From contig CALVEC010000003.1 in assembly GCA_944326475.1 (NCBI GenBank), positions 1 through 64,000 of the forward strand: a DNA stretch of 64,000 nucleotides, read 5' to 3'. Under the pieces are notes generated by a model that saw only the letters and a list, made by a program, of their open reading frames with translations, had not been told where the DNA came from and did no database searches. The position numbers and the translations under genes are program-made. This stretch comes from Candidatus Gastranaerophilales bacterium. Lineage in GTDB: Bacteria; Cyanobacteriota; Vampirovibrionia; Gastranaerophilales; Gastranaerophilaceae. Below, in pieces: positions 1 to 64,000 of this stretch; positions within the stretch are counted from its first letter, which is position 1, and the number at the start of each line of letters is the position of its first letter.

Positions 1-172
1 TTATCGACCTGACATTTAGTCAGCTCTCAATGGAGTCCTTGCCACAAAGGCACTCATCATAGCATAAACCAAGGGAGCGCTGCTACCCTCCTCCATTATC
101 GACCTGACATTTAGTCAGCTCTCAATGGAGTCCTTGCCACAAAGGCACTCATCATAGCATAAACCAAGGGAG
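1..172. repeat. 95-bp tandem repeat, two copies
   Basis: A 77-base stretch at 1-77 recurs without a mismatch at 96-172. The two copies lie head to tail with a 95-base period, and the bases between them (78-95) are similar to those after the second copy but diverged. The array probably continues to the left of the window, since the first copy begins exactly at base 1. There is no credible reading frame of any length. The function is unknown; it may be an intergenic dispersed repeat or the edge of a longer array. Confidence 0.85.
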
Positions 173-337
173 TGCTTGCTACCGTACCCGCTACGCGGTA
201 AAAGTTCTTTCTGCTTATTGAACTAGCGCAGTCAATGGTAACAGAAGTTTTCTTTCAATCTTTGCGGGGGCTTTTCCTCAAAGGTCTTCGCAAGTGTTTG
301 TTTTGCCCGTCAAATTCTATTTAATTTTCAAAAAAAT
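173..337. other. Intergenic stretch with no recognised gene
   Basis: This stretch lies between the tandem repeat and the tRNA-Thr gene. It is less AT-rich than typical intergenic DNA in this window. I see no open frame with a ribosome binding site and no tRNA. A run of A and T just before position 338 could serve as a weak terminator for the leftward tRNA transcript. Confidence 0.4.
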
Positions 338-409
338 TGCCGAAGATAGGAATCGAACCTACAACCTACGGTTTACAAAACCGTTGCTCTACCATTGAGC
401 CACTTCGGC
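338..409 (-). tRNA. tRNA-Thr (anticodon TGT)
   Basis: Read on the minus strand, this folds into a full cloverleaf. The acceptor arm GCCGAAG pairs with CTTCGGC. The D arm is GCTC/GAGC. The anticodon stem ACGGT/ACCGT closes the loop TTTGTAA, giving anticodon TGT. The T arm has the TTCGATT loop. The discriminator base is A and the CCA end is not encoded. It has its own promoter immediately upstream. Confidence 0.95.
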
Positions 410-425
410 GTAATGAAGTATTATA

Positions 426-454
426 ATAATATTAAGGATATAACCCTGTGTCAA
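426..454 (-). promoter_or_regulatory. Sigma-70 promoter of tRNA-Thr
   Basis: On the minus strand there is a perfect -35 box TTGACA (449-454), a 17-base spacer and a -10 box TATTAT (426-431). Transcription would start near 419, about 10 bases before the mature tRNA 5' end. It fits between the tRNA and the stop codon of the next gene. Confidence 0.8.
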
Positions 455-462
455 GTGTCGGA

Positions 463-2028
463 TTAAAAAATCTTTTCTGCCTCTGCAATAACATCTGTCC
501 AGCAGCCTTCTTCCGTTTGTTTGAAAATTTTGACACTGTCATACCAGGGTGTTTTGTCGTTATCTGAAAACCATCTCCATTCAGAAACAAAGGGCAGAAG
601 CAAAAATGTTTTTACCCCTAAAGCACCGGCAAGATGGACACAAGCGCTGTCTATTGTAATCATTAAATCAAGATTTTTCATTGCACACGCCGTGTCGTAG
701 AAATTATTGATAAAAGGGGCAAGGTTAATAATATTACTGCCTTTTGCCGGTTCTTCATCGTCTTTCTGAAAGGAATAAAACTGAACATCTTTCCCGGTCA
801 AAGGTTCAAGCAGCTCAAAAGGAATTGAGCGGTTTTTGTGCACCCGCTGATTTCCATGCCAGAACAGTCCCGCTTTTAATTTGTCTGTTTTGAACAAATC
901 GGTTTTTGTTTGTGCCTGTGCCTGCAGGTATCCCGAAGCGCCCGGAATATTCTCAAAATCCTCTCCAAAAATGCAGGGTAAATCCATGACGCTTGCTGAG
1001 TAATTATAATTAATATTGTTTTTAGAAACTCTTACATCCGTAAACGGGAAGTTATATTTGAACAAGCTCTCCAGCTCAGGCGGGACAAGAAGTGTTATTG
1101 ATGAGAAATATTCTTGTAATTTTGGGATGTATCTTGAGAACATTATGTAGTCGCCAAAACCGCCGTCGCAGAAAATGAGTATGCCGGCATCCGTGTGTTT
1201 TGTGCCATTCCAGGCATTTTTGTATTGCTTTTTTATATCCGGATTTTTTAAATAATAGTGTTTGTACCCCTCATTGAATTTTTTCTGCACCAGATAAGTC
1301 ATTCCAAGGCTCAAATGGGTATCCGCATCGTCGGGTTTTAGCACGAGTGCTTTCTTAAGACAGTCCTCGGATTTTTTGTAATCCTTCTCTTTTCTGTATA
1401 AAACTCCGAGATTTTTTAAAGCTTCAAAATTGTTTTTTATTTTCAACGACTGCAAATAACAGTATTTTGCCTGAGAAAAGTTTGAAAGTTTTTCATAAAT
1501 AAGCCCGAGGTTATTTTCCGCAATGTAATCTTTCGGTTCAAGCTTCAACGCGTTTTTGTAAAAAGTTAAAGCTGTATCAATGTCGCCGGCAGAATCCGCA
1601 AGCTGGGCAATTTCCCGAATAAGATTCAGATTGTTTTTGTCGTCATTCCAGAGAATTTTCAGATACTTAATGGCTTCCGTTTTGTTCCCGAGCTGTCTGT
1701 AACAGTCCATAAGCTTTTCTATGGTGTCTTTGTACGGCTCTTGTTCAACAGCAGCCGTAAAATATTTGACTGCGTTTAAATAATCCCGTCTTAGATAGTA
1801 CGCAAGACCTAAATTATCGCAAAAAGCAGGAGATGGATTAAGCTCTACGGCTTTCAATAAAATTTCAACCGCTTCATCAAGCTTGCCGCGCTGCATTTTT
1901 AAAACTCCGAGGAGATTAAGTGTATTAAAATTTTCGGGGTCGTTGTCCAACAATTTTGTGTAGGCGTTTTCAGCTTCGTCAAGTTTTCCGTTTTTGTGAA
2001 AATTCAAGGCTGTTTCAATATCGGTCAT
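463..2028 (-). CDS. TPR protein with C-terminal GT9-like glycosyltransferase domain
   Basis: 521 aa. Residues 1 to about 270 are tetratricopeptide repeats (for example A-x-x-Y-L-Q-S-L/NPENFNTLNLLG-type helices repeating every 34 residues). From about 285 a Rossmann-type domain begins, with the GDYIMFSRYIPKL segment and, near the end, D-L-M-I-T-I-D-S-A-C-V-H-L-A-G-A-L-G, the donor-site signature of heptosyltransferase-like (GT9) domains. No signal peptide or membrane segment is visible. It starts 9 bases after the stop of the upstream unknown gene, so the two are probably co-transcribed. The likely role is glycosylation of a surface polymer or protein; acceptor and sugar cannot be told from sequence. 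Confidence 0.75.
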   Translation of the reverse strand: MTDIETALNFHKNGKLDEAENAYTKLLDNDPENFNTLNLLGVLKMQRGKLDEAVEILLKAVELNPSPAFCDNLGLAYYLRRDYLNAVKYFTAAVEQEPYKDTIEKLMDCYRQLGNKTEAIKYLKILWNDDKNNLNLIREIAQLADSAGDIDTALTFYKNALKLEPKDYIAENNLGLIYEKLSNFSQAKYCYLQSLKIKNNFEALKNLGVLYRKEKDYKKSEDCLKKALVLKPDDADTHLSLGMTYLVQKKFNEGYKHYYLKNPDIKKQYKNAWNGTKHTDAGILIFCDGGFGDYIMFSRYIPKLQEYFSSITLLVPPELESLFKYNFPFTDVRVSKNNINYNYSASVMDLPCIFGEDFENIPGASGYLQAQAQTKTDLFKTDKLKAGLFWHGNQRVHKNRSIPFELLEPLTGKDVQFYSFQKDDEEPAKGSNIINLAPFINNFYDTACAMKNLDLMITIDSACVHLAGALGVKTFLLLPFVSEWRWFSDNDKTPWYDSVKIFKQTEEGCWTDVIAEAEKIF

Positions 2029-2037
2029 AGCTTTAGT

Positions 2038-2670
2038 CTACTTCAATTTTTGCGGCAATTCTTCATGATAAATACCGCCTCCGCAAATAGTTTCTATAAC
2101 CTTGAGCATAAATTCTCTAGGGGCGTCCATCTGGTTTATGTAGAACTCTTTGTTGCCGAGATGGTTTATTTTTATAATTCCGGTTTTGCTTTTTTCTGCG
2201 GGCACAAACAGCGATGCGACTTCCTGTTCAAGAACGGCAAGCAGCTCATTTTTTGGATTTTTCTTAACAATTTCGTTAAAATCGCCTTTCATTGCGATGA
2301 TTCTGCCTGATATCATCGGCGGTTCAACACCTCTGAAAAGCGCCTGAGGCTGATTGTTCCATCGGGTAGTAAAGCTGATGGTGTGCCAGAGTATATGCAG
2401 AATGAGAACAGTCTGGGCTTCATCTACGGAGTAGTAGATATTATCGGTCGCTACACCTCTTGAGCCGAACGACTGTTTCAGGTAGTCAACTGTAGCCTGC
2501 ATATTGTCAATTATTTTCAGGAAAGTTTCCTGGCAGTTTATTGTCGAATGCTGGTATTCGAGGAACTGCTTGTACATGTGTGTGGAAACGAGATTAATCC
2601 TCTCCTGAATTACCGAGGATTTTCTTATTGAAGTTTCCATATTATCAAAGCTGTTGAAGTTATTTTCCAA
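2038..2670 (-). CDS. Conserved-looking protein of unknown function
   Basis: 210 aa, not recognised. It is mostly helical, with no signal peptide, transmembrane segment or metal motif. The longest frame begins with TTG at 2670 behind a GAGAGAAT purine tract. The first ATG is at 2640, eleven codons in, with no better ribosome site, so the TTG start is plausible but unproven. It is the first gene of a leftward pair with the TPR/glycosyltransferase gene. The AT-rich gap 2671-2841 holds the divergent promoters for this gene and the YvyF-like gene. Confidence 0.65.
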   Translation of the reverse strand: MENNFNSFDNMETSIRKSSVIQERINLVSTHMYKQFLEYQHSTINCQETFLKIIDNMQATVDYLKQSFGSRGVATDNIYYSVDEAQTVLILHILWHTISFTTRWNNQPQALFRGVEPPMISGRIIAMKGDFNEIVKKNPKNELLAVLEQEVASLFVPAEKSKTGIIKINHLGNKEFYINQMDAPREFMLKVIETICGGGIYHEELPQKLK

Positions 2671-2782
2671 TTTTATATTCTCTCTATGGTTATATTGTAT
2701 ACAAAATTTTACATTTATTGTATATATTTAATATTTTTTTTTACAATACAAAACACTTTGTTAAAAAACTACAGAATTTTGC

Positions 2783-2811
2783 TTGATTTTTAAAAACAAC
2801 TCAGATAATAT
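2783..2811 (+). promoter_or_regulatory. Candidate promoter of the YvyF-like operon
   Basis: TTGATT (2783-2788), a 17-base spacer and TAATAT (2806-2811). The predicted start, near 2818, leaves a leader of about 24 bases before the ATG at 2842. No regulatory repeat is seen over it. Confidence 0.5.
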
Positions 2812-2841
2812 CTTAGTATTATAGTATGGAAAGAAAAGTAT

Positions 2842-3183
2842 ATGCCAAATGTAGTAAATTGCAGAAAATGCGGAACATTATTTATCCAGAATGGTAAAAA
2901 AGAACTTTGTGATAAGTGTTTGGACGCACAGAATAAATTGATAGCTGAAATGAACTCTTTTGTTATAAATTCACCCGAAGAAACTATTACTATTGATACG
3001 CTTCTTGCTAAATTTCAGATGAGCAGAAAAGAGTTTGAAAATCTTTACCTTTCCGGTAAGTTTGTAAGAATCGCTAAAAAACTCGTTACAAAATGCCCGA
3101 AATGCGGTAAAGAAATTCTTGTGGAGGGAAGTTCAAACTTCCTGTGCAATGAATGTGCAAAAAAATTACAAAATCAGATATAA
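2842..3183 (+). CDS. YvyF-like double zinc-ribbon protein
   Basis: 113 aa. There are two cysteine quartets, C7-x2-C10 with C23-x2-C26 and C85-x2-C88 with C102-x2-C105, each typical of a zinc ribbon. Between them, about residues 47-77, is a helix-turn-helix-like segment. This order (N ribbon, short HTH, C ribbon) matches the flagellar-operon protein family TIGR03826/YvyF of Firmicutes, thought to act in flagellar gene control. It begins a rightward run with the formyltransferase, an unknown and comM. The flagellar assignment is inference from architecture. It could also be a general zinc-ribbon DNA- or protein-binding adaptor. Confidence 0.6.
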   Translation: MPNVVNCRKCGTLFIQNGKKELCDKCLDAQNKLIAEMNSFVINSPEETITIDTLLAKFQMSRKEFENLYLSGKFVRIAKKLVTKCPKCGKEILVEGSSNFLCNECAKKLQNQI

Positions 3184-3191
3184 GATAAAGA

Positions 3192-4151
3192 ATGAAAATA
3201 GTTGTTGTCGGTTACGGAAAAATGTTTTCTAACCTGATTCTCGGAACTTTGGAATCCGGGCACAGAGTTGTCGGCGTTATGCGTGCTGACAGGTTAAAGT
3301 ATCCGGCATGGTTTTTGTTTATAAAGGATATTTTTGCGGCATCTGCCGATTATTCTTTTTTAAAGAGTCTGAAACTTCATGAAATTAACGCAAACAGTGT
3401 AAATTCAGAAAAATTCAGAAAAGAGATACTAAAACTAAACCCCGATGTTATTCTGGTAGGGTCTTGGGGTGAAAAATTTTCAAAAGCAACAATTAATTTG
3501 CCTAAAATTGCCTGTATTAACACTCATCCGTCATTGCTGCCAAGGTATCGCGGTCCTAATCCTTATACGAGAACTATAATGAACGGAGAAACCGAGTCCG
3601 GTGTGACTTTTCATATTATGAACGAAAAATATGATGACGGTCCTATTTTGCTGCAAAAAAGAGTGGAGATATTGCAGGGATTTGACGGAGATACTGGTGA
3701 AACACTGAAAAACAAAACCTGTAATCTTGCAAAATCTGCAGTATGTGAGCTGTTTTCGTCTATGGATTCGGAAATTATTATCCCGATGCCCCAAAATGAA
3801 GCGGAAGCCACATATTATCCGCAGATAAACGAGAGCGATATATTAATCGATTTTTCATGGAGTGCTGAAAAAATAAATCGTTTTATTCGTGCTCTGACGC
3901 CGTGGCAGTCTGCTTATTTTGCTTACAAAAATGAATTTTTCAAAGTAAGAGACCATGAGGTTTCGGAAAACAATACTGAATACAAAACGCCGGGTACTAT
4001 TGTAAATAAAGACAAAAAAACTATTTCAGTTTTAACGGGGGACAACAAAATTGTAAAATTTAATTCCCCTCAGCTTTTTGGCGGATTAAAAAAATACATA
4101 ACCCGTTTTTACATAAAATTTGTCGTAAAAACAGGAGATATAGCAGGATAG
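3192..4151 (+). CDS. Formyltransferase related to methionyl-tRNA formyltransferase
   Basis: 319 aa. The formyl-transfer core is intact: N110-T-H112-P-S-L-L-P-R-Y-R-G, then a Gly-Val-Thr-Phe-His strand and D149 before Gly, which are the Asn/His/Asp catalytic set using 10-formyltetrahydrofolate. A C-terminal OB-like domain follows (about 205-300), as in Fmt. The N-terminus lacks the usual F-M-G-T-P-x-F start of Fmt and reads V-V-G-Y-G-K-M-F, so this may be a divergent Fmt or a sugar-nucleotide formyltransferase. It begins 8 bases after the YvyF-like gene. Confidence 0.7.
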   Translation: MKIVVVGYGKMFSNLILGTLESGHRVVGVMRADRLKYPAWFLFIKDIFAASADYSFLKSLKLHEINANSVNSEKFRKEILKLNPDVILVGSWGEKFSKATINLPKIACINTHPSLLPRYRGPNPYTRTIMNGETESGVTFHIMNEKYDDGPILLQKRVEILQGFDGDTGETLKNKTCNLAKSAVCELFSSMDSEIIIPMPQNEAEATYYPQINESDILIDFSWSAEKINRFIRALTPWQSAYFAYKNEFFKVRDHEVSENNTEYKTPGTIVNKDKKTISVLTGDNKIVKFNSPQLFGGLKKYITRFYIKFVVKTGDIAG

Positions 4152-4186
4152 CAATTTTTGCGTTTCACATGTTTTGTGTGTGTATT

Positions 4187-4825
4187 ATGAATGAAAAAGT
4201 CTCTTTTAAATCACGAATAAACTTTGTTGATCGTGCAGTGTTTAACAAATTAAAAAACGGAACGCAGATACTGTACAAACATGACGTTCCGAACATCATT
4301 AAAGACAAAGAATTTTTCTCTGAAGAAATCAGAACTTGTACAGGCGGCGGGGTTGTGAGGCCTTTTGTCGAGGCAGACGGATTTCATCTTATGGATGATG
4401 TTGTGAATTTCAATAATTTACACGATATAATGGTTTACCTGTTCAGATACGTAAAAGACGCAGAGAGAGGGCTTTTGCTCGGTTCAAAAGAATTGGGAAG
4501 ACGTCCGTATTCCGTAAAAATCTTTGAACAAATAAAGAAAACTTTTCAAAAAAGGCTGCCCAATGTATCCCTTCTTGATGGGCACACTTACAGCCAGGCA
4601 CAGACACATTTTTATTATTCGCTAAAAGATGATACATGGACAATTTGTTCAGAGTACAGACCATTTGACACTAAAATTATGAATGCGGTAAAGTCGCTGC
4701 CTGAACTGAAAAAGGTATACAGAAATGTTTCAATAGCTGACGGAGACAGGTTATTTATTAACGGAGAAGAAATAACCCCTCAAATGGCGCCTGAAATTTT
4801 TCAATGTACAAAAAAGTCAAAATAA
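4187..4825 (+). CDS. Protein of unknown function
   Basis: About 212 aa from the ATG at 4187; an in-frame ATG at 4169 would add a Cys-rich hexapeptide and has no ribosome site. I do not recognise the family. It has no signal peptide or membrane span. A Cys-Thr-Gly-Gly-Gly motif near residue 48 and several conserved-looking aromatic/basic stretches are visible. It lies between the formyltransferase and comM, 27 bases upstream of comM, and is probably in the same transcript. Confidence 0.6.
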   Translation: MNEKVSFKSRINFVDRAVFNKLKNGTQILYKHDVPNIIKDKEFFSEEIRTCTGGGVVRPFVEADGFHLMDDVVNFNNLHDIMVYLFRYVKDAERGLLLGSKELGRRPYSVKIFEQIKKTFQKRLPNVSLLDGHTYSQAQTHFYYSLKDDTWTICSEYRPFDTKIMNAVKSLPELKKVYRNVSIADGDRLFINGEEITPQMAPEIFQCTKKSK

Positions 4826-4852
4826 AAAATATTGTGTTAAACTAATTACATT

Positions 4853-6406
4853 ATGGTATCACATGTTACAACAGCTACGGTTCTGGGGCTGGAAGCGTAT
4901 AAAATATCGGTCGAAGTGGACTTGGTGCAATCTATCCCCGGCGTTACGATAGTCGGACTTCCCGACACCGCAATCACAGAAGCTCGTGAGCGTGTACGTT
5001 CTGCTATAAAAAATTCGGGTTATATATTTCCGAACAAAAAGGTTGTGGTTAATCTTGCACCGGCGGACATAAGAAAAGAAGGCACAAATTATGATTTGCC
5101 TATTGCAATAGGAATACTTACCCAGGATGATGTCCTTGACAATGAAGCAATAAAAGACACTGCATTTCTCGGTGAATTGTCTCTTGACGGCTCATTAAGA
5201 GCTGTAAACGGGATATTGCCTATCGTGTCGGGGCTAAAAGACATGGGAGTGAAACAGGTTGTTGTTCCGGCAGAGAATGCGAAAGAAGCGGCATTGATAC
5301 CTGATATAAAAGTGTTGCAGGCGCAATGTCTGTGCGATGTTGTTGACCATTTTTCAAATAATCCCGAAGCAAATAAAAAGCTTGAAGTTTGTGAAATTGA
5401 TATAGACGACTATTTGAATCAATATACAACCACAAATTATCCTTATGACTTTAAGGATATAAAAGGGCAGCACAAAGCCAAAAAAGCGCTTGAAATCTCA
5501 GCTGCAGGCGGTCACAATATCCTGATGTCCGGACCTCCCGGGTCAGGGAAAACCCTGTTGTCAAAAACTTTTGCATCTATTTTACCTCCGCTTGAACTGG
5601 AGGAGGCTATTGAACTGACTAAAATATACAGCGTAAGCGGTCTGCTTGACAGCGATAACCCGCTTGTCTGCAAGCGTCCGTTCAGGGTTGTTCATCATTC
5701 CGCTTCTGCCATAGGCATAATCGGCGGCGGTTCAAACCCGAAACCAGGAGAGATTACACTTGCACACAGAGGCGTTTTGTTTTTGGACGAGTTTGTTGAA
5801 TTTCCGAGGAATGTTCTTGAGGTTTTGAGACAGCCGCTCGAAGACGGTGAAGTCCGTATATCAAGAGCACAAACAAGCGTAAAATACCCTGCTGATTTTA
5901 TTCTGCTTGCGGCGATGAATCCGTGCCCGTGCGGTTATCTTGGCGATTCCCAAAAACACTGTACCTGTTCGGAATTTCAGATACAACGTTACCGCTCAAG
6001 GCTTTCAGGTCCTATGCTTGACAGAATTGATATACAAATAGAAGTGCCGAGACTTTCTCCGGAAGAACTGCTTAATAAAAACTTTAAATCAGAATCATCA
6101 GAGGAAATCAGAAAGCGTGTTATCAAGGCTCGGAAAATACAGTCTGAAAGGTATAAAGACTACCCTATACTCACAAATTCGCAGCTTACACCGGAGTTGA
6201 TAAAAATATTCTGTAAACTTGATGAAAACAGCGAAAAACTATTGAAAACCGCAGCAATAAAATTTAATCTTTCCGGCCGCTCTTATGACAGAATCCTGAA
6301 ACTTGCAAGGACTATCGCCGACATTGAAAACTCACGCAATATAGAAAGCGGACATATTGCGCAGGCGCTGCAATACAGAAATTTTATTAATCTTGAGAAC
6401 GCTTAA
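4853..6406 (+). CDS. comM: ComM/YifB family Mg-chelatase-like AAA+ ATPase
   Basis: 517 aa, the usual length. The N-terminal domain carries G-L-P-D-T-A-I-T-E-A-R-E-R-V, the family signature. It is followed by a Lon-like fold, then the AAA+ core with Walker A G-P-P-G-S-G-K-T, Walker B L-F-L-D-E-F and the A-A-M-N-P-C-P-C-G sensor with a zinc-like Cys cluster (CPCG...CTC). ComM is a hexameric helicase that promotes branch migration when single-stranded DNA is integrated during natural transformation. It is the last gene of the run that starts at 2842. No com genes adjoin it, so its link to competence is from family knowledge only. Confidence 0.9.
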   Translation: MVSHVTTATVLGLEAYKISVEVDLVQSIPGVTIVGLPDTAITEARERVRSAIKNSGYIFPNKKVVVNLAPADIRKEGTNYDLPIAIGILTQDDVLDNEAIKDTAFLGELSLDGSLRAVNGILPIVSGLKDMGVKQVVVPAENAKEAALIPDIKVLQAQCLCDVVDHFSNNPEANKKLEVCEIDIDDYLNQYTTTNYPYDFKDIKGQHKAKKALEISAAGGHNILMSGPPGSGKTLLSKTFASILPPLELEEAIELTKIYSVSGLLDSDNPLVCKRPFRVVHHSASAIGIIGGGSNPKPGEITLAHRGVLFLDEFVEFPRNVLEVLRQPLEDGEVRISRAQTSVKYPADFILLAAMNPCPCGYLGDSQKHCTCSEFQIQRYRSRLSGPMLDRIDIQIEVPRLSPEELLNKNFKSESSEEIRKRVIKARKIQSERYKDYPILTNSQLTPELIKIFCKLDENSEKLLKTAAIKFNLSGRSYDRILKLARTIADIENSRNIESGHIAQALQYRNFINLENA

Positions 6407-6440
6407 CAAAAAATCTTTATAAAACTTTAATTTTTCCCAC

Positions 6441-6469
6441 TTTAAAAAACAAATATTTTAAAGTAGAAT
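6441..6469 (+). promoter_or_regulatory. Candidate glmS promoter
   Basis: TTTAAA (6441-6446), a 17-base spacer and TAGAAT (6464-6469). Transcription would start near 6476, leaving about 40 bases of leader with a GAGG ribosome site. That leader is too short for a glmS ribozyme. Confidence 0.45.
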
Positions 6470-6515
6470 ACACATTATACGAAAAACGTTTTAGACAATT
6501 GAGGAAAAAGAGCGT

Positions 6516-8354
6516 ATGTGCGGAATAGTAGGATATGTCGGAGCTAAACCTGTTGTAAAAATTTTGCTGGACGGATTGAGCAAACTTGAATACAGGGGCT
6601 ATGATTCAGCGGGACTTGCCGTGAACAGCGACGGAAAAATAAAAATTTTCAAAGCTGAAGGCAAACTCCAAAATCTTAAAGACCTTATGGAAAAAAATCC
6701 GGTAGCGAATACTACTATGGGCATCGGACATATCAGATGGGCTACTCACGGCGCTCCGACCACAATAAACGCTCATCCCCATTCCTGCAACTGCGGCAAA
6801 CTCGTGGTTGTCCACAACGGAATTATTGAAAATTTTAAAGAACTTAGAGAAGAACTTGAAGGATACGGCTGTGTTTTTAAAACCGAAACAGACACCGAAA
6901 CGGTTGCACATCTTATTGCGCATGAATACGGAAAACTCAATTCGCTGCCAAAAGCTGTCCGTGCTGCGGTAAAACAGTTAAAAGGCGCTTATGCTCTGTG
7001 TGTTATGCATCAGGATGCACCGAACGTTCTTGTAGGCACAAGAAAAAATGCGCCGCTTATTGTTGCGCTTGGCGAAGGGGAAAATTATCTCGCAAGCGAT
7101 TGTCCGGCAATAATAGAATACACAAAACGCGTTATTTATCTTGATGACGATGAGTTTGCGGTTTTGACGCCGGATACGGTTTTGATTACTGATATTGACG
7201 GAAAACAGATTATAAAAAAAGAAGAAGTTCTGCCCTGGGAGCCGGTTGCCATAAGCAAAATGGGCTATAAACATTTTATGCTGAAAGAAATTCACGAGCA
7301 GCCGGATGTAATCAGAAATGCGCTTGCGGGCAAGCTTCACGACATAAATTCACCGGTAAAACTGGATGAGGTAAAACTCACAAAAGAACAGATTAAAAAT
7401 CTGAAACGTATAGAAATTATTGCCTGCGGAACGTCTCTGCATGCCGCAATGATTGCAAAATACATAATAGAGGCGTTTTGTAATATTCCCGTAGATGTTG
7501 AAGCCTCAAGTGAATACATATACAGAAAAACAGTCACGGACAAAGACACACTGGTTATCGGTATTTCCCAATCCGGCGAAACCTCCGATACAATCACTGC
7601 AATAAGACAGGCAAAAGCAGTAGGCTCGCATGTTCTTATCATCACAAACCGCCCCGATTCGATTATGGCTCGTGAAGCGGACAGTCTTATTCCGGTAAAT
7701 GCAGGTATAGAGGTAAGCGTTGCCGCGACAAAATCCTTTAACGCCCAGCTTATTGCGCTTTACCTGTTTGCTATTTATATTGCGGAAATAAAAGACTCTT
7801 TTGACAAAGTTCACATCAAAAATCTTAAACAAGAACTGCTTGAACTACCTGCAAAAGTTGAGGTTATACTGTCGCATAAAGAAAATATAATGAAATGCGC
7901 AAAGGCATTTGCCGCATTCAGAAACTTTATTTATATAGCAAGAGGCATAAACTATGCTGCTGCACTTGAAGGCGCATTGAAGCTCAAAGAAATCAGTTAT
8001 ATCAATGCAACCGGATATCCGGCAGGCGAGTTGAAACACGGACCTATTGCAATGCTCGATGAAACAATGCCTGTGCTTGCGATTTTAATGCCGGGTGTTG
8101 TATACGATAAGGTTCTCTCCAACGCCGAGGAATCCAAAGCCAGAAACGCAAGATTGATTGCGTTGACGTCATCGGAGGATAAAGAACTTGAAAATCTTTT
8201 TGAATACATTTTAAAAGTTCCGACGGTTGATGAATACCTGTCTCCTGTTTTGACCTCGGTTCCGCTGCAGCTTCTTGCGTACTATATTGCGGAATTTCTG
8301 GGTAAAGACGTTGACCAGCCGAGAAACCTTGCAAAATCAGTTACGGTAGAATAA
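6516..8354 (+). CDS. glmS: Glutamine-fructose-6-phosphate aminotransferase
   Basis: 612 aa, full length. It makes glucosamine-6-phosphate from fructose-6-phosphate and glutamine, the first step to UDP-GlcNAc for peptidoglycan and lipid A. The N-terminal glutaminase begins M-C-G-I-V-G-Y-V-G, with Cys2 as the nucleophile once Met is removed, and has H-I-R-W-A-T-H-G-A-P. Two SIS domains follow (about 290-425 and 465-600) with I-S-Q-S-G-E-T and the C-terminal L-A-K-S-V-T-V-E. It ends in TAATG, overlapping the next small gene by one base. Confidence 0.97.
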   Translation: MCGIVGYVGAKPVVKILLDGLSKLEYRGYDSAGLAVNSDGKIKIFKAEGKLQNLKDLMEKNPVANTTMGIGHIRWATHGAPTTINAHPHSCNCGKLVVVHNGIIENFKELREELEGYGCVFKTETDTETVAHLIAHEYGKLNSLPKAVRAAVKQLKGAYALCVMHQDAPNVLVGTRKNAPLIVALGEGENYLASDCPAIIEYTKRVIYLDDDEFAVLTPDTVLITDIDGKQIIKKEEVLPWEPVAISKMGYKHFMLKEIHEQPDVIRNALAGKLHDINSPVKLDEVKLTKEQIKNLKRIEIIACGTSLHAAMIAKYIIEAFCNIPVDVEASSEYIYRKTVTDKDTLVIGISQSGETSDTITAIRQAKAVGSHVLIITNRPDSIMAREADSLIPVNAGIEVSVAATKSFNAQLIALYLFAIYIAEIKDSFDKVHIKNLKQELLELPAKVEVILSHKENIMKCAKAFAAFRNFIYIARGINYAAALEGALKLKEISYINATGYPAGELKHGPIAMLDETMPVLAILMPGVVYDKVLSNAEESKARNARLIALTSSEDKELENLFEYILKVPTVDEYLSPVLTSVPLQLLAYYIAEFLGKDVDQPRNLAKSVTVE

Positions 8355-8518
8355 TGAAAATAACAAACAAACAAGTTTATATCAGTGCTGTTTCTGACGT
8401 ATCATCAGATTACATAGAAAACGAACTCAGAAAACAAAACATTAAGTTCCTGAGATGGGCAATTGTCGATGTTAAAGACGGAATGTACAGCGTCAATGTG
8501 TCTTGCTGTGAAGGCTGA
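8354..8518 (+). CDS. 54-aa small protein, unknown
   Basis: A 54-codon frame starting at the ATG that overlaps the glmS stop (TAATG) and ending TGA at 8518. The product is MKITNKQVYISAV... with hydrophobic strands alternating with charged residues, and it ends S-C-C-E-G. Translational coupling to glmS is likely from the overlap. It resembles no family I can name; the length and strand-rich pattern could form a small ACT- or MoaD-like half domain, but that is speculation. Confidence 0.55.
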   Translation: MKITNKQVYISAVSDVSSDYIENELRKQNIKFLRWAIVDVKDGMYSVNVSCCEG

Positions 8519-8531
8519 TAAAAAAAATAAT

Positions 8532-8561
8532 TTTACAAAACTTTATTTTTTATTCTATAAT
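8532..8561 (+). promoter_or_regulatory. Candidate promoter of the MFS transporter gene
   Basis: TTTACA (8532-8537), an 18-base spacer and a consensus TATAAT (8556-8561). The predicted start, near 8568, gives a 38-base leader with a GTGAGG ribosome site before the ATG at 8606. Confidence 0.6.
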
Positions 8562-8605
8562 TAATAAGTAACAAAAAATTAGTTTAATAGTATATGTGAG
8601 GTATT

Positions 8606-9979
8606 ATGGGAGATAGTGTTAAAGGGTTAAGGCGATTGACTTCCGTCCAACTTTTAAATTTTTGTCTCGGATTTTTCGGACTTCAGTTTGCCTGGCAGAT
8701 GAGAATTATTCTGTCCGGTCCGGTTACGGAAGAACTTGGTGCATCACCCTTTATATTCGGTTTAATATGGCTGGCGGGACCTGTCACGGGCATGGTTGTT
8801 CAGCCGATAATCGGCGCACTAAGCGACCATACTTACACAAAATTCGGCAGAAGACGCCCGTTTTTGATATTGGGTGCAGTCTTAGCCGCTATAGCTCTCT
8901 GGGCTTTTCCTAACTCAGAGCCGATTGCGCAGTTTATAGCTGACAAATTGCATATACCCATGCCCGCAATTGCAGGGCTTTTGGTTGCTGCTGTGATGAT
9001 ATGGATTATAGATGCCTGCGTCAATGCTGCCCAGGGACCATACAGAGCGCTTATACCGGACAATATCGTTCCGGAACAGCACGCAATTGCAAACTCGTAT
9101 CTGAGTTTTGCAATCGGCTTAGGTTCTGTAATTGCTGCAGGAACAGCTCCGTTTTTGAACTGGGCTTTTGACTATCAGATGTCTGTAAATGCGCAGTTTA
9201 TTATGGCTGCTCTTGCTTTTCTTCTCGGTATGACATGGACTTGTATAACTTTCAGCGAAACAACCGTTGAAAAAACGGAACAAGAGAAAGCTGATGATAA
9301 ATCATTTATTGAAAACTTCAAAGAATTTTTCGGTTCATCTCCCGAGGTTTTTAAAATTTGTCTCGTTCAATTTTTCACCTGGATTGGCGTAATGTGCATG
9401 TTCATTTTCTTTACGCAGTTTTCTGTGCATACGGTGTACGCAGTTCCTGATTTGACTAACGTTCCGGATGAAATCCAGACATACTATGAGTCTACAATAG
9501 CAATTGCCACAAACTTTTCATCAATTTGTTTTGCTATTTTTAATCTTGTATGTTTCCTTGTGTCACTGCCGATTGGTATTTTGTCCACAAAGTTCGGCAA
9601 CAAAAAAGTTCACATGGCATCGCTTGCAATAATGGCAGTTTCCTACCTTATGATGGTTTTCACCAGCAATCCGAAACTCATCATGCTGTTTATGGCGCTT
9701 GCCGGTATCGGCTGGGCAAGTATACTGGCTCTGCCGTTTGCAATGCTTACCGACTATATTAAAAAAGGCTCGGAAGGCTCAGTGATGGGTATTTTTAATA
9801 TCTTTATCGCAGGTCCGCAGGTGCTCGTTTGTACAGTGCTTGCCTGGTTTATTTCAAAATGCGTTATTGATTTACCGGATGGTCTGAATTATCACTGGGA
9901 ATACGCTTTTTTGGTCGGTGCGATTGTATTGATTATGTCGGTTATAGTTACAAATTCAATTAAAGAAAAGAAAAATTAG
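8606..9979 (+). CDS. MFS transporter, SLC45/sugar-proton symporter type
   Basis: 457 aa with about twelve hydrophobic segments. The loop between TM2 and TM3 has the major-facilitator motif (G-A-L-S-D-H-x-x-x-K-F-G-R-R-R-P-F), in the extended G-R-R-R-P-F form seen in sucrose/maltose symporters and SLC45-like proteins. A long hydrophilic loop separates the two six-helix halves. It probably imports a disaccharide or related sugar with H+; the substrate is not readable. It is a single gene with its own promoter, and its stop overlaps the stop of the next, opposite gene. Confidence 0.8.
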   Translation: MGDSVKGLRRLTSVQLLNFCLGFFGLQFAWQMRIILSGPVTEELGASPFIFGLIWLAGPVTGMVVQPIIGALSDHTYTKFGRRRPFLILGAVLAAIALWAFPNSEPIAQFIADKLHIPMPAIAGLLVAAVMIWIIDACVNAAQGPYRALIPDNIVPEQHAIANSYLSFAIGLGSVIAAGTAPFLNWAFDYQMSVNAQFIMAALAFLLGMTWTCITFSETTVEKTEQEKADDKSFIENFKEFFGSSPEVFKICLVQFFTWIGVMCMFIFFTQFSVHTVYAVPDLTNVPDEIQTYYESTIAIATNFSSICFAIFNLVCFLVSLPIGILSTKFGNKKVHMASLAIMAVSYLMMVFTSNPKLIMLFMALAGIGWASILALPFAMLTDYIKKGSEGSVMGIFNIFIAGPQVLVCTVLAWFISKCVIDLPDGLNYHWEYAFLVGAIVLIMSVIVTNSIKEKKN

Positions 9980-10188
9980 CGTCTGAATGCGTTGTTTTTC
10001 ACTGTATAAAAGTCGGCTTCTTCAATATAAACAAAGTTATGCAGCGCGGTACCTGAAAGTTTCCGGTAATTAGTGATAATTTTTTCTTCAATAGGCTTGT
10101 CTACAAAGCATTCTATACTGTTGATTTTTCGTAAATATTTTTTTAGTAAACTCCAAAATGTTAAACACTCAGGCTTTTCAGTATCCAT
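9976..10188 (-). CDS. 70-aa hypothetical protein
   Basis: 70 aa, not recognised. The ATG at 10188 has a good ribosome site (TTGGAGA, 7 bases before). The protein is charged, without membrane segment or metal motif. It is convergent with the MFS gene and overlaps its stop by three bases. It shares direction and a similar ribosome site with the 119-aa gene just upstream. Confidence 0.5.
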   Translation of the reverse strand: MDTEKPECLTFWSLLKKYLRKINSIECFVDKPIEEKIITNYRKLSGTALHNFVYIEEADFYTVKNNAFRR

Positions 10189-10213
10189 TTTTTCTCCAAT
10201 ACTGCTTAGGTTT

Positions 10214-10573
10214 TTATTGTTTGGCTGTGCAGTCGGGGGGTATTACATAGTTTTGTATATTGTCAAAGTCAAATTTTTCTTTTTGAGTAGTTTTTGTCAC
10301 ACAGCCTTTAAGGCTCAGAGAATTAATAAGCTTTTGAATTTTTCTGATTTCTTCTGTTGCATAATCTTTTTCCAAAGAACGCAGAATAGTTTTTTGCGGC
10401 GTGTTTATGTAGCAGTCGGAAATATTTGCGTATATGCGGTGAGAATACTGCTGCGAGAGACAGGGGATTTGTTTCATCGGAGTTTCTTCGTTTTTGCAAA
10501 TTTGTTTTAGAATTTTCTTGTACCGTAAATTAGCTATTCTAAATAGCCTGCTGCAGAATTTTTTTGATTTCAT
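10214..10573 (-). CDS. 119-aa hypothetical protein
   Basis: 119 aa, basic and Lys/Cys-containing, starting at the ATG at 10573 with a strong GAAGGAG ribosome site. No family, signal peptide or membrane span is recognised. Cysteines are scattered (C7, C26, C39, C54, C91, C114), without a paired zinc pattern. It is probably co-transcribed with the 70-aa gene. It may be a fast-evolving, lineage-specific gene. Confidence 0.5.
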   Translation of the reverse strand: MKSKKFCSRLFRIANLRYKKILKQICKNEETPMKQIPCLSQQYSHRIYANISDCYINTPQKTILRSLEKDYATEEIRKIQKLINSLSLKGCVTKTTQKEKFDFDNIQNYVIPPDCTAKQ

Positions 10574-10769
10574 AATTTTCTCCTTCTATTTTTAGGATGC
10601 GTAAAGTTTTAATAACATTAATACATTTGTAATACTTTATTAAGAAATTGTATATTACCGTAGTGGTTATTTATTAAAATATGTTACACACACGTTTATT
10701 CACTTGTATTATTAACACCATGATTTGTATATTCCCCGACCGGGTAATATCCTGCAAAAAACAAAAAAT

Positions 10770-11273
10770 CTATACGTCTAAGAAAATCAGGTTTTTGTTT
10801 ATGGAAAATAGGGGAATATTCAGGTCGCAGACAGCTTTGAACAATTCTCGGTCAGTGATTTTAGAGGAAATTGTCAAAAAATCGGGATTTTCATCGAGCG
10901 CGGTTTTAATGTCTGATTTTGTACAAATTTCCATGCCGGCAACTCCGTGTGCACCTATAAGATGTCTTGCTGATTTTATGTCTATATCATCGTGTTCAAG
11001 CTTTATGCCGTCAGCCTGCAAAATATGTCCGATATCCGCGCGGCTCTGTATAATTAACATGGCATTGTATATGGAACACAGCTCGCGTACTTTTTTGCCG
11101 TATTCAAGAATTTTTCTCGGGCTTATGTTTTTTGTCTGCAACTCTAATATGTCAGCACCTTTTTTCAGTGCACCGGCGATTGCGTCTAAAAAATCATCCT
11201 GAGAAGAAAAATGCTCGGGGTTTGCTATTAGATAAAGCTTTTTGTTTTTTAATAAATATTCGTTTAATTTCAT
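10770..11273 (-). CDS. Shortened thiamine-phosphate synthase-like (ThiE/TenI) protein
   Basis: 167 aa against about 210 for ThiE. The TIM-barrel start is recognisable: K-L-Y-L-I-A-N-P, then A-L-K-K-G-A-D-I-L-E-L-Q-T-K, and L-I-I-Q-S-R-A-D-I-G-x-x-L-Q-A-D-G-I-K-L-E-H-D-D, which corresponds to ThiE's L-x-I-N-D-R-x-D-L-A-x-x-x-x-A-D-G-V-H-L-G-Q-x-D. Several catalytic positions are changed (N-D-R to Q-S-R, G-Q to E-H), and the last strands with the phosphate-binding Gly motif are missing. It is probably not an active TMP synthase and may be a TenI-like remnant or a repurposed fold. Confidence 0.55.
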   Translation of the reverse strand: MKLNEYLLKNKKLYLIANPEHFSSQDDFLDAIAGALKKGADILELQTKNISPRKILEYGKKVRELCSIYNAMLIIQSRADIGHILQADGIKLEHDDIDIKSARHLIGAHGVAGMEICTKSDIKTALDENPDFLTISSKITDRELFKAVCDLNIPLFSINKNLIFLDV

Positions 11274-11279
11274 ACAAAT

Positions 11280-11309
11280 AAATAATAAAACAATTTTTCA
11301 CATAGTCAA
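11280..11309 (-). promoter_or_regulatory. Candidate promoter of the ThiE-like gene (leaderless)
   Basis: On the minus strand TTGACT (11304-11309), an 18-base spacer and TTATTT (11280-11285). The -10 box ends six bases before the ATG at 11273 and no Shine-Dalgarno is present, so the transcript would begin at or next to the start codon. The -35 box lies inside the left arm of the 11-bp inverted repeat described below. Confidence 0.4.
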
Positions 11310-12078
11310 CTGACCGGTTTGTTTGACTCAATGCACTATTCTATTTTTGCGATTATTGTGTAATTTTTAAAAAATTTTCAACTAAAGTATGAAAAAAATC
11401 CAACTAAATAAGAACGGTCATGAGAGGAAAAAGAGATAGAATGATAATATAAGGGATGGAAAGAAATCCTGAAAAACAAATATAAACCAACTCCCTCTCC
11501 CGGGGAGCGGATTTACGGACGGACGACACGACAGAAGGGAGTTAGTCCGGGTAGCGAACAGATTGAGCCGGCTTGTGCAAAGCACAAAAGGTGAAACTCT
11601 GTGAGCGTGAAGTAAATCCAAGACGCGGATTTTGGCAAGTGCGGAGTCGAGTCTGCAAAGCAGACGAGCGAGCACGTCCTGCGAAGGAATTTGATACGAG
11701 TGGATTTTTTGCAGAGCAAAAAGGAACGAGTGAAAAAATTCCGAGCTGCCAATAATCCAAGACAGGGCAGGGGTGAGGGCGTCAATGTCTTTCACTCAGT
11801 AACAAAAAGCAAAGGCAACAACCCGCCGGACACCGGCAAAAAATTAAAGGAGTTCTACAAGCCTGTTATATTCCCTCCCCAGCTTGGGGAGGGGTAGGGT
11901 GGGGAGTGACCCGTAAGGGGGCAACCGGCTACGGGTGTTCTAACAAGCTCTAACAGACGGCTCCGCCAGACAGGGGGACACCCCCTGTAACCCCCGTTTT
12001 GTCTATGCTTTATTCCCTCTCCCCTTGGGGAGCGTCAGATAAAATTACTCCGGCTGTTTGTCTATGGCAGTTGACTAT
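11302..12078. repeat. 11-bp perfect inverted repeats flanking the hairpin-rich element
   Basis: ATAGTCAACTG at 11302-11312 is the exact reverse complement of CAGTTGACTAT at 12068-12078. Outside each arm a second block AATTTTT is also shared in inverted orientation, with a 2- or 3-base gap. This could be a terminal inverted repeat of a 777-bp element. Each arm also contains the TTGACT -35 box of the gene it faces, so divergent promoters with similar sequence are an alternative explanation. Confidence 0.5.
11573..11722. repeat. Three related GC-ARA-GC triloop hairpins
   Basis: Three short palindromes share the core TGC-A(A/G)A-GCA: TTGTGC/GCACAA (11573-11587), GTCTGC/GCAGAC (11651-11665) and TTTTTGC/GCAAAAA (11706-11722). 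The middle one is nested in a longer stem (GTGC...GCAC), and an AAATCC/GGATTT stem lies between the first two. Arms differ while the core is kept, as expected of a repeated RNA or DNA structural unit. Confidence 0.6.
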
Positions 12079-12100
12079 ATAAAAATTTCAATGATAAACT
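12071..12100 (+). promoter_or_regulatory. polA promoter
   Basis: TTGACT (12071-12076), an 18-base spacer and TAAACT (12095-12100). Transcription would start near 12107, only 6 to 12 bases before the start codon. The -35 box is part of the right arm of the inverted repeat. Confidence 0.55.
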
Positions 12101-12112
12101 ATCTATGGGGGT

Positions 12113-15064
12113 ATGAGAGTGAACGATAAAAAAACATTAATATTAATAGACGGTCATGCTTTGGCGTTCAGAAGTTATTTTGCGCTCGAGAGGACCGGTA
12201 TGAAAACGACTGATAAAGTCCCGACCTGGGCGGTTTTTGGTTTTTTTAAAGCTGTATTTGATTTGCTTAAGAACCGGACAATAAAACCTGATGCAATTGC
12301 GGTTGCCTTTGATGTCGGGAGACAGACGTTCAGGGTTGAACATTATCAGGAATACAAGGCGAACAGGGAGACCATGCCTGATACGCTTCGTTCACAGATG
12401 GGGCTTATATGTGAGGGGCTTCAGGCGCTAAATATTCCTATTTACACAAAAGAAGGTTATGAAGCGGATGATGTTATCGGGACAATAACAAAAGAAGCGT
12501 CGCAGCAGGGACACAAAACTCTCATATTAACCGGAGACCAGGATGCTTTTCAGCTTATAGACAGAGACGGGCTTGTTTCGGTGTTGATTCCGTCTAAAGG
12601 TGAACTTATTGAATATGATTGGGAAAAAGTACATGAAAAATTGGGCGTGTATCCTAATCAGGTTGTTGATTATAAGGCGCTTAGGGGCGACACCTCGGAC
12701 AATATCCCCGGAATCAGGGGAATCGGTGAAAAAACTGCGGTGAAGCTTTTGACAAGGTTTCACAACCTTGAAAATATACTGAACAGCACGGATGAGATAA
12801 AAGAAAAAGCGTTGAAACAAAAGCTTATTGACGGCGTGGAAATGGCAAAAATGAGCCAGTTTCTTGCGACCATCAAACGCGATGTAGATATAAATTTTGA
12901 TATAAACAAGACGAGTCTGGAACTCCCTGATGTGGGCAAGGTTGCTGAGTTTTTGAAAAAAGTACAGTTGTTCAGTTTTTTGAAGAATTTGAATGAAATT
13001 TTGAGTCCGTTTGATTACCCCGAAGAAGTGACAAAGGAAATCTCGGAAATTGCAGCAGACCCCAAAAAACCTGCGGTTCAGCCGCAGTCTCAGGGCGGTC
13101 AAATGCAGCTTGGTTTCTGTTTTGAGGTCTCCGGTGCAGGTGAATCTGAGACTAAAAAATCAAAAAAAGAAAAATTAAAAAACCTCCGGCATACGGTTAC
13201 AACTGAAACAGAACTGCAAGAACTGATTAATACGCTAAAGAAACAGACATTGTTTGCGATTGATACGGAAACAACTTCAGTAAACGCTCTGGAGGCTGAC
13301 CTTGTCGGAATTTCAATTGCATATAACCCGTCTGTTCAGGCGAAAAACGGAAGGATTGAATTAAATGATACGGATGCAGAAACAAACTCCTTCTATATCC
13401 CTGTTTTTCACAAATACGGAGAGCAGCTTGAGCTTGATTATGTAGTAAAACAGTTAAAACCGTTGCTTGAAGATGAGAACATCCCGAAAACAATGCAGAA
13501 TGCAAAATATGATGTGAATGCACTTAAGAAATACGACATAAACGTTCAGGGTGTTATTTTTGATACAATGCTTGCGAGTTATGTAAAGGATCCTTCAAGA
13601 AAACACGGGCTGAAAGTGCAGGCGCTGGAGCATCTTGATTATATGATGAAGGACATTGACGAACTTATCGGCAAGGGTAAATCACAAATTACAATGGATA
13701 ATGTCCCGATTGAAGATGCCTCAGAATACGCTTGCGACGACGCGTTTGCAACGCTGGAGCTTACAAAATACTGGGCAAAAAATCTCGATGATGTCGAACA
13801 AAAACTTTTGTATGAAATAGAGCTGCCAACCTGCGAAGTCCTCGAACAGATGGAAGCTGCAGGTATAACGGTGGATGTTGAATATTTAAAACAGCTTTCC
13901 GTTGAGCTGCAAGCAGATTTAAAAAAAGCGGAAGACAAAATTTTTGAACTTGCGGGCTCGCAGTTTAATATAAATTCACCAATGCAGGTCGGACGAATTT
14001 TATTTGATGAGCTCGGGATTAAACCTAAAGGCAAAAAAAGAGGCGCTAAGTCGTTTTCAACTGATGTTAAGGTGCTTTCGGAACTTGCCAAGGAATATGA
14101 AATAGCAAAATACATTCTTGACTACAGACATTTTTCAAAAATGAAAAACACATACGTAGATGCACTTCCTGAGCTTATAAGCCCATGTGACGGAAAAATT
14201 CATACAAGCTATAACCAAACGGCAACGGTTACCGGAAGACTTTCATCTTCAAATCCTAATTTGCAAAATATTCCCGTAAGAAGCGAGCTGGGCAACAGGA
14301 TAAGAAAAGCTTTTATTCCGACAAAACCCGAGGAACAGGTTTTGCTCTCTGCTGACTACTCCCAGATTGAGTTAAGGCTCCTTGCTCACTGTTCAAAAGA
14401 TGAAGCAATGATAAATGCTTTCCGTACCGGAGAGGATATTCATGCGGAAATTGCCGCAAAAATATTTAATGTAACGCTTAATCAGGTCACAAAAGAAATG
14501 AGAAGCCGTGCAAAAGCTGTAAATTTCGGTATTGTGTACGGTCAAACACGATATGGTCTGGCGTCAGCTTTGAAAATCAGTGCGGAGGAAGCGCAGGACT
14601 TTATTGATAAATACTTTGCAACTTACCCGCGCATAAAAGAATATATGGACAAGTCTATCCGGGAAGCTTACAAAAACGGTTATGCAGAGACAATGTTCGG
14701 AAGAAAAAGATATCTTCTTGACGAACTGGTAAGTTCCAACCATCAGATAAAAGAATTTGCTCAAAGAGCGGCGATAAACAGCCCGCTCCAGGGTGCAGCC
14801 GCTGATTTAATAAAAATGGCGATGGTTGATTTGAATAAAAAATTAAAAAATACCGGTTCAAAATCACAAATTCTTTTGCAGGTTCACGATGAACTTATAC
14901 TTGAGGTGTACAAAAACGAGCTTGAGGAAACAAAGCAGCTTGTAAAAGAATCAATGGAGCTGGGACAGCCTTTGGATGTGCCTCTTGTCGTGGATTTTGA
15001 AGTCGGTAAAACCTGGATGCAGAATGATAATGAAGATGAGAGTGTTGAAAATGAAGAAATTTAG
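12113..15064 (+). CDS. polA: DNA polymerase I
   Basis: 983 aa with all three domains. The 5' nuclease is at about 1-300 (D-G-H-A-L-A-F-R-S-Y, G-D-Q-D-A-F, D-N-I-P-G-I-R-G-I-G). An active 3'-5' exonuclease is at about 360-570 (D-T-E, N-A-K-Y-D, Y-A-C-D-D). The A-family polymerase follows (S-A-D-Y-S-Q-I-E-L-R, K-A-V-N-F-G-I-V-Y-G, Q-V-H-D-E-L). It works in repair and Okazaki fragment maturation. The ATG at 12113 is two bases after GGGGG; a GTG at 12119 is better spaced and may be the real start. Its 3' end overlaps the next gene by 14 bases. Confidence 0.97.
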   Translation: MRVNDKKTLILIDGHALAFRSYFALERTGMKTTDKVPTWAVFGFFKAVFDLLKNRTIKPDAIAVAFDVGRQTFRVEHYQEYKANRETMPDTLRSQMGLICEGLQALNIPIYTKEGYEADDVIGTITKEASQQGHKTLILTGDQDAFQLIDRDGLVSVLIPSKGELIEYDWEKVHEKLGVYPNQVVDYKALRGDTSDNIPGIRGIGEKTAVKLLTRFHNLENILNSTDEIKEKALKQKLIDGVEMAKMSQFLATIKRDVDINFDINKTSLELPDVGKVAEFLKKVQLFSFLKNLNEILSPFDYPEEVTKEISEIAADPKKPAVQPQSQGGQMQLGFCFEVSGAGESETKKSKKEKLKNLRHTVTTETELQELINTLKKQTLFAIDTETTSVNALEADLVGISIAYNPSVQAKNGRIELNDTDAETNSFYIPVFHKYGEQLELDYVVKQLKPLLEDENIPKTMQNAKYDVNALKKYDINVQGVIFDTMLASYVKDPSRKHGLKVQALEHLDYMMKDIDELIGKGKSQITMDNVPIEDASEYACDDAFATLELTKYWAKNLDDVEQKLLYEIELPTCEVLEQMEAAGITVDVEYLKQLSVELQADLKKAEDKIFELAGSQFNINSPMQVGRILFDELGIKPKGKKRGAKSFSTDVKVLSELAKEYEIAKYILDYRHFSKMKNTYVDALPELISPCDGKIHTSYNQTATVTGRLSSSNPNLQNIPVRSELGNRIRKAFIPTKPEEQVLLSADYSQIELRLLAHCSKDEAMINAFRTGEDIHAEIAAKIFNVTLNQVTKEMRSRAKAVNFGIVYGQTRYGLASALKISAEEAQDFIDKYFATYPRIKEYMDKSIREAYKNGYAETMFGRKRYLLDELVSSNHQIKEFAQRAAINSPLQGAAADLIKMAMVDLNKKLKNTGSKSQILLQVHDELILEVYKNELEETKQLVKESMELGQPLDVPLVVDFEVGKTWMQNDNEDESVENEEI

Positions 15065-15476
15065 TGTTTATGCTGTTGTTTGTATGCTATTGTGCACCGT
15101 ATTTTTTGCACAGACTGCTTTTCCTGAAACTTTGCCGCTGCAGAGCAAGCCTGCTGCACCTGCTTATGCTGAACCTGATGAATGCATAAAACTCTACGAG
15201 ATTCCTTTTGAAAAATTGTACTATCTCTGCCTTGCGGGTGTGAATGCTTCCGGTTTTAAGCCGCTTGAAATGCAGTCAAGAAGCGGATATATTCTTTTTG
15301 AGACAGCAAATCAGGAGTTTTTGCTGAGTGTGATGAAAAAGGATGCAAAACACAGCTTTGTAAAAATTGCGCCTGCAAACAATGTATACAAATTCGCCAA
15401 AACAATACCCGAAAAGATATATCAGTACATTGAATCGAACAAAGATAAAAATATAGAAGATATGAAGTTTAACTAA
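15051..15476 (+). CDS. Small secreted protein
   Basis: 141 aa from the ATG at 15051, which lies inside the end of polA in another frame. The N-terminus is a signal peptide: M-K-K, a hydrophobic run, then F-F-A-Q-T-A-F before the likely cleavage region. The mature part is about 110 aa of mixed strands and helices without a recognised domain; it has one early Cys and a tail rich in Lys and Asn. The V-F-F-A-Q-T-A-F stretch recurs in the signal peptide of the secreted protein at 54610-55539. Confidence 0.7.
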   Translation: MKKFSVYAVVCMLLCTVFFAQTAFPETLPLQSKPAAPAYAEPDECIKLYEIPFEKLYYLCLAGVNASGFKPLEMQSRSGYILFETANQEFLLSVMKKDAKHSFVKIAPANNVYKFAKTIPEKIYQYIESNKDKNIEDMKFN

Positions 15477-15490
15477 AAATTGTGAAAATA

Positions 15491-15520
15491 TTGCCATCAC
15501 GAAAATAATAGGCGTATAAT
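15491..15520 (+). promoter_or_regulatory. Promoter of the two-component pair (leaderless)
   Basis: TTGCCA (15491-15496), an 18-base spacer and a consensus TATAAT (15515-15520). The -10 box ends six bases before the ATG at 15527, so transcription would begin at the start codon. There is no ribosome binding site. Confidence 0.6.
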
Positions 15521-15526
15521 GGAAAA

Positions 15527-16807
15527 ATGGAAAATAACAAATACAAAAAAATACTTGAAAGAATACCTGCAATCCTCACTTCTTACGAGGATGTAACCAT
15601 AAGTTTTCAAAAAGCATTAGATGAATTAGAAAAAGCTGTTGAATATGAGAATGCATATATTTGCTACTTAAATTCAAACAGAGCTAATATTCAGTACAGG
15701 GTTGTTAACGGAATTGACGCTGTTCAAAATAATGAAAACTTTTTTACAATCGATGAGAGCGTAAAAAATTCTTTTTATGAAAAGAAGTCGCTTTTGTTCA
15801 ATGAAAAGAACGGTTTTTTCAGCACTGATATACAAAAAAACGAAGGATGTTTTTTGGTTGCAAAATTACACCTGAGAGATACTGTTTTCGGGTTTATTAT
15901 GCTCGAAAGGAAAGAACCGTTTACCGGCGAAGATGCAGATATTGCGGAAAAATTCTGCGCTGTGGTGTCTTATGCAATAAAAGACAGCGAGCTTTCCAAT
16001 GTTTTTAAACTTCAGCTTAAAGCGCTGCAAGAGAGTATTTTAGAGAAAAGCAGAGCTTATGCAACCATCAAGAAACAGAACGAAAAAATACTTGAAGCTG
16101 ATAAAATAAAAAATGATTTTCTCGCAAATATTTCACACGAATTGAGAACACCGCTGAACGCAATAATCGGTTTTTCAGAAGCACTTGCGAAAAAATTCTT
16201 CGGAGATTTGAACGAAAAACAGGCTGAATATGTTAACGATATCCACGTTTCCGGTATTCATCTCCTCGGGATGATTAATGAAATACTTGAAATTTCAAAA
16301 ATAGAGTCAAAGGCAATAAAGCTTGCATTGTCTACTTTCAGCCTTACTATGTCAATGACGGAAGTTGTGAATATCGTTACTCCGCTTGCAAATAAAAAGC
16401 ATATAGAACTCAAAGTTGATATACCTGAAGACGTTGAAATAAAGGCGGATTATCAGAAAATTCAACAGATTCTTTACAACCTGTTGAGCAATGCCATAAA
16501 ATTTACAAAAGAGAACGGAAAAATAGAAACAGGTTACACAAAAAAAGGCGACAGCGTTGAAATATACGTAAAAGATAACGGTATCGGGATTGACAAGAAG
16601 TATCACGGCAAAATCTTTGCAAAGTTTGTGCAGTTGAACAATATCTATTCCAAAAAAGAAAGTTCAACAGGATTGGGTCTTACTATAACTAAAGAACTCG
16701 TTGAACTTCACGGCGGAAAAATTACATTTGAGAGTAAGGTTGACGTTGGGTCAATTTTCTATGTTACACTTCCGCTTGAGGCAAAATTACCGCAAGAGAA
16801 CGACTGA
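15527..16807 (+). CDS. Soluble GAF-domain sensor histidine kinase
   Basis: 426 aa with no transmembrane segment, so it senses a cytoplasmic signal. Residues about 15-155 form a GAF-like sensor. A coiled-coil linker (165-195) leads to the HisKA box with H204 (N-I-S-H-E-L-R-T-P-L-N). The HATPase domain has N (L-L-S-N-A-I-K-F), G1 (D-N-G-I-G-I) and G2 (G-L-G-L-T-I) boxes. Its stop overlaps the start of the response regulator by one base (TGATG), so the two are coupled. The output is not known from sequence. Confidence 0.88.
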   Translation: MENNKYKKILERIPAILTSYEDVTISFQKALDELEKAVEYENAYICYLNSNRANIQYRVVNGIDAVQNNENFFTIDESVKNSFYEKKSLLFNEKNGFFSTDIQKNEGCFLVAKLHLRDTVFGFIMLERKEPFTGEDADIAEKFCAVVSYAIKDSELSNVFKLQLKALQESILEKSRAYATIKKQNEKILEADKIKNDFLANISHELRTPLNAIIGFSEALAKKFFGDLNEKQAEYVNDIHVSGIHLLGMINEILEISKIESKAIKLALSTFSLTMSMTEVVNIVTPLANKKHIELKVDIPEDVEIKADYQKIQQILYNLLSNAIKFTKENGKIETGYTKKGDSVEIYVKDNGIGIDKKYHGKIFAKFVQLNNIYSKKESSTGLGLTITKELVELHGGKITFESKVDVGSIFYVTLPLEAKLPQEND

Positions 16808-17160
16808 TGAAAAAAATACTTATAATTGAAGACAACGAACTTAACCTTAAGCTAATGAAAGATGTTCTTGAGTTTGCGGGTTATGAGACAGAAACGGCAG
16901 AAGACGGTTTGACAGGGGTTGATAAGGTAAAGACCCAAAAATTTGACCTGATACTTCTTGATATACAAATGCCGGTGTACACTGGCTATGATTTTCTTGA
17001 GGCGACAAAAGTTTTTAACCGTCCGCCCGTCATTGTTGTTTCTGCCTGTGCAATGGATAAAGAAATCGAAAAAGCCAAGGCTTTGGGGTGTGTTGCGTAT
17101 ATTTCAAAACCAATTAATATAGACGAATTTTTAAATACCGTAAAATCTTATGTTTCTTGA
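16807..17160 (+). CDS. Single-domain response regulator (CheY/DivK-like)
   Basis: 117 aa, a receiver domain only. Acidic pocket residues are in I-I-E-D-N, the phospho-acceptor is D52 (L-I-L-L-D-I-Q-M-P), the switch Ser is in V-V-S-A, and the conserved Lys is in S-K-P-I. It has no DNA-binding output, so it must act by protein contact, as CheY and DivK do. It is translationally coupled to the kinase at 15527-16807. Confidence 0.9.
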   Translation: MKKILIIEDNELNLKLMKDVLEFAGYETETAEDGLTGVDKVKTQKFDLILLDIQMPVYTGYDFLEATKVFNRPPVIVVSACAMDKEIEKAKALGCVAYISKPINIDEFLNTVKSYVS

Positions 17161-17243
17161 AATACCGGCATTGGCTGTTTTTTCAAATCATTATACAAGA
17201 TGTAAAAATCTTAGCTCTTTTGTAATATTTGCTTATGAAAATT

Positions 17244-17272
17244 TTGACAATTAATATTGTCTAAAATATGAT
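17244..17272 (+). promoter_or_regulatory. Strong promoter of DUF177-rpmF (leaderless)
   Basis: Perfect -35 TTGACA (17244-17249), a 17-base spacer and TATGAT (17267-17272). The ATG at 17281 is nine bases after the -10 box, leaving a leader of about two bases and no Shine-Dalgarno. Confidence 0.75.
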
Positions 17273-17280
17273 ATAGAAAC

Positions 17281-17779
17281 TATGAAAGTTTCCGTTGATG
17301 ATATAAAAAATTCTCCGAATCAGACACTGGAAACAAGTTTTAACGGGAATCTTAAAGATTTAGAAACAGAAGGTCCTGTCGTTGCAGAACTTGTTTTAAA
17401 ATGTCTGGGGCAATGTATTAACGTAAAAGGACAAATTGTTGCAAATGTTAAGCTGACATGCGACAGATGTTTGCGTGAATTTCATCAAAAATTCGAGTTG
17501 CCTGTTGATGAAACGTATGTCCAAGGAGCCTTTAATGACGGGGAAAACAAGGAAATCGAGCTGAAAGACGGAGACTTTGTTACAGATTTATACGACCAGA
17601 CAGAAATAGATATTGATGATTTAATTTACCAAACGTTAATATTAAATCTTCCAAATCCGTCTGTTTGTGATATAAATTGTAATGGAGATTCTGAAATGGA
17701 AAAATACATAAAAAAAGAAATTTCAGACCCGAGATTGGAAGTTTTTAAAAATATGAAGATAAGAAAAGAAGGAAGATAA
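17281..17779 (+). CDS. DUF177 (YceD-type) protein
   Basis: 165 aa. It has the family's C-D-R-C-L-R-E-F motif in the middle and a later acidic stretch (V-D-E-T-Y, then D-D-L-I-Y-Q). YceD/DUF177 genes nearly always sit just before rpmF, as here, with only two bases between them. YceD is linked to 23S rRNA accumulation in E. coli. The first base given is the A of the ATG. The strong promoter above probably drives this gene, rpmF and perhaps plsX. Confidence 0.88.
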
Positions 17780-17781
17780 AA

Positions 17782-18153
17782 ATGGCAGTACCAAAGAAAC
17801 GTACAGGTGCATCAGCACAAGGTCACAGAAGATCAAACTGGAAAGCAACAGTTCCGGAAACTACTGTTTGCTCAAATTGCGGTGAAATTATTTTGACTCA
17901 TACAGTTTGTGATGCTTGCGGATACTACAAAGGTAAAGTTGTAAGCAGAAAAGCAGAAGGTTTTGTTGAAGAAGCAGAAGCAAAGAAACCTGCAAAAAAA
18001 GCAACTAAACCCAAAACTGCTAAAAAAGCAAAAAAAGAAGAACCTGTAGCTGAAGCAGTTGAAACAACAGAAGTTAAAGAAACAGAAACAGTTGCTGAAA
18101 TAACTGAAGAAGCTTCTGCAGAAGAAAACAAAGAAGAAAAAACAGAAGAATAA
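17782..18153 (+). CDS. rpmF: Ribosomal protein L32 with long C-terminal tail
   Basis: 123 aa, about twice the usual 56-60. Residues 1-58 are a normal L32: M-A-V-P-K-K-R at the start and a zinc ribbon C-x2-C...C-x2-C (C-S-N-C and C-D-A-C). Residues about 59-123 are low complexity: first a Lys/Ala/Pro block, then a Glu/Thr/Val/Ala acidic tail. L32 binds 23S rRNA in the large subunit. The tail would be disordered and could project from the ribosome surface. No frameshift is seen; the tail is in frame and ends in a normal TAA. Confidence 0.92.
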   Translation: MAVPKKRTGASAQGHRRSNWKATVPETTVCSNCGEIILTHTVCDACGYYKGKVVSRKAEGFVEEAEAKKPAKKATKPKTAKKAKKEEPVAEAVETTEVKETETVAEITEEASAEENKEEKTEE

Positions 18154-18166
18154 AAAACTAATTAGC

Positions 18167-18197
18167 CGAAAGTTTCGCGTAAAAAGCGGAACTTTCG
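18167..18197 (+). terminator. Stem-loop after rpmF
   Basis: CGAAAGTT-CGC pairs with GCG-AACTTTCG around a seven-base loop. Only a short T run follows, so it may be a partial terminator or an mRNA-stability hairpin between rpmF and plsX. Confidence 0.55.
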
Positions 18198-18279
18198 CTT
18201 AACATAAAATTCATCCGACAGGAATTTTCGGGTGTATAAAAAGATAATAGATTAGCTGTAAGGGGAAAGAGAATATAGT

Positions 18280-19332
18280 ATGACGAGGATTGCAATTGAC
18301 GCAATGGGTGGAGACCATGCACCGCACGAGATTGTTGCCGGGGCGGTTTGGGCAGCATCAGAATACAATGTTCCTATTGAGCTTGTGGGAAAACAGGATC
18401 AAATAGAACGTGAGCTGGAAAAAATTAAAAGGTTTGGTATAAAATGCACAAGCCCGAATGTACCATATTCAAGAATCAGAGTTGATATAGACAAGCTGGA
18501 CATAAAAATTACCCATGCAGCAGAAGTTATAGAGATGGGCGAGGCTCCCGGTCAGGCTATCAGAAAAAAGAAAAAATCATCAATTGTGCTTGCTGTTGAT
18601 GCTGTAGCGACGGGCAGTTCCCAGGCGGTAGTGGCAGCCGGTTCAACAGGTGCAGCTATGGCAGCCAGTCTTTTTGGGCTTGGAAGATTGCCCGGTATTG
18701 AAAGACCTGCCATTGCAACTACTTTACCGACTATGAAAAAGCCTGTTATCTTGATTGATGCCGGCGCAAACAGCAATTGTACCCCGCAAATGCTGTTACA
18801 GTTTGCAATTATGGGTGCTTCTTTTGTAAGAGGCATCTGGGGCAATGAAAACCCGAGAATCGGTATTTTAAATATCGGTGAAGAAGCAGGAAAGGGGAAT
18901 GAACTTGCTCAATCGGCTTACAAATTATTTGAAGACAATCAGGACAAAATAAACTTTATCGGAAATATTGAAGGTAAAGAGCTTTTCCTTGGAAACTGCG
19001 ACGTTGTTGTTTGTGACGGATTTGTCGGAAACGTTGCGTTAAAGAGTATTGAAGGCTCCTCATCAATGCTGTTTCAGATGATTAAACAGGAATTTAAAAA
19101 AGATTTCTTCTCTATGGTTATCGGCATGCTTGCAAAACCTGCAATGAAAAGAATCTTCAAAAGAATAAATTATGAAGAATTTGGCGGGGCGCTGCTCTTG
19201 GGGGTTAAGGGTATTACTGTTATCTCTCACGGCGCAAGTAAGGCTTATGCAATCAAAAATGCTGTCAGAGTAGCGAAAGAAGCTGTAGAAACAGAAGTAA
19301 ACAAAAAGATATCAGAATTTTACGAAGGATAA
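18280..19332 (+). CDS. plsX: Phosphate acyltransferase PlsX
   Basis: 350 aa. It converts acyl-ACP to acyl-phosphate for phospholipid synthesis. It starts I-A-I-D-A-M-G-G-D-H-A-P with a purine-rich ribosome site (AGGGGAAAG) upstream; G-A-N-S-N-C and D-G-F-V-G-N-V motifs are present. It leads the fabH-fabD-fabG-acpP-fabF set, with four bases to fabH. Acyl-phosphate would be used by PlsY; no plsY is in the window, but two PlsC-like genes are at 26.5-27.9 kb. Confidence 0.95.
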   Translation: MTRIAIDAMGGDHAPHEIVAGAVWAASEYNVPIELVGKQDQIERELEKIKRFGIKCTSPNVPYSRIRVDIDKLDIKITHAAEVIEMGEAPGQAIRKKKKSSIVLAVDAVATGSSQAVVAAGSTGAAMAASLFGLGRLPGIERPAIATTLPTMKKPVILIDAGANSNCTPQMLLQFAIMGASFVRGIWGNENPRIGILNIGEEAGKGNELAQSAYKLFEDNQDKINFIGNIEGKELFLGNCDVVVCDGFVGNVALKSIEGSSSMLFQMIKQEFKKDFFSMVIGMLAKPAMKRIFKRINYEEFGGALLLGVKGITVISHGASKAYAIKNAVRVAKEAVETEVNKKISEFYEG

Positions 19333-19336
19333 TTAT

Positions 19337-20344
19337 ATGTCATTAAATTTAATTCCGGTTATGATTGCGGGTGTTGGATACGGAGTACCCGAAACTGTTA
19401 TCACAAACGACGATTTAACAAAATTAGTCGATACAAGTGATGAATGGATTACGACAAGAACCGGCATAAAAGAGCGCCGTGTTGTTTCCGGTGAGGAAAA
19501 TGCAGTTACTTTAGGTATTAAAGCTGCAAAAAACGCGCTGGAAAAAGCAAAAATGGAAGCTAAAGATATTGATTTAATTATCGCTGCGGCTTCTGTTCCG
19601 GCACATCCTTATCCTTCAACTGCTTGTGAAATACAAGCGGCTATTGAAGCTGACAATGCCGCAGCGTTCGACATAACCGCAGCTTGTACCGGCATGATTT
19701 ATGCAATGAACATTGCAAAATCATTTATATCATCAGGTATTTATAAAAATATTCTTCTTGTTGCTACTGATGCAAACTCAAAATTTATAGACTGGTATGA
19801 CAGAACAAGCTGCGTGCTTTTTGGCGACGGAGCGGGCGCGATTGTGATGAAAGAATCGGTTGACGGAGTTGATGATATTATTGCGATGGATATGCATTCA
19901 AACGGTAAAGACGGCGATTTTATCAAAATGCCGATGAACGGTGAGAATTGTCCGCTGGTTGAGCCTTGCGCACCGCAAAAGCAAAAAATTGTAATGCAGG
20001 GTCGGGAAGTTTATAAATTTGTTGTAACGACCATGCCCGAGTCAATAAGCAACTGCCTTGAAAAAGCCGGTCTGACACCGGATGATGTGGATTATTTGAT
20101 ACCGCATCAGGCGAATTACAGAATTATAGAAGCAATGGCTTCACGACTTAATTACAGCGATGACAAAATTATCGTAAACCTTCAAAAATACGGCAATACC
20201 TCGGCAGCTTCCATTCCTATTGCCATGGCGGAAGGAATTGAAGAAGGAAAGATTAAATTGCCTTGCAAAGCTATATTAAGCGGTTTTGGAGCAGGACTTA
20301 CATGGGGTACTGTAATTGTAAGACTCAGAGAAGGTATTGCGTAG
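19337..20344 (+). CDS. fabH: Beta-ketoacyl-ACP synthase III
   Basis: 335 aa. It starts chain synthesis by condensing acetyl-CoA with malonyl-ACP. The Cys-His-Asn triad is present: Cys in D-I-T-A-A-C-T-G-M, His in I-P-H-Q-A-N and Asn in Y-G-N-T-S-A. An early D-E-W-I-T-T-R-T-G-I-K-E-R motif is typical. It sits between plsX and fabD in one transcript. Confidence 0.97.
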   Translation: MSLNLIPVMIAGVGYGVPETVITNDDLTKLVDTSDEWITTRTGIKERRVVSGEENAVTLGIKAAKNALEKAKMEAKDIDLIIAAASVPAHPYPSTACEIQAAIEADNAAAFDITAACTGMIYAMNIAKSFISSGIYKNILLVATDANSKFIDWYDRTSCVLFGDGAGAIVMKESVDGVDDIIAMDMHSNGKDGDFIKMPMNGENCPLVEPCAPQKQKIVMQGREVYKFVVTTMPESISNCLEKAGLTPDDVDYLIPHQANYRIIEAMASRLNYSDDKIIVNLQKYGNTSAASIPIAMAEGIEEGKIKLPCKAILSGFGAGLTWGTVIVRLREGIA

Positions 20345-20371
20345 ATATTATTTAACAGGAGTAAAAATATA

Positions 20372-21319
20372 ATGGGAAAAATTGCGTTTGTATTTCCGGG
20401 ACAAGGTTCTCAGTCAGTGGGTATGGGGCTTGATTTATATAACAACTCGCAAAAAGCTAAAGAAATTTTTGATTTAGCTGATACATTGCTGGGTAAAAAA
20501 ATCTCAAAAATCTGTTTTGAAGGACCGGAAGATGATTTGAAACAGACAATAAACACACAGCCGGCAATTCTTGTGACGTCGCTTGCTGCTCTTGGTGCAC
20601 TAAGGGAAAAAAGTGATATAAGACCTGATTTTACAGCCGGTCATTCGCTTGGAGAGTACGGTGCGTTGTATGCAGCGGGAGCTATCGACTTTGATACGGC
20701 AATGCTTTTAATACAAAAAAGAGCTGAGTTGATGAATGAAGCAGCTTTGAATACAAAAGGGGCTATGACTGCTGTTATCGGATTAGATAAGGAAAAAATT
20801 GAAGAAGTTCTTTCAAAAATTGACGGAACTGTTTCTGTTGCAAACTACAATTCTCCGGCTCAGATTGTTATAACTGGGGAAGAAGGTGCTGTAGCAAAAG
20901 CAAATGAATTGCTGAAAGAAGCCGGTGCAAAAAGAGTTATTCCGCTTCCCGTATCGGGCGGTTTCCATTCGCTGCTTATGAAAGAGGCAGGGATTGCTTT
21001 TGGTGAATATACAAAGAATTTTTCCGTATCCGATGCAAAAATCCCGGTTGTTTCAAACACGGATGCCGCTGTTACGACGAATGCCGAAGAATTGAGAGCC
21101 AAAATGCCGGTGCAGATTTATTCGTCTGTATATTGGACACAATCCGTACAGGAGATGGTTAAAAACGGAGTGGATACTATTATTGAAATCGGACCGGGAA
21201 AAGTGCTTTCCGGCTTGTGCAAAAAAATAGATGCTTCGCTTAGAGTGTTGAACGTATATGACACGGAATCTCTTAATTCCGTTATTTCTGAACTGCAGTC
21301 GGAGACGGCATGCCGGTAG
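20372..21319 (+). CDS. fabD: Malonyl-CoA:ACP transacylase
   Basis: 315 aa. It loads malonyl groups onto ACP. It has the F-P-G-Q-G-S-Q oxyanion loop and the nucleophile Ser in G-H-S-L-G-E-Y. Catalytic His lies in the later F-H-S segment. Its 3' end overlaps the start of the 88-aa gene by ten bases. Confidence 0.97.
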   Translation: MGKIAFVFPGQGSQSVGMGLDLYNNSQKAKEIFDLADTLLGKKISKICFEGPEDDLKQTINTQPAILVTSLAALGALREKSDIRPDFTAGHSLGEYGALYAAGAIDFDTAMLLIQKRAELMNEAALNTKGAMTAVIGLDKEKIEEVLSKIDGTVSVANYNSPAQIVITGEEGAVAKANELLKEAGAKRVIPLPVSGGFHSLLMKEAGIAFGEYTKNFSVSDAKIPVVSNTDAAVTTNAEELRAKMPVQIYSSVYWTQSVQEMVKNGVDTIIEIGPGKVLSGLCKKIDASLRVLNVYDTESLNSVISELQSETACR

Positions 21320-21576
21320 AACTATTTAAAGCTTTGTCCCGGAGTAAAACTTTCGGTGCTGTAAAGAGAAATGTTAACTCTCCGAAGTTTTACAGTGAAC
21401 ATCCTGATTTAGCTCCGCGCAATGTTTATCTTCAGGAAGGACGGGTAATAACGAAAAAAGATGTGGACAAGGCGATAAGGCGGATAGAGAGATATAGTGA
21501 AATAGAAGCATTTATTGACAGGGTTTCATTAAAATTACAACAGTTTAAACAATTATTTAGGATAAAAAAAGATTAG
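21310..21576 (+). CDS. 88-aa protein between fabD and fabG
   Basis: 88 aa, basic and helical, not recognised. It begins inside the end of fabD (ten-base overlap, different frame) and ends 18 bases before fabG, so it is a true member of the fatty-acid operon. The middle contains K-D-V-D-K-A-I-R-R-I-E-R, a regular amphipathic helix. No catalytic motif or membrane span is visible. An accessory or regulatory role in fatty-acid synthesis is only suggested by position. Confidence 0.7.
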   Translation: MPVELFKALSRSKTFGAVKRNVNSPKFYSEHPDLAPRNVYLQEGRVITKKDVDKAIRRIERYSEIEAFIDRVSLKLQQFKQLFRIKKD

Positions 21577-21594
21577 AAATTAAGGAGAAAAATT

Positions 21595-22323
21595 ATGACA
21601 GAAAAAAAAGTTGCATTGATTACCGGTGCTTCACAGGGGATAGGTAAAGTTACGGCATTAAAACTTGCAAGCTGCGGCTATGATATCGCAATAAACTACA
21701 TTGGTCGTGAAGATGATGCAAAAGAAGTAAAAAAAGAATGTGAAGCTTTCGGTGTTGAAGCAGAAATTTTTGAATTTGATGTAACAAACGTTGAAGCGGT
21801 AAATGCGGGTGTTGAAGCAATACATAAAAGATTCGGAAGAATAGATGTTCTTGTAAACAACGCCGGTATTACAAAAGACGGCTTGTTCCTCCGCATGACA
21901 CCTGATCAGTGGAATGCCGTTATAAATATTAATTTAACCGGTGCATATAATGTTACTCATCCTGTTGTAAAAATTATGATGAAACAGAGAATCGGTTCTA
22001 TTATTAATATGTCAAGTATAGTGGGTGTAATGGGAAATGCCGGTCAGGCTAATTATTCAGCTTCAAAAGCAGGTTTAATCGGATTTACAAAATCGCTCGC
22101 TAAAGAACTCGGTTCCAGAAACATCAGAGTAAATGCGGTTGCACCGGGCTTTATTAAAACAGCGATGACGGCAGGTCTTGATAACAATGAAATTTATCAG
22201 CATATTCCGTTGAGAAGAATGGGTGAAGCTGAAGATATCGCAACGGTTATAAAATTTCTTGCTGAAGATGCAACTTATGTTACAGGTCAGGTAATAGGCG
22301 TTGACGGCGGTCTTGTTGTATAA
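21595..22323 (+). CDS. fabG: 3-oxoacyl-ACP reductase
   Basis: 242 aa. It is an SDR family enzyme reducing 3-ketoacyl-ACP with NADPH. The dinucleotide motif is T-G-A-S-Q-G-I-G. N-N-A-G, the catalytic Ser (N-M-S-S-I) and Y-S-A-S-K are in order. It ends V-I-G-V-D-G-G-L-V-V, the usual FabG terminus. A GGAGAAAAATT ribosome site precedes the ATG. Confidence 0.97.
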   Translation: MTEKKVALITGASQGIGKVTALKLASCGYDIAINYIGREDDAKEVKKECEAFGVEAEIFEFDVTNVEAVNAGVEAIHKRFGRIDVLVNNAGITKDGLFLRMTPDQWNAVININLTGAYNVTHPVVKIMMKQRIGSIINMSSIVGVMGNAGQANYSASKAGLIGFTKSLAKELGSRNIRVNAVAPGFIKTAMTAGLDNNEIYQHIPLRRMGEAEDIATVIKFLAEDATYVTGQVIGVDGGLVV

Positions 22324-22394
22324 TTGCCCGGAAAAAAGACAGTCTGTGCAATAGTGTACAAGATTAGATAAAGAGTCGTTTCAATGTGTAAATA

Positions 22395-22423
22395 TTGACT
22401 TTACAAAATTGCATATTTATATT
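22395..22423 (+). promoter_or_regulatory. acpP promoter
   Basis: TTGACT (22395-22400), a 17-base spacer and TATATT (22418-22423). Predicted start near 22430, giving a leader of about 54 bases ahead of acpP. It lets the very abundant ACP be made apart from the upstream operon. Confidence 0.65.
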
Positions 22424-22483
22424 GAAATAGTATAATAAATAATGAACAAATGAGTAGTTAATTTAAAATGAGGTAGAAAAAAC

Positions 22484-22717
22484 ATGAGTACAGTTCTTGA
22501 GAGAGTTAAAAAAGTTGTAGTTGAACAATTGAGCGTTGATGAAGCATTGGTTACACCTGAAGCAAGCTTCACTGGTGACCTCGGTGCTGATTCACTCGAT
22601 ACAGTTGAATTGGTTATGGCTTTTGAAGAAGAATTCGGATGCGAAATTCCTGATGAAGAAGCTGAAAAAATCGCAACTGTTCAAGATGCAGTAAACTACA
22701 TCGAATCTCATTCATAA
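22484..22717 (+). CDS. acpP: Acyl carrier protein
   Basis: 77 aa, acidic, four-helix type. The phosphopantetheine Ser is in [10 protein letters not shown]. It carries the growing acyl chain for FabH, FabG and FabF, which surround it. It has its own promoter and is followed by a large stem-loop before fabF. Confidence 0.98.
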
Positions 22718-22740
22718 TTGTAGTTAACGAAAATGAATAT

Positions 22741-22834
22741 ATTTGCGAGGGGTCGGCTAGATTTTGTTCTAATCAGAACAATTATTGTACAGATGTATAA
22801 TTTAGATTAGCCTTTTGCTCCTCGCAAATTTTTA
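22741..22834 (+). terminator. Long structured stem-loop between acpP and fabF
   Basis: ATTTGCGAGG (22741-22750) pairs with CCTCGCAAAT (22820-22829), followed by a T run. Inside, GGCTA pairs with TAGCC, and a separate hairpin TTGTTCT/AGAACAA sits in the middle. It could be a terminator that separates acpP from fabF, or a barrier that leaves a stable acpP mRNA while allowing some readthrough. Confidence 0.65.
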
Positions 22835-22867
22835 CCAACCGGAATAGAATAAAGGTATAAGTTAAAA

Positions 22868-24124
22868 ATGAATAAAAGAAGAGTAGTTGTCACCGGGATG
22901 GGTATAGTATCTCCGTTCGGTGTCGGACTGGATAAGTTTTGGAATAGTCTATTGGAAGGCAAAAGCGGAATTTCTACTATTGAACGTATTCCATTGGACG
23001 GTCATACGGTTCATATTGCTGGTGAAGTTAAAAACTTCAATCCGGAAGATTATCTGGACCCGAAAGATGCTCGCAGAATGGACAGATATAATCAGTTTGC
23101 AATGGTTGCTGCGGATGAAGCAATTAAAGATTCAGGTATAGTTGCCGGCGAAAATGTAGACCCGTACAGATATGGCGTTATAGTCGGTTCTGCAGCAGGC
23201 GGTTTTGACACGTTTGAAAAACAGCATGACATTATAACAGCAAAAGGACCGACAAAATGTTCCCCGTTTACTGTTCCTATGATTATTGCAGATATGGGAG
23301 CAGGCAGAATTTCTATTAAACACGGAGCTAAAGGTGTTAACAAAGCTGTTGTTACGGCTTGTGCCACTTCTGCTCACTCTGTCGGTGATGCATTCCGTTC
23401 TATTCAGTGGAACGATGCTGATGTAATTGTTGCAGGCGGTGCTGAAGCTGTTATTACAAAACTCGGTATAGGCGCGTTTACCAGTGCCAGAACATTATCA
23501 AAACATAATGATGAACCGCAAAAAGCATCAAGACCATACGACAAAGACCGTGACGGTTTTATCATGTCAGAAGGGGCGGCTGTTTTGATTCTTGAAGAAT
23601 TGGAGCATGCTAAAAAACGCGGTGCAAAAATTTACGCAGAAGTTGTCGGATACGGACAAACCGCTGACGCTTATGATATTGTTGCTCCGGCGGCTGACGG
23701 TGCAGGGGCTGCAAAAGCTATGGAACTTGCAATACAAGATGCTGGTGTAAAACCGGAACAGGTTGATTATGTAAACGCTCACGGTACAAGTACCGGATTG
23801 GGCGATATCGCTGAATCTCAGGCAATCGCAAGAGTTTTTGGCGATTTAGACAAAAATCCGCACCTTAAAGTAAGTTCTACAAAATCAATGCATGGTCACA
23901 TGCTTGGCGCAACAGGAGCTGCTGAATCCATAGTTTGTATTGAGGTTATAAATAACGGAATTATTCCGCCTACAATTAACCTTGACAATCAGGATGAAGC
24001 TGTTGCAAATTTAAACTATGTACCGCACAAAGCTCAAAAAGCAGAAGTTAAATACGCTCTGACCAATTCATTTGGCTTTGGCGGGCACAACGCTTCTATA
24101 TTATTCAAAAAATATGAAGCTTAA
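22868..24124 (+). CDS. fabF: Beta-ketoacyl-ACP synthase II
   Basis: 418 aa. It is the elongating condensing enzyme. The Cys-His-His triad is intact: Cys in V-T-A-C-A-T-S, His in N-A-H-G-T-S-T and His in S-M-H-G-H-M-L-G-A-T-G. It begins R-R-V-V-V-T-G-M-G, typical of FabF. It ends the cluster and is followed by a strong terminator. Confidence 0.98.
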   Translation: MNKRRVVVTGMGIVSPFGVGLDKFWNSLLEGKSGISTIERIPLDGHTVHIAGEVKNFNPEDYLDPKDARRMDRYNQFAMVAADEAIKDSGIVAGENVDPYRYGVIVGSAAGGFDTFEKQHDIITAKGPTKCSPFTVPMIIADMGAGRISIKHGAKGVNKAVVTACATSAHSVGDAFRSIQWNDADVIVAGGAEAVITKLGIGAFTSARTLSKHNDEPQKASRPYDKDRDGFIMSEGAAVLILEELEHAKKRGAKIYAEVVGYGQTADAYDIVAPAADGAGAAKAMELAIQDAGVKPEQVDYVNAHGTSTGLGDIAESQAIARVFGDLDKNPHLKVSSTKSMHGHMLGATGAAESIVCIEVINNGIIPPTINLDNQDEAVANLNYVPHKAQKAEVKYALTNSFGFGGHNASILFKKYEA

Positions 24125-24144
24125 TTTAAAAAAAACTAATATCT

Positions 24145-24176
24145 AAAAAGCCCGGATTTAATTCGGGCTTTTTTCG
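24145..24176 (+). terminator. fabF terminator
   Basis: AAAAAGCCCG pairs with CGGGCTTTTTT around a nine-base loop, with a T run on both strands, so it can work bidirectionally. Confidence 0.9.
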
Positions 24177-24205
24177 TGCTTTGGGGCTTTAGTCATCTAT
24201 TAATC

Positions 24206-24240
24206 AAAAAGGAGCCTTTATTATTAAAGACTCCTTTTTG
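24206..24240 (-). terminator. nrdJ terminator
   Basis: AAAAAGGAG pairs with CTCCTTTTT, with an inner CTTTA/TAAAG stem. It lies just beyond the nrdJ stop on the minus strand and ends in a T run in that direction. Confidence 0.8.
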
Positions 24241-24261
24241 CATTTTATAAATATGTCTAAC

Positions 24262-26232
24262 TTATGAACAACCTGAATAACCGCAATTAAGGCAGATAAA
24301 GCAGCCTTCACCATATCCGAGGATTGTACCGCACTCAGGACATTTGTGTTCTTCTCCTTCGTGTTGTTCAACCACTTCTACCGGTTTAATTTCAGGCATT
24401 TTTTTGTCATCCTTCTTTTCAAGATTCATCGGCTGGAATTGTCTTGAATTGTTTCTGTAAACAGTAATGCCTTTCAAATCATTTTCATAAGCCAGCATGT
24501 ATGAATCAGCAACATCTTCTCTTGTTGCGTTTTCTTCAAAGTTTACTGTTTTTGAAACAGCATTGTCTGTATGAAGCTGGAACGCTGCCTGCATTTTTAC
24601 ATGCCAGTACGGTGAAACGTCGTGTGCACAAACGAAAATTTTCTTTGCTTCTTCCGGTACTTCGCTGCAATGAGCAAGTGTTCCGTCAATTGATATTTTC
24701 TTCATCAATTCTTCGGAATAGAATCCGTGTTGTCTTGCATAAGCTTCAAATATCGGGTTAACTTCAACCAGTTTTGTTCCGTCCATGACATCTCTTATGA
24801 AAACGAGTCCGAACAGCGGTTCAACACCGCCTGAAGCACCTGCAATCATAGAAATAGTTCCGGTTGGAGCAATGCAGGTGGTTGTTGCATTTCTGATACC
24901 GACCTGCGCTATTTGTTTGTCAAGCTCAGCCCACATATCGTCTGTAATAATGCCGGCTGACTTGCCTTTATATTTTTTCGTAAGCCAGTTTTGACCGTCA
25001 TATATGCTTCCTTTAAAGTTGTTAAATCTTCCTCTTGTTTTTGCAAACTCAATTGATTTAACTTTTGAATGGTAATCAATAAATTCCATAATTTGTGCGG
25101 CGAGTTTGGTGCCTTCTTCTGAATTGTAGCCAATACCAAGCTGCATCAGCATATCAGCCCATCCCATAACTCCGAGACCGATTTTTCTGTTGTTTTGAAC
25201 CATCTCGCTGATTTGAGGCAGCGGATAGTTGTTTATGGCTATGACGTTATCAAGAAAATGGATTGCCATTTTTGTAACTTTTGCCAGTTTGTCCCAATCA
25301 ACGGAGAGATTGTCTTTTTCTCCTTTGAGCATAAGACCGAGGTTAATTGACCCGAGGTTGCATGCTTCGTAAGGAAGAAGCGGAACTTCACCGCAGGGGT
25401 TTGTTGATTCTATTTCACCGATAAGCGGCGTCGGGTTGTCATAATTCATTTTGTCGATAAATATAATACCCGGCTCCCCGTTTCTCCAGGCGCCGTCCAC
25501 AATCAAATCAAAAACTTTTTTTGCATTTAATTTGCCGACAGCCTGTTTTGTTCTGGGGTGAATAAGTTCATAATCTTCACCTTTTTTCAGAGCTTCCATA
25601 AATTTGTCGGTTATTGCCACTGAAATGTTGAAGTTATTTAATTTGTTGTTATCTGATTTACAGTTAATAAAATCAAGAATATCAGGGTGGTCAACACGCA
25701 AAATACCCATGTTTGCACCGCGTCTGGTGCCGCCTTGTTTTACGGCTTCAGTAGCAGCATTAAACACTTCCATAAAGCTGACAGGACCTGAAGATACGCC
25801 CATTGTTGAACGAACAACATCGTTTTTCGGTCTCAATCTTGAGAATGAAAATCCGGTGCCGCCGCCTGATTTATGAATTAATGCAGTGTTTTTAACTGTT
25901 TCAAAAATGCCTTCCAATGAGTCTTCGACCGGAAGTACAAAGCAAGCCGCAAGTTGTCCGAGTTCTCTGCCGGCATTCATCAAAGTCGGAGAATTGGGCA
26001 TAAAATAACGTTTTGTAATAAAATCATAGAACTCTTTTGTCGTTTCTTTTATCTCTGAATCGGTTGCACCGAATTGTTTGTCAGCATTAGCCAGAGTAGA
26101 TGCAACACGCATAAAAAGGTCTCTTGGCGTTTCCGTCGGTACACCGTTTTTGTCTCTCTTTAAATATCTCTTTTCCAGAACTTTTATTGCGTTCTGGGAC
26201 AAGTCAAGTTTTTCTTCCATTTCAAGGCTCAC
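24262..26232 (-). CDS. nrdJ: Class II (adenosylcobalamin) ribonucleotide reductase
   Basis: 656 aa. It reduces ribonucleotides to deoxyribonucleotides using a B12-generated radical, so it works with or without oxygen. It has the L-A-A-C-F-V-L-P-V substrate-site Cys, [32 protein letters not shown] and a C-terminal zinc-ribbon-like redox tail (C-P-E-C-G...C-L-N-C-G-Y-S-G-C). No N-terminal ATP-cone is present, so it lacks the overall activity switch. The start is GTG at 26232 behind GGGGAGA. No cobalamin riboswitch is visible upstream. Confidence 0.95.
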
Positions 26233-26510
26233 TTTATGTTCTCCCCTAATCTACTATAAATTACCATGACATATATTGTATAATAAAAATTACTTTATTA
26301 AAAACAAAAAACCGTGAAATAGTTACAGATATTAACCTTGACATTTTTGAATAATACATCATGCTTAGTAAAACCGAACGGCATGCCCATGCCTCTGCTG
26401 AAAAAATTGAGATAATTATTCATTAAATATTTTAAACATGTGTATAACTTTTATTTCACAAATATTTCTGATAAAATGTTATTAAATATAAAACGAAACA
26501 GGATGTAAAA

Positions 26511-27149
26511 ATGAGTAAATTTTCAAAGAGAGTAGCAGAGGATTACAATCGTTTCAGACGTGCTTTCCAATGGCTTACCTGCAATTTTTTTGTATGTAAC
26601 TTTGTAAAGTTAATGTATGATTACAAAGTCGAAGGACGTGAAAATATACCAAAAGAAGAAAAATTTATAGTGGCCGCAAATCATATCTCGGGGAAAGACC
26701 CGTTTCTTATTCCCTGTGCACTAAAAAAGCCGGTTGCATTTATGGCAAAAGAAGAACTTTTTGAGAAGTTTTTTTCCAAAAAACTTATGGATTGGTGCGG
26801 AGCTTTTGCGGTAAAGCGTGACAAGGTAGAAGTTTCCACAATAAAAACGGCACTGGCGATAAAAGATACCTCTTGGATGCTCGGACTTTTCCCGCAGGGG
26901 ACAAGGGATTCGAGCCAGAATATAGACAAAATAACAAAGGGATTTGCAACATTTGCTAAAGTGACAAAAACCGGGATTCTGCCTGTCGCAATTATCGGTG
27001 CCGACAAAAAAATCAGATGGCCGTTTTGTGAAAAACTGACCATAAAAATAGGGCATTTGATTCCGTACAGCGATAATGTTGATGAAATGATGAATGAATG
27101 GTGCCGGGCGTTATCGGAGCTTACCGGAAAAAACTTTGCTCTTGCTTAG
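26511..27149 (+). CDS. 1-acylglycerol-3-phosphate acyltransferase-like (PlsC family), copy 1
   Basis: 212 aa. It has the acyltransferase box N-H58-I-S-G-K-D63 (HX4D) and motif III F-P-Q-G-T-R. There is one possible N-terminal hydrophobic patch (about 20-37). It is likely to transfer an acyl chain to lysophosphatidic acid or a related glycerolipid. A related gene follows 43 bases later with about half the residues identical by eye, so a local duplication is likely. Confidence 0.85.
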   Translation: MSKFSKRVAEDYNRFRRAFQWLTCNFFVCNFVKLMYDYKVEGRENIPKEEKFIVAANHISGKDPFLIPCALKKPVAFMAKEELFEKFFSKKLMDWCGAFAVKRDKVEVSTIKTALAIKDTSWMLGLFPQGTRDSSQNIDKITKGFATFAKVTKTGILPVAIIGADKKIRWPFCEKLTIKIGHLIPYSDNVDEMMNEWCRALSELTGKNFALA

Positions 27150-27192
27150 TTTTTGCAAATAAATACAGGATTGGGAAAAGAAGGAAGTATAA

Positions 27193-27879
27193 ATGACAAG
27201 ACATTATTCAAAAAGGTCTGCGCAAGAGTTTAATTTTTTCAGAAGGTGCTTTCAACAGCTCTGGATATATCTTATCGGTGTTCCGTTATTCTATATTTTT
27301 TACAGAATAGAGGTGCACGGTCGGGGAAATATACCGAAAGGTGCCCGTTTTATTGTTGCGGCAAACCATATCTCGTACCTTGATCCGTTTATTGTGTCGT
27401 ATGCGGTGAAAAAGCCTGTTGCATATATGGCAAAAAAAGAGCTTTTTGAAGAATCATGGCTGCAAACACTTTGTATGGATTGGCTGGGGGCTTTTGCCGT
27501 AAACAGAGAGAAGCTTGAAGTTTCAACATTAAAAACGGTAAAAGAGGTTTATAAAAGCAGCTGGATGCTGGGTATTTTTCCTCAGGGCGGCATAAGGAAG
27601 AACAAAACCATTGAAAAAATAAATAAGGGCTTTGCTGTAATATCAAAAGCTGCAAAATGGGATATATTACCTGTATCGATTACCGGCTGTGAACATTACA
27701 ACTGGATTCCTTTTAAAGGAAAGCTTGTTGTGAAAATCGGAAAACCGGTGTCACATAAGCTTTCGCAGGAAGAAATTATTAACAGTTGGGGACAGCAGGT
27801 TGCTGATATGTGCGGATATAAGTTTGTTGAATCCGAACAAGAATCAGAAAATGAACAAGAAAAATTAACAGAAGCATAA
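27193..27879 (+). CDS. 1-acylglycerol-3-phosphate acyltransferase-like (PlsC family), copy 2
   Basis: 228 aa. N-H59-I-S-Y-L-D64 is the HX4D box; motif III is F-P-Q-G-G-I-R, with one extra residue compared with copy 1. The N-terminus is more hydrophobic (about 22-38). The C-terminus ends in an acidic Glu/Gln/Ser tail not present in copy 1. It may differ from copy 1 in acyl-chain or acceptor preference. Confidence 0.85.
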   Translation: MTRHYSKRSAQEFNFFRRCFQQLWIYLIGVPLFYIFYRIEVHGRGNIPKGARFIVAANHISYLDPFIVSYAVKKPVAYMAKKELFEESWLQTLCMDWLGAFAVNREKLEVSTLKTVKEVYKSSWMLGIFPQGGIRKNKTIEKINKGFAVISKAAKWDILPVSITGCEHYNWIPFKGKLVVKIGKPVSHKLSQEEIINSWGQQVADMCGYKFVESEQESENEQEKLTEA

Positions 27880-27886
27880 TTTTTTC

Positions 27887-27916
27887 TTGCATTTATACAC
27901 CCGCTTAATTTATACT
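27887..27916 (+). promoter_or_regulatory. dapA-trkA-trkH promoter
   Basis: TTGCAT (27887-27892), an 18-base spacer and TATACT (27911-27916). Start near 27923; the 22-base leader carries an AAAGGAG ribosome site. Too short for a lysine riboswitch. Confidence 0.6.
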
Positions 27917-27944
27917 TAGTAAGGAAAATTTAAAGGAGAAATAT

Positions 27945-28832
27945 ATGGTCATGCGTTTTGATCTGGGTGAAATTATAACCGCAATGATTACCCCGATGAA
28001 CAGTAAAAAAGAGATTGATTATGAGTCATTAACTAAACTTCTTGTTCATCTGGTAAATAACGGCTCCGATGCATTGCTTGTCGCGGGTACAACCGGAGAA
28101 TCTCCGACTCTTACGCATGATGAAGAAGTTGAACTTTTTAAATTTGTAAAATCAAAAGTCGGAACAAGATGCAAACTCATAATGGGCGCAGGTTCAAATT
28201 GTACAATAACAGCGCTAAAGGCTACGAAAAATGCAAAAGAAGCAGGTGCTGACGCAATTTTATCAGTTGTTCCGTATTACAATAAACCTTCTCAAAAAGG
28301 TTTGATTGCTCATTTTTCCGCAATAGCGGAATCAACGGATTTGCCGATTGTTTTGTACAATATTCCCGGCAGAACCGGAATATCAATGAAACCGGAAACG
28401 ATTGCCGAACTTGCAAACAAATACAAAAACATCGTTGCGGTAAAACAGAGTCTTGCCGATATGGATATAATTACAGAGACAAAACGTCTTTGCCCGGATG
28501 ATTTCTTGATTTATTCCGGCGACGACAGTCTTACGCTGCCGATGATGTCAGTCGGAGCATACGGAGTTATAAGTGTGGCTTCTCATATTATCGGAAAAGA
28601 AATGAAAGCGATGATTAATTTGTACAAATCCGGCAGATTTGAAGAAGCAACAGCTATGCATTTAAAATTATATCCGCTGTTCAAGAAAATTTTTATGGCG
28701 CCAAACCCGGTACCGGTCAAACAGTGCCTTGCTAAAATGGGTATTATTGAAAACCATGTAAGGCTTCCGCTCGTACCTCTGGATGAAAAAGAACAGGCGG
28801 AACTTTATGCGGTGTTGGAACAATATATTTAG
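27945..28832 (+). CDS. dapA: 4-hydroxy-tetrahydrodipicolinate synthase
   Basis: 295 aa. It condenses pyruvate with aspartate semialdehyde, the first committed step to lysine and diaminopimelate. It has G-T-T-G-E-S-P-T-L, Tyr in P-Y-Y-N-K-P-S and the Schiff-base Lys in A-V-K-Q-S. A second ATG two codons in (27951) is possible, but the first is better spaced from AAAGGAG. It is followed nine bases later by trkA, an unusual pairing. Confidence 0.96.
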   Translation: MVMRFDLGEIITAMITPMNSKKEIDYESLTKLLVHLVNNGSDALLVAGTTGESPTLTHDEEVELFKFVKSKVGTRCKLIMGAGSNCTITALKATKNAKEAGADAILSVVPYYNKPSQKGLIAHFSAIAESTDLPIVLYNIPGRTGISMKPETIAELANKYKNIVAVKQSLADMDIITETKRLCPDDFLIYSGDDSLTLPMMSVGAYGVISVASHIIGKEMKAMINLYKSGRFEEATAMHLKLYPLFKKIFMAPNPVPVKQCLAKMGIIENHVRLPLVPLDEKEQAELYAVLEQYI

Positions 28833-28841
28833 GGTGGTCTG

Positions 28842-30170
28842 ATGAAAATAGTAATCTTTGGAGCGAGTGAGATAGGGTGTTTGATTGCGACAGAGTTTTT
28901 TGAAGACCACGATATTACTATAATAGACAAAGATGAAAATAAAACGGGAGTTCTGGACAGACTCGATATTATTTATATTGCGGGAAACGGTTCAAATATA
29001 AATACGTTAAAGAGTGCAAATATAGATGATGCAGACATATTTATTGCATGTTCATGTTTTGATGAAGCCAATATTGTTGCCTGTTTGACAGTAAGCCGCC
29101 TGAGTGATGCGAAAACGGTATGTTTTGTCAGTAAGCCGGAGTATATAGAATCTCTTACTTTGATGAAAAACACGAAGTATGAAATGATTGATTATGTTAT
29201 CTGGCCGGAACAGCTTTTAACGCAGGAAATTTTCAGAATTATTACCGTTCCTGAGGCTGTTGATGTTGAATATTTTGCATCGGGCAAAGCAAGACTCCTT
29301 GAATACAGAATAAAAGAAGATTCTGTGCTTCTCGGTAAAAAGATAAAAGAATACCCTTTCGTTGAAAATACACTGGTTGTCGGTATTACAAGAGACTGCA
29401 ATTTGTTTATACCTGACGGTGAAACAGAATTTCTTTTAAACGACAAGGTTATACTTATGGGGTATTCGACCTCACTCGATATACTGGCAAACAGACTTTT
29501 TCAAAACAGCGAGAAAATAAAAGATGCCACGATTATAGGCGGCGGTAATGTCGGGCTTATGCTGGCGCAAAATCTGGAAAAAGTCGGCATAAGAACAAAG
29601 ATAATAGAACAGGATTATAAACGTTGTGAAGATTTGACGGAGGAATTGAAGAATACTCTTGTATTGTACGGTGACGGTACAAATATTGAGCTTTTACAGC
29701 AGGAAGATGTCTCTGATGACGATGTTGTTATAAGTGTTACAAATAACGACGAAAAAAATCTGCTCTGCTCGCTTTTGTCTAAGCAGCTCGGGGCAAAACG
29801 CGTTATAACAAGAGTTTCAAAATCCTCAAATATTCCTCTTTTTGAAAAGGTCGGTATTGATGTCGCAATTTCACCTAAAGAAGCTGCAATCCATGAAATA
29901 AAGAATAATTTGATTGATACGGATGTTGCTATTCTTGCGACGGTGGAAAGCGGACAGGGCAGAATTATTGAAGCGTCCGTGCCGGACAGTTTTGAGCCAA
30001 AACAGGTTATGGATTTAAAATTCCCTGCAAAAGCTTTGATTGCAATTATTCAAAGAGGTGCTAAAGTTATTATCCCTAAAGGAAACACGGTAGTGCAGCC
30101 GTTTGATCAGTTGATAATTTTCACTAAAGACGAAGATTCACAAAAAATAAAAGAGTATTTTAAAAAGTAG
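28842..30170 (+). CDS. trkA: Trk system K+ uptake regulator
   Basis: 442 aa with two RCK repeats. Each has an NAD-binding Rossmann start (I-F-G-A-S-E-I-G at 4-11 and I-I-G-G-G-N-V-G in the second half) and a TrkA-C domain. It gates TrkH in response to nucleotides and lies six bases upstream of trkH. The first Gly motif is changed (G-A-S-E-I-G against G-x-G-x-x-G), so the first half may bind nucleotide poorly. Confidence 0.95.
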   Translation: MKIVIFGASEIGCLIATEFFEDHDITIIDKDENKTGVLDRLDIIYIAGNGSNINTLKSANIDDADIFIACSCFDEANIVACLTVSRLSDAKTVCFVSKPEYIESLTLMKNTKYEMIDYVIWPEQLLTQEIFRIITVPEAVDVEYFASGKARLLEYRIKEDSVLLGKKIKEYPFVENTLVVGITRDCNLFIPDGETEFLLNDKVILMGYSTSLDILANRLFQNSEKIKDATIIGGGNVGLMLAQNLEKVGIRTKIIEQDYKRCEDLTEELKNTLVLYGDGTNIELLQQEDVSDDDVVISVTNNDEKNLLCSLLSKQLGAKRVITRVSKSSNIPLFEKVGIDVAISPKEAAIHEIKNNLIDTDVAILATVESGQGRIIEASVPDSFEPKQVMDLKFPAKALIAIIQRGAKVIIPKGNTVVQPFDQLIIFTKDEDSQKIKEYFKK

Positions 30171-30176
30171 AAATTT

Positions 30177-31634
30177 ATGAGATTAGCTTATGTTTTTAAT
30201 GCGTTAGGTTTGATATTGCGGTGTATTTCACTGGTAATATTGCTGCCTGTGCTTGTTGCACTGTATTATCAAGACTATTTTTCAGTAATACCGTTTCTTA
30301 GTGCCTCTTTTGTTTCTTTGTTTTTGAGTTTTGTAATCAGAAAAAAATCCGATACATTTGAGAGTTTAAACGACATAAAAAAAACAGAAGCTCTTATGAT
30401 AGTGACATCAGCGTGGGTTTTGTTTGCGCTGATAGCTGCAATCCCTTATATCTTTTACGGTTTTAGCTTTCTTGATTCGCTGTTTGAAGCGGTCTCAGGG
30501 ATTACAACGACAGGAGCAACCATTCTTACTAAATTCGATTATCCGAAAACAATGTTTTTCTGGCGTTCTATGAGTCAGTGGCTTGGCGGTATGGGAATAA
30601 TAGTTCTGTTTATTGCTATTTTGCCGCAGTTTGCGGTGGCTGGCAGGCAGATGTTTTTTGCGGAAACGCCAGGACCAACCGAGGATAAAATCACCCCGAG
30701 GATAAAACACACTGCTATTGCAATGTGGACAATATATGTACTGTTGACTGTTATAGAAATAATCCTGTTAAAAATATCCGGCATGCCGCTATTTGACTGT
30801 GTGTGCAATTCTTTTTCAACTGTATCAGGCGGCGGCTTTTCGCCTAATGCGCAGAGTATTGCCGGTTATCATTCAATTGTGATAAAATGGATAATTACGT
30901 TTTTTATGTTCTTTGCGGCAATGAACTTTTCTTTGATTTATAAGGTGTGGTACAACAAAAAGTTTTCATTACTTTTAAAAGACGATGAATTTAAGTTTTA
31001 TACAGGAATTGTTGTCAGTTTTACTTTTTTCATTGCTTTATGCCTGTATTTTTCAAACGGATACACTATTCCTGATTCAATTACCGATTCTTGTTTTCAG
31101 GTGTTGAGTATAATCTGTACCTCAGGTGCTGCTTCAGTTGATTTTGCAAAATGGACGCTGGATGCAAAACTTTTCTTATTTTTGTTGATGTTTGTCGGCG
31201 GTTGCGCGGGTTCTGCGTCAGGCGGTTTAAAAATGGTAAGACTTCTATTTATTTTTAAATATTTACGTGTGCAAATCGCCAGAATACTGCATCCTAATGC
31301 CGTATACCCGATAAAAATAAACGGGGTCGTGCTTCCTATTGAGGTTATAGCTCAGATGCTTGCCTTCAGTATTTTCTACTATGCCTTGTTTGCGCTAACT
31401 GCATTTTTGATTTCCTTGATAGAATCAAATGCACTTATTGGGGTAACAGGAAGTATTGCCACAATAGGAAATATCGGACCGGGGTTTGGCAGTGTTATAG
31501 GACCGATGGGCAGCTTTGCATCTTTGCATCCGGCATCTAAGGTAATAGGTATAATCAATATGCTGGTCGGCAGGCTTGAACTTATTCCTTTTCTGGCAAT
31601 GCTTCATCCTGATTTTTGGCGGTTAAAAAACTAA
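30177..31634 (+). CDS. trkH: Trk/Ktr K+ channel subunit
   Basis: 485 aa integral membrane protein with four pore repeats. The filter loops are visible: S-G-I-T-T-T-G-A, S-T-V-S-G-G-G-F, I-C-T-S-G-A-A-S and I-G-N-I-G-P-G. It imports K+ with the TrkA protein encoded just upstream. It is followed by a strong terminator. Confidence 0.95.
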   Translation: MRLAYVFNALGLILRCISLVILLPVLVALYYQDYFSVIPFLSASFVSLFLSFVIRKKSDTFESLNDIKKTEALMIVTSAWVLFALIAAIPYIFYGFSFLDSLFEAVSGITTTGATILTKFDYPKTMFFWRSMSQWLGGMGIIVLFIAILPQFAVAGRQMFFAETPGPTEDKITPRIKHTAIAMWTIYVLLTVIEIILLKISGMPLFDCVCNSFSTVSGGGFSPNAQSIAGYHSIVIKWIITFFMFFAAMNFSLIYKVWYNKKFSLLLKDDEFKFYTGIVVSFTFFIALCLYFSNGYTIPDSITDSCFQVLSIICTSGAASVDFAKWTLDAKLFLFLLMFVGGCAGSASGGLKMVRLLFIFKYLRVQIARILHPNAVYPIKINGVVLPIEVIAQMLAFSIFYYALFALTAFLISLIESNALIGVTGSIATIGNIGPGFGSVIGPMGSFASLHPASKVIGIINMLVGRLELIPFLAMLHPDFWRLKN

Positions 31635-31657
31635 TATAAAAATTTTTTAAACAAAAT

Positions 31658-31691
31658 AAAACCGTGTCCGGAGTTTGGACACGGTTTTTTA
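31658..31691. terminator. Bidirectional terminator between trkH and adhE
   Basis: AAACCGTGTCC pairs with GGACACGGTTTTTT, an 11-bp stem with a seven-base loop and a T run. It lies between two convergent genes and can end both. Confidence 0.9.
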
Positions 31692-31706
31692 TGTATTCCG
31701 ATGTAA

Positions 31707-34349
31707 TTAGATAACGCCGTTGTAAGCGTCTATGTACATCTGTTTGATTTCCTGCATCAGAGGATATCTCGGGTTAGCGCCTGTGCACTGGTCGTCGAAT
31801 GCGAGTTCAACCATTTCATCAAGTTTAGCCATAAATTCATCTTCAGGAATACCAAATTCTTTAATAGACATTGGTAAACCTAAATCTTTCTTCATTTGAA
31901 TTAAAGCTTCCTGTAAGCGTTGAACTTTTTCATCGTCATTCTTACCGCCGAGTCCGAGTTCATCAGCTATCTGACCGTATTTAGCTTTAGCATTCGGGAA
32001 TTTATACTGCGGGAATGCAGCCTGTTTTGTCGGTTTGTCAGTAGCATTGAATTTAACAACCTGGTTGATTAACAGAGCGTTAGCCATACCGTGGGGGATG
32101 TTAAACATTGCACCGAGTTTGTGAGCCATTGAGTGGCAAACACCGAGGAATGCGTTAGCAAATGCCATACCTGCGATAGTAGCTGCATAGTGAACTTTTT
32201 CTCTTGCAACCGGATCATTTTTACCTTCATCGTATGAACGTTTAAGGTATCTGAACAGAAGTTTAACTGCTTCAAGTGCATTTGAGTTAGTGAAGTTTGT
32301 TGCCATTGAAGATACGTAAGCTTCAAGTGAGTGAACGATTGCGTCATAACCGGAAACTGCAGTCAAGCCTCTCGGCATAGTATCAACAAGGTTCGGGTCA
32401 ATGATTGCTACGTTCGGAGTCAAAGCATAGTCTGCAATAGCGTATTTAACGTGAGTTTCGTCGTCTGTAATGATAGAGAACGGAGTAACTTCAGAACCTG
32501 TACCTGATGTAGTCGGAACGCAAACCATAAGCGCTTTTTCACCGAGCTGCGGTATCTGGCAGATTCTCTTTCTGATGTCTAAGAATCTCATTGCAATATC
32601 TTCAAATACCGTGTCAGGCTGTTCATACATTAACCAGAGAATTTTGGCTGCGTCCATGGAAGAACCGCCGCCTAAAGCGATGAATGTATCAGGTTCGTAT
32701 GCTTTAACCATCATCATTGCATCGTTGATTGTAGACAGTGTCGGATCCGGTTTTACATCGAAGAAGATTTGATAATCTACGCCGATTTCATCAAGTACAT
32801 TTGTAATTGCATTTGTCATGCCGGAATTGAACAAGAATCTGTCTGTAACGATAAATGCTCTTTTTCTTCCTTGTAATTCTCTGAGCGCAAGATCCAGAGC
32901 GCCTCTTTTGAAGTATATTTTAGCCGGTACTTTATACCAGAGCATATTCTCTCTCCTTTCAGCTACTGTTTTAATGTTCAATAAGTGGTGTACGCCTACG
33001 TTTTCGCTAGTTGCGTTGCCGCCCCATGAACCGCAGCCGAGTGTTAGTGACGGATTGACTTTGAAGTTATACAAGTCTCCGATACCGCCATGTGATGACG
33101 GAGTATTTATTAATATTCTGCAAGTATGAAGCTTTTTGCCGAAAAAGTCAATTCTGTCAGATTTTCTTTCATCCGTATAAAGTACGGAAGTGTGACCTGC
33201 ACCGCCAAAATCAACAAGGTCATAAGCTTTTTGAACTGCATCTTCAAAGTCTTCCGCTTTGTAAAGAGCGAGAACCGGTGAAAGTTTTTCGTGTGCAAAC
33301 GGTTCTTCTTCACAGATGTCTGTAACTTCACCGATAAGAACTTTTGTATCTTCCGGAACTTCAATGCCTGCTTCCTGTGCAATTTTATAAGCCGGCTGAC
33401 CTACGATTGCAGCATTAACTCTGCCGTCTTTAATAACTGTTGAGCCTACTTTTTCTCTTTCCGATTTATTTAAGATGTAAGCACCTCTGTATTCGAGTTC
33501 TTTTTTAACTTCATCATAAACATCTTTTACGCAAACGATAGACTGTTCTGATGCACAAATCATACCGTTGTCGAAGGTTTTTGATAAAAGAATGGAAGAA
33601 ACTGCCATTTTAATATCTGCAGTTTCATCAATAACTGCCGGAGTGTTTCCGGGTCCCACACCGAGTGCCGGTTTACCTGATGAATAAGCGGCTTTAACCA
33701 TTCCGGGACCGCCTGTTGCAAGAATCATGTCGATATCTTCGTGGTGCATCAATGCGCCGGAAAGTTCAACTGACGGTTCGTCAATCCAGGCAATAAGTCC
33801 GTCCGGTGCACCTGCTTTTACGGCAGCTTCAAGAACTATTCTTGCTGCTTCGATTGTGCATTTTTTAGCTCTCGGGTGCGGAGAGAAAACAAGTGCGTTT
33901 CTTGTTTTCAAAGCGAGAAGTGATTTGAATATTGCGGTAGAAGTCGGGTTTGTTGTAGGAATAACCGCAGCGATAACTCCGATTGGTTCAGCAACGAGCT
34001 TTATGCCGTTTGCTTTGTCTTCGCTGATAATACCGCAGGTTTTAGTGTTTTTGTATTTGTTGTAAATATATTCTGAAGCAAAGTGGTTTTTGATTACCTT
34101 GTCTTCAACTACGCCCATGCCTGTTTCTTCAACAGCCATCTTTGCAAGAGGTATTCTCATCTTGTCTGCAGCTGTAGATGCAGCTTTGAAGATTTTATCT
34201 ACCTGTTCCTGCGTGAAAGTAGCGTAAATTTTTTGAGCTTTTTTAGCTCTTTCAATAATCAATTTCAAATCATCATGGGTTTTTACTTCCGTTGATTTGT
34301 TGAAAGCTTTTTCCAGCTTTTCTGTTTCGGCTTGTTTTTTGGTTGCCAT
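31707..34349 (-). CDS. adhE: Bifunctional aldehyde-alcohol dehydrogenase
   Basis: 880 aa from the ATG at 34349, preceded by AAGGAG at nine bases; a further ATG 33 bases upstream lacks a ribosome site. The N-terminal acetylating aldehyde dehydrogenase has the catalytic Cys in N-G-M-I-C-A-S-E-Q. The C-terminal iron-dependent alcohol dehydrogenase has G-G-G-S-S-M-D and H-S-M-A-H-K-L-G-A...H-G-M-A-N-A. It turns acetyl-CoA into ethanol and regenerates NAD+, and assembles into spirosomes in other bacteria. A Rex-like operator lies upstream. Confidence 0.97.
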   Translation of the reverse strand: MATKKQAETEKLEKAFNKSTEVKTHDDLKLIIERAKKAQKIYATFTQEQVDKIFKAASTAADKMRIPLAKMAVEETGMGVVEDKVIKNHFASEYIYNKYKNTKTCGIISEDKANGIKLVAEPIGVIAAVIPTTNPTSTAIFKSLLALKTRNALVFSPHPRAKKCTIEAARIVLEAAVKAGAPDGLIAWIDEPSVELSGALMHHEDIDMILATGGPGMVKAAYSSGKPALGVGPGNTPAVIDETADIKMAVSSILLSKTFDNGMICASEQSIVCVKDVYDEVKKELEYRGAYILNKSEREKVGSTVIKDGRVNAAIVGQPAYKIAQEAGIEVPEDTKVLIGEVTDICEEEPFAHEKLSPVLALYKAEDFEDAVQKAYDLVDFGGAGHTSVLYTDERKSDRIDFFGKKLHTCRILINTPSSHGGIGDLYNFKVNPSLTLGCGSWGGNATSENVGVHHLLNIKTVAERRENMLWYKVPAKIYFKRGALDLALRELQGRKRAFIVTDRFLFNSGMTNAITNVLDEIGVDYQIFFDVKPDPTLSTINDAMMMVKAYEPDTFIALGGGSSMDAAKILWLMYEQPDTVFEDIAMRFLDIRKRICQIPQLGEKALMVCVPTTSGTGSEVTPFSIITDDETHVKYAIADYALTPNVAIIDPNLVDTMPRGLTAVSGYDAIVHSLEAYVSSMATNFTNSNALEAVKLLFRYLKRSYDEGKNDPVAREKVHYAATIAGMAFANAFLGVCHSMAHKLGAMFNIPHGMANALLINQVVKFNATDKPTKQAAFPQYKFPNAKAKYGQIADELGLGGKNDDEKVQRLQEALIQMKKDLGLPMSIKEFGIPEDEFMAKLDEMVELAFDDQCTGANPRYPLMQEIKQMYIDAYNGVI

Positions 34350-34387
34350 AATATTGGTCTCCTTTATCGTGATTTTATTCACTATTA

Positions 34388-34416
34388 AATATACCGTATA
34401 ATTGAAAAAATTTCAA
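34388..34416 (-). promoter_or_regulatory. adhE promoter
   Basis: On the minus strand TTGAAA (34411-34416), a 17-base spacer and TATATT (34388-34393). Start near 34381, leaving about 32 bases of leader that contain AAGGAG. Confidence 0.65.
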
Positions 34417-34532
34417 GTGTTATTTTTACAATTATTAATAAATATTTTTTGGATATCTGCTGCAGTTATAGGTTTTACCTTTTTGCGGATAGAAAAAATA
34501 TTTACGTTATATATGATTCTGACAGCAGTCTC

Positions 34533-34552
34533 ATTGTGATTTTTTTCACAAT
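34533..34552. promoter_or_regulatory. Rex-like operator palindrome upstream of adhE
   Basis: ATTGTGA (34533-34539), six T bases and TCACAAT (34546-34552) make a perfect palindrome of the form TTGTGA-N6-TCACAA. This is the accepted operator for the NADH/NAD+ sensor Rex, whose best-known targets include adhE. It lies about 120 bases upstream of the -35 box, further away than usual. CRP/FNR-family sites (TGTGA-N6-TCACA) look alike, so that is the main alternative. Confidence 0.6.
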
Positions 34553-34582
34553 TAGATTTTTTGCTCTGTCAAAATCATTCTA

Positions 34583-36793
34583 TCATAAATGGTGTTTCAT
34601 TAAAAATGCTATTGTTCGGGGAAAATACTGCTGTAAGAAATGAGTTCTTGAGCACGTTTCTTTGAAAAAGAACGGGGCGTTGATGATGACATTTGTTTCA
34701 GCAGCTGCTTCTTCAAGCGGAATGGTTGAAATTTTCATTTTTACATGTTCTGTAGCTTCCAGAAAATAATTTGCTATATCTTGTATAACGGGCGGCATAT
34801 TTTCTTTAAACATTTTTCGTTCTTTTTCGTAAATTTCATAAAATTCTTTGCAAAGTGAGGAATTACGGAATTTTTCGTGACCCAGTTCATGCAAAATAAC
34901 GGCTTTTTCCGGTGCACAAATTAAATCCGAAGATTTCAGTTCGATCGGTTCTCTGTCTGATACAATTCTTGAATCAAAAAGTTTTTCTACAGAATCAATT
35001 GATTTTATTCTGTCATTGAGAAATTCCAATTCATCCGCGAAAAGCGTTCTCAAAACCGATTCAAATTCGTCATAGCTGTTTTTTATTAATTCTTTTAGCA
35101 CTATAGTTTTTTGTTTGCCGTTTTGGGTGTTGAAAACAGAGATAGCGTCTTCTGTGTGGTGTACGATATATTTTTTTCCGTCTATAAAATGTTCAAAAAA
35201 TCCGTTGCCTGCGTTTTTTATCTGTACCTGCCTTTTGACCAGAAGGTTGTTGTCTTTATCCGAGATGATATAGTCAAATGCTTCAAAAGAGTTATTCTTG
35301 CGATATTTTACGTTTGTTTTTGTGCCATCAAAACTCACAAGATTTTTTTCGTAAGAAACACCGTTTTTGTCGGAAGAAATTTTTGTTAAGGGTATTTTTG
35401 TATTGTCGGGCAGCAGCTTGTAATAATCAAAAATTCCGTCAATTGAACTTTCTTGTATTACTTCTTTTTCGTTTATTCCTGACTTTACAATTTCAGACAG
35501 AACCGGTGCGGAGTTCGCCTTTTTTTCACACTGCGTTACTGAATATTCTATATTATTTTGTTTATCTTTAGACTGCGCCCTGTAAACATATTTGTCAATG
35601 TAATTTACGCCATATCTTGTCTCATCAAACAGGTTATGCATTTGAGCATCGTAAACATCCACATAGCGGTCGCCATCGTTTATAGTAACTCTTGAATTTT
35701 CGGGATTAATTGAGAATTTGACATCGCCTTTTTCATAATTTATACCTTGGGTTCTTCCGGAAAGCGTTTCCAGCAGTTTTAGCAAATTGCCGCGAAAATT
35801 TATCAGGGTATAAGTATCAAATTCATTTTCGTTAATCAGCTTTGCATATTTTTTTATAATATCAGTGTTTCTTTGTAATATCGAAAGTTTTGTTCTCCGT
35901 TCCTCTAAGAATTCCGGTTTTTTGTGCAGCATATTTTTTGCAAGTTTTTCCGTTTCATCATCAGTTACCAGTTCTCTCAGAATGTCAAATCTCTCGGGAT
36001 TGAGGTTTTGTACGTACGTACCGTCAGACAAAATTGTTTTTGTGAATAAATCTTTTGAAACGCAGCCGAAGGCTTTTTCTCCGGCGGTCTTTGCAAATTC
36101 AGAAAGTTTCTCAAGCTGTGGTATTATTCTGTCTGAACGGAAATCAACGATTTGCCCCTTTTTGAGTTTTTCTTCATAGAAATATGTAAGTTCATCAATG
36201 TCAAAACAATTTGGCAGCAGCTCCGGTTTGCTGTTTATATATCCCAAAATCTCACTCAAATTAAATGTGTTTAATAATCCGCATTTCTCAATCTCATAAA
36301 ACGGGAATGAAAGCTGAAAAGCTTTATCTTTATTGATTTTGTCAAAAAGCGCCGCAATATCGTTTACGCGTTGGTTTTGGAATACACTGTTAACATAACC
36401 TGCCTCTTTTTTTAGTCCGCCTTTGTTTTTTATTTGTTCAAAAACTCTGATTCCGTCGTCATAGTTTAAAAACTTTTGTCCTTCAATATGCACTAAAGCG
36501 TATTCATCAAGAATATTTCTTATGTTTACGTATTCCGGATTATTTTTTAGAGCAAGAATCAGCCTGTGTGCACCTTCGTATCCTTCCGGCACAGACTCTG
36601 CCGCGATTTTTGCTTTTGCTGCATATGAAATTGCATCACTTGCTTTTTTAGATATTTCTGAATTTTGCCCAAAGGATACAGAACCTGTATGCCTGTTTGC
36701 CGCAGATTTTTTGGGGGTAAATGTATAACCGTATGTATTGTCAGTTACTTTCATACCCCGATAAAATCCGGTAAATGTAATAAATTTACTCAT
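34583..36793 (-). CDS. Large protein with C-terminal zincin-like HELGH motif
   Basis: 736 aa, unknown family. H635-E-L-G-H639 is preceded by a hydrophobic helix (A-V-I-L), as in gluzincin metalloproteases. About 55 residues on, P-L-E-E-A-A-A-E-T could give the third zinc ligand (Glu about 694-699). There is no signal peptide. The N-terminus is a basic, disordered-looking stretch containing V-S-F-G-Q. The middle 200-600 appears as repeating beta-rich segments with Asp/Asn turns. It may be a toxin-like or housekeeping protease, but the substrate is not readable. Confidence 0.6.
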   Translation of the reverse strand: MSKFITFTGFYRGMKVTDNTYGYTFTPKKSAANRHTGSVSFGQNSEISKKASDAISYAAKAKIAAESVPEGYEGAHRLILALKNNPEYVNIRNILDEYALVHIEGQKFLNYDDGIRVFEQIKNKGGLKKEAGYVNSVFQNQRVNDIAALFDKINKDKAFQLSFPFYEIEKCGLLNTFNLSEILGYINSKPELLPNCFDIDELTYFYEEKLKKGQIVDFRSDRIIPQLEKLSEFAKTAGEKAFGCVSKDLFTKTILSDGTYVQNLNPERFDILRELVTDDETEKLAKNMLHKKPEFLEERRTKLSILQRNTDIIKKYAKLINENEFDTYTLINFRGNLLKLLETLSGRTQGINYEKGDVKFSINPENSRVTINDGDRYVDVYDAQMHNLFDETRYGVNYIDKYVYRAQSKDKQNNIEYSVTQCEKKANSAPVLSEIVKSGINEKEVIQESSIDGIFDYYKLLPDNTKIPLTKISSDKNGVSYEKNLVSFDGTKTNVKYRKNNSFEAFDYIISDKDNNLLVKRQVQIKNAGNGFFEHFIDGKKYIVHHTEDAISVFNTQNGKQKTIVLKELIKNSYDEFESVLRTLFADELEFLNDRIKSIDSVEKLFDSRIVSDREPIELKSSDLICAPEKAVILHELGHEKFRNSSLCKEFYEIYEKERKMFKENMPPVIQDIANYFLEATEHVKMKISTIPLEEAAAETNVIINAPFFFKETCSRTHFLQQYFPRTIAFLMKHHL

Positions 36794-36810
36794 TATTAAG
36801 AATTATTACG

Positions 36811-38184
36811 TTATCTTGAGCAAATTGTTCTTGCTACATAAACACCGGACGCGGAAGCTTGAATGAGTCCTCTTGTTACACCGGCGCCGTCACCGATTGT
36901 AAACAGGTTTTTAACCTGTTCTGTTTCGAGTTCGTTTGTCAATTTTACGCGTCCTGAGTAGAACTTGACTTCGATTCCGTAAAGCAGAGTGTATCTGGAA
37001 GCAACACCGGGGGCAATTTTGTCCAGAGCATACAGCATTTCTATTATGGCTGTAAGCTGCCTGTACGGAAGAACGAGACTCAAATCTCCGGGAGTTGCAC
37101 AGCCGAGAGTCGGGGTGATTATGCTGGATTTAATTCTTTCAGGAGTAGAGCGTCTGCCGTCAAGCAAGTCACCGAAACGCTGTACGAGAACTCCTCCGCC
37201 GAGCATATTTGCCAGTCTGGCAACATGCTGCCCGTAAGCAATAGGTTCCTTAAACGGTTCTGTAAATTTTTCGCTTACAAGAAGCGCAAAGTTTGTATTT
37301 GCGGTCTTTTTATTTGCGTAACTGTGACCGTTTACTGTAGCAATACCGCCGTAGTTTTCCGCAACAACTTCTCCGCAGGGATTCATACAGAAGGTTCTGA
37401 CCTCATCTCCGAAGGTCGGAGAGTAGTATACGAGTTTTGATTCATATAATTTATCGGTTATATGAGCCATAACCGGCGCAGGAAGTTCCACTCTGACTCC
37501 GACGTCTACGGCATTGTTAATCATTCCGATTTTGTTTTTTGTAAATTCTTTTGTAAGCCAGTCTGCACCTTCTCTGCCCGGTGCAATAATTAAATATTCA
37601 GAATAAATTTTTTCGCCGTCTGTTGTAACAAAACCTTTTACCTGTTCATTTTCAACAATCAGACTTTCTGCTGTTTTTTTATTGAGAATAGTAATTCTTT
37701 CGTCAAGATAGTCCTGCATGTTTTTTAAAACACCGAGACTTCTTTCTGTTCCCAGATGCCGGACAGGTGAATGAACGAGTTTTAATTCCGCAAGAGTTGC
37801 AGCCCGTTCTATATCCGCAAAATCATCTTTGTTAGTGCCGAAAACTTCATCAGTCGCCCCAAACTTCAAATATAAATCGTCGGTGTATTTGATGAGTTCT
37901 TCCACTTCTTTTCTTGACATATAGTCGACAAGGTGTCCGCCTACATCAGGTGTGAGAGTGAGTTTTCCGTCAGAAAACGCACCGGCGCCGCCCCATCCGC
38001 ATAGCAAACCGCATGTTTTGCAGTTCGGGCATTTTTCATAACCTTCTCTTAAAAAACATTTTCTCTGTTCTATTTTTAAACCTTTTTCAACAATTACGAC
38101 TTTCCAGTCAGGTTTCAAACTCATTATTTCAAGAGCGGCAAATATCCCTGCAGGACCGGCTCCGATAATAGCGACGTTATACAT
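36811..38184 (-). CDS. COG2509-type FAD-dependent dehydrogenase
   Basis: 457 aa. It begins with an FAD-binding Rossmann motif G-A-G-P-A-G and has V-V-I-V-E-K-G. Then comes a Cys cluster (C-P-N-C-K-T-C-G-L-L-C-G-W-G-G-A-G-A-F-S-D-G-K), which is the mark of this family of predicted flavoprotein dehydrogenases. The C-terminus has the second FAD motif, T-I-G-D-G-A-G. The substrate is unknown. It follows leuD in the same direction, but a strong hairpin separates them. A GAAGGA ribosome site lies before the ATG. Confidence 0.85.
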   Translation of the reverse strand: MYNVAIIGAGPAGIFAALEIMSLKPDWKVVIVEKGLKIEQRKCFLREGYEKCPNCKTCGLLCGWGGAGAFSDGKLTLTPDVGGHLVDYMSRKEVEELIKYTDDLYLKFGATDEVFGTNKDDFADIERAATLAELKLVHSPVRHLGTERSLGVLKNMQDYLDERITILNKKTAESLIVENEQVKGFVTTDGEKIYSEYLIIAPGREGADWLTKEFTKNKIGMINNAVDVGVRVELPAPVMAHITDKLYESKLVYYSPTFGDEVRTFCMNPCGEVVAENYGGIATVNGHSYANKKTANTNFALLVSEKFTEPFKEPIAYGQHVARLANMLGGGVLVQRFGDLLDGRRSTPERIKSSIITPTLGCATPGDLSLVLPYRQLTAIIEMLYALDKIAPGVASRYTLLYGIEVKFYSGRVKLTNELETEQVKNLFTIGDGAGVTRGLIQASASGVYVARTICSR

Positions 38185-38234
38185 TCGGCATTATTCCTTC
38201 TCTTTTCATACAATACAATTGTACATTAAACATG

Positions 38235-38272
38235 AAATATACAAAAATCTTTATAAAGATTTTTGTATATTT
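38235..38272 (-). terminator. Perfect 17-bp hairpin after leuD
   Basis: AAATATACAAAAATCTT at 38235-38251 is exactly complementary to 38256-38272 with a four-base TATA loop. It lies ten bases past the leuD stop. It is AT-rich and T-ended, so it should work as a terminator on either strand; as an attenuator it could separate leuD from the flavoprotein gene. Confidence 0.7.
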
Positions 38273-38282
38273 ATCTTTGCGG

Positions 38283-38783
38283 TTAGACTCCGAGTTTGGC
38301 TTTTGTATAATTAATCAAACCGCCCTTTTGTATTAAATCCTGAATCTCTTTCGGAAATTTTGCGCACTGATATTCTTTCCCGGTTGTAATATTTTTTACA
38401 ACGCCTGTGGATAAATCAATTTCTAATTTATCTCCTTTTTTGCATTCGTCGGGAAGGGTCGGATGTTCGAGAATGGGCAGTCCGATATTGATTGCATTTC
38501 TGAAAAATATTCTTGCAAAGGTTTTTGCAATGACAACAGAGATTCCGCTTGCTTTAATTGCAATCGGAGCATGTTCTCTTGAACTTCCGCAGCCAAAATT
38601 TTCTCCTGCAACAATTATGTCTCCGTCTTTAACATTTTTTGCAAAAGTTTTGTCGATATCTTCCATACAATGTGCTGCCAATTCCTTCTCGTCAGAGGTA
38701 TTCAGGTATCTTGCAGGGATAATTACATCTGTGTCAACATTACAACCAAAGTACCAAACTTCTCCACTTTTAGTATGATTCAT
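38283..38783 (-). CDS. leuD: 3-isopropylmalate dehydratase small subunit
   Basis: 166 aa, the shorter archaeal/anaerobe-type form. It has [13 protein letters not shown] and the signature [14 protein letters not shown]. With LeuC it forms the enzyme isomerising 2-isopropylmalate in leucine synthesis. No leuC, leuA or leuB is in the window, so the partner must be elsewhere. The GGAG ribosome site lies before the ATG at 38783. Confidence 0.93.
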
Positions 38784-38883
38784 TGCTTTTCTCCATTTAC
38801 AAATCTAAAAATTTATTATATATATATTAATATAAACTTGTTGAAAATAGAAGGCAGAAAAAAGAGAAAAGGAGATTTGAAGT

Positions 38884-39099
38884 ATGAACTATTACATTGG
38901 CGAAGCAGCTGGCAAAGTTTATGAATTTTTAGCAGAACAAAAAAACAACGAAGCAACTATTTCTAAACTTGAAAAAGAATTAGATTTGAACGAAAACTTC
39001 GTATCTATGGGTATTGGCTGGCTTGCTCAAGAAGGTAAAGCTGACCTTTCTGGAAAAGGTGCTCGCACAAAAGTTAGACTTATCAACAGCATCAACTAG
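38884..39099 (+). CDS. Small winged-helix protein (DUF2582 type)
   Basis: 71 aa. The pattern fits the DUF2582 winged-helix fold: G-x-x-A-G-K-V-Y-E-F-L, then a helix pair ending L-D-L-N-E-N-F-V-S-M-G-I-G-W-L-A-Q-E-G-K, and a short beta wing. It may bind DNA or act as a protein-interaction adaptor. It is followed by its own terminator, so it is a single-gene unit. A GGAGATTTGAAGT ribosome site precedes the ATG. Confidence 0.75.
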   Translation: MNYYIGEAAGKVYEFLAEQKNNEATISKLEKELDLNENFVSMGIGWLAQEGKADLSGKGARTKVRLINSIN

Positions 39100-39123
39100 T
39101 CTGACTACAACCAAATATTCTTA

Positions 39124-39153
39124 AAAGAGCCGGCAAAACGCCGGTTCTTTTTT
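39124..39153 (+). terminator. Terminator of the winged-helix gene
   Basis: AAAGAGCCGGC pairs with GCCGGTTCTTTTTT with a five-base loop and a T run. Confidence 0.9.
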
Positions 39154-39199
39154 ATTTGCTGAATACACATATTTTCTTTTTTTATAATAAAATAGATTT

Positions 39200-40429
39200 A
39201 TGAACAGAGTTGAATTGTTATTACCGGCAGGGAATTTAGAAAAACTTGATTATGCAATGAATTACGGCGCAGATGCTGTGTATCTGGGGCTGGTAGATTT
39301 TAGTCTGCGTTCAATGAGAAAGGGTGAAATAATTACTGCTGAAAATTTAAAAAATGCTGTGGATTTGGCGCACTCTTACGAAAAAAAAGTTTACATGACC
39401 CTGAATATATATGCATTCAATGAAGATATCGACAATTTGTACAAAACACTTGATATCATAAAAGAAGCAAAACCGGACGCTCTTATTGTCAGCGACTTTG
39501 GTATACTTAACGTTGTAAAAAGAGAAATACCGGAAATCGCTTTACATATAAGTACCCAGACAAATACTTTGAATTATGAAGCAGTAAAATACTGGAGAGA
39601 TTTTGGGGCAAAGAGAGTTATTTTGGCGCGGGAGCTTTCTATAGAGCAAATAAAAACAATTCGCGATAAAGTTCCCGATATTGAACTCGAGTCTTTTGTT
39701 CATGGCTCACAGTGCGTATCGTTTTCCGGAAGATGTCTTTTGAGCGACTATATGACGAACGGAGAGCGTCAGGCAAATCACGGCGGATGTGCACAGCCGT
39801 GCAGATGGAGTTATAAGCTCCTTGAAGAAACACGTCCCGGGGAATACTTTGAAATAGAGCAGAATGAAAGAGGTACTCATATTTTAAGCCCGAAAGACCT
39901 GGCATTGATAAATTACATTCCTGAGCTGATTGAAGCGGGGGTCGATTCCTTTAAAGTTGAAGGGCGTACAAAAAGTCTTTATTATGTTTCTGCAGTTGCA
40001 AAAACATACAGAAAAGCAATTGATAACTATTACAACGGTGTAAAAGATGATTCGCTGCTTGATGAGCTTCTAAAAGTCGGAAACAGAGGCTACACCACCG
40101 GTTTTTATTTGAACAAACCTGACGGTGACGGCTACAGTTATGATATATCCAAAGGGCTTGCAGGAGCCGATTTTTTGTTTGAGGTTAAAGACAAAAAAGA
40201 CAGTCTTCTTCTTGTGAAGATTAAAAATAAAATAAATAAAGGGGATGAAATTGAAATGATTTCTCCGCAGGAGATGTTTAAAACAAAAATTTTAAATATC
40301 TACAACACCGACATGGAAGAAAAAGAAGTCGGAAACACAAACGATGATATTTTCGTCGAATTATCTGTAATGCCTGAAAATTACAAATACGCACTCGGAA
40401 GAACTATAGGGATAAAAAACAAAAGATGA
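39200..40429 (+). CDS. U32 family protein, TrhP-like
   Basis: 409 aa. The U32 core has V-H-G-S-Q-C172 and S-F-S-G-R-C179, then C197 and C201, the four cysteines expected to hold an iron-sulfur cluster. The family includes TrhP (tRNA wobble-uridine hydroxylation from prephenate), RlhA and the UbiU/V pair. With length near 400 and a C-terminal RNA-binding-like beta domain, TrhP is the best guess. The old label 'collagenase/peptidase U32' is probably misleading. Its stop overlaps the next gene (ATGA). Confidence 0.8.
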   Translation: MNRVELLLPAGNLEKLDYAMNYGADAVYLGLVDFSLRSMRKGEIITAENLKNAVDLAHSYEKKVYMTLNIYAFNEDIDNLYKTLDIIKEAKPDALIVSDFGILNVVKREIPEIALHISTQTNTLNYEAVKYWRDFGAKRVILARELSIEQIKTIRDKVPDIELESFVHGSQCVSFSGRCLLSDYMTNGERQANHGGCAQPCRWSYKLLEETRPGEYFEIEQNERGTHILSPKDLALINYIPELIEAGVDSFKVEGRTKSLYYVSAVAKTYRKAIDNYYNGVKDDSLLDELLKVGNRGYTTGFYLNKPDGDGYSYDISKGLAGADFLFEVKDKKDSLLLVKIKNKINKGDEIEMISPQEMFKTKILNIYNTDMEEKEVGNTNDDIFVELSVMPENYKYALGRTIGIKNKR

Positions 40430-40902
40430 TACTAAAACCGGATTATAATGTAAAAAATGTTTTTGAAGTTAATTTTGATAAACTAAAAGAGAGCGGTATA
40501 AAAGTTCTGATTTTTGATTTAGACAGCACTGTCATGAAATCGAAAGCTGGTGTTTTTTCAACCGAGATTTTAAAAATGTTTGAGAATCTGTCAAAGGACT
40601 TTGTGCTTGCAATTGCGAGCAATAATAAGAACATTGATTATATCAACAAAGTCAGGGCGCAGGTGAATTTCCCGGTAATCGGGCATGCAAACAAGCCGTC
40701 TCCTGATGTGATAAAATCGTTTCTTAAAGAAAATGCAATACGTCCCCAAGATGCTGCCATGATAGGAGACAGACCGCTTACGGATATACTGGTGGGAAAA
40801 CTTTTGGGGGCAACGACCGTTCTTGTGGACTCAATAAGCAAAGATGAAGAACCTCCTTTGACCCGTTTTGTGCGCAGGGTGGAGCGATTATCAATCAGGT
40901 AG
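40426..40902 (+). CDS. yqeG: YqeG-family HAD IIIA phosphatase
   Basis: 158 aa. The HAD motif I is F-D-L-D-S-T and motif IV is M-I-G-D-R-P-L-T-D-I. YqeG proteins are HAD phosphatases of the IIIA group; related enzymes dephosphorylate phosphatidylglycerolphosphate, which is possible here. The start overlaps the U32 stop, so the two are coupled. It ends convergently, seven bases from the GGDEF gene. Confidence 0.85.
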   Translation: MILKPDYNVKNVFEVNFDKLKESGIKVLIFDLDSTVMKSKAGVFSTEILKMFENLSKDFVLAIASNNKNIDYINKVRAQVNFPVIGHANKPSPDVIKSFLKENAIRPQDAAMIGDRPLTDILVGKLLGATTVLVDSISKDEEPPLTRFVRRVERLSIR

Positions 40903-40909
40903 TGAAAAA

Positions 40910-42382
40910 TCAGCTTATGTCGTTATAAAAAATAACTTTGTTTCTGCCGCGGCGTTTTGCTTCGTACAACGCCATATCTGCATTTTGATAAAGCTGGGCG
41001 GGTGTTTCTATATTTTCGTCATAACTGCTTACTCCGACACTGATAGAAACATTTATGGTTTCCCCCTCTACCTGTTCTTCTGATATATTTATCGGCGTTT
41101 TTTCAACAGCTTTTCTCAGCCTTTGAGCTACAAAACCCGCTTCATCCGGTGTTGTAAAGGGCAATAGTATACAAAATTCTTCACCGCCGTAGCGAGAAGC
41201 TATATCATACTCTCGGAGTTCTTGTTTTATAATTGCTGCAACTCTTTTTAGTACACAATCTCCGGCTGAATGTCCGTAAGTGTCGTTGACTTTTTTAAAA
41301 TAGTCAATGTCAATCATTATACAGCATAGCGGTTTCTGTTTACGTTTTGCTGTTGCAACTTCCTGATTCAACCGGATTTCAAACTGCCTTCTGTTGTTTA
41401 AACCTGTTAAGGCATCAAGGGTTGCATATTTGAGCATTTCTCCGTAACTGTTTGCTTTTTGAACCGTTACAGAAATTTGTTTGGCTAAAAGCGTCATATA
41501 AGCAATATCAGAATCCGCAAGTTTGTCCATATAACTGCCTGCCGCAATAGCACCAATTACTTCATTCTCTGATTTTATTGCCCAAACGCCGGTAGTTCCG
41601 GTATCTGAGATTTCTGAAAGTTTTTCTTCCGTTATATGTTCCAAAAGTTCGTAAATCTGTTCATCTTTGCATTCCAATGGCCATACTAAACGGAAATAGT
41701 TCTCATTGTCCTTCATAAAAATATAAATCAGGTGGTTTGTAATAAATTTGTCAACCATTTCTCCGATTATCGGTAAAATATATGTCAATTCGTATTGGGT
41801 TTCTATGAGTTTTGCAATATTTTTCATTGATTTGTAAAAATCTATGTTTTTTGTCATTGCATCTTTCATCAATTTGTTAGATATCGCCGCTGCTATTTGT
41901 CTTATTGCAATACCTATTGAGAAAATAAAATCATACTTTTTTACATTAGGCAAAACTTCATCAAAACTGAGTTCCAAAACCCCTTTGAGCTTTTTTTCAC
42001 GGTAAAGCGGAAAATAAATAATGTTATTGTTTTGTTTTATGCAACTGTCAAAACAATACTCGAGTTCTAAAGCGGGTTTATTAAAATCCAAAAGTGCTCC
42101 GTTTAATATAAAATTGTCCTGTGTATGCTGCGATAGTGTCTCGAATATTTTAATGACTTTTTCACTTTGTATGTTTTTGTCAATAATTATCCAGCTTTTT
42201 ACAAAATCTCTCAATGTTGCAGAAATGGAATCCCACATAAAAATTTGAAAATTTTTAACAAAAAGAAACTGCTCGAAAATCGCCTTTAATTTATTCATCA
42301 ATTCCTGTTCATCATAATTTTGGGTCAATACACTGGATATTTCCCACAAAAAATTGAGTTCAGGCTTCTTTATATCAGTCAT
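40910..42382 (-). CDS. GAF-GGDEF diguanylate cyclase
   Basis: 490 aa from the ATG at 42382, preceded by AAGGAT; the longer frame to 42406 has no ribosome site. N-terminal GAF-like sensory regions fill about residues 1-320, without membrane helices. The cyclase domain has the active site G-G-E-E-F and, five residues before it, R-E-Y-D, a complete inhibitory I-site (R-x-x-D). It makes c-di-GMP, which commonly switches between motility and adhesion. It overlaps the TPR gene end by eight bases. Confidence 0.92.
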   Translation of the reverse strand: MTDIKKPELNFLWEISSVLTQNYDEQELMNKLKAIFEQFLFVKNFQIFMWDSISATLRDFVKSWIIIDKNIQSEKVIKIFETLSQHTQDNFILNGALLDFNKPALELEYCFDSCIKQNNNIIYFPLYREKKLKGVLELSFDEVLPNVKKYDFIFSIGIAIRQIAAAISNKLMKDAMTKNIDFYKSMKNIAKLIETQYELTYILPIIGEMVDKFITNHLIYIFMKDNENYFRLVWPLECKDEQIYELLEHITEEKLSEISDTGTTGVWAIKSENEVIGAIAAGSYMDKLADSDIAYMTLLAKQISVTVQKANSYGEMLKYATLDALTGLNNRRQFEIRLNQEVATAKRKQKPLCCIMIDIDYFKKVNDTYGHSAGDCVLKRVAAIIKQELREYDIASRYGGEEFCILLPFTTPDEAGFVAQRLRKAVEKTPINISEEQVEGETINVSISVGVSSYDENIETPAQLYQNADMALYEAKRRGRNKVIFYNDIS

Positions 42383-43457
42383 TGTGCTTATCCTTTTTGT
42401 TTGCAAAATACATTCTGCCTGCGCATCTGCTGAAATTCTTTTTCATTTCTTCTTCATAATCATCTGACAGATAAACTTTTCCTTCTCTGTAAACTAACTG
42501 GCTTTCCTGATCCCAGTGTTCCTCTTTGTTCTGTTCAACAAGGTATTTGTAGCGGTCAGTGGCAACCAGTTTTTGGTTAACTTCATAGATTATATCAAAT
42601 ACATATTTTGAGATGGCAATGTCTGTTTGGGTATCTACAATCAAACTAGCCTTCTCCAGTTCGTCTATTGATTCTTTATATTTTTTCAGGTGTTTAAGCA
42701 GCAGTGCATGGTTGTAATGCGCATCAAAGCTCATAGGTTCCAGTTCCATTGCTTTGCAGTAACCTTGACCTGCTTTTTTGTAATCACCGAGTATATGGTT
42801 TGCCAGTGCATAATTAAAATACAGGTCGAAACTTTTTTTTGTCCGCTTTATTGCTTTTTCGTAACACTCTATAGCTTTTTTTAGATAATAGTTTGAGGTG
42901 TAGGTGTCTTCACCTATAAGCATTGATTTTCCGCGGTAAGCAAGCCCCATGTTGTAAAGTGCTATTGTTTTATTGTCTCTGGTCGGTTTAACGCTGTTAA
43001 AAATAAAAGGTATATGAATTGTGAAACGTTTTGTGTTTAGGATTGTTTCGTACTCTCTTATCGCAAGGTCGTAATCAGCAAGCTTTTCCGACGCCACAAT
43101 TCCCCTGTTCATTCTGCATACAATGTACTTCGGGTCATACTCAAGAGCCTTTCCGTACTCGTCTACCGCTGACTGGAAGTCTTCGTATTTTACGTATATG
43201 TTTCCGAGGTTGCACCTTGCAATGGAATGCTCCGGATATTTTTCAAGCCCCTTTTTGTAATATTTAATCGCTCTTTCAAGATTTCCGCCCCGCTGGGCTT
43301 TGTCTCCCTTGTATATGTAATAGAATCCGAAACATTTGTTTATTTGCTTCTCAAACCAGCCCCAGTAAAAGAAAATACAAAATCCCAGTAATAAAAACAT
43401 TATTACAAGGAGCACCTTAGTGATGGTTTTCTGTAATATTTTAAGTACGAATTTCAT
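42375..43457 (-). CDS. Membrane-anchored TPR protein
   Basis: About 360 aa from the ATG at 43457; a longer frame to 43523 exists but crosses the promoter. An N-terminal hydrophobic helix (about residues 12-32) anchors it in the membrane. The rest is TPR repeats, for example Y-Y-K-K-G-L-E-K-Y-P-E-H and Y-G-K-A-L-E-Y-D-P. It is co-transcribed with the GGDEF enzyme and may be a scaffold or assembly factor. Confidence 0.75.
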   Translation of the reverse strand: MKFVLKILQKTITKVLLVIMFLLLGFCIFFYWGWFEKQINKCFGFYYIYKGDKAQRGGNLERAIKYYKKGLEKYPEHSIARCNLGNIYVKYEDFQSAVDEYGKALEYDPKYIVCRMNRGIVASEKLADYDLAIREYETILNTKRFTIHIPFIFNSVKPTRDNKTIALYNMGLAYRGKSMLIGEDTYTSNYYLKKAIECYEKAIKRTKKSFDLYFNYALANHILGDYKKAGQGYCKAMELEPMSFDAHYNHALLLKHLKKYKESIDELEKASLIVDTQTDIAISKYVFDIIYEVNQKLVATDRYKYLVEQNKEEHWDQESQLVYREGKVYLSDDYEEEMKKNFSRCAGRMYFANKKDKHND

Positions 43458-43465
43458 AAGTATAT

Positions 43466-43493
43466 TGTATACTTGAACAACTTTGTTAAGCAA
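43466..43493 (-). promoter_or_regulatory. Promoter of the TPR-GGDEF operon (leaderless)
   Basis: On the minus strand TTGCTT (43488-43493), a 16-base spacer and TATACA (43466-43471). The ATG at 43457 is eight bases downstream, leaving essentially no leader. Confidence 0.5.
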
Positions 43494-43584
43494 GTATTTA
43501 ATTTTTTTACAAAAATAAGGCAATTTTTTTTATAAAAAAACGTTATATATTGTATATGCATAAAATATTGAGGAAAAAACAGAG

Positions 43585-44628
43585 ATGAGCGGATTTAATT
43601 CAAGTAACATAGATGTTCAAAGAACCGAAAATGGCTGGACTTTTACCAAAAGCGGAAGAAAGGGGAAAAGTACAGTATATCAGGTTACGGACACTAACGG
43701 CAACGGCAGATATGACAAAGGGGATGTTGCAAAGCTTGTGCAATCTGACCTCGGACTGTTTTCAAGCAGAGACTTAAATGCGGCTGTCAAAGGAGTTTAT
43801 CAGCTTGAAGGCAATGAGTTCACATTTGACGAGATGTACGGTCTTGCTCAAATAACTGATAATGAAGGATACGGCAGCGGATACAGAAACAGCAGCACAC
43901 GTTTTTCAAGCGGTTCTTATACCGGTTTTGCTCCATACATGAATCCGAATTTCGGAAGATATTGCGGTAACTTCACGCCGTACGGTACTGCAAGTTATAT
44001 GCAATTTGAAAGCTACACTCCGGCGCAAAATAATCCTGCTGTCTCAAATCCATACGCTCAATTACAAGACTATGCATCAAGGCTTGCTGAGAAAACAAAT
44101 GACCCCAATAATCCGGCAAACATGAAAAAACACATATATGAACAGATAAAAGAACAGCTTGAGGATGTGGATGAAGACGGCTGCAATAACGACCTTACCG
44201 CCGGAAACGCAAACAGGCTGCAGGAAATTTTTAATCAAGTTGATGAAAATTATAACAATATGACCGATGATATGGTTAATGAAAGCGCAGAAATAATAAA
44301 TGCAGGCATGGTGTCGACTCGATTTATTGAAAAAATGGAAGAAGCGTATGTTGACTCGACCGATGACCAAAAACAAAAAGATAAATCACAAAATGCAATA
44401 AATAATCTTGTTGACAAAATTAATGATACTCTGGACAGATACAGCAGCGCCTCAGATGAAGACAAGAAGAAAATTTTGAGTGATTACAATTATGCTGAAC
44501 TGACAGCCATTTTGATTGAATTTGACCAGGGTGATGTTGGCAAAATGGACAAAGCCACCATAGAGAAATTAACAAAAAGAGTTATTAATATAATGAACTC
44601 CGGTCCAAAAGACATTGAAAAAGAATAA
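43585..44628 (+). CDS. Protein with EF-hand-like calcium loops
   Basis: 347 aa, acidic, not recognised as a family. Two calcium-loop patterns are visible: D36-T-N-G-N-G-R-Y-D-K-G-D47, a dockerin/EF-hand-like D-x-N-x-N-G loop, and a D-V-D-E-D-G-C-N-N-D loop near residue 195. A Gly/Ser/Tyr/Asn-rich stretch (about 92-150) links them, then a helical C-terminal half. There is no signal peptide, so it may be cytoplasmic or exported by another route. It starts at an ATG with a TTGAGGAAAAAA ribosome site. Confidence 0.65.
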   Translation: MSGFNSSNIDVQRTENGWTFTKSGRKGKSTVYQVTDTNGNGRYDKGDVAKLVQSDLGLFSSRDLNAAVKGVYQLEGNEFTFDEMYGLAQITDNEGYGSGYRNSSTRFSSGSYTGFAPYMNPNFGRYCGNFTPYGTASYMQFESYTPAQNNPAVSNPYAQLQDYASRLAEKTNDPNNPANMKKHIYEQIKEQLEDVDEDGCNNDLTAGNANRLQEIFNQVDENYNNMTDDMVNESAEIINAGMVSTRFIEKMEEAYVDSTDDQKQKDKSQNAINNLVDKINDTLDRYSSASDEDKKKILSDYNYAELTAILIEFDQGDVGKMDKATIEKLTKRVINIMNSGPKDIEKE

Positions 44629-44637
44629 TTTGAAAAC

Positions 44638-44808
44638 TTATTTTTTAAGTTTTTGTTGTTTTTCTTTTATGTCAAGCGCTGCATTGTGTGCCAGCAAATA
44701 TACTGAACAAGTTTTGTAGTTCTTAAGATACCAGGAACATTTTTCCTGTGCACATACTATTTCCATCGTGCTTCCGGCACTCATCAACGGACATATAGGT
44801 ATAGACAT
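44638..44808 (-). CDS. 56-aa Cys-rich small protein
   Basis: 56 aa, ATG at 44808 with a clear AAGGAG ribosome site, stop at 44638. It reads M-S-I-P-I-C-P-L-M-S-A-G, then C-A-Q-E-K-C-S-W-Y and C-S-V-Y-L-L-A. The Cys spacing (C-x4-C-x8-C, with an earlier C-P) resembles small metal- or cluster-binding proteins seen in anaerobes. It is the last gene of a leftward unit whose next gene upstream is the NfnA-like flavoprotein. Confidence 0.7.
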   Translation of the reverse strand: MSIPICPLMSAGSTMEIVCAQEKCSWYLKNYKTCSVYLLAHNAALDIKEKQQKLKK

Positions 44809-44826
44809 TATATTCTCCTTCTGTTT

Positions 44827-45675
44827 TTATTTTTTTAATGCTTCTGCTTGTTTATACAAATTGCAGTTTTCATCGCGCTTCTTTTCGTAATCTTTATAAA
44901 TTCGCGTACGATTAATTACTTCATCAAAATCAATCTCGTGGGCGTCAAAATCAGGACCGTCAACACAGGCGAACTTGACTTTTCCGCCTACCGTAACCCT
45001 GCAAGCACCACACATCCCCGTGCCGTCTACCATAATCGGGTTCATGCTTGCTTCGGTTTTAATGCCTTTGCCTCTGGTTAATTCAGCAACAGCTCTCATC
45101 ATCGGCATTGGACCTACTGCAATTGCATAATCTATTTTTTCTTTTTTCATTATATCTTCAAGAACCCCTGTAACAAAACCCTTGGTTCCCAAAGAGCCGT
45201 CATCTGTTGTTATAAAGAGTTCACTGCAAGCGTCCTTCATTTTTTCATTCCAGAAGATAAGGTCTTTTGTTCTTGCGCCCATTATCATATAGACTTTGTT
45301 TCCGGCATCTTTAAACGCCTTTGCTATTAAGTAGCACGGAGCAGCTCCGTAACCGCCTGCCAGGCAAACCACTGTGCCGTACTTTTTAATATGTGTGGGT
45401 TGTCCAAGCGGTCCCACCACATCTGCAATTTCATCTCCGACCGATAATTTAGCCAGTTTCTTTGTTGTATAACCGACAGCCATAAATACAATGGTGAGTT
45501 CGCCTTTTTCTCGGTTATAATCAGCTATCGTAAGCGGAACTCTTTCGCCTTCTTCGTCAACACGAAGAATAATAAACTGTCCTGCTTGCGCATTTTTGGT
45601 CACAAAAGGTGCGTCTATAGTTAATTCATATTGATTTGGACACAATTCAATTTTTTTTAATATTTTATATCCCAT
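44827..45675 (-). CDS. Sulfide/dihydroorotate dehydrogenase-like FAD/NAD-binding protein (NfnA-like)
   Basis: 282 aa. The ferredoxin-reductase fold has an FAD segment R-V-P-L-T-I-A-D and an NAD segment L-A-G-G-Y-G-A-A-P. The C-terminal iron-sulfur region has G-M-C-G-A-C-R-V-T and a third Cys in F-A-C-V-D-G-P-D-F. It matches the small subunit of NADH-dependent ferredoxin:NADP+ oxidoreductase or the electron-transfer subunit PyrK. No NfnB/GltA-like large subunit is adjacent, which is unusual. It lies next to the ATP synthase genes. Confidence 0.8.
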   Translation of the reverse strand: MGYKILKKIELCPNQYELTIDAPFVTKNAQAGQFIILRVDEEGERVPLTIADYNREKGELTIVFMAVGYTTKKLAKLSVGDEIADVVGPLGQPTHIKKYGTVVCLAGGYGAAPCYLIAKAFKDAGNKVYMIMGARTKDLIFWNEKMKDACSELFITTDDGSLGTKGFVTGVLEDIMKKEKIDYAIAVGPMPMMRAVAELTRGKGIKTEASMNPIMVDGTGMCGACRVTVGGKVKFACVDGPDFDAHEIDFDEVINRTRIYKDYEKKRDENCNLYKQAEALKK

Positions 45676-45704
45676 TTTCTATTCCTTGTTTTTATCCCTG
45701 GTAT

Positions 45705-46640
45705 CTAGTTTTTAAGAGCGTCTGCACCTGCTACTACCTCCAGAATTTCCTGAGTAATAGCAAATTGTCTGGCTTTGTTGTAGTCAATAGTGAGACTTCT
45801 AATCATGTCGTCCGCGTTGTTTGTTGCTGATGACATTGCTGTCATTCTTGCCGCAAGCTCACTCGCTACAGCTTCAAGAAGCGCCTGGTATATTATATTT
45901 GTAATATACATCGGTACAATTTTTTGCAAAATGTGATGCATATCCGGTTCAAAAATCATCAGCGGATCAATGCCGTGGTGCTCTGTGCCGTCTTCGTATT
46001 CTTCAAGCTTATCAAGCGGAAGGATTTTCCAATCTTCAACAGAATATGACATCATATTTTTAAATCTGGTTGTTACGATTTCAATGCTGTCAATTTTGCC
46101 TTCAACAAAGTCCTTTGCCATATCTTCGGCAATAACAATAGCGTTTGACGAATTTGGCTCCTGTGAAATTTTTGTATAAGTACTTACTATTTCAACGCCG
46201 GCTTCCTGCGCTTTTCTTCTGATTCCGGAAAGACCTTTTTGACCGACAATATACAATTTAGCATCTATATTCTGTTCTTTCAAAGTCTGAATTTTTTTCA
46301 AGGTATAACGAATAACGTTCGCATTATAAGCGCCTGCCAAACCTTTATTGGAGGTAATCATAAGAATACCTGCTGTTTTCAGTTCCCGTTTTTTCATCAG
46401 CGCGGGATAATTGTCAATCGCTCTTTCTATTTTTAATCCCGTAGCCGCTGCGTCGTTGTCTACTGAATCTAATACTCGCTTAAATGCACTCACGAGGGCT
46501 TTTGAAAACGGTCTGCCGGCTTTAACCCGGTTTTCGGATTTTTTTACCTTTGCCGCTGCAACCATTTTCATTGCTCTTGTGATTTTTTGAGTGTTTTTAA
46601 TACTGGTTATTCTATCTTTTATATCCAACAAATTTGGCAT
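45705..46640 (-). CDS. atpG: ATP synthase gamma subunit
   Basis: 311 aa. The N-terminal I-K-x-T-x-K-I-T-R-A-M-K-M-V-A-A-A-K coiled-coil and C-terminal helix A-S-E-L-A-A-R-M-T-A-M-S-S-A-T-N-N-A form the rotor shaft. It is the last ATP synthase gene; epsilon and beta do not follow. The cyanobacterial redox-regulatory insert with paired cysteines is not evident. Confidence 0.95.
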   Translation of the reverse strand: MPNLLDIKDRITSIKNTQKITRAMKMVAAAKVKKSENRVKAGRPFSKALVSAFKRVLDSVDNDAAATGLKIERAIDNYPALMKKRELKTAGILMITSNKGLAGAYNANVIRYTLKKIQTLKEQNIDAKLYIVGQKGLSGIRRKAQEAGVEIVSTYTKISQEPNSSNAIVIAEDMAKDFVEGKIDSIEIVTTRFKNMMSYSVEDWKILPLDKLEEYEDGTEHHGIDPLMIFEPDMHHILQKIVPMYITNIIYQALLEAVASELAARMTAMSSATNNADDMIRSLTIDYNKARQFAITQEILEVVAGADALKN

Positions 46641-46662
46641 TGTTTGTCCTTTTTATTTTAGC

Positions 46663-48183
46663 CTACGCCGTAAAAACAGATGATTTGAATTTTTCTAAGT
46701 GTTCTTTAAGCAGTGCTTTGTCTTCATCACTTAGTGCAGAACCTGCATTGAGTCTTGTGCTCAGTTCAGAAAGGTTGGAGTCAAAATATTCAAACCACTC
46801 CTTTTTGAACCGGGCAATTTTTGTGTTTTGAACATCATCAAGTATGCCTTCGTTTGCTGCGAACAGGACAGATACCTGCTGGGCAACGCTAAGCGGTGAA
46901 TATTGAGGTTGTTTCAATACTTCAGTAAGCTTCTGACCTCTTAAGAGCTGGTCTTGTGTTGCTTTGTCAAGGTCTGATGCAAATTGGGCAAAAGCTTCAA
47001 GTTCTCTGAACTGCGCAAGGTCAAGTCTCAATTTACCCGCAACCTGTTTAATTGCCTTTGTCTGAGCTGCGCCGCCGACACGGGATACTGATATACCTGC
47101 ATTGATTGCAGGTCTCATGCCCGAGTTGAAAAGTCCGGTTTCGAGGAATATCTGACCGTCTGTAATGGAAATTACGTTTGTCGGAATGTAAGCGGAAACG
47201 TCACCTGCCTGTGTTTCGATAATAGGCAGAGCCGTGATACTTCCGCCGCCCAGTTTGTCGTTCAACTTACAAGCTCTTTCAAGAAGTCTTGAATGCAGAT
47301 AGAAAACGTCTCCGGGGTAAGCTTCACGTCCCGGCGGTCTTCTCAAAAGCAAACTCATTGCTCTATATGCCTGAGCGTGTTTTGTTAAATCGTCGTATAC
47401 AATAAGCACTGCTTTGCCTTGTTCCATAAATTCTTCAGCAATAGCAACACCTGCAAACGGTGCGATATATTGAAGCGGAGCTGATTCATCAGCCGTAGCG
47501 GATACGATAATTGAATAATCCATCGCTCCGTATTCTTCAAGTCTTTTTGCGAGCTGTGCAACCGTTGAAGTTTTTTGACCGATTGCAACATAAATACAAA
47601 TTACATCCTGACCTTTTTGGTTAATGATAGTATCAATTGCAATAGCTGTTTTACCGGTTTGTCTGTCTCCGATAATCAATTCTCTTTGACCGCGTCCGAT
47701 AGGAGTCAGCGCATCAATTGCCGTTAAGCCTGTTTGAAGCGGTTCATGAACTGATTTTCTAGTAACAATCCCCGGTGCGACACGTTCAACAGGTCTTGTT
47801 TTTTCATAATGTATGTCGCCTTTGCCGTCTACGGGTTTTCCGGTCGGGTTAATAATTCTTCCTATCAGACCTTCACCTACGGGGACAGAGGCGATTCGTC
47901 CCGTTGTTTTTACGGTCATACCTTCTTTAATTTGTTTATATTCGCCAAGAATTACAACACCTACATTGTCTTCTTCGAGGTTGAGTGTAATACCAAGCGT
48001 TCCTTGTCCGTCATCAAATTCAACAAGCTCGTTTGACATTGCGTTTCTTAAACCGTATACACGCGCAATACCATCGCCGACTTCCAAAACCGACCCGACA
48101 TTGGATACTTCCATTGTCGAATTATAGTTTTCGATTTTGGCTTTGATAATTGATGTAATTTCATCAGGTCTGATTGTTGCCAT
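46663..48183 (-). CDS. atpA: ATP synthase alpha subunit
   Basis: 506 aa. P-loop G-D-R-Q-T-G-K-T. It has the usual [11 protein letters not shown] start region and [15 protein letters not shown] motif with the arginine finger. Normal length. It sits between the delta and gamma genes. Confidence 0.97.
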
Positions 48184-48202
48184 TTTTTTCTTCCTTTTAT
48201 AT

Positions 48203-48751
48203 TTATGCTAATTGTTTTTTCATGGTTTGGAGTTTGTAAGCCATTGAGCCGTCTATTGTTTTGTCTTTGATTTTCAGTATCAATCCGGCTATAATTTCCG
48301 GTTTTATTTCATAATTTAAGTCAACGGATTTTTTAAGCTTTGATTCCAATTTTGATTTTAATTTTTCTTTTAAGTCGTTATCAATTTCCACAGCAGAAAT
48401 TACATCGACTTTTAATATGTTTTTAGCTTCATTTAACGAGGATTCATAACAGTATAAAATTGTATCAATGAGATTGAATTTATTTTTGTCTAAAAGTGTG
48501 TAGAGCAAATTCAAAGTATCGTTTGATATTTTGCCTTCAAAAATAGACCCGATAAGCTCTTTTTTGTCTTTATGAGCAATTGCGGGGTGAGAAAGAAAAT
48601 CTCTCAGCTCATTTGAATAATCATAAACAGCCGCAATATTTTTCAGGTCTTCATATATATTATCAAGTTCGCCTTTTTCTTTTGCGATTTCGATAATTGC
48701 ATCTGAGTATCTTCTAGCTGTTGCTATTAATTTGTTATCTATATTTGTCAT
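48203..48751 (-). CDS. atpH: ATP synthase delta subunit
   Basis: 182 aa, all-helical N-domain (A-R-R-Y-S-D-A-I) and C-terminal segment with [13 protein letters not shown]. It links the alpha3beta3 head to the b/b' stalk. Its start overlaps the stop of the b subunit gene by one base. Confidence 0.93.
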
Positions 48752-49254
48752 TAAACTTCTAGCCCGTCTATTTCATTTATAAAGTCATTTATAAATTTGC
48801 GATGGAGGTCTTTGTTATGTTCCAGCGCGTTTATAACCTGTTTATGCGCAACTTCGACTGATGCGTTTGCTGCATTTTGCAAAATAACAGAGTTTGTGTG
48901 TTTTTCTTCCGCATTAATTTGTTTTTCTGTGTTGTCTTTGATTGACTGAACAAGTCTTTCTAAATCCGCTTTTGTTTTTGCTTCAAAAGCTTTTGCTGTT
49001 TGTTCGGCATTTTTAAGTATGCTCTCAATTTCATTCGGCAGATTTTCCAAAGATTTTTCAACCTTCTTCAATTCTTCTTGAGAATCAGCTTTTAGTAAAT
49101 CAGAATCTTCTATTGATTTTTGTATGGAGGCTCTGTTCTTTTCTATAGCTTCCGACAATTTCAGCTTATATGCAATGAAACCAAAGAAGGCAATCATTAT
49201 AATAAAGTTCAATGCATTTGAATGTAATATGTTATTCCAACTTAAATCAAGCAT
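48751..49254 (-). CDS. atpF: ATP synthase b subunit
   Basis: 167 aa. One N-terminal membrane helix (about 12-30), then a long coiled coil rich in Lys, Glu and Ala. It is the fourth gene in the operon. It is distinct in sequence from the b' gene directly upstream; the two overlap by eight bases. Confidence 0.9.
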   Translation of the reverse strand: MLDLSWNNILHSNALNFIIMIAFFGFIAYKLKLSEAIEKNRASIQKSIEDSDLLKADSQEELKKVEKSLENLPNEIESILKNAEQTAKAFEAKTKADLERLVQSIKDNTEKQINAEEKHTNSVILQNAANASVEVAHKQVINALEHNKDLHRKFINDFINEIDGLEV

Positions 49255-49723
49255 TTTTTCTAATCACCTCTTTGACTTCGTTTTCTTCCAGCGGAGTAAA
49301 CTCAACACCGTAACCAACCAGTTTCGTTGTAATATTGTTTGCAATATCGGCAACATTGAATGCCAGATTGTTTACAGTGTTGTCTTTTTCTTCCGCTATA
49401 GATTGTTTTCTGTTGTTAAAATAAGCACCCATATCCGCTCTTGTATTGCTGAGCATTCTGGATTCTTCTTCTTTCAGAGCTTCGGTCTTTGCTGCAACAA
49501 TATCACGTGATTTTTTATTTGCCTCCGTGATTTTTTTATCTTTGTCATCTATAAGTTCTTTTGCGTGTTTTTTGTGTTCTTCAACCGCTGATTTGTTATT
49601 GTCTATATAATCCTTACGCTCCTGCATAATTGCCAGTATAGGTTTATACAGTATCTGATTCATGATAATAACAAAAATTATAAAACTTATTGATGAAATT
49701 AATAATGTTGCGTTAAATTCCAT
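49247..49723 (-). CDS. ATP synthase b' subunit
   Basis: 158 aa. One N-terminal membrane helix (I-S-F-I-I-F-V-I-I-M-N) followed by P-I-L-A-I-M-Q-E-R-K-D-Y-I-D-N-N, a b'-type junction, then a coiled coil. Together with b it makes the heterodimeric peripheral stalk known from cyanobacteria, chloroplasts and some other phyla. Gene order a-c-b'-b is as in cyanobacteria. Confidence 0.88.
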   Translation of the reverse strand: MEFNATLLISSISFIIFVIIMNQILYKPILAIMQERKDYIDNNKSAVEEHKKHAKELIDDKDKKITEANKKSRDIVAAKTEALKEEESRMLSNTRADMGAYFNNRKQSIAEEKDNTVNNLAFNVADIANNITTKLVGYGVEFTPLEENEVKEVIRKNA

Positions 49724-49743
49724 TTAAAAAGCCTCTTTAAAAA

Positions 49744-49995
49744 CTAAATCATACCGCTCAATTTCATTGCGATAAACAAACCGTAAATAGCACAAGCTTC
49801 TGCAAGCGCAGCACCCAAAAGGAAGAAACCTACTGCTTTACCTGCAATTTCGGGCTGTCTTGAAATAGCTTCTAAAAGTCCTTTTGTTGCAACACCGATA
49901 CCTAAACCTGCACCGATAGCGCCAAAACCTATTGCCAGACCTGCACCTATATCAGCAAGACTGCCTGTAACTGTTGTCAATTGTTCTACTGCCAT
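49744..49995 (-). CDS. atpE: ATP synthase c subunit
   Basis: 83 aa hairpin of two membrane helices joined by R-Q-P-E. The ion-binding Glu is in L-A-E-A-C-A-I-Y. The Na+ ligands Gln of helix 1 and Ser/Thr after the Glu of Na+-type rings are replaced by Ile and Ala-Cys, so H+ coupling is predicted. Confidence 0.96.
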   Translation of the reverse strand: MAVEQLTTVTGSLADIGAGLAIGFGAIGAGLGIGVATKGLLEAISRQPEIAGKAVGFFLLGAALAEACAIYGLFIAMKLSGMI

Positions 49996-50040
49996 AATTT
50001 TCTCCTTTTTTATTTGGTTTAGTTTATACTGTTTACTTTA

Positions 50041-50727
50041 TTAATGCTCATCTTCTGCTGTTGCAAGCGCAACGTAGGCTGTCGCCAGCATTGTAAATAC
50101 CAATGCCTGAACAAAGGCGACAAAAACTTCAAATAACATTATCGGCAAGGGCAGAAGGTATGCAAAAATTCCTACAAATGCCGCAACCAGCAGCTCTCCT
50201 GCAAGTATATTGGCAAAAAGACGGAGAGCCAGCGTGAAAGGACGAATGACCATTTCTGCCAGTTCCACTATTGCTTCTACTATATCAATCGGGTTGAAGC
50301 TGCGCAAAAAGTACCTGATACCTTTTGCTCTGACACCCTGATATACATAATAAATCAGAACAAGAATTGCCATCCCTGCCGTCATATTGATATCGTTCGT
50401 CGGAGATGCAAGCTCGCCCTGTTTTAAGTGGTAAATTTTCCATGGCAATTGCCCCATAAGGTTTGCCGTAACTATAAATAAAAACAGAGAGGCAATTAAC
50501 GGAACGTGTTTTGCGCCGGATTTACCTATCATAGATTCCGTCAATCCGCCGAAAAACCTGAGGATGCCTTCTGCAATTGATTGTAATTTAGTAGGAACAA
50601 TTGACAATTTTCTTGTTGCAAGGAAAGCAAAAAGAATCAAAACTGCCATTGCTATCCACATTGTTATAATTGTATCTACGTTAAAACTCCAATTGCCTAT
50701 ATTGGCTATCCAGTGCCCTTCTGACAT
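50041..50727 (-). CDS. atpB: ATP synthase a subunit
   Basis: 228 aa with five to six membrane helices. The essential Arg is in L-A-L-R-L-F-A-N-I-L-A-G. It is the first gene of the operon; no atpI-like gene precedes it. Upstream is a promoter on the minus strand and the divergent prepilin gene. Confidence 0.95.
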   Translation of the reverse strand: MSEGHWIANIGNWSFNVDTIITMWIAMAVLILFAFLATRKLSIVPTKLQSIAEGILRFFGGLTESMIGKSGAKHVPLIASLFLFIVTANLMGQLPWKIYHLKQGELASPTNDINMTAGMAILVLIYYVYQGVRAKGIRYFLRSFNPIDIVEAIVELAEMVIRPFTLALRLFANILAGELLVAAFVGIFAYLLPLPIMLFEVFVAFVQALVFTMLATAYVALATAEDEH

Positions 50728-50751
50728 GTTATTTCCTCTATTTCCGTGGTT

Positions 50752-50781
50752 ATAATAACATTATTGTTTCAAAAATACAAA
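50752..50781 (-). promoter_or_regulatory. Candidate ATP synthase operon promoter
   Basis: On the minus strand TTGTAT (50776-50781), an 18-base spacer and TATTAT (50752-50757). Start near 50745, leaving about 18 bases before the ATG with a GAGG site. Confidence 0.45.
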
Positions 50782-50870
50782 CATGCTACAATAAATTATA
50801 TACTAACAATATTTTTTTGAATAGTTTAAATAGTTTAAATTTTAAGAATTAGTAAAATGAGGAATTTATT

Positions 50871-51473
50871 ATGAAAACTTTGAAGACAAAAAGCGGTTTT
50901 ACCCTTGCGGAAGCATTATCCGTTCTGGTTATTTTAGGCGTTATTGCTTCTTTAACAATACCGGCTTTGAACAGTTCAACCCAGGATAAACAATTTTTTG
51001 CTCAATATAAAAGGTCAGTGTCTGTCTTTGCCCAAACAATTGACAGAATGACGGCGGAAAAAACGTACAAAAGAAATAATATTTCGCAAACATTTGAAAA
51101 TTTTAAGAAATATTTCAACATAGCAAAAGATTGTACAACAAGCGGTTCTTCAACCGACTGTTGGGATTATGATGCGGATGATCAGGGACCTTGCCCTGCA
51201 TCAAAAGAAGTTTTCATTGATATATCGGGTACAGCCTGGGCGTTGCCGACAAATCAGGTTTGGGGGGTTACTGTAGATACAAACGCTACAAAAGGACCTA
51301 ACAAATACGGTAAAGACCGCTGGTGTATTTTCTCAGCTGACAAAGACGGAAACTATAATGACGGAACTAAAAAACCGGTCAGTGTTCTTCCTTATCCGAA
51401 CAAAGACTTCACATCGGCAAGCGCAGAATGTAAATACCCGCCTTGCTACTATCAATCCGCAATTTCCCGTTAA
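50871..51473 (+). CDS. Type IV pilin-like prepilin
   Basis: 200 aa. A short basic leader ends K-S-G, and the mature part begins F-T-L-A-E-A-L, the prepilin cleavage site with Glu5, followed by a hydrophobic helix to about residue 30. The rest is a globular domain with several Cys (C-T-T, C-W-D, C-P-A, C-K-Y-P-P-C) that may form disulfides. It is a pseudopilin or minor pilin of a type II/IV system. It is a single gene followed by a terminator; no pilin assembly genes are nearby. Confidence 0.85.
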   Translation: MKTLKTKSGFTLAEALSVLVILGVIASLTIPALNSSTQDKQFFAQYKRSVSVFAQTIDRMTAEKTYKRNNISQTFENFKKYFNIAKDCTTSGSSTDCWDYDADDQGPCPASKEVFIDISGTAWALPTNQVWGVTVDTNATKGPNKYGKDRWCIFSADKDGNYNDGTKKPVSVLPYPNKDFTSASAECKYPPCYYQSAISR

Positions 51474-51497
51474 TTCTTAAGATTTGAGTCTATAACA

Positions 51498-51543
51498 AAA
51501 TTACTTTAGTCCTTGCGCAAAAACGCAGGCTAAAGTAATTTGT
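51498..51543 (+). terminator. Terminator of the prepilin gene
   Basis: AAATTACTTTAG pairs perfectly with CTAAAGTAATTT (51530-51541), and an inner CC-TGCG/CGCA-GG stem continues it. The tail is T-poor, so termination may be moderate. Confidence 0.7.
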
Positions 51544-51546
51544 CAG

Positions 51547-51590
51547 AAAAAATTCGTGATAAGAAACAACCTGAAGTAAACGAATTTTTT
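51547..51590 (+). terminator. Second inverted repeat before pdxJ
   Basis: AAAAAATTCGT (51547-51557) pairs with ACGAATTTTTT (51580-51590), with a 22-base loop. It directly follows the prepilin terminator and precedes the structured pdxJ leader. It may be a tandem terminator or part of the leader. Confidence 0.5.
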
Positions 51591-51602
51591 AAATAACCAT
51601 TG

Positions 51603-51656
51603 AGTAGCTGAGCGGGTGCCTGTTGCGTTAAACTTGAGGCAACTGCAGAACCGGAT
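51603..51656 (+). ncRNA. Candidate structured leader RNA of pdxJ
   Basis: This 54-base GC-richer block lies 31-84 bases upstream of the pdxJ ATG. GTTGC (51622-51626) pairs with GCAAC (51639-51643) around a 12-base loop. Outside it GC/GC and CGG/CCG (51613-51615 with 51651-51653) continue a stem broken by internal loops. This gives a long hairpin with purine-rich asymmetric loops, as in small riboswitches. I could not match it to a known class with confidence. A metabolite of vitamin B6 is the obvious ligand to test. It is also possible that it is only an mRNA-stability stem. Confidence 0.4.
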
Positions 51657-51686
51657 TAGATTTAAAACAGAAAAGGAATATAAATT

Positions 51687-52397
51687 ATGTTATTAGGTGT
51701 AAATATTGACCATGTTGCGACACTAAGAAATGCAAGAGGCGGAAAAGACCCAGATGTTGTTGATGCAGCCGTTGTTTGTGAAAAAGCAGGCGCAGATGCA
51801 ATTACCGTTCATTTGCGAGAAGACAGGCGCCATATAAAAGATGCCGATGTCGAGTCGTTAAAAAAAATTCTTTATGTAAGATTAAATCTGGAAATGGCTG
51901 CGACTGATGAAATGCAAAAAATAGCTCTCAATCTGCTGCCGGACAACTGCTGTATTGTTCCGGAAAAAAGACAGGAGCTGACAACGGAAGGCGGACTCGA
52001 TGTTGCGGGGCAAGTTGAAAAACTGACTGCATTTGTAAAACCGCTTGTTGAAGCCGGTATTGTGGTCAGTTTGTTTATCGACCCTGCAAGAGAACAGGTC
52101 GCTGCTGCCGAAAAGACCGGAGCGCAGTTTATAGAACTGCATACAGGGCGTTATTCTGAGGCTTTTGGTACACCGGATGAAGAAAAAGAGTTCCAAAAAC
52201 TGAAAGATGCGGCTGAATATGCAGAGATTCTCGGGCTGGGCGTAAATGCCGGGCACGGTTTGACCTACAAAAACGTTCACAGAATGAAAGAAATCAGTTG
52301 TCTGAATGAATTAAATATCGGGCATAACATTATTGCCAAGGCGCTTTTTGACGGTCTTGATATTGCAGTGAAAGATATGAAAGAGCTTATTAAGTAA
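51687..52397 (+). CDS. pdxJ: Pyridoxine 5'-phosphate synthase
   Basis: 236 aa. It forms pyridoxine 5'-phosphate from 1-deoxyxylulose 5-phosphate and 3-amino-2-oxopropyl phosphate. It starts L-L-G-V-N-I-D-H-V-A-T-L-R-N-A-R-G and has H-L-R-E-D-R-R-H-I and the late G-L-G-V-N-A-G-H-G-L-T. The ribosome site is AAAAGGAATATAAATT. It is preceded by the structured leader described above. Use of PdxJ points to the DXP-dependent B6 route; no pdxA or pdxB is in the window. Confidence 0.96.
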   Translation: MLLGVNIDHVATLRNARGGKDPDVVDAAVVCEKAGADAITVHLREDRRHIKDADVESLKKILYVRLNLEMAATDEMQKIALNLLPDNCCIVPEKRQELTTEGGLDVAGQVEKLTAFVKPLVEAGIVVSLFIDPAREQVAAAEKTGAQFIELHTGRYSEAFGTPDEEKEFQKLKDAAEYAEILGLGVNAGHGLTYKNVHRMKEISCLNELNIGHNIIAKALFDGLDIAVKDMKELIK

Positions 52398-52425
52398 AAT
52401 TCTTTTAAGTTATTTTAATTTAAAC

Positions 52426-52454
52426 TTGATATTAATTTGTTTTTAAATTATGCT
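52426..52454 (+). promoter_or_regulatory. rpmB promoter
   Basis: TTGATA (52426-52431), a 17-base spacer and TATGCT (52449-52454). Start near 52461, about 29 bases before the ATG, with a GAAAGGGAA ribosome site. Confidence 0.65.
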
Positions 52455-52489
52455 AAATTAGCAATACAAACTATTGAAAGGGAAACACT

Positions 52490-52681
52490 ATGTCAAAACA
52501 GTGTGATGTATGCGGTAAAAAAGCATTAAAAGCAGCAAAAATTTCTTTTTCACATAAACAAAATGTGCACAGACAAGAACCTAATCTGCAATCTGTAAAA
52601 GTTATGCAGAATGGTACTGTTAAAAGAATTAATGTTTGTACATCCTGCATAAGAGCCGGAAAAGTACAGCGTGCTGTATAA
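52490..52681 (+). CDS. rpmB: Ribosomal protein L28
   Basis: 63 aa, normal length. It has a Cys pair near the N-terminus (C-D-V-C) and C-T-S-C later, the zinc-binding form of L28, and S-V-K-V-M-Q-N-G-T-V-K-R-I-N-V. It has its own promoter and terminator, a compact single-gene unit. Confidence 0.95.
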   Translation: MSKQCDVCGKKALKAAKISFSHKQNVHRQEPNLQSVKVMQNGTVKRINVCTSCIRAGKVQRAV

Positions 52682-52700
52682 ATTTTGCCTTCATTTTTAC

Positions 52701-52750
52701 AAAGTAAAGAGCTGTTGCTAAAATATACTGCAAACAGCTCTTTACTTTTT
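52701..52750 (+). terminator. rpmB terminator
   Basis: AAAGTAAAGAGCTGTT pairs with AACAGCTCTTTACTTTTT across a loop of about 15 bases, apart from one bulged A, followed by a T run. Confidence 0.88.
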
Positions 52751-52843
52751 TGAGATTTTTTTGTTATAATCAATGGATTAAATATATTCAAAGTTGCATT
52801 CGACATCACATCATAGGCATGCTAATTTTTTATTGAGAAGTCC

Positions 52844-53356
52844 ATGAATAACAATCCTTACTTAAAACAATACAAACAAACCCAGGTTGAAACTGCACCG
52901 AGAGAGCAGATTTTGCTTATGCTTTACGATGGTGCCGTGAAATTTTTGCAAACCGCAAAGCAAGGATTTGCAGAAAAAAACATTGAAAAAATTCATAATA
53001 ATATTGTTAAAGCGCAGAATATTATTACTGAATTTCAGGCTACACTGGATATGGAAAACGGCGGAACTTTCGCTAAAAATTTGTTTTCGCTTTATGAATA
53101 TTTAAATCAAAAATTGATGGTTGCAAACATAAAAAAACGTGAAGACTGTCTTGACGAAGTAATAAGACACGTTACCGGACTCCGGGATACATGGCGGGAG
53201 GCAATTCAAAAATTCAAAGCCTCGGGCGGTGTCCTGGATGAATATACTGAAGATAAGTATACAAAAGGCAGTTCCGTTGATTACACTGACGATGATGACG
53301 ATGATGAAGACGATGATGAAGATGATGATGAAGATGATTCCGGAGATTACGCATGA
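52844..53356 (+). CDS. fliS: Flagellin export chaperone FliS with acidic tail
   Basis: 170 aa against about 125-135 for typical FliS. The N-terminal part matches FliS: N-P-Y-L-K-Q-Y-K-Q-T-Q-V-E-T-A-P-R-E-Q-I-L-L-M-L-Y-D-G-A. The helical bundle ends near residue 130. The remainder is a run of Asp and Glu with few other residues. FliS holds flagellin unfolded for export. Its stop overlaps the next gene by four bases. The tail is odd and could affect binding. Confidence 0.93.
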   Translation: MNNNPYLKQYKQTQVETAPREQILLMLYDGAVKFLQTAKQGFAEKNIEKIHNNIVKAQNIITEFQATLDMENGGTFAKNLFSLYEYLNQKLMVANIKKREDCLDEVIRHVTGLRDTWREAIQKFKASGGVLDEYTEDKYTKGSSVDYTDDDDDDEDDDEDDDEDDSGDYA

Positions 53357-53727
53357 AAAAGAATCCAGATTTGAATAATTTAAAAATAATATACAGCCAG
53401 TTGTATGAATTGTCTATTCAGATTGGACAGCTCATAGACAGAGAACTTTATAACGAGCTGATGCCGTATCTTAACAAAAAAGACCAGCTTCTTGCAAAAT
53501 CCAATGAGCTTGTAAAAAAATTGGTTGAATCGTCTGTTGATCTTTCTGAGCTTGAAGATATCTGCAAAAAAATAGACGGACAGGAAAAAGCAAATATAAA
53601 TGCATTGACAATGGCAAGAGATGAGATAAAAAAAGAGCTGCATAAAACCTCAAAAAATACAAAACTTGTTAGTGCATACTCAGGTGCAGAAGCTGTTCAA
53701 GGCAAAATTTTGGACTTTAGAGAATAA
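53353..53727 (+). CDS. FliT/FlgN-like coiled-coil chaperone (tentative)
   Basis: 124 aa, all-helical. Two long amphipathic helices separated by a short turn, with Leu/Ile and Lys/Glu periodicity. It follows fliS with a four-base overlap, the usual place of fliT. FliT-type proteins bind export substrates such as FliD. The assignment rests on position, size and helicity, not on a diagnostic motif. Confidence 0.65.
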   Translation: MKKNPDLNNLKIIYSQLYELSIQIGQLIDRELYNELMPYLNKKDQLLAKSNELVKKLVESSVDLSELEDICKKIDGQEKANINALTMARDEIKKELHKTSKNTKLVSAYSGAEAVQGKILDFRE

Positions 53728-54626
53728 TGACGACATTTTTCTATAATAAAAAACTTGCTGCAAAACTTTCAGTGGTTTCAAATGCAGCTTTGATAATCCT
53801 CAAATTAATTGCAGGGTTTATTTCCGGCAGTATAAGTATTATATCGGAAGCCGTACATTCTTGCAGTGACCTGCTTGCCTCGGTTATTACTCTCTTTTCG
53901 GTTCACAAATCGGAACAACCCGCAGACTTTGACCATCAATTCGGGCATGGCAAATATGAAGACCTGTCAGGTTTGATTGAGGGGATTTTAATAATTCTTG
54001 CTGCACTGTATATTCTGTACGAAGTTCTAAAAAAGATTACCGGAGTCTCTGAACCGATATCCGACAGCGGTCTTGGTATGATTGTCATGTTTATTTCCGT
54101 TGTGGCTAATGTACTTGTAAGTGTATATTTGATGAAGGTGGCTAAAAACACTGATTCTATTGCGCTTTATGCCGATGCTGAACACTTGAACACGGATATA
54201 TATTCTTCACTTACCGTTTTTCTCGGATTGGTTTGTATTCATTATACGGGTATTCATGCTATTGACCCTATTTTAGCGGTGATTGTAGCTGTGATTATTA
54301 TTCATACCGGATATAAAATTTGCAAAGAAGCGGTAAATAATCTGCTCGACGGCTCTCTGCCCGAAAAAAATATTAAAGAAATAAAGAGCATAATAGAAAA
54401 ATACAATGAACACGGCATTTGCGGTATTAAAGAAATAAAAACGCGAAAAGCAGGTAAAAATAAAGAAATTAATATAACCCTTTTGCTGGAGGGAGAAAGA
54501 ACAATAAAATATGCGCACGATTTATGCGATGAACTTGAAAAGGATATAGAACAAAATCTTGGAAATACAGAAGTGACAATTCACGTTGAGCCTATTGAGT
54601 CGCCGGCTGTTAGTACGGCGGTATGA
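53727..54626 (+). CDS. Cation diffusion facilitator transporter
   Basis: 299 aa. About six membrane helices with metal sites H-S-C-S-D in helix 2 and H-L-N-T-D in helix 5, then a C-terminal ferredoxin-like cytoplasmic domain. It exports Zn2+, Mn2+, Co2+ or Fe2+ in exchange for H+. The exact ion is not readable. It starts one base into the stop of the FliT-like gene (TAATG). It ends convergently, overlapping the secreted protein gene by 17 bases. Confidence 0.92.
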   Translation: MTTFFYNKKLAAKLSVVSNAALIILKLIAGFISGSISIISEAVHSCSDLLASVITLFSVHKSEQPADFDHQFGHGKYEDLSGLIEGILIILAALYILYEVLKKITGVSEPISDSGLGMIVMFISVVANVLVSVYLMKVAKNTDSIALYADAEHLNTDIYSSLTVFLGLVCIHYTGIHAIDPILAVIVAVIIIHTGYKICKEAVNNLLDGSLPEKNIKEIKSIIEKYNEHGICGIKEIKTRKAGKNKEINITLLLEGERTIKYAHDLCDELEKDIEQNLGNTEVTIHVEPIESPAVSTAV

Positions 54627-55539
54627 GTTTTAGTGCAGAGCCGTTTTGGGAAACTTCAAAACTTGTGCCCGTAAGCGACATTTGTTTTGTTCTGTCGCCC
54701 TCGTAGTCTATTGACCACGCACCAAGGTATTTGGGATGTTCGCCCGTATAAGCATATGCAAAAACAATAATCCGGTCAGGATTAAGAGCATCCCAGCCTA
54801 TCGGGTATATGTCCCATCTTACTTCATTTAAATCCAGATTTTCCTGTTTAAGCCAGTAGTATTTTATTGCCTCGCGAACCTCGGGCAATTCTCGCATTTT
54901 TTTCTTTGAAAAATCATATACAAGCAGATTTGTTTTCCACATGCCGTCTTCGATTGATGCAATTTTTTCTTTTATTGCAAGCTTTTTCCCGTCCTCCGAC
55001 CAGTCCACAATTGTCAAAGTCCGCTGCAAATCCACAGTCAGTGTATCCATGCCTGTTTTATAAATAGAGGTAATTCCGTCTTTGATATTTGCGTTAGCTA
55101 CCCTGTCTTTTATCGGTTCGGACTCATCAAGAGGAAGTATGTACAGCTCTGATGATACGGTTTTAGAAGCGGGATAGTAAAAAACTGATGTGTAAGCTAA
55201 CATGTCGTAGTTAGGATTTGCAACACCTATTGAGTTAACTTTTCTTTTCTTTTTTAAATTAGACAAATCTATATCGACCTGCCCCGGCGGGTTGTTGTAT
55301 TTTTGCAGTGTTATTTGAGGGTCAGGGATTCTTACTATTTTTTCATCGCGTTCAACCTGCGGCGGAGGGATTTGTTTGTTTTTCTCTGCCTGTTTTTGGG
55401 CTTCTATTTTGTATTCTTCCATTGTTTTAGGCATATTATTTTGCGGTTTCGGCTTCTTTTGGAAGGGACCGGAAAAAGCTGTTTGTGCAAAAAAAACCGA
55501 CAATATCAATATGCTGATGACTTGAAGCCCTGTCTTCAT
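54610..55539 (-). CDS. Secreted protein with TolB/propeller-like features
   Basis: 309 aa. Signal peptide with V-F-F-A-Q-T-A-F, then a basic Pro/Lys/Gln linker of about 60 residues. From about 110 to the end are repeating beta segments (P-N-Y-D-M-L-A-Y-T-S-V, I-V-D-W-S-E-D-G-K-K-L-A-I-K), reminiscent of TolB-like or DPP4-N-type propellers. It begins at the codon directly next to the stop of the NarL-type gene, so it may be co-transcribed with it and the kinase. The role is unknown. Confidence 0.65.
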   Translation of the reverse strand: MKTGLQVISILILSVFFAQTAFSGPFQKKPKPQNNMPKTMEEYKIEAQKQAEKNKQIPPPQVERDEKIVRIPDPQITLQKYNNPPGQVDIDLSNLKKKRKVNSIGVANPNYDMLAYTSVFYYPASKTVSSELYILPLDESEPIKDRVANANIKDGITSIYKTGMDTLTVDLQRTLTIVDWSEDGKKLAIKEKIASIEDGMWKTNLLVYDFSKKKMRELPEVREAIKYYWLKQENLDLNEVRWDIYPIGWDALNPDRIIVFAYAYTGEHPKYLGAWSIDYEGDRTKQMSLTGTSFEVSQNGSALKLIPPY

Positions 55540-56211
55540 TTATACAAGACCTTCTCTCATTGCAGTAACAGCAGCCTGTGTTCTGTCATCTACATATAAT
55601 TTTTGCAAAATGCTGTGAACATGTGCTTTTGCGGTTGCTCGGGTAATAAAAAGTTTTTTTGCAATCTCGGGATTGGTTAACCCGTCTACAATAAGTCCGA
55701 GAACCTCTAATTCTCTTTCGGTTAAACCAAAAGAATTTTTTCCGTTTTTGAAAACCGGTTGAGTCTGATTTTCTTCTGTAATTTGTGTTTGTCTTTGTAC
55801 ATTAGACAGGACGAGTCTTGCAATTGCCGGATCCAGCCAGGCAGTTCCTTCGCTTACTGCGGTAATGGCTGATATTAACTGCTCGGGAGTAGCGCCTTTC
55901 ATTATATATCCGTCGGCTCCGGCGGCAAGAGCTGCAAATACATCATCATCATTTTCCCGGGAGGTAAAAATGAGAATTTTGCTGTTGAGATTAAGTTCTT
56001 TTATTTGTCTGGTTGCTTCTATGCCGTCAATAACAGGAAGACCTATGTCCATAAGAATAACATCAGGCAAAAACTCTTTTGCCGCATTCACTCCTTTTTC
56101 GCCGTCTTCTGCCTGCGCTACAAGCTCAATTCCTTCTGTTTTTTCTATAACAAGAGCTGTGCCCATTCTAATCATTGTATGGTCTTCAACCAGCAATACT
56201 TTTATTGTCAT
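55540..56211 (-). CDS. NarL/FixJ-family response regulator
   Basis: 223 aa. An N-terminal receiver has D55 (V-I-L-M-D-I-G-L-P) and I-F-T-S-R, and a C-terminal LuxR-type helix-turn-helix has L-T-E-R-E-L-E-V-L-G-L-I-V-D-G-L-T-N-P-E-I-A-K-K-L. It is a DNA-binding regulator in the same transcript as the upstream REC-PAS kinase, which ends two bases away. Its targets are not shown by the sequence. Confidence 0.93.
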   Translation of the reverse strand: MTIKVLLVEDHTMIRMGTALVIEKTEGIELVAQAEDGEKGVNAAKEFLPDVILMDIGLPVIDGIEATRQIKELNLNSKILIFTSRENDDDVFAALAAGADGYIMKGATPEQLISAITAVSEGTAWLDPAIARLVLSNVQRQTQITEENQTQPVFKNGKNSFGLTERELEVLGLIVDGLTNPEIAKKLFITRATAKAHVHSILQKLYVDDRTQAAVTAMREGLV

Positions 56212-56213
56212 TC

Positions 56214-57776
56214 CTATTTCAGCCTCTCTTTTATTCTTAACGATTCATGTATCAAAAATGTAAATACACTGCCTTTTCCAACTTCACTTTCCGCCCAAAT
56301 TTTACCGCCATGGGCTTCTACTATCTGGCGGGACAGGTAAAGACCCAGCCCGGTGCCGGCAGAGCGTTTTTTTGATGAGCCTTGGGAAAATCTTTTGAAC
56401 AATTTTGTGACATCACCTTTAGGCATACCGGTACCAGTGTCTTTTACGCTGATTTGCAAATCCTTATCTTGAGCCTGTGCGCTGATTTCAATTTCTCCGC
56501 TTTCTCCTGTGTGATTAAGTGCATTGCCGCATAAATTTAGCATAACACGTCTTAATTCATTTCTGTCTGCGAATATTTCCGCGTCTTCCAGACTGTTAAG
56601 ATTTTTTGAAATTTGTATTTTCTTTTTATCAGCCAGTGATTGAATCTGTTTTAGGCAGTCATCAATAAACTGCTGTAAAGAAAAAGATGTCTTGCACAAA
56701 TTGAGCTTGCCTGATTCGTATTTGTAAACTTCAAGAAGTGCATTGACAAGCCCGAGCATATCTTCATTGCTTTTTTTCATAGTATCCAGCAGGGTCTTTT
56801 GGCGTTCTTCCACTTCCCCGAGTGTACCGTCCAAAAAGAATTGCAAGGTTTGGATTGCAGCCAGCAGCGGGGTTCTTAAATCGTGTGTTAATGTTGCAAT
56901 AAAATCATCTCTGAGTCTTTCCATTTCTTTTTGGATACTGACATTTCTGACAACTCCGACATAATTTGTATTTTCTGTATTGTCTGCAAGAATCGGTGCA
57001 AAATTGATTTCAACAGGAAAGCTTTTGTCTTCGATGTTGTTTTTTAGTTCAAGATTGCGAACAAGGATATTTTTATCTTTGGTTATTTTTTCAAGCTCGC
57101 TGCAAGAGGTTGTAAAAAGATTTGATATGTCCGTATCAACCAGAAGACAGGAACTTAGCCCTGTCATATTTTCAAAAGCAGGATTTACCTGCACTATTTT
57201 TTTGTCTTTGGATACAATGATAATTCCGTCTGCACAAAAATTAATGATTGCATTCAGCTTTGTATTGGATTGAACAAGATCTTCTGTCTTTTGCAGCACT
57301 ATTTCTTCAAGAGAGTGAGAATATTTTTCAAGCTGTAGTTTTGCCTGAGACAGTTCTTCTATTTTTTTGTTTAGTTCAGAAATAAGACCGCTTCGTTCCA
57401 GAGCATTTTTTATATTCAAAATCAAATCTTCGTTATCCCAAGGCTTTTCTATGTATTTGTAGATGCCGACAGTATTTATAGCCTTTATTGCGTTTTCTTT
57501 GTCTGCATATCCTGTTAGTAAAATCGTGCTCATTTCAGGATACATTTTTTTTATTTCTGCAAGAAATTCTATCCCGTTCATTTCCGGCATGAGAAAATCT
57601 GATATCACAAGTGCCTGTTCGTTTTCTTTTACAAAGTCTAAAGCATCTTTAGGTTTCTCAAAATAGGTAACATTTGAAAAACCTTCTATTTCCAAAAGCA
57701 TTTTCAATGTTGACAATACAATACTGTCATCGTCAACAACCGTTATATTCTTTAATTTATAGTCATCTTTAATCAT
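56214..57776 (-). CDS. REC-PAS-histidine kinase
   Basis: 520 aa. An N-terminal receiver (D60, V-I-S-D-F-L-M-P) is joined by a coiled coil (about 130-165) to a PAS domain (about 175-280), the HisKA box with H298 (T-L-T-H-D-L-R-T-P-L) and a HATPase domain (N-x-x-G-N-A-L, D-T-G-T-G-M, G-T-G-L-G-L). No membrane segment. The receiver at the front suggests that it is itself under control of another kinase. It is the first gene of a unit with the NarL-type regulator. Confidence 0.92.
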   Translation of the reverse strand: MIKDDYKLKNITVVDDDSIVLSTLKMLLEIEGFSNVTYFEKPKDALDFVKENEQALVISDFLMPEMNGIEFLAEIKKMYPEMSTILLTGYADKENAIKAINTVGIYKYIEKPWDNEDLILNIKNALERSGLISELNKKIEELSQAKLQLEKYSHSLEEIVLQKTEDLVQSNTKLNAIINFCADGIIIVSKDKKIVQVNPAFENMTGLSSCLLVDTDISNLFTTSCSELEKITKDKNILVRNLELKNNIEDKSFPVEINFAPILADNTENTNYVGVVRNVSIQKEMERLRDDFIATLTHDLRTPLLAAIQTLQFFLDGTLGEVEERQKTLLDTMKKSNEDMLGLVNALLEVYKYESGKLNLCKTSFSLQQFIDDCLKQIQSLADKKKIQISKNLNSLEDAEIFADRNELRRVMLNLCGNALNHTGESGEIEISAQAQDKDLQISVKDTGTGMPKGDVTKLFKRFSQGSSKKRSAGTGLGLYLSRQIVEAHGGKIWAESEVGKGSVFTFLIHESLRIKERLK

Positions 57777-57918
57777 AATAATTAAAGAATAGTCTATTTT
57801 TTGAGGTAAGACAAATATTTAACATTTTTTTTCATTTGTAAGTTGTTCGATATAGCGGCATCTGTGACATCGGATTAGATAAAAATTAACATATATTAAA
57901 TTAATTTTCATTTACATT

Positions 57919-57947
57919 TTGAAAAATAATCATATTTTGTATATAAT
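57919..57947 (+). promoter_or_regulatory. Promoter of the LPSGV protein gene
   Basis: TTGAAA (57919-57924), a 17-base spacer and a consensus TATAAT (57942-57947). Start near 57954, 30 bases before the ATG at 57984, with an AAAGG ribosome site. Confidence 0.7.
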
Positions 57948-57983
57948 TTTGACAATAGAAGTAAAGTCTTAAAGGTTAAAATT

Positions 57984-58679
57984 ATGGCAGAAAATAAACT
58001 CCCATCAGGTGTAGGTAAAAAAATCGTTCAAGCTTTGAAGAAACAAGCTGAAATAGAAGTAAATTCTCTCCCGGAACCTCCAAAAAATGTTGTTTCGGAA
58101 CCCAAAGAACAGAATATTCAACAGGAATATTTCGATGAGGTTTCGCAAAATATTCCGGCGGATGCGAACTTCGATGATTTTGCTGTGCAGGATACGTTTT
58201 TTGAAGACACCGGAAATATTTTAAATGATTTTCCGACAACAGAAGGAAATTATGTTGATGCTGCAAGTTTTGAATTTCCTCGCCAGAAAAATGTTTCGCC
58301 GGTTTTTGAGAAGGAAGATATTTTTGCAAAACCAGGTGTAAAACCGATTAATCATCCGGCTCAGCATACCATGCCTTCAAATGTTGCAGTTCTTAAGAGA
58401 TTGATTATGCAGCTTCCGTCGGGTGTCACCAAACAGACCGGTGCACAAATTATAAGACAGACAATGGAAGCTCTCGGCATTTCTATGAACAGCGTGCTTA
58501 AAGAAGCCCAGCAGGTGCAAGACGGTTTGAATGACAGTGCAAGAGACTGCTTGTCCACAATCCAGCAGTATAAAGCAAACATTCAGGCGCTAGAAAAACA
58601 AGTTCAAGACTACAGAAAACAAGCACTTGCACTTAACGACCTAATCAGTTTGTTTATTCTCACAGATAAAAATAAATAA
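57984..58679 (+). CDS. Unknown protein with paired LPSGV motifs
   Basis: 231 aa, not recognised. The motif L-P-S-G-V occurs twice, near residue 6 and near 138, each followed by a helical stretch. In between lies a disordered acidic region with Pro, Asn and Phe. The C-terminal 80 residues form a coiled coil. It stands alone, with its own promoter and terminator, just upstream of the flagellar block. It could be a cytoplasmic scaffold, but no function can be assigned. Confidence 0.7.
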   Translation: MAENKLPSGVGKKIVQALKKQAEIEVNSLPEPPKNVVSEPKEQNIQQEYFDEVSQNIPADANFDDFAVQDTFFEDTGNILNDFPTTEGNYVDAASFEFPRQKNVSPVFEKEDIFAKPGVKPINHPAQHTMPSNVAVLKRLIMQLPSGVTKQTGAQIIRQTMEALGISMNSVLKEAQQVQDGLNDSARDCLSTIQQYKANIQALEKQVQDYRKQALALNDLISLFILTDKNK

Positions 58680-58694
58680 TAAAAAATCAATATA

Positions 58695-58727
58695 GAAAAA
58701 GTCCGGCAGTAGTTGCCGGATTTTTTA
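58695..58727 (+). terminator. Terminator after the LPSGV protein gene
   Basis: AAAAAGTCCGGCA pairs with TGCCGGATTTTTT around a five-base loop, with a T run. It separates this gene from the flagellar block. Confidence 0.9.
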
Positions 58728-58806
58728 TGTAAAAATTTCAACAAATTACATCAAATATACGATACTCCGGCGCCCCAAAATCAAGTACTATTACAGGTAG
58801 GGAAAT

Positions 58807-58845
58807 ATGACTTGGGATAATTTGAGAAACATTCTCTCAGATTAG
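58807..58845 (+). other. Possible 12-codon leader frame before the C-ring gene
   Basis: ATG at 58807 behind GGTAGGGAAAT, twelve codons, stop TAG at 58843-58845. The stop is six to twelve bases before the C-ring start codon, close enough for translational coupling. A GAGA/TCTC stem sits inside. This is a weak call that may be chance. Confidence 0.25.
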
Positions 58846-58851
58846 GGGTGA

Positions 58852-60030
58852 GTGGATTTGCAATTTGAACAACAGGAAAACAAAATAATATCTACATTCT
58901 CAAAACAGTTGAACAGAACATACGACTGGTTTGATGTGAATTTTACGGAAAACCTTGAAATAGCGTCTTCTGATTTTTGGAATACGGAAATTAGCGCAAA
59001 ACTTATGGGTGTTTGTGAAAATGTAAATCTTTTGTCCTCGCAGGATGAATATTTTGTTACAAAAATAAGACTTAACAAAGAGAGAGCTATATTTATCAGA
59101 TTGTCAAAACAAATAGTCAGAGAGCTTCTTGAGGATTCAATGGGACAAAGTCCGGTCAATAAACCTTTTGACCTGGAAAAAATAACAGAGCTAGAAGCAA
59201 AGATTTTGACAGGATTTAACAATTATCTTTATAAATTTTTTAGTGAACTTCTTGTGCCGCCAAATGAAATCCCTCAAAATACCGTGAACTACAACGAATG
59301 TATTCTTACATTTTTTGTAACAAACAAAAAACGCGGAATCGGAAAACTCATTGTGACAGTTCCTGTTATTGCCGTGAAGCCGGAAAAATTGAGAATACGC
59401 CACAGATTCAGTATTGATGATTTTAAAACTTGTCCTGCAAGATTTAACATAAGCGTAGGTAAAACCAAAATTAAACTTAATGATATAAAGCAGCTCGAGC
59501 CGGGTGATATTGTTGTGCTTGAAGACAGCAATATCAAAAGAATGACTTTGATATATGAAAACAAAACGCTAAAGTTCAAAGTTGTTCCCAATCCGGCGCT
59601 TATAAAAGATTTTGATTATGATGGAGGCAGACATATGGATGAAAATTCCGAAACTAATTTTAATATGTGGGATACGATTCAGGTTGACATGGGCGCTGAA
59701 TTTGAAAAAGTAAAAATCTCACTCGGCGAGCTAAAACAGATGTCCGAGGGGCTTGTGGTAGACATAGGTTCTGTTTATGAAAATAAAATAGATCTTAAAG
59801 TGGAAAACAAAATTATTGCCTCCGGCGAATTGGTCATTATAAATGATAGATACGGGGTCAGAATTGATGAAATATACACGGATGATAAAGATGAAGATGC
59901 CCCGCAGCAGATTGATAATCCCGAAAGTGCCGCTGAAATCAATAATTCTCCGGAAAATGCGGTTGAAGCACCTCAGGGTGAAGAAGATTTTGATTACAGC
60001 GATTTTGATATAGAAGAAGAAGATATATAG
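58852..60030 (+). CDS. FliM/FliN-like C-ring protein with two SPOA domains
   Basis: 392 aa. Residues about 1-185 are an unfamiliar N-terminal region. Two SPOA domains follow: about 193-248 (K-I-K-L-N-D-I-K-Q-L-E-P-G-D-I-V-V-L) and about 273-343 (V-K-I-S-L-G-E-L-K-Q-M-S-E-G-L-V-V-D-I). Then comes an acidic tail to 392. SPOA domains build the cytoplasmic C-ring of flagella and the SctQ ring of type III secretion; two in one chain is the SctQ/YscQ pattern. The start may be GTG 58852 or TTG 58858, the latter better spaced from AGGGG. It leads fliO-P-Q-R. Confidence 0.78.
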   Translation: MDLQFEQQENKIISTFSKQLNRTYDWFDVNFTENLEIASSDFWNTEISAKLMGVCENVNLLSSQDEYFVTKIRLNKERAIFIRLSKQIVRELLEDSMGQSPVNKPFDLEKITELEAKILTGFNNYLYKFFSELLVPPNEIPQNTVNYNECILTFFVTNKKRGIGKLIVTVPVIAVKPEKLRIRHRFSIDDFKTCPARFNISVGKTKIKLNDIKQLEPGDIVVLEDSNIKRMTLIYENKTLKFKVVPNPALIKDFDYDGGRHMDENSETNFNMWDTIQVDMGAEFEKVKISLGELKQMSEGLVVDIGSVYENKIDLKVENKIIASGELVIINDRYGVRIDEIYTDDKDEDAPQQIDNPESAAEINNSPENAVEAPQGEEDFDYSDFDIEEEDI

Positions 60031-60044
60031 ACAGGATAGGAAAT

Positions 60045-60491
60045 ATGACAGGTTATTTAATAAATTTTGCGGTTTATACAATGGCAATGGTTGGTGCATT
60101 GCTGCTTTGTTTTGTTGTTTACAAAAAAACGGTTATGGGGACTAAATATTCAAAAAATCCGCAAGACAATCTTGAAATAGAAAATTCTTTGAGCATTTCT
60201 CCTAAAAAAACGCTGTATGTCGTTAAAGCGGGTGACGAAAAATTTTTGATTGCGTCAGATCCCGAGTGTACAACGTTTCTTGCTAAATTAAATACAAATT
60301 GTGAACAAACAGCACCCCAAACGTATCAGGAACCGCTGAACTGCACAATAGATGTGGAGCCTGTGAATATTGCAAAACCCAGAGAAGCAAAAAAATATGC
60401 CATTGATTATAACGAAATTCTCAATAACGGCACAAATAAAAAACAGCCAATGATGAGAGGCATTATAAAAAAGCTTAACATTCCTGAATAA
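60045..60491 (+). CDS. fliO: FliO-like flagellar export assembly protein
   Basis: 148 aa. One N-terminal membrane helix (about 5-26), then a beta-rich cytoplasmic part with S-I-S-P-K-K-T-L-Y-V-V-K-A-G-D-E-K-F-L-I-A-S-D, the FliO signature. FliO helps FliP form its ring. It lies 14 bases after the C-ring gene and 20 bases before fliP. The C-terminal 60 residues are low complexity. Confidence 0.8.
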   Translation: MTGYLINFAVYTMAMVGALLLCFVVYKKTVMGTKYSKNPQDNLEIENSLSISPKKTLYVVKAGDEKFLIASDPECTTFLAKLNTNCEQTAPQTYQEPLNCTIDVEPVNIAKPREAKKYAIDYNEILNNGTNKKQPMMRGIIKKLNIPE

Positions 60492-60511
60492 ATAATAAAA
60501 AGGAAAAGAAA

Positions 60512-61153
60512 ATGGATAGTATTTTAAAAGACTTAAACCCTGTTATACAAATGCTGATAGTGATGACGGCATTTTCTTTGCTGCCGTTAGTTTTTACTTG
60601 TATGACGAGTTTTTTAAGATATACAATAGTTTTTTCACTGCTAAAACAAGCTCTTGGAACCCAGCAGGTTCCGCCGGGTATTGTACTTGTCGGATTGTCA
60701 ATGATATTAACAATGTATACAATGAGTCCGGTTTTTCAAAAAATGTGGGAAATGGGTGAACCGTATTACACAAAAAACGGAGATATGGTTATGGCAATTG
60801 CCGAAGGCTCAAAACCCCTGAAAGAATTTATGATGAAGCAGACAAGACAGGAAGATATGACGTTTTTTATTGAACTTTCAGGAAACGGCAAGCCGAAAAC
60901 GCCGGATGACATTACTATATGGCAGGTAGCGCCGGCATATATCATCAGTGAACTAAAAACGGCATTCGAGATAGGTTTTGTTATATTTGTACCGTTTATT
61001 GTTCTCGATTTGATTGTTGCAAACGTGCTGCTGGCTTTAGGTATGTTTATGTTGTCTCCGACTATTATATCTCTGCCGTTTAAATTGCTGATATTTATTG
61101 CCGTTGACGGCTGGAGTATGATTGTCCACGGACTTGTAACGAGCTTTAATTAA
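60512..61153 (+). CDS. fliP: Flagellar export gate protein FliP
   Basis: 213 aa. Family core: F-T-C-M-T-S-F-L-R-Y-T-I-V-F-S-L-L-K-Q-A-L-G-T-Q-Q-V-P-P-G and L-G-M-F-M-L-S-P-T-I-I-S-L-P-F-K-L. It is shorter than E. coli FliP (245 aa) because it lacks a cleaved signal peptide. With FliQ and FliR it makes the membrane export gate. Confidence 0.95.
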   Translation: MDSILKDLNPVIQMLIVMTAFSLLPLVFTCMTSFLRYTIVFSLLKQALGTQQVPPGIVLVGLSMILTMYTMSPVFQKMWEMGEPYYTKNGDMVMAIAEGSKPLKEFMMKQTRQEDMTFFIELSGNGKPKTPDDITIWQVAPAYIISELKTAFEIGFVIFVPFIVLDLIVANVLLALGMFMLSPTIISLPFKLLIFIAVDGWSMIVHGLVTSFN

Positions 61154-61164
61154 GGAATAAAATT

Positions 61165-61653
61165 ATGGAAATACTACTTGAATATATGGGTAAAGGTCTT
61201 CTTACAATGCTTATGATATCAATGCCTTGTGTATTGACAGCAGCGTTTGTCGGGCTTATTGTTGGTATTTTGCAGGCTGTTACGCAGGTTCAGGAACAAA
61301 CAATTGCTGCTGCGCCTAAAATTCTTGCTGTGTTCCTTGTGTTAATGATTCTTGGTGTGGGGTACATAAAACTTTTGACGAATCTGCTGCAGGAAGGATT
61401 TGCTCTTGCCTTCAATCAAATTCCTTCAAGCGACAGTTATGTTCTTCCCTCTAATTATCATCGTTATACAGTTCCGTTTGCTGAAGAAATGAAGGAAAGC
61501 AGATTCCAGAAGCAGGAAATCGGGGATATTATGCGAAACCCCGGAAAAATTCCGTTCATTGATAACAATGAAAAAATCAAATATCATCCCTCGGACAGAA
61601 TGCCAAATCCAAGTCCTAATTTTATAGAACGTAAAAGAATAATGGAAAGATAA
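61165..61653 (+). CDS. fliQ: Flagellar export protein FliQ with C-terminal extension
   Basis: 162 aa against about 89 for typical FliQ. Residues 1-85 are a normal FliQ with two membrane helices (G-L-I-V-G-I-L-Q-A-V-T-Q-V-Q-E-Q-T). Residues about 86-162 are an extra hydrophilic tail with Pro, Arg, Asn and Met and no membrane helix. The tail ends I-E-R-K-R-I-M-E-R. It is in frame, with no sign of a fusion partner that I recognise. Confidence 0.92.
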   Translation: MEILLEYMGKGLLTMLMISMPCVLTAAFVGLIVGILQAVTQVQEQTIAAAPKILAVFLVLMILGVGYIKLLTNLLQEGFALAFNQIPSSDSYVLPSNYHRYTVPFAEEMKESRFQKQEIGDIMRNPGKIPFIDNNEKIKYHPSDRMPNPSPNFIERKRIMER

Positions 61654-61660
61654 TATATAA

Positions 61661-62002
61661 ATGAAAAAGTTTCTAGCAGCAACTATGTTATTGACAGTTC
61701 TATCAGTGCAGCAGGTGTTTTGTGCAAATGTAAAAGAAACAATCATTCTGCAGCCGACAGATACGGCGCTTTTGTTTTTTGACGAGAGACCGACAAATAT
61801 GTCTGTTTCAAATCCTGAAGTGATAAACGCAAAAACTATTTCTAATATATTTGCTGATGATTCAAAAGTTACAATAAACGCGACTGACCTTGGTACAAGC
61901 AGTCTTGTAATAGAAACAAAAAGTAAAAAGTATATTTACGTTGTAAAAGTACAAAAAGATGCACCGAAAGACAAATCAATGATTTTAGATACGCCTGATT
62001 AG
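61661..62002 (+). CDS. Small secreted protein with pilus-secretin N-domain fold
   Basis: 113 aa. A signal peptide (residues 1-21, ending V-F-C-A) is followed by a domain resembling the N-terminal region of CpaC/RcpA-type secretins (PF13629): S-N-P-E-V-I-N-A...I-N-A-T-D-L-G-T-S-S-L-V-I-E-T. It would be a free periplasmic N-domain without the secretin pore. It lies between fliQ and fliR with gaps of eight and nine bases, a place where no such gene is normally found. Its role is unknown; it may link the export gate to the peptidoglycan or outer membrane. Confidence 0.75.
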   Translation: MKKFLAATMLLTVLSVQQVFCANVKETIILQPTDTALLFFDERPTNMSVSNPEVINAKTISNIFADDSKVTINATDLGTSSLVIETKSKKYIYVVKVQKDAPKDKSMILDTPD

Positions 62003-62011
62003 AGAATCGCA

Positions 62012-62794
62012 ATGCTTGATACAATAATAAATACATTTCCTAAATATTTTCCTGAGTTTAACAACGCGCTTGGCGTTGGCATCTTTATTTTTGCAAGAAT
62101 TTTAGGTTTTATGAGATTTGCTCCGGTTCTAAACAGAAAAGAAATCATAGGTATGGTTAAATTGTCTTTTGCTTTAATTTTGACCATAATTCTGTCGCTC
62201 ATAATAAAACCTACAGTCGTTCCAACCGGCTCCTCTCTGATACTGGGTCTTATTTTAAACTTTGTAGGCGGTGCTATTTTAGGTTTTATTGCCCAGTGTA
62301 TAACATCAGCTATCGCCGCAGCCGGAGATATGATTAATATGCAGATGGGATTGTCTTCCGCAACGGTATTAGATCCGACGACATCGTCTCAGACTTCTAT
62401 CATGGGGAATATGTTTTCTATTTTTGCTTTGATAATTTTTTTGCATATAGGCGGTATGTACTGGCTTATTGCTGCACTTTTGAGAACATTTGAGATTTTT
62501 CCTGTATATGCAACCGCTATTCCTCTCGAGCAGCTTGTGAATATGGAATATTTGATAAAACTGACTGCTAATGTTTTGTTTGTCGGACTTCAAATAGCAT
62601 CGCCTGTTTTACTGGCAACTCTCGGGCAGGATTTGATTCTCGGGATTATTTCAAAAACTGCTCCGCAAGTAAACGTATTTCAACTGAGCTTTCTGTTTAA
62701 GCCTGTTTTGGGGGCTGCTATTCTTGTGTGGATAATGCCTATTATTTTCAATGTAATATCTGATTACTTTTTGTCATTTGCAAAAATATTTTAA
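62012..62794 (+). CDS. fliR: Flagellar export gate protein FliR
   Basis: 260 aa with about six membrane helices. Family motifs: F-I-F-A-R-I-L-G-F-M-R-F-A-P-V near the start and Q-M-G-L-S-S-A-T-V-L-D-P in the middle. It completes the gate with FliP and FliQ. It ends one base from the oppositely oriented NuoN-like gene, with no terminator between. Confidence 0.94.
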   Translation: MLDTIINTFPKYFPEFNNALGVGIFIFARILGFMRFAPVLNRKEIIGMVKLSFALILTIILSLIIKPTVVPTGSSLILGLILNFVGGAILGFIAQCITSAIAAAGDMINMQMGLSSATVLDPTTSSQTSIMGNMFSIFALIIFLHIGGMYWLIAALLRTFEIFPVYATAIPLEQLVNMEYLIKLTANVLFVGLQIASPVLLATLGQDLILGIISKTAPQVNVFQLSFLFKPVLGAAILVWIMPIIFNVISDYFLSFAKIF

Positions 62795-62795
62795 T

Positions 62796-64000
62796 CTACA
62801 GATAATATGCTGCAAACTGGCAGAGCTGTATAATTTTATCCGCAAATATTCCCAGCAGAACTGAGGTAAGTGCGCAGGCATACAAAATAAATTTTGGTGA
62901 AACTATATGTGTATCAATTGAGACATTGGAATCAACCCGTCTAAACATTGAACGGATTAATTTCCAGTAGGCAAAAATCATTATAACTGCAGCCAGCATA
63001 GAAATAATCAAAAACGGCAGGAATAAAAAGCCTGATCTTGCTACAGCGGAAAAGAGATAAAGCTTTGAGACGAATCCGCTTGTCGGCGCAAGACCGGCAA
63101 GCGCTATTAATACAATCGTAAATGCAATAACATAATAGGGGCGGTGAAAAATTAAGCCGTTGAAGTCGTCGATATTTTCTTTTTTGCAAGAATCATAAAA
63201 CAGAAGGATTGCCGCCCATACTCCGATATTTGCAAATATATAACACAACATGTAAAACAACACTCCGGACAGGCTGAAAACAGAAAAAACGCTCAATCCG
63301 AGAAGCATTATTGCGGATTGTACGCTCATGCTGTATGCCATAAGTCTTTTAATCGCAGTTTGTCTTATTGCGCAAAGCGAGCTGAAAAATATCGTCAACA
63401 TTGCCAGTGTTATAAATAATATTTTTAACACCGGGAGATAATTTATGAAAATAAGCAGCAGCCTTGCCAGTATCCCGAAACTTGCAATCACGGGTATAGT
63501 TGATATATATGCAGCTATAGGATAACTTGCCCCCTCAAATGTATCTGCGACCCAGCTTGAAAACGGAACTATACCAAGTTTAAACAAAAAGATACAAAGC
63601 ATTAGTATAAAAGCAAATGTTAACAGAACAACCGAGTTATTTTGAGCAAGATAGTCGCTTACTCCGTTGAAACTTATTTGACCGCAAAGTCCGTACAAAT
63701 AGGATAAACCAAACAAAAATAAAAACGCGGAGGTGCCTTCTTGTACAAAATATCCGAAACTTAATTGTTTTGCATTAGGAGTTTTTGAAAAGTTTAAAAG
63801 CAAATAGCTGCATAGTCCCAAGCCTTCAATTGAGAAGAACAGACCGGCAAAATCTGTCACACTGACCGTGCACATTGAGAACAGAACAGCACAAAGAAAT
63901 ACCGTAAAAAACTCAAAAGCCCTGTCTCTTTTTTCTCTGATGAGATTTTTCGACAGCAGCGTAAGGAAAAATGAACTCATTAGTATGAGTATTTTAAAAA
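62796..64000 (-). CDS. nuoN: NuoN-like NADH-quinone oxidoreductase subunit, truncated by window edge
   Basis: At least 394 aa from the ATG at 63980, but the frame stays open upstream to the window end (F-K-I-L-I-L before the Met), and an extra N-terminal membrane helix is expected, so the true start is outside. It has about ten or more membrane helices, with the conserved Lys in F-K-L-G-I-V-P-F-S-S-W-V-A-D-T-F-E-G-A and G-L-A-P-T-S-G-F-V-S-K. The usual P-F-H-x-W reads P-F-S-S-W. It is a proton-pumping antiporter-type subunit of complex I or a related Mrp/hydrogenase complex. Confidence 0.8.
   Translation of the reverse strand, partial: FKILILMSSFFLTLLSKNLIREKRDRAFEFFTVFLCAVLFSMCTVSVTDFAGLFFSIEGLGLCSYLLLNFSKTPNAKQLSFGYFVQEGTSAFLFLFGLSYLYGLCGQISFNGVSDYLAQNNSVVLLTFAFILMLCIFLFKLGIVPFSSWVADTFEGASYPIAAYISTIPVIASFGILARLLLIFINYLPVLKILFITLAMLTIFFSSLCAIRQTAIKRLMAYSMSVQSAIMLLGLSVFSVFSLSGVLFYMLCYIFANIGVWAAILLFYDSCKKENIDDFNGLIFHRPYYVIAFTIVLIALAGLAPTSGFVSKLYLFSAVARSGFLFLPFLIISMLAAVIMIFAYWKLIRSMFRRVDSNVSIDTHIVSPKFILYACALTSVLLGIFADKIIQLCQFAAYYL

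Follow-up and report, generated by a model that had tools for sequence, protein, structure and literature searches.

The window, that is, the whole stretch of 64,000 nucleotides that was analysed and to which positions refer unless a contig is named, belongs to a Gastranaerophilales genome of 2,137,590 bases in 35 contigs. Between the divergent genes thiE-like and polA, it contains a hairpin-rich, non-coding region at 11302–12078, which is composed of dispersed repeats and flanked by a pair of inverted arms (Table 1). The features on which the preliminary description of this region was built, namely an exact 11-bp inverted repeat, a GC contrast, strong stem-loops and the absence of a gene, were all recovered. 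The exact repeat (11302–11312 and 12068–12078) is part of longer, 21-nt arms that are 86% complementary and separated by a spacer of 755 nt; with up to three mismatches allowed, the arm occurs at two sites only in the window, at a chance expectation of 0.00 (100 shuffles). The GC content amounts to 0.45–0.56 in 200-nt windows starting at 11400–11900, versus 0.24–0.31 directly to the left and about 0.39–0.46 in polA. The longest open reading frame inside the region comprises 125 amino acids, is antisense, and is without a Pfam match. In an Rfam scan of the region, no family reached its gathering score, with four weak matches at E ≤ 5, each far under gathering; hence, assignment to a known RNA family was rejected. 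The region folds better than shuffled sequence, with z-scores of −4.38 (RNA, plus strand), −4.00 (RNA, minus strand), and −2.82 (single-stranded DNA, plus strand; 20 shuffles each).

Table 1. Genes, arms and repeat units at the thiE–polA locus (positions in the window).
Feature	Position	Strand	Description
thiE-like (TMP-TENI)	10770–11273	−	left neighbour; genes further left syntenic with the thiE locus of G002/G003
Left arm	11292–11312	−	solo end motif of family R (CAGTTGACTATATGAAAAATT), facing outward to thiE
Unit A	11379–11506	+	first part of the base element, dispersed; at least nine places in own genome
Unit B	11507–11624	+	118-nt structured element (GCGGATTT...AAATCCAAGAC), covarying
Unit C	11625–11763	+	139-nt structured element (GCGGATTTTGGC...TGCCAATAATCCAAGAC), head-to-tail directly after B
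Unit D	11764–11842	+	right-hand portion of the base element, which is interrupted (AGGGCAGGGGTGAGGG...); abuts B where C is missing
Unit E	11847–11905	+	palindromic repeat (TTCCCTCCCCAGCTTGGGGAGGGG...), found in both orientations
Unit F	11906–12034	+	dispersed repeat overlapping the right side of E; own-genome copies vary in extent
Right arm	12068–12088	+	second solo R end motif, facing outward to polA
polA	12113–15064	+	right neighbour; next three genes syntenic with the polA loci of G001–G003

When positions 11280–12100 served as query against the own genome (E ≤ 0.001), at least 72 partial matches were obtained; all own-genome copy numbers are lower bounds, because the best 40 of 142 candidates were scored. 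Further copies, for which the preliminary description had suggested looking, thus exist for the parts, which are dispersed, while a complete second copy of the stretch was not found among the matches listed, none of which, apart from the query itself in the window, extends over the entire query. Next in rank is a match on contig C16, which spans query bases 93–563 at 98% identity; in a local alignment, the copy on C16 is 96% identical over 495 aligned bases, in the same orientation. Since the limits of the matches recur at fixed bases, the units A to F could be defined. Repeated DNA extends over about 11379–12034 (outer BLAST limits, 11352–12044) and includes, in addition, both arms; for the short stretches immediately inside the arms, copies were not found among the own-genome BLAST matches listed. 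Unit A has a sharp left end at (C)CAACTAAAGTATG, with unrelated DNA beyond, and terminates in a CCCTCTCCCGGGGAG hairpin; seven of its places were aligned and two more were inspected. Unit E constitutes the most numerous family of the region among the own-genome matches listed.

Comparison of the individual copies reveals the layers of the region separately within the same genome. On contig C2, A is present without B, and its second hairpin reads CTTCCCCGACTTGGGGAAGG; the empty hairpin in this copy is CTTGGGGAAGG, and contigs C14 and C34 carry A with that hairpin split by a B-like unit. A, B and D are present on C4 and C7, where C is missing, and all four units are found on C16 and in the window. 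Two further A/B copies, on C24 and C32, are cut off by contig ends (first 222 bases of each contig), which means that these repeats interrupt the assembly and that copy numbers are underestimated. The region is, consequently, a nest of separate dispersed short repeats inserted into one another and neither a single element nor a single RNA.

Units B and C are widespread among the relatives. In an initial set including the own genome, a match, mainly to B or C, was obtained in 27 of the 59 genomes searched; under stricter filters, B was detected in 126 and C in 125 of the 192 genomes available for the order, 124 of the B carriers being members of the own family. Carriers range from one match up to the maximum number scored, these numbers again being lower bounds (best ≤19 candidates scored per genome for B and ≤17 for C). 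Several genomes contain head-to-tail arrays with gaps of 0–1 nt (e.g., G049 C177, G048 C17, G170 C8, and G002 C1), and elsewhere B and C occur apart, in tandem and in either order; unit order is not conserved, and their settings are head-to-tail or within palindromes. Matches to the units were not found in the phages, plasmids and E. coli genomes searched, and carriage by phages or plasmids was rejected; upon scanning viral contigs with two exact patterns, the B pattern occurred in one contig and the C pattern in none. An IMG/VR contig of 13.5 kb classed as viral (L233) contains a conserved B core together with B-like and C-like copies according to a profile search, and is possibly a host fragment. 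As a separate observation, a palindromic repeat of the GTCATTGCGAGG...CGCAATGACAT type is located directly upstream of polA in genome G014 (L094), and three copies of C (L194–L196) lie within repeats similar to this type. In open-licence PubMed Central papers, screened by title and opening of the abstract, no description of such repeats of the lineage or of nested palindromic elements was encountered.

The ends of B and of C are constant across copies, and both units are short, non-coding and present in several copies, as is typical of miniature inverted-repeat elements (MITEs). Covariation, which the preliminary description had proposed to examine on the copies, is strong for both units and exceeds that of shuffles and of slid pairings. 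For B, an alignment of 26 copies gives 32 predicted pairs, 17 of them compensatory with both sides changed, and 97.7% of cells paired; the covariation score is 0.373 versus a shuffled mean of 0.119 and ≤0.045 for slid pairings. The corresponding values for C are 19 copies, 21 predicted pairs, 9 compensatory ones, 98.0% of cells paired, and a score of 0.276 (shuffled mean, 0.115; slid pairings, ≤0.109); in either case, none of 500 shuffles reaches the score. Related copies inflate such scores, and the slid-pairing control is, therefore, of importance. The copies under study were selected by score and by eye and are non-random: 26 of 29 distinct near-full copies of B were aligned (L033, L048 and L218, being odd-ended or divergent, were left out), as were 19 of 23 copies of C (without the truncated or deviant L192, L041, L193 and L200), and leaving out truncated or deviant copies biases the result toward a clean structure. 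Among non-Watson–Crick cells, G-T/T-G outnumber A-C/C-A by 15:2 in B and 5:1 in C, an excess that points to the plus strand as the folded one. B and C are, thus, one-strand-biased covarying structures which are spread over the family. The B model also detects C, weakly (E 1.3e-4); B and C are, therefore, probably related to each other.

Insertion contexts were counted for 102 full copies of B (out of 109 distinct ones) and 38 full copies of C (out of 49), at loci chosen by score and genome. With site classes assigned by text patterns, the 102 targets of B comprise 36 sites resembling a tRNA tail or T-loop, 16 TCCTGAA/TTCAGGA palindromes, 13 tandem arrangements with another unit, 9 positions after a half palindrome of the GGG type (CCCTT/GGG type), 1 position following a run of T, and 27 unclassified ones; of the 36 tRNA-type sites, 17 have a tRNA-tail match of at least 85%, and 19 are assigned by GTTC[GA] at the left edge only. 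An intact tRNA gene lies upstream of B on the same strand in 27 of 102 full copies, compared with 1 of 102 for each of two other arrangements (tRNA downstream of B on the plus strand and on the minus strand). The tRNA-to-B distance is 67–101 nt in 25 of these 27 cases (241 and 257 nt in the two others), and the tRNAs concerned are of the Ser, Asp, Leu, Gly, Val, Arg, Tyr, Lys, Asn and Ile kinds. According to the flanks as read, B typically splits a second copy of the tail of the same upstream tRNA at the T-loop, with GTTC[GA] remaining on the left and the remainder of the tail on the right; the automatic tail score is low for many copies, apparently because of differing tRNA end cuts, and these copies were judged by reading their flanks. 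Cases in relatives in which B interrupts a partial tRNA copy at the T-loop include L221/L251, L247, L245, L242, L241, L282 and others. The DNA between tRNA and B contains a terminator-like hairpin; on visual inspection, it also holds a degenerate version of the tail in inverted orientation. Target duplication at B and C insertions appears to amount to 0 to about 1 nt, and a longer direct duplication was not seen in the flanks inspected. In a folding test, the junction was located within a hairpin for 56 of 86 non-tandem B copies (re-dealt flanks: mean 46.7, sd 4.0, max 57) and for 13 of 19 C copies (mean 9.4, sd 1.8, max 13), which modestly backs a preference for palindromes.

The outer arms are not terminal inverted repeats of a 777-bp unit and belong to a separate dispersed family, R. 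The 21-nt arm motif is found at 48 sites in the own genome, with 7 sites for the reversed-pattern control; three genomes of the same genus have 6, 5 and 4 sites, against 2 control sites each. The sequence TTATCGGGGT precedes the motif at 30 of the 48 sites, and the family head TGTCTGAGAGTGA is located within 330 nt at 19 of them, which identifies the motif as the end of a repeat of about 200 bp. The arms of the window lack both features, as do 16 of the 48 sites, some of these probably being chance matches; accordingly, the window arms may represent solo or eroded R ends, or an end that R has in common with another body. Family R itself (L149, L150, L172, and others) appears as a species-specific dispersed repeat of about 200 bp (TGTCTGAGAGTGACC...TTATCGGGGTCAGTTGACTATATGAAAA), some forms of which are shortened internally. 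Each arm contains TTGACT facing its neighbouring gene, where the preliminary description had placed −35 boxes, at 16 nt ahead of TATTAT on the left and 18 nt ahead of the conserved TAAACT of the polA promoter on the right. Conservation of the polA promoter extends from about TATATAAAA to TAAACT; at the place of TTGAC in the window, the same-genus genomes have TTAG or similar, as seen by eye.

Regarding the flanking genes, whose adjacency in relatives the preliminary description had named as a point against it, thiE does not adjoin polA in any of the three same-genus genomes G001, G002 and G003; there, the two loci lie apart, polA having another divergent neighbour and thiE standing beside a 93-aa gene. 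The own genome carries the 93-aa gene on C16 and the old neighbour of polA on C30; the places involved in the break are 10770–12113 in the window, C16:11434–12030 and C30:3457–3750. Leftward of 11.3 kb, genes are arranged as at the thiE locus of G002 and G003, and rightward of 12.1 kb as at the polA locus of G001–G003, which places the break at the nest; judging from gene order, the nest would sit either on a synteny break or on an assembly join. That the copies in the window and on C16 simply underwent reciprocal exchange with each other is unsupported, as the old neighbour of polA is on C30. The differing neighbours of polA and thiE in the three same-genus genomes, along with the placement of TTGACT before TAAACT, suggest that the promoters of both genes may have been rewired, with R ends now supplying the −35 boxes.

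Taken as a whole, the region is best explained as a nest of short non-autonomous repeats, to which we assign a probability of about 0.7. The region had been proposed to be a miniature mobile element or a large structured non-coding RNA, and both proposals survive in part: the repeats are of mobile type with further copies, and structure as well as covariation of B and C are strong, but the parts occur apart and in varying combinations instead of forming one element or one large RNA. A single miniature transposable element of about 777–800 bp with 21-bp terminal inverted repeats would account for the well-matched outward arms that bound a GC-rich stretch, and one more close outward-facing pair among the 48 sites (C6:21114–21378, 240 bp apart) is in line with it; yet the arm motif is nearly always single, the DNA on the inner side of one arm resembles neither its counterpart at the second arm nor, for the most part, the R family, and, there being no complete second copy among the own-genome matches listed, this very improbable reading was rejected. 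That the whole stretch is one large structured RNA, for which strong folding of both strands and the genuine covariation in B and C could be put forward, is even harder to believe, given that B and C are found separately, in tandem and in either order, and that no Rfam family reached its gathering score. The arms, in turn, might be merely two divergent promoters without a repeat origin, considering TTGACT and the −10-like boxes at 16 nt (thiE) and 18 nt (polA). This has little probability in view of the excess of own-genome sites over the same-genus genomes and controls, and of the accompanying TTATCGGGGT and family head; moreover, a −10-like box at 16–18 nt is not enriched over 38 arm copies, and a role of the arms as general promoters was, therefore, rejected.

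Two further alternatives concern the neighbourhood and the mobilisation of the repeats. The thiE–nest–polA join could be an assembly chimera at multicopy DNA in a metagenome-type genome, in which case the repeats would be real and the neighbourhood false. The join coincides with the synteny break against three same-genus genomes, a false join is conceivable given the 96% identical, equally oriented copy on C16, the carrier of the remaining thiE locus, and contigs C24 and C32 start within A/B copies; however, the old neighbour of polA is on C30, where a copy of the query was not found among the matches listed, plausible promoters are kept on both sides, and contig C3 has 168,545 bases, so that we regard a chimera as unlikely. 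REP/REPIN-type repeats mobilised by a RAYT (Y1) transposase would likewise be palindromic, intergenic, numerous and clustered in tandem, and B shows a mild association with Y1 genes (Y1_Tnp in 47 of 126 B carriers versus 14 of 66 others, p 0.024, kinship uncorrected). Against this rather remote alternative, a profile search gave no Y1_Tnp match in the own genome (control matches in 5 of 14 genomes), and Y1_Tnp is absent from 79 of 126 B carriers, including G017 and G166 with at least 19 matches each; furthermore, units of 118–139 nt with a multi-helix fold are unlike REP doublets. Mobilisation by RAYT/Y1 is, thus, not required, and neither is that by an IS110-family transposase, which occurs in 10 of 192 genomes, in 4 of 126 B carriers, and not in the own genome; with Y1 and IS110 transposases as the types searched for, no enzyme was linked to the units.

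For the nest of short repeats, we propose the following assembly. A base element (A and D, with E-type hairpins) was inserted or assembled at this place, B lies inside its hairpin and C at the right end of B, with the E/F repeat beside the base element and two solo R ends flanking everything. In the mechanism that we favour, B and C would move via a folded single strand (ssDNA or RNA) and be inserted by an enzyme encoded elsewhere and acting in trans, with no duplication or one of about 1 nt, into palindromic targets such as hairpin repeats, tRNA T-arm copies and ends of their own kind; the nest may also have accompanied the rearrangement that brought thiE beside polA. Tentatively, and at well under even odds, B and C could be members of a single superfamily of Gastranaerophilales mobile elements that lack genes, fold on one strand and have the ends GCGGATT...AATCCAAGAC. 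These elements would enter the T-loops of duplicated tRNA 3′ tails as well as palindromic repeats and own-kind ends, almost without target duplication, by a recombination or retro-insertion route for which RAYT and IS110 systems offer no known counterpart. At tRNA genes, their footprint would be an intact tRNA followed, after about 75 nt, by a split copy of its own tail.

Several known systems resemble these units in part. MITEs (e.g., ERIC, Correia, and NEMIS) are short, dispersed elements that are non-coding and whose ends pair, a form that B and C share; unlike in MITEs, the pairing ends of B and C are part of a multi-helix fold, and a clear target duplication was not seen. Integrative elements that target tRNA genes have their junction at the T-loop and leave the tRNA 3′ tail in duplicate, as is seen at B sites beside tRNA genes, but the segment duplicated at B is only about 100 nt, and the B ends are identical outside tRNA contexts. 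The small dispersed repeats of Nostoc are very short mobile-type repeats from the Cyanobacteria lineage; they are much shorter than B and C, and the likeness consists in mobile-type repeats within this lineage, without implying kinship. Their name, SDR, occurs in a source (PMC3116915) in which REP, REPIN and BIME repeats are described as short, palindromic, intergenic, non-autonomous, and present in many copies, mosaics and tandem clusters. The repeats of the region are similarly palindromic, intergenic, multicopy, mosaic and in tandem, whereas B and C differ from REP/REPIN by their length of 118–139 nt, the fixed ends GCGGATT...AATCCAAGAC and an elaborate covarying fold, and from the REP/REPIN-RAYT system by the lack of a Y1 gene in the own genome and by sites that include tRNA T-arm copies. 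The insertion sequences IS1397, ISKpn1 and IS621 of the IS110 family insert into REP palindromes and are selective for structured repeats, as described in PMC1525189, and B and C sites in palindromic repeats are comparable in this respect; unlike these insertion sequences, B and C are gene-less and mostly occur in genomes where an IS110-family protein is absent.

Nested palindromic repeats as such are already known. Here, however, a single genome displays the successive layers of two large structured, family-wide element types, of which one, B, interrupts tail copies of about ten tRNA kinds in relatives at near-constant spacing. If B and C are mobile, the responsible enzyme would be other than Y1 and IS110, the usual candidates, both of which were tested. 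In the genome investigated here, their nest marks a rearrangement—or an assembly trap—next to the core replication gene polA.

Follow-up and report, generated by a model that had tools for sequence, protein, structure and literature searches.

The window analysed here, a 64,000-nucleotide stretch from the genome of a member of the Gastranaerophilales, carries a series of flagellar-type export gate genes on its plus strand, with an additional gene between fliQ and fliR. Gastranaerophilales are non-photosynthetic cyanobacteria of animal and human guts. In the window, fliP (60512-61153; PF00813, 2e-69) is followed by fliQ (61165-61653; 162 aa; PF01313, 2e-19), the additional gene (61661-62002) and fliR (62012-62794; PF01311, 1e-51). 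The additional gene, hereafter the insert, starts with ATG, ends with TAG and encodes a 113-aa exported protein, which was characterized through the ORF listing, PF13629, a family HMM, hhalign, AlphaFold, Foldseek and dN/dS. It is separated from fliQ by 7 nt (61654-61660) and from fliR by 9 nt (62003-62011), and all four genes lie on the plus strand in a geometry of co-transcription. An earlier note on this DNA had placed an export-signal protein of 113 aa between fliQ and fliR, eight bases after the former and nine before the latter; the ORF coordinates agree with the protein and the downstream gap, but not with the upstream one. The export signal was called by a hydrophobicity heuristic.

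Upstream of fliP on the same strand, fliO (60045-60491; PF04347, 5.4e-8) scored 36.3 against 55.25 with TIGR03500, and a gene at 58852-60030 encodes a 392-aa protein with two SpoA domains (two PF01052 stretches), as in a FliM/FliN- or SctQ-like cytoplasmic ring. The SpoA protein scored 52.7 against 100.8 with the SctQ model and is co-conserved with the system B loci described below. Its neighbour (57984-58679, plus strand) encodes a 231-aa protein that matched no Pfam family above cut-off but has phmmer homologues at 3e-34 to 3e-42, and that adjoins the SpoA gene in the window and the FliE/FliF-B locus in three relatives (G009, G010 and G016). From these positions, this protein is likely an unrecognised component or substrate of system B.

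Two flagellar-type systems in one genome

The window's genome (G000) encodes two FliR, two FlhB, two FliF and two full-length FlhA proteins, together with a third FlhA match. One set, system A, has the canonical order fliP-fliQ-fliR-flhB(-flhA) without the insert and adjoins flagellin or flgC in relatives. The window fliR belongs to the other set, system B, and is a paralogue of the system A FliR gene on contig C33. A simple flagellar context for the window fliPQR was ruled out by this second, canonical FliR, and the tacit claim of the earlier note that these genes are the flagellar set of the cell failed on the presence of a separate canonical fliP-fliQ-fliR-flhB. Moreover, a profile search of 109 genomes never placed the insert next to system A genes.

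System B has a second locus containing fliE, fliF, a FliG-like gene, fliH, flhA and fliI, which in the window's genome lies on contig C20 (L135); in relatives, flgB, flgC, two flgG-like genes and a gene for an SLT transglycosylase are also found in it. FliJ, FliK and a hook-like FlgE/F/G-like protein of about 278 aa are encoded near FlhB-B or FliI. The FliG-like protein (L135:15078-16058) is conserved (1e-49 to 1e-125) and gave only weak matches to MgtE_N and FliG_M. The FliG_C motor domain was not found in this protein, which suggests a non-rotating machine.

When compared with the flagellar NCBIfam equivalogs, FlhA (699.7 against a cut-off of 772.1), FliR (151.5 against 168.6), FliF (115.4 against 129.75) and FliQ (60.8 against 88.9) of system B all failed, and FliP was the only system B protein above its cut-off (TIGR01103, 226.7 against 217.45). 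The system A FliR and FlhA (contig C9) pass the flagellar cut-offs. The injectisome equivalogs were not reached either, with scores of 600.7 against 692.25 for SctV, 115.5 against 163.05 for SctT and 202 against 208.6 for SctR, and with FliQ also below the SctS cut-off; FliP-B passes one broad EscR/YscR subfamily model (225.7 against 179). By these model scores, system B is closer to the flagellar than to the injectisome models and, except for FliP, lies below both sets of equivalog cut-offs. In a FlhA tree, the system B sequences of several orders formed one clade, with the E. coli branch lying between it and system A, and a class-level sequence provisionally labelled B (G100) stayed outside this clade.

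Flagellin was found in 59 of the 109 genomes and FliR in 104, which leaves about 45 genomes with system B but without flagellin. The P-ring gene flgI was found in 56 genomes, always as a single copy, and in none of the flagellin-less genomes listed; flagellin-less genomes mostly encode 1-3 PF06429 rod-type proteins versus 6-9 in most flagellated ones. In a wider phylum sample, every same-family genome but one contained a FliR-B match. The window's genome itself has unusually many flagellins: the flagellin N-terminal domain was matched 23 times in it, in some cases within ORFs of 600-1167 aa. The window encodes at 52844-53356 a FliS-like flagellin chaperone with a long Asp/Glu-rich C-terminal tail, the G001 counterpart of which matches E. 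coli FliS at 6e-14.

Taken as a gene set, system B resembles the flagellar type III export apparatus in having gate genes, FliO, FliH/I, FliE, rod proteins and FliK. Unlike the flagellum, it lacks flagellin in the 45 or so genomes mentioned above, has no P-ring of its own and showed no FliG_C domain. Unlike those of the injectisome, its gate proteins fall below the Sct equivalog cut-offs. The one secretin of the window's genome is of the PilQ/GspD type and encoded away from the system. The filament-less basal bodies of Buchnera, a proposed exporter, likewise combine a basal body and an export gate without filament (PMC8109811, PMC3459982); there, however, it is the flagellar locus itself that is reduced, whereas system B is deeply paralogous to a flagellar set that the genome encodes separately.

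Earlier studies have read these genes as flagellar. Di Rienzi et al. (2013; PMC3787301) reported 13 flagellar genes common to Melainabacteria genomes, with two flhA listed, and interpreted MEL.A1, which lacks the filament, the cap and the L/P rings, as a case of reduction. In the same study, fliP, fliQ and fliR of ACD20 are numbered 0006, 0007 and 0009 on a single scaffold, so that a gene already stood between fliQ and fliR, uncommented in the part of that study dealing with these numbers. Soo et al. (2014; PMC4040986) and Utami et al. (2018; PMC5877343) described the genes as partial flagella gene sets, and our literature search found no paper distinguishing two flagellar-type systems here. 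Such partial gene sets and ongoing reduction (PMC3787301, PMC4040986) would agree with system B being a decaying flagellar remnant, of the kind termed incomplete flagella, in which the insert is incidental. We regard this as highly improbable, since the gate genes are intact and under strong purifying selection (dN/dS 0-0.1 in the pairs tested), and the same gene set recurs across several orders, tracks organism phylogeny and coexists with the flagellar set.

Domain and fold of the insert

The insert is composed of a hydrophobic N-terminal signal and a single predicted beta-sandwich (about residues 22-100) resembling the N-terminal domains of CpaC and VirB9. Its C-terminus reads LDTPD, for which the family version is (I/L)DxPP, a type of motif present in 41 of the 45 family members. 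Against PF13629 (T2SS-T3SS_pil_N), the insert scored 23.8 bits (gathering threshold 23.0; E 3.7e-5), which is marginal on its own and is the only Pfam match to this family in the window's genome; 15 of the 45 homologues match PF13629 with E values no higher than 0.1. When 109 whole genomes were searched with a profile of these 45 members, strong matches came from the fliQ-fliR junction only. The next tier of matches (E 1e-7 to 1e-3) was made up largely of secretin ORFs matched in their N-terminal regions, among them CpaC-type ORFs of 429-515 aa. Alignment of the insert family with 19 secretin N-domains of relatives by hhalign yielded a probability of 96.1% (E 2.8e-9, 67 columns), as compared with at most 1.33% for 30 column shuffles and 0.15% for a reversed alignment.

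By profile, the insert is the same domain as that at the N-terminus of CpaC/RcpA-type (Tad) secretins; it likewise has an export signal, and the two have in common a VGKSQLIKFDEPV-like core, in which FDE occupies the same position. Unlike these secretins, it stands alone as 113 aa in a flagellar-type gate operon, and a Pfam search found no match to the secretin barrel (PF00263) in it.

A second likeness is to the N-terminal domain of VirB9/TrbG/CagX in the outer-membrane core complexes of T4SSs (PF03524), which 11 of the 45 family members match with a best E of 9.4e-8; the best homologue tested reached 32.5 bits against a cut-off of 34.2, and the window protein had no match. Direct sequence kinship to TrwF/VirB9 was rejected, and as single-sequence hhalign gave only 1.3%, the CagX matches of some members are kept as a lead only. 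Sequence searches of the PDB with the insert returned nothing significant. The AlphaFold2 model, built on an alignment of two sequences rather than a deep one, has a mean pLDDT of 77, a core at residues 21-100 with blocks of 73-96, and seven strands. Foldseek matched this model in the PDB to S-layer Ig domains (E 7.7e-5) and to the VirB9 N-terminal domain of the R388 core complex (TrwF; 7o3t_B; E 3.0e-4, rmsd 2.3, TM 0.53-0.54), a likeness shared by generic Ig domains. Unlike VirB9/TrbG/CagX, the insert lacks the VirB9 C-terminal domain and has no T4SS genes adjoining it. Based on the profile matches, AlphaFold2 and Foldseek, the insert is predicted to be a beta-sandwich standing by itself, of a type that secretins and T4SS core complexes use in their periplasmic parts. 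The resemblance to CpaC-type secretin N-domains put forward in the earlier note is upheld by the PF13629 score above cut-off, the family profile search and the hhalign result.

The same note had proposed a link to a pilus-type secretin. Indeed, the homology of the insert to the CpaC N-domain, the CpaC-type secretins of some relatives and the precedent of a T3SS that lacks a secretin and operates together with a Tad pilus (PMC12075869) would suit an insert that links the export gate to a Tad/CpaC secretin, like the Kil/needleless T3SS* pair of Myxococcus. However, the secretin search found no CpaC-type secretin in the window's genome, where the sole secretin is a PilQ/GspD-type protein that has its own STN and Secretin_N domains and adjoins T2SSE/T2SSF, and the insert occurs without the need of a CpaC secretin; such a link thus appears quite unlikely. 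The lack of a CpaC-type secretin also ruled out that the insert had split off from, and still partners, a Tad secretin encoded here. The secretin-less 'Myxo' non-flagellar T3SS and the needleless T3SS* of Myxococcus resemble system B in having no secretin of their own, in retaining FliO and in coexisting with other appendage systems (PMC3459982, PMC12075869, PMC12248157), but system B has, besides the insert, rod and hook-like proteins of the flagellar type as well as FliK.

Distribution of the insert among relatives

System B fliR loci were collected from about 100 genomes, and 95 fliQ-fliR junctions were resolved. At 49 of these junctions lies an ORF on the same strand whose product has 112-234 aa and a hydrophobic N-terminus, and 45 of the 49 ORFs fall in a single HMM family (E<1e-17), which was built without the divergent junction ORFs of G029, G061, G062 and G086. 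Two more copies lie upstream of fliR-B on short contigs (G007 and G053). Altogether, the insert is present in 47 of 84 Gastranaerophilales genomes, which confirms the conservation beside fliQ and fliR that the earlier note had called for, while divergent ORFs occupy the junction in 4 and none is found in 33, all of which still possess system B. The junction survey did not find the insert in other orders having system B; as most assemblies are drafts, its absence is weak evidence in one genome and better across many. This pattern marks the insert as accessory rather than essential. Parsimony on the FliP+FliR tree required 13 changes, and a scan of genome contigs returned a single close homologue. 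The insert is under purifying selection yet evolves fast, with pairwise dN/dS of 0.12-0.29 versus 0-0.10 for fliP, fliQ and fliR. These values, together with the same-junction homologues with a hydrophobic N-terminus in 47 of 84 genomes, argue that it is not a chance ORF.

The signal-peptide ORFs outside the main family in G061, G029, G062 and G086 (L057:10311-10691, L174, L183 and L206) may, by their sequence, be a divergent version or a replacement of the insert. The junction ORFs of G014 (L162), G087 (L207) and G096 are unrelated to the family, and G018 (L165) and G076 (L196) have a fliQ-fliR gap of 105-202 nt without an ORF; the junctions of G014, G087, G018 and G076 are possibly decayed inserts.

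The insert occurs in 36 of 46 flagellin-positive but only 11 of 34 flagellin-negative genomes, a comparison confounded by shared ancestry. This enrichment would be expected if the insert served the true flagellum, for example as a P-ring helper, and shared only its gene position with the system B operon. That reading is very unlikely, as the insert is never beside system A genes and is retained by those 11 flagellin-negative genomes, whereas FlgI was found only in flagellin-positive ones. A role shared between system B and the true flagellum is possible, given that the insert is commoner in flagellin-positive genomes.

A proposed role for the insert in system B

We give about even chances to our best explanation, in which the insert acts in the periplasm as an accessory part of a second export machine, one of flagellar type that forms no filament and is separate from the flagellum of the same cell. 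That the insert belongs to system B is well supported; the ring or bushing role we infer from the missing P-ring and from the rings formed by related domains. The insert would be exported by Sec and then multimerise, by analogy with such domains in CpaC and VirB9 complexes, and the multimer would surround the distal rod or the hook-like shaft of system B, where it would in part serve as the envelope bushing that the missing P-ring, or a secretin, would otherwise provide. The (I/L)DxPP tail would hold it in place, and instead of a filament the machine would export hook-like or other proteins of its own. A periplasmic addition to the export machine, as the earlier note had envisaged, is still the best reading.

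The main rival to a ring is a periplasmic assembly factor or chaperone of the gate, FliO-like and perhaps touching the FliQ tail, that is no part of the finished machine. The tight co-transcription geometry of fliQ, insert and fliR, the single small domain and the accessory distribution would all fit such a helper. On the other hand, FliO is already encoded, and the domains of CpaC-N and VirB9 are ring parts, not chaperones. Moreover, a tail alignment showed no difference in the conservation of the C-terminal tail of FliQ-B (about 75 aa; IGDIMRNPGKIPFID...) between genomes that carry the insert and genomes that lack it, so that the tail is not its dedicated partner, and a docking site for the insert there was unsupported. 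An assembly helper therefore seems rather unlikely.

More broadly, and tentatively, the ring reading could extend to system B as a whole: a dedicated, non-motile protein-delivery machine of the class Vampirovibrionia, neither flagellum nor injectisome but of a third kind, may have derived from a P-ring-less hook-basal body, to which Gastranaerophilales added a periplasmic ring of its own from a stand-alone CpaC/VirB9-type domain. Injectisomes arose by secretin capture, that is, by the addition of an envelope ring, and system B would then be an independent case; capture of a CpaC/VirB9-like domain by a flagellar-type gate would exemplify anew the step from flagella to secretion systems. Gastranaerophilales probably run an export machine whose genes had earlier been written off as remains of a flagellum and which is kept even after the loss of flagella. 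Papers so far have counted system B genes as complete or decaying flagella. Should system B be an exporter in its own right, what has been said about motility and the loss of flagella in this class would have to be revised, and gut commensals would offer a conserved candidate secretion machine open to testing.

The flhB-B gene of the window's genome (contig C4) adjoins a FliA-like sigma factor gene (Sigma70 region 4), an arrangement seen in all four FlhB-B loci examined (L233:7879-9650, L234, L235 and L236). Judged from this gene order, dedicated regulation of system B by the FliA-like sigma factor is possible.
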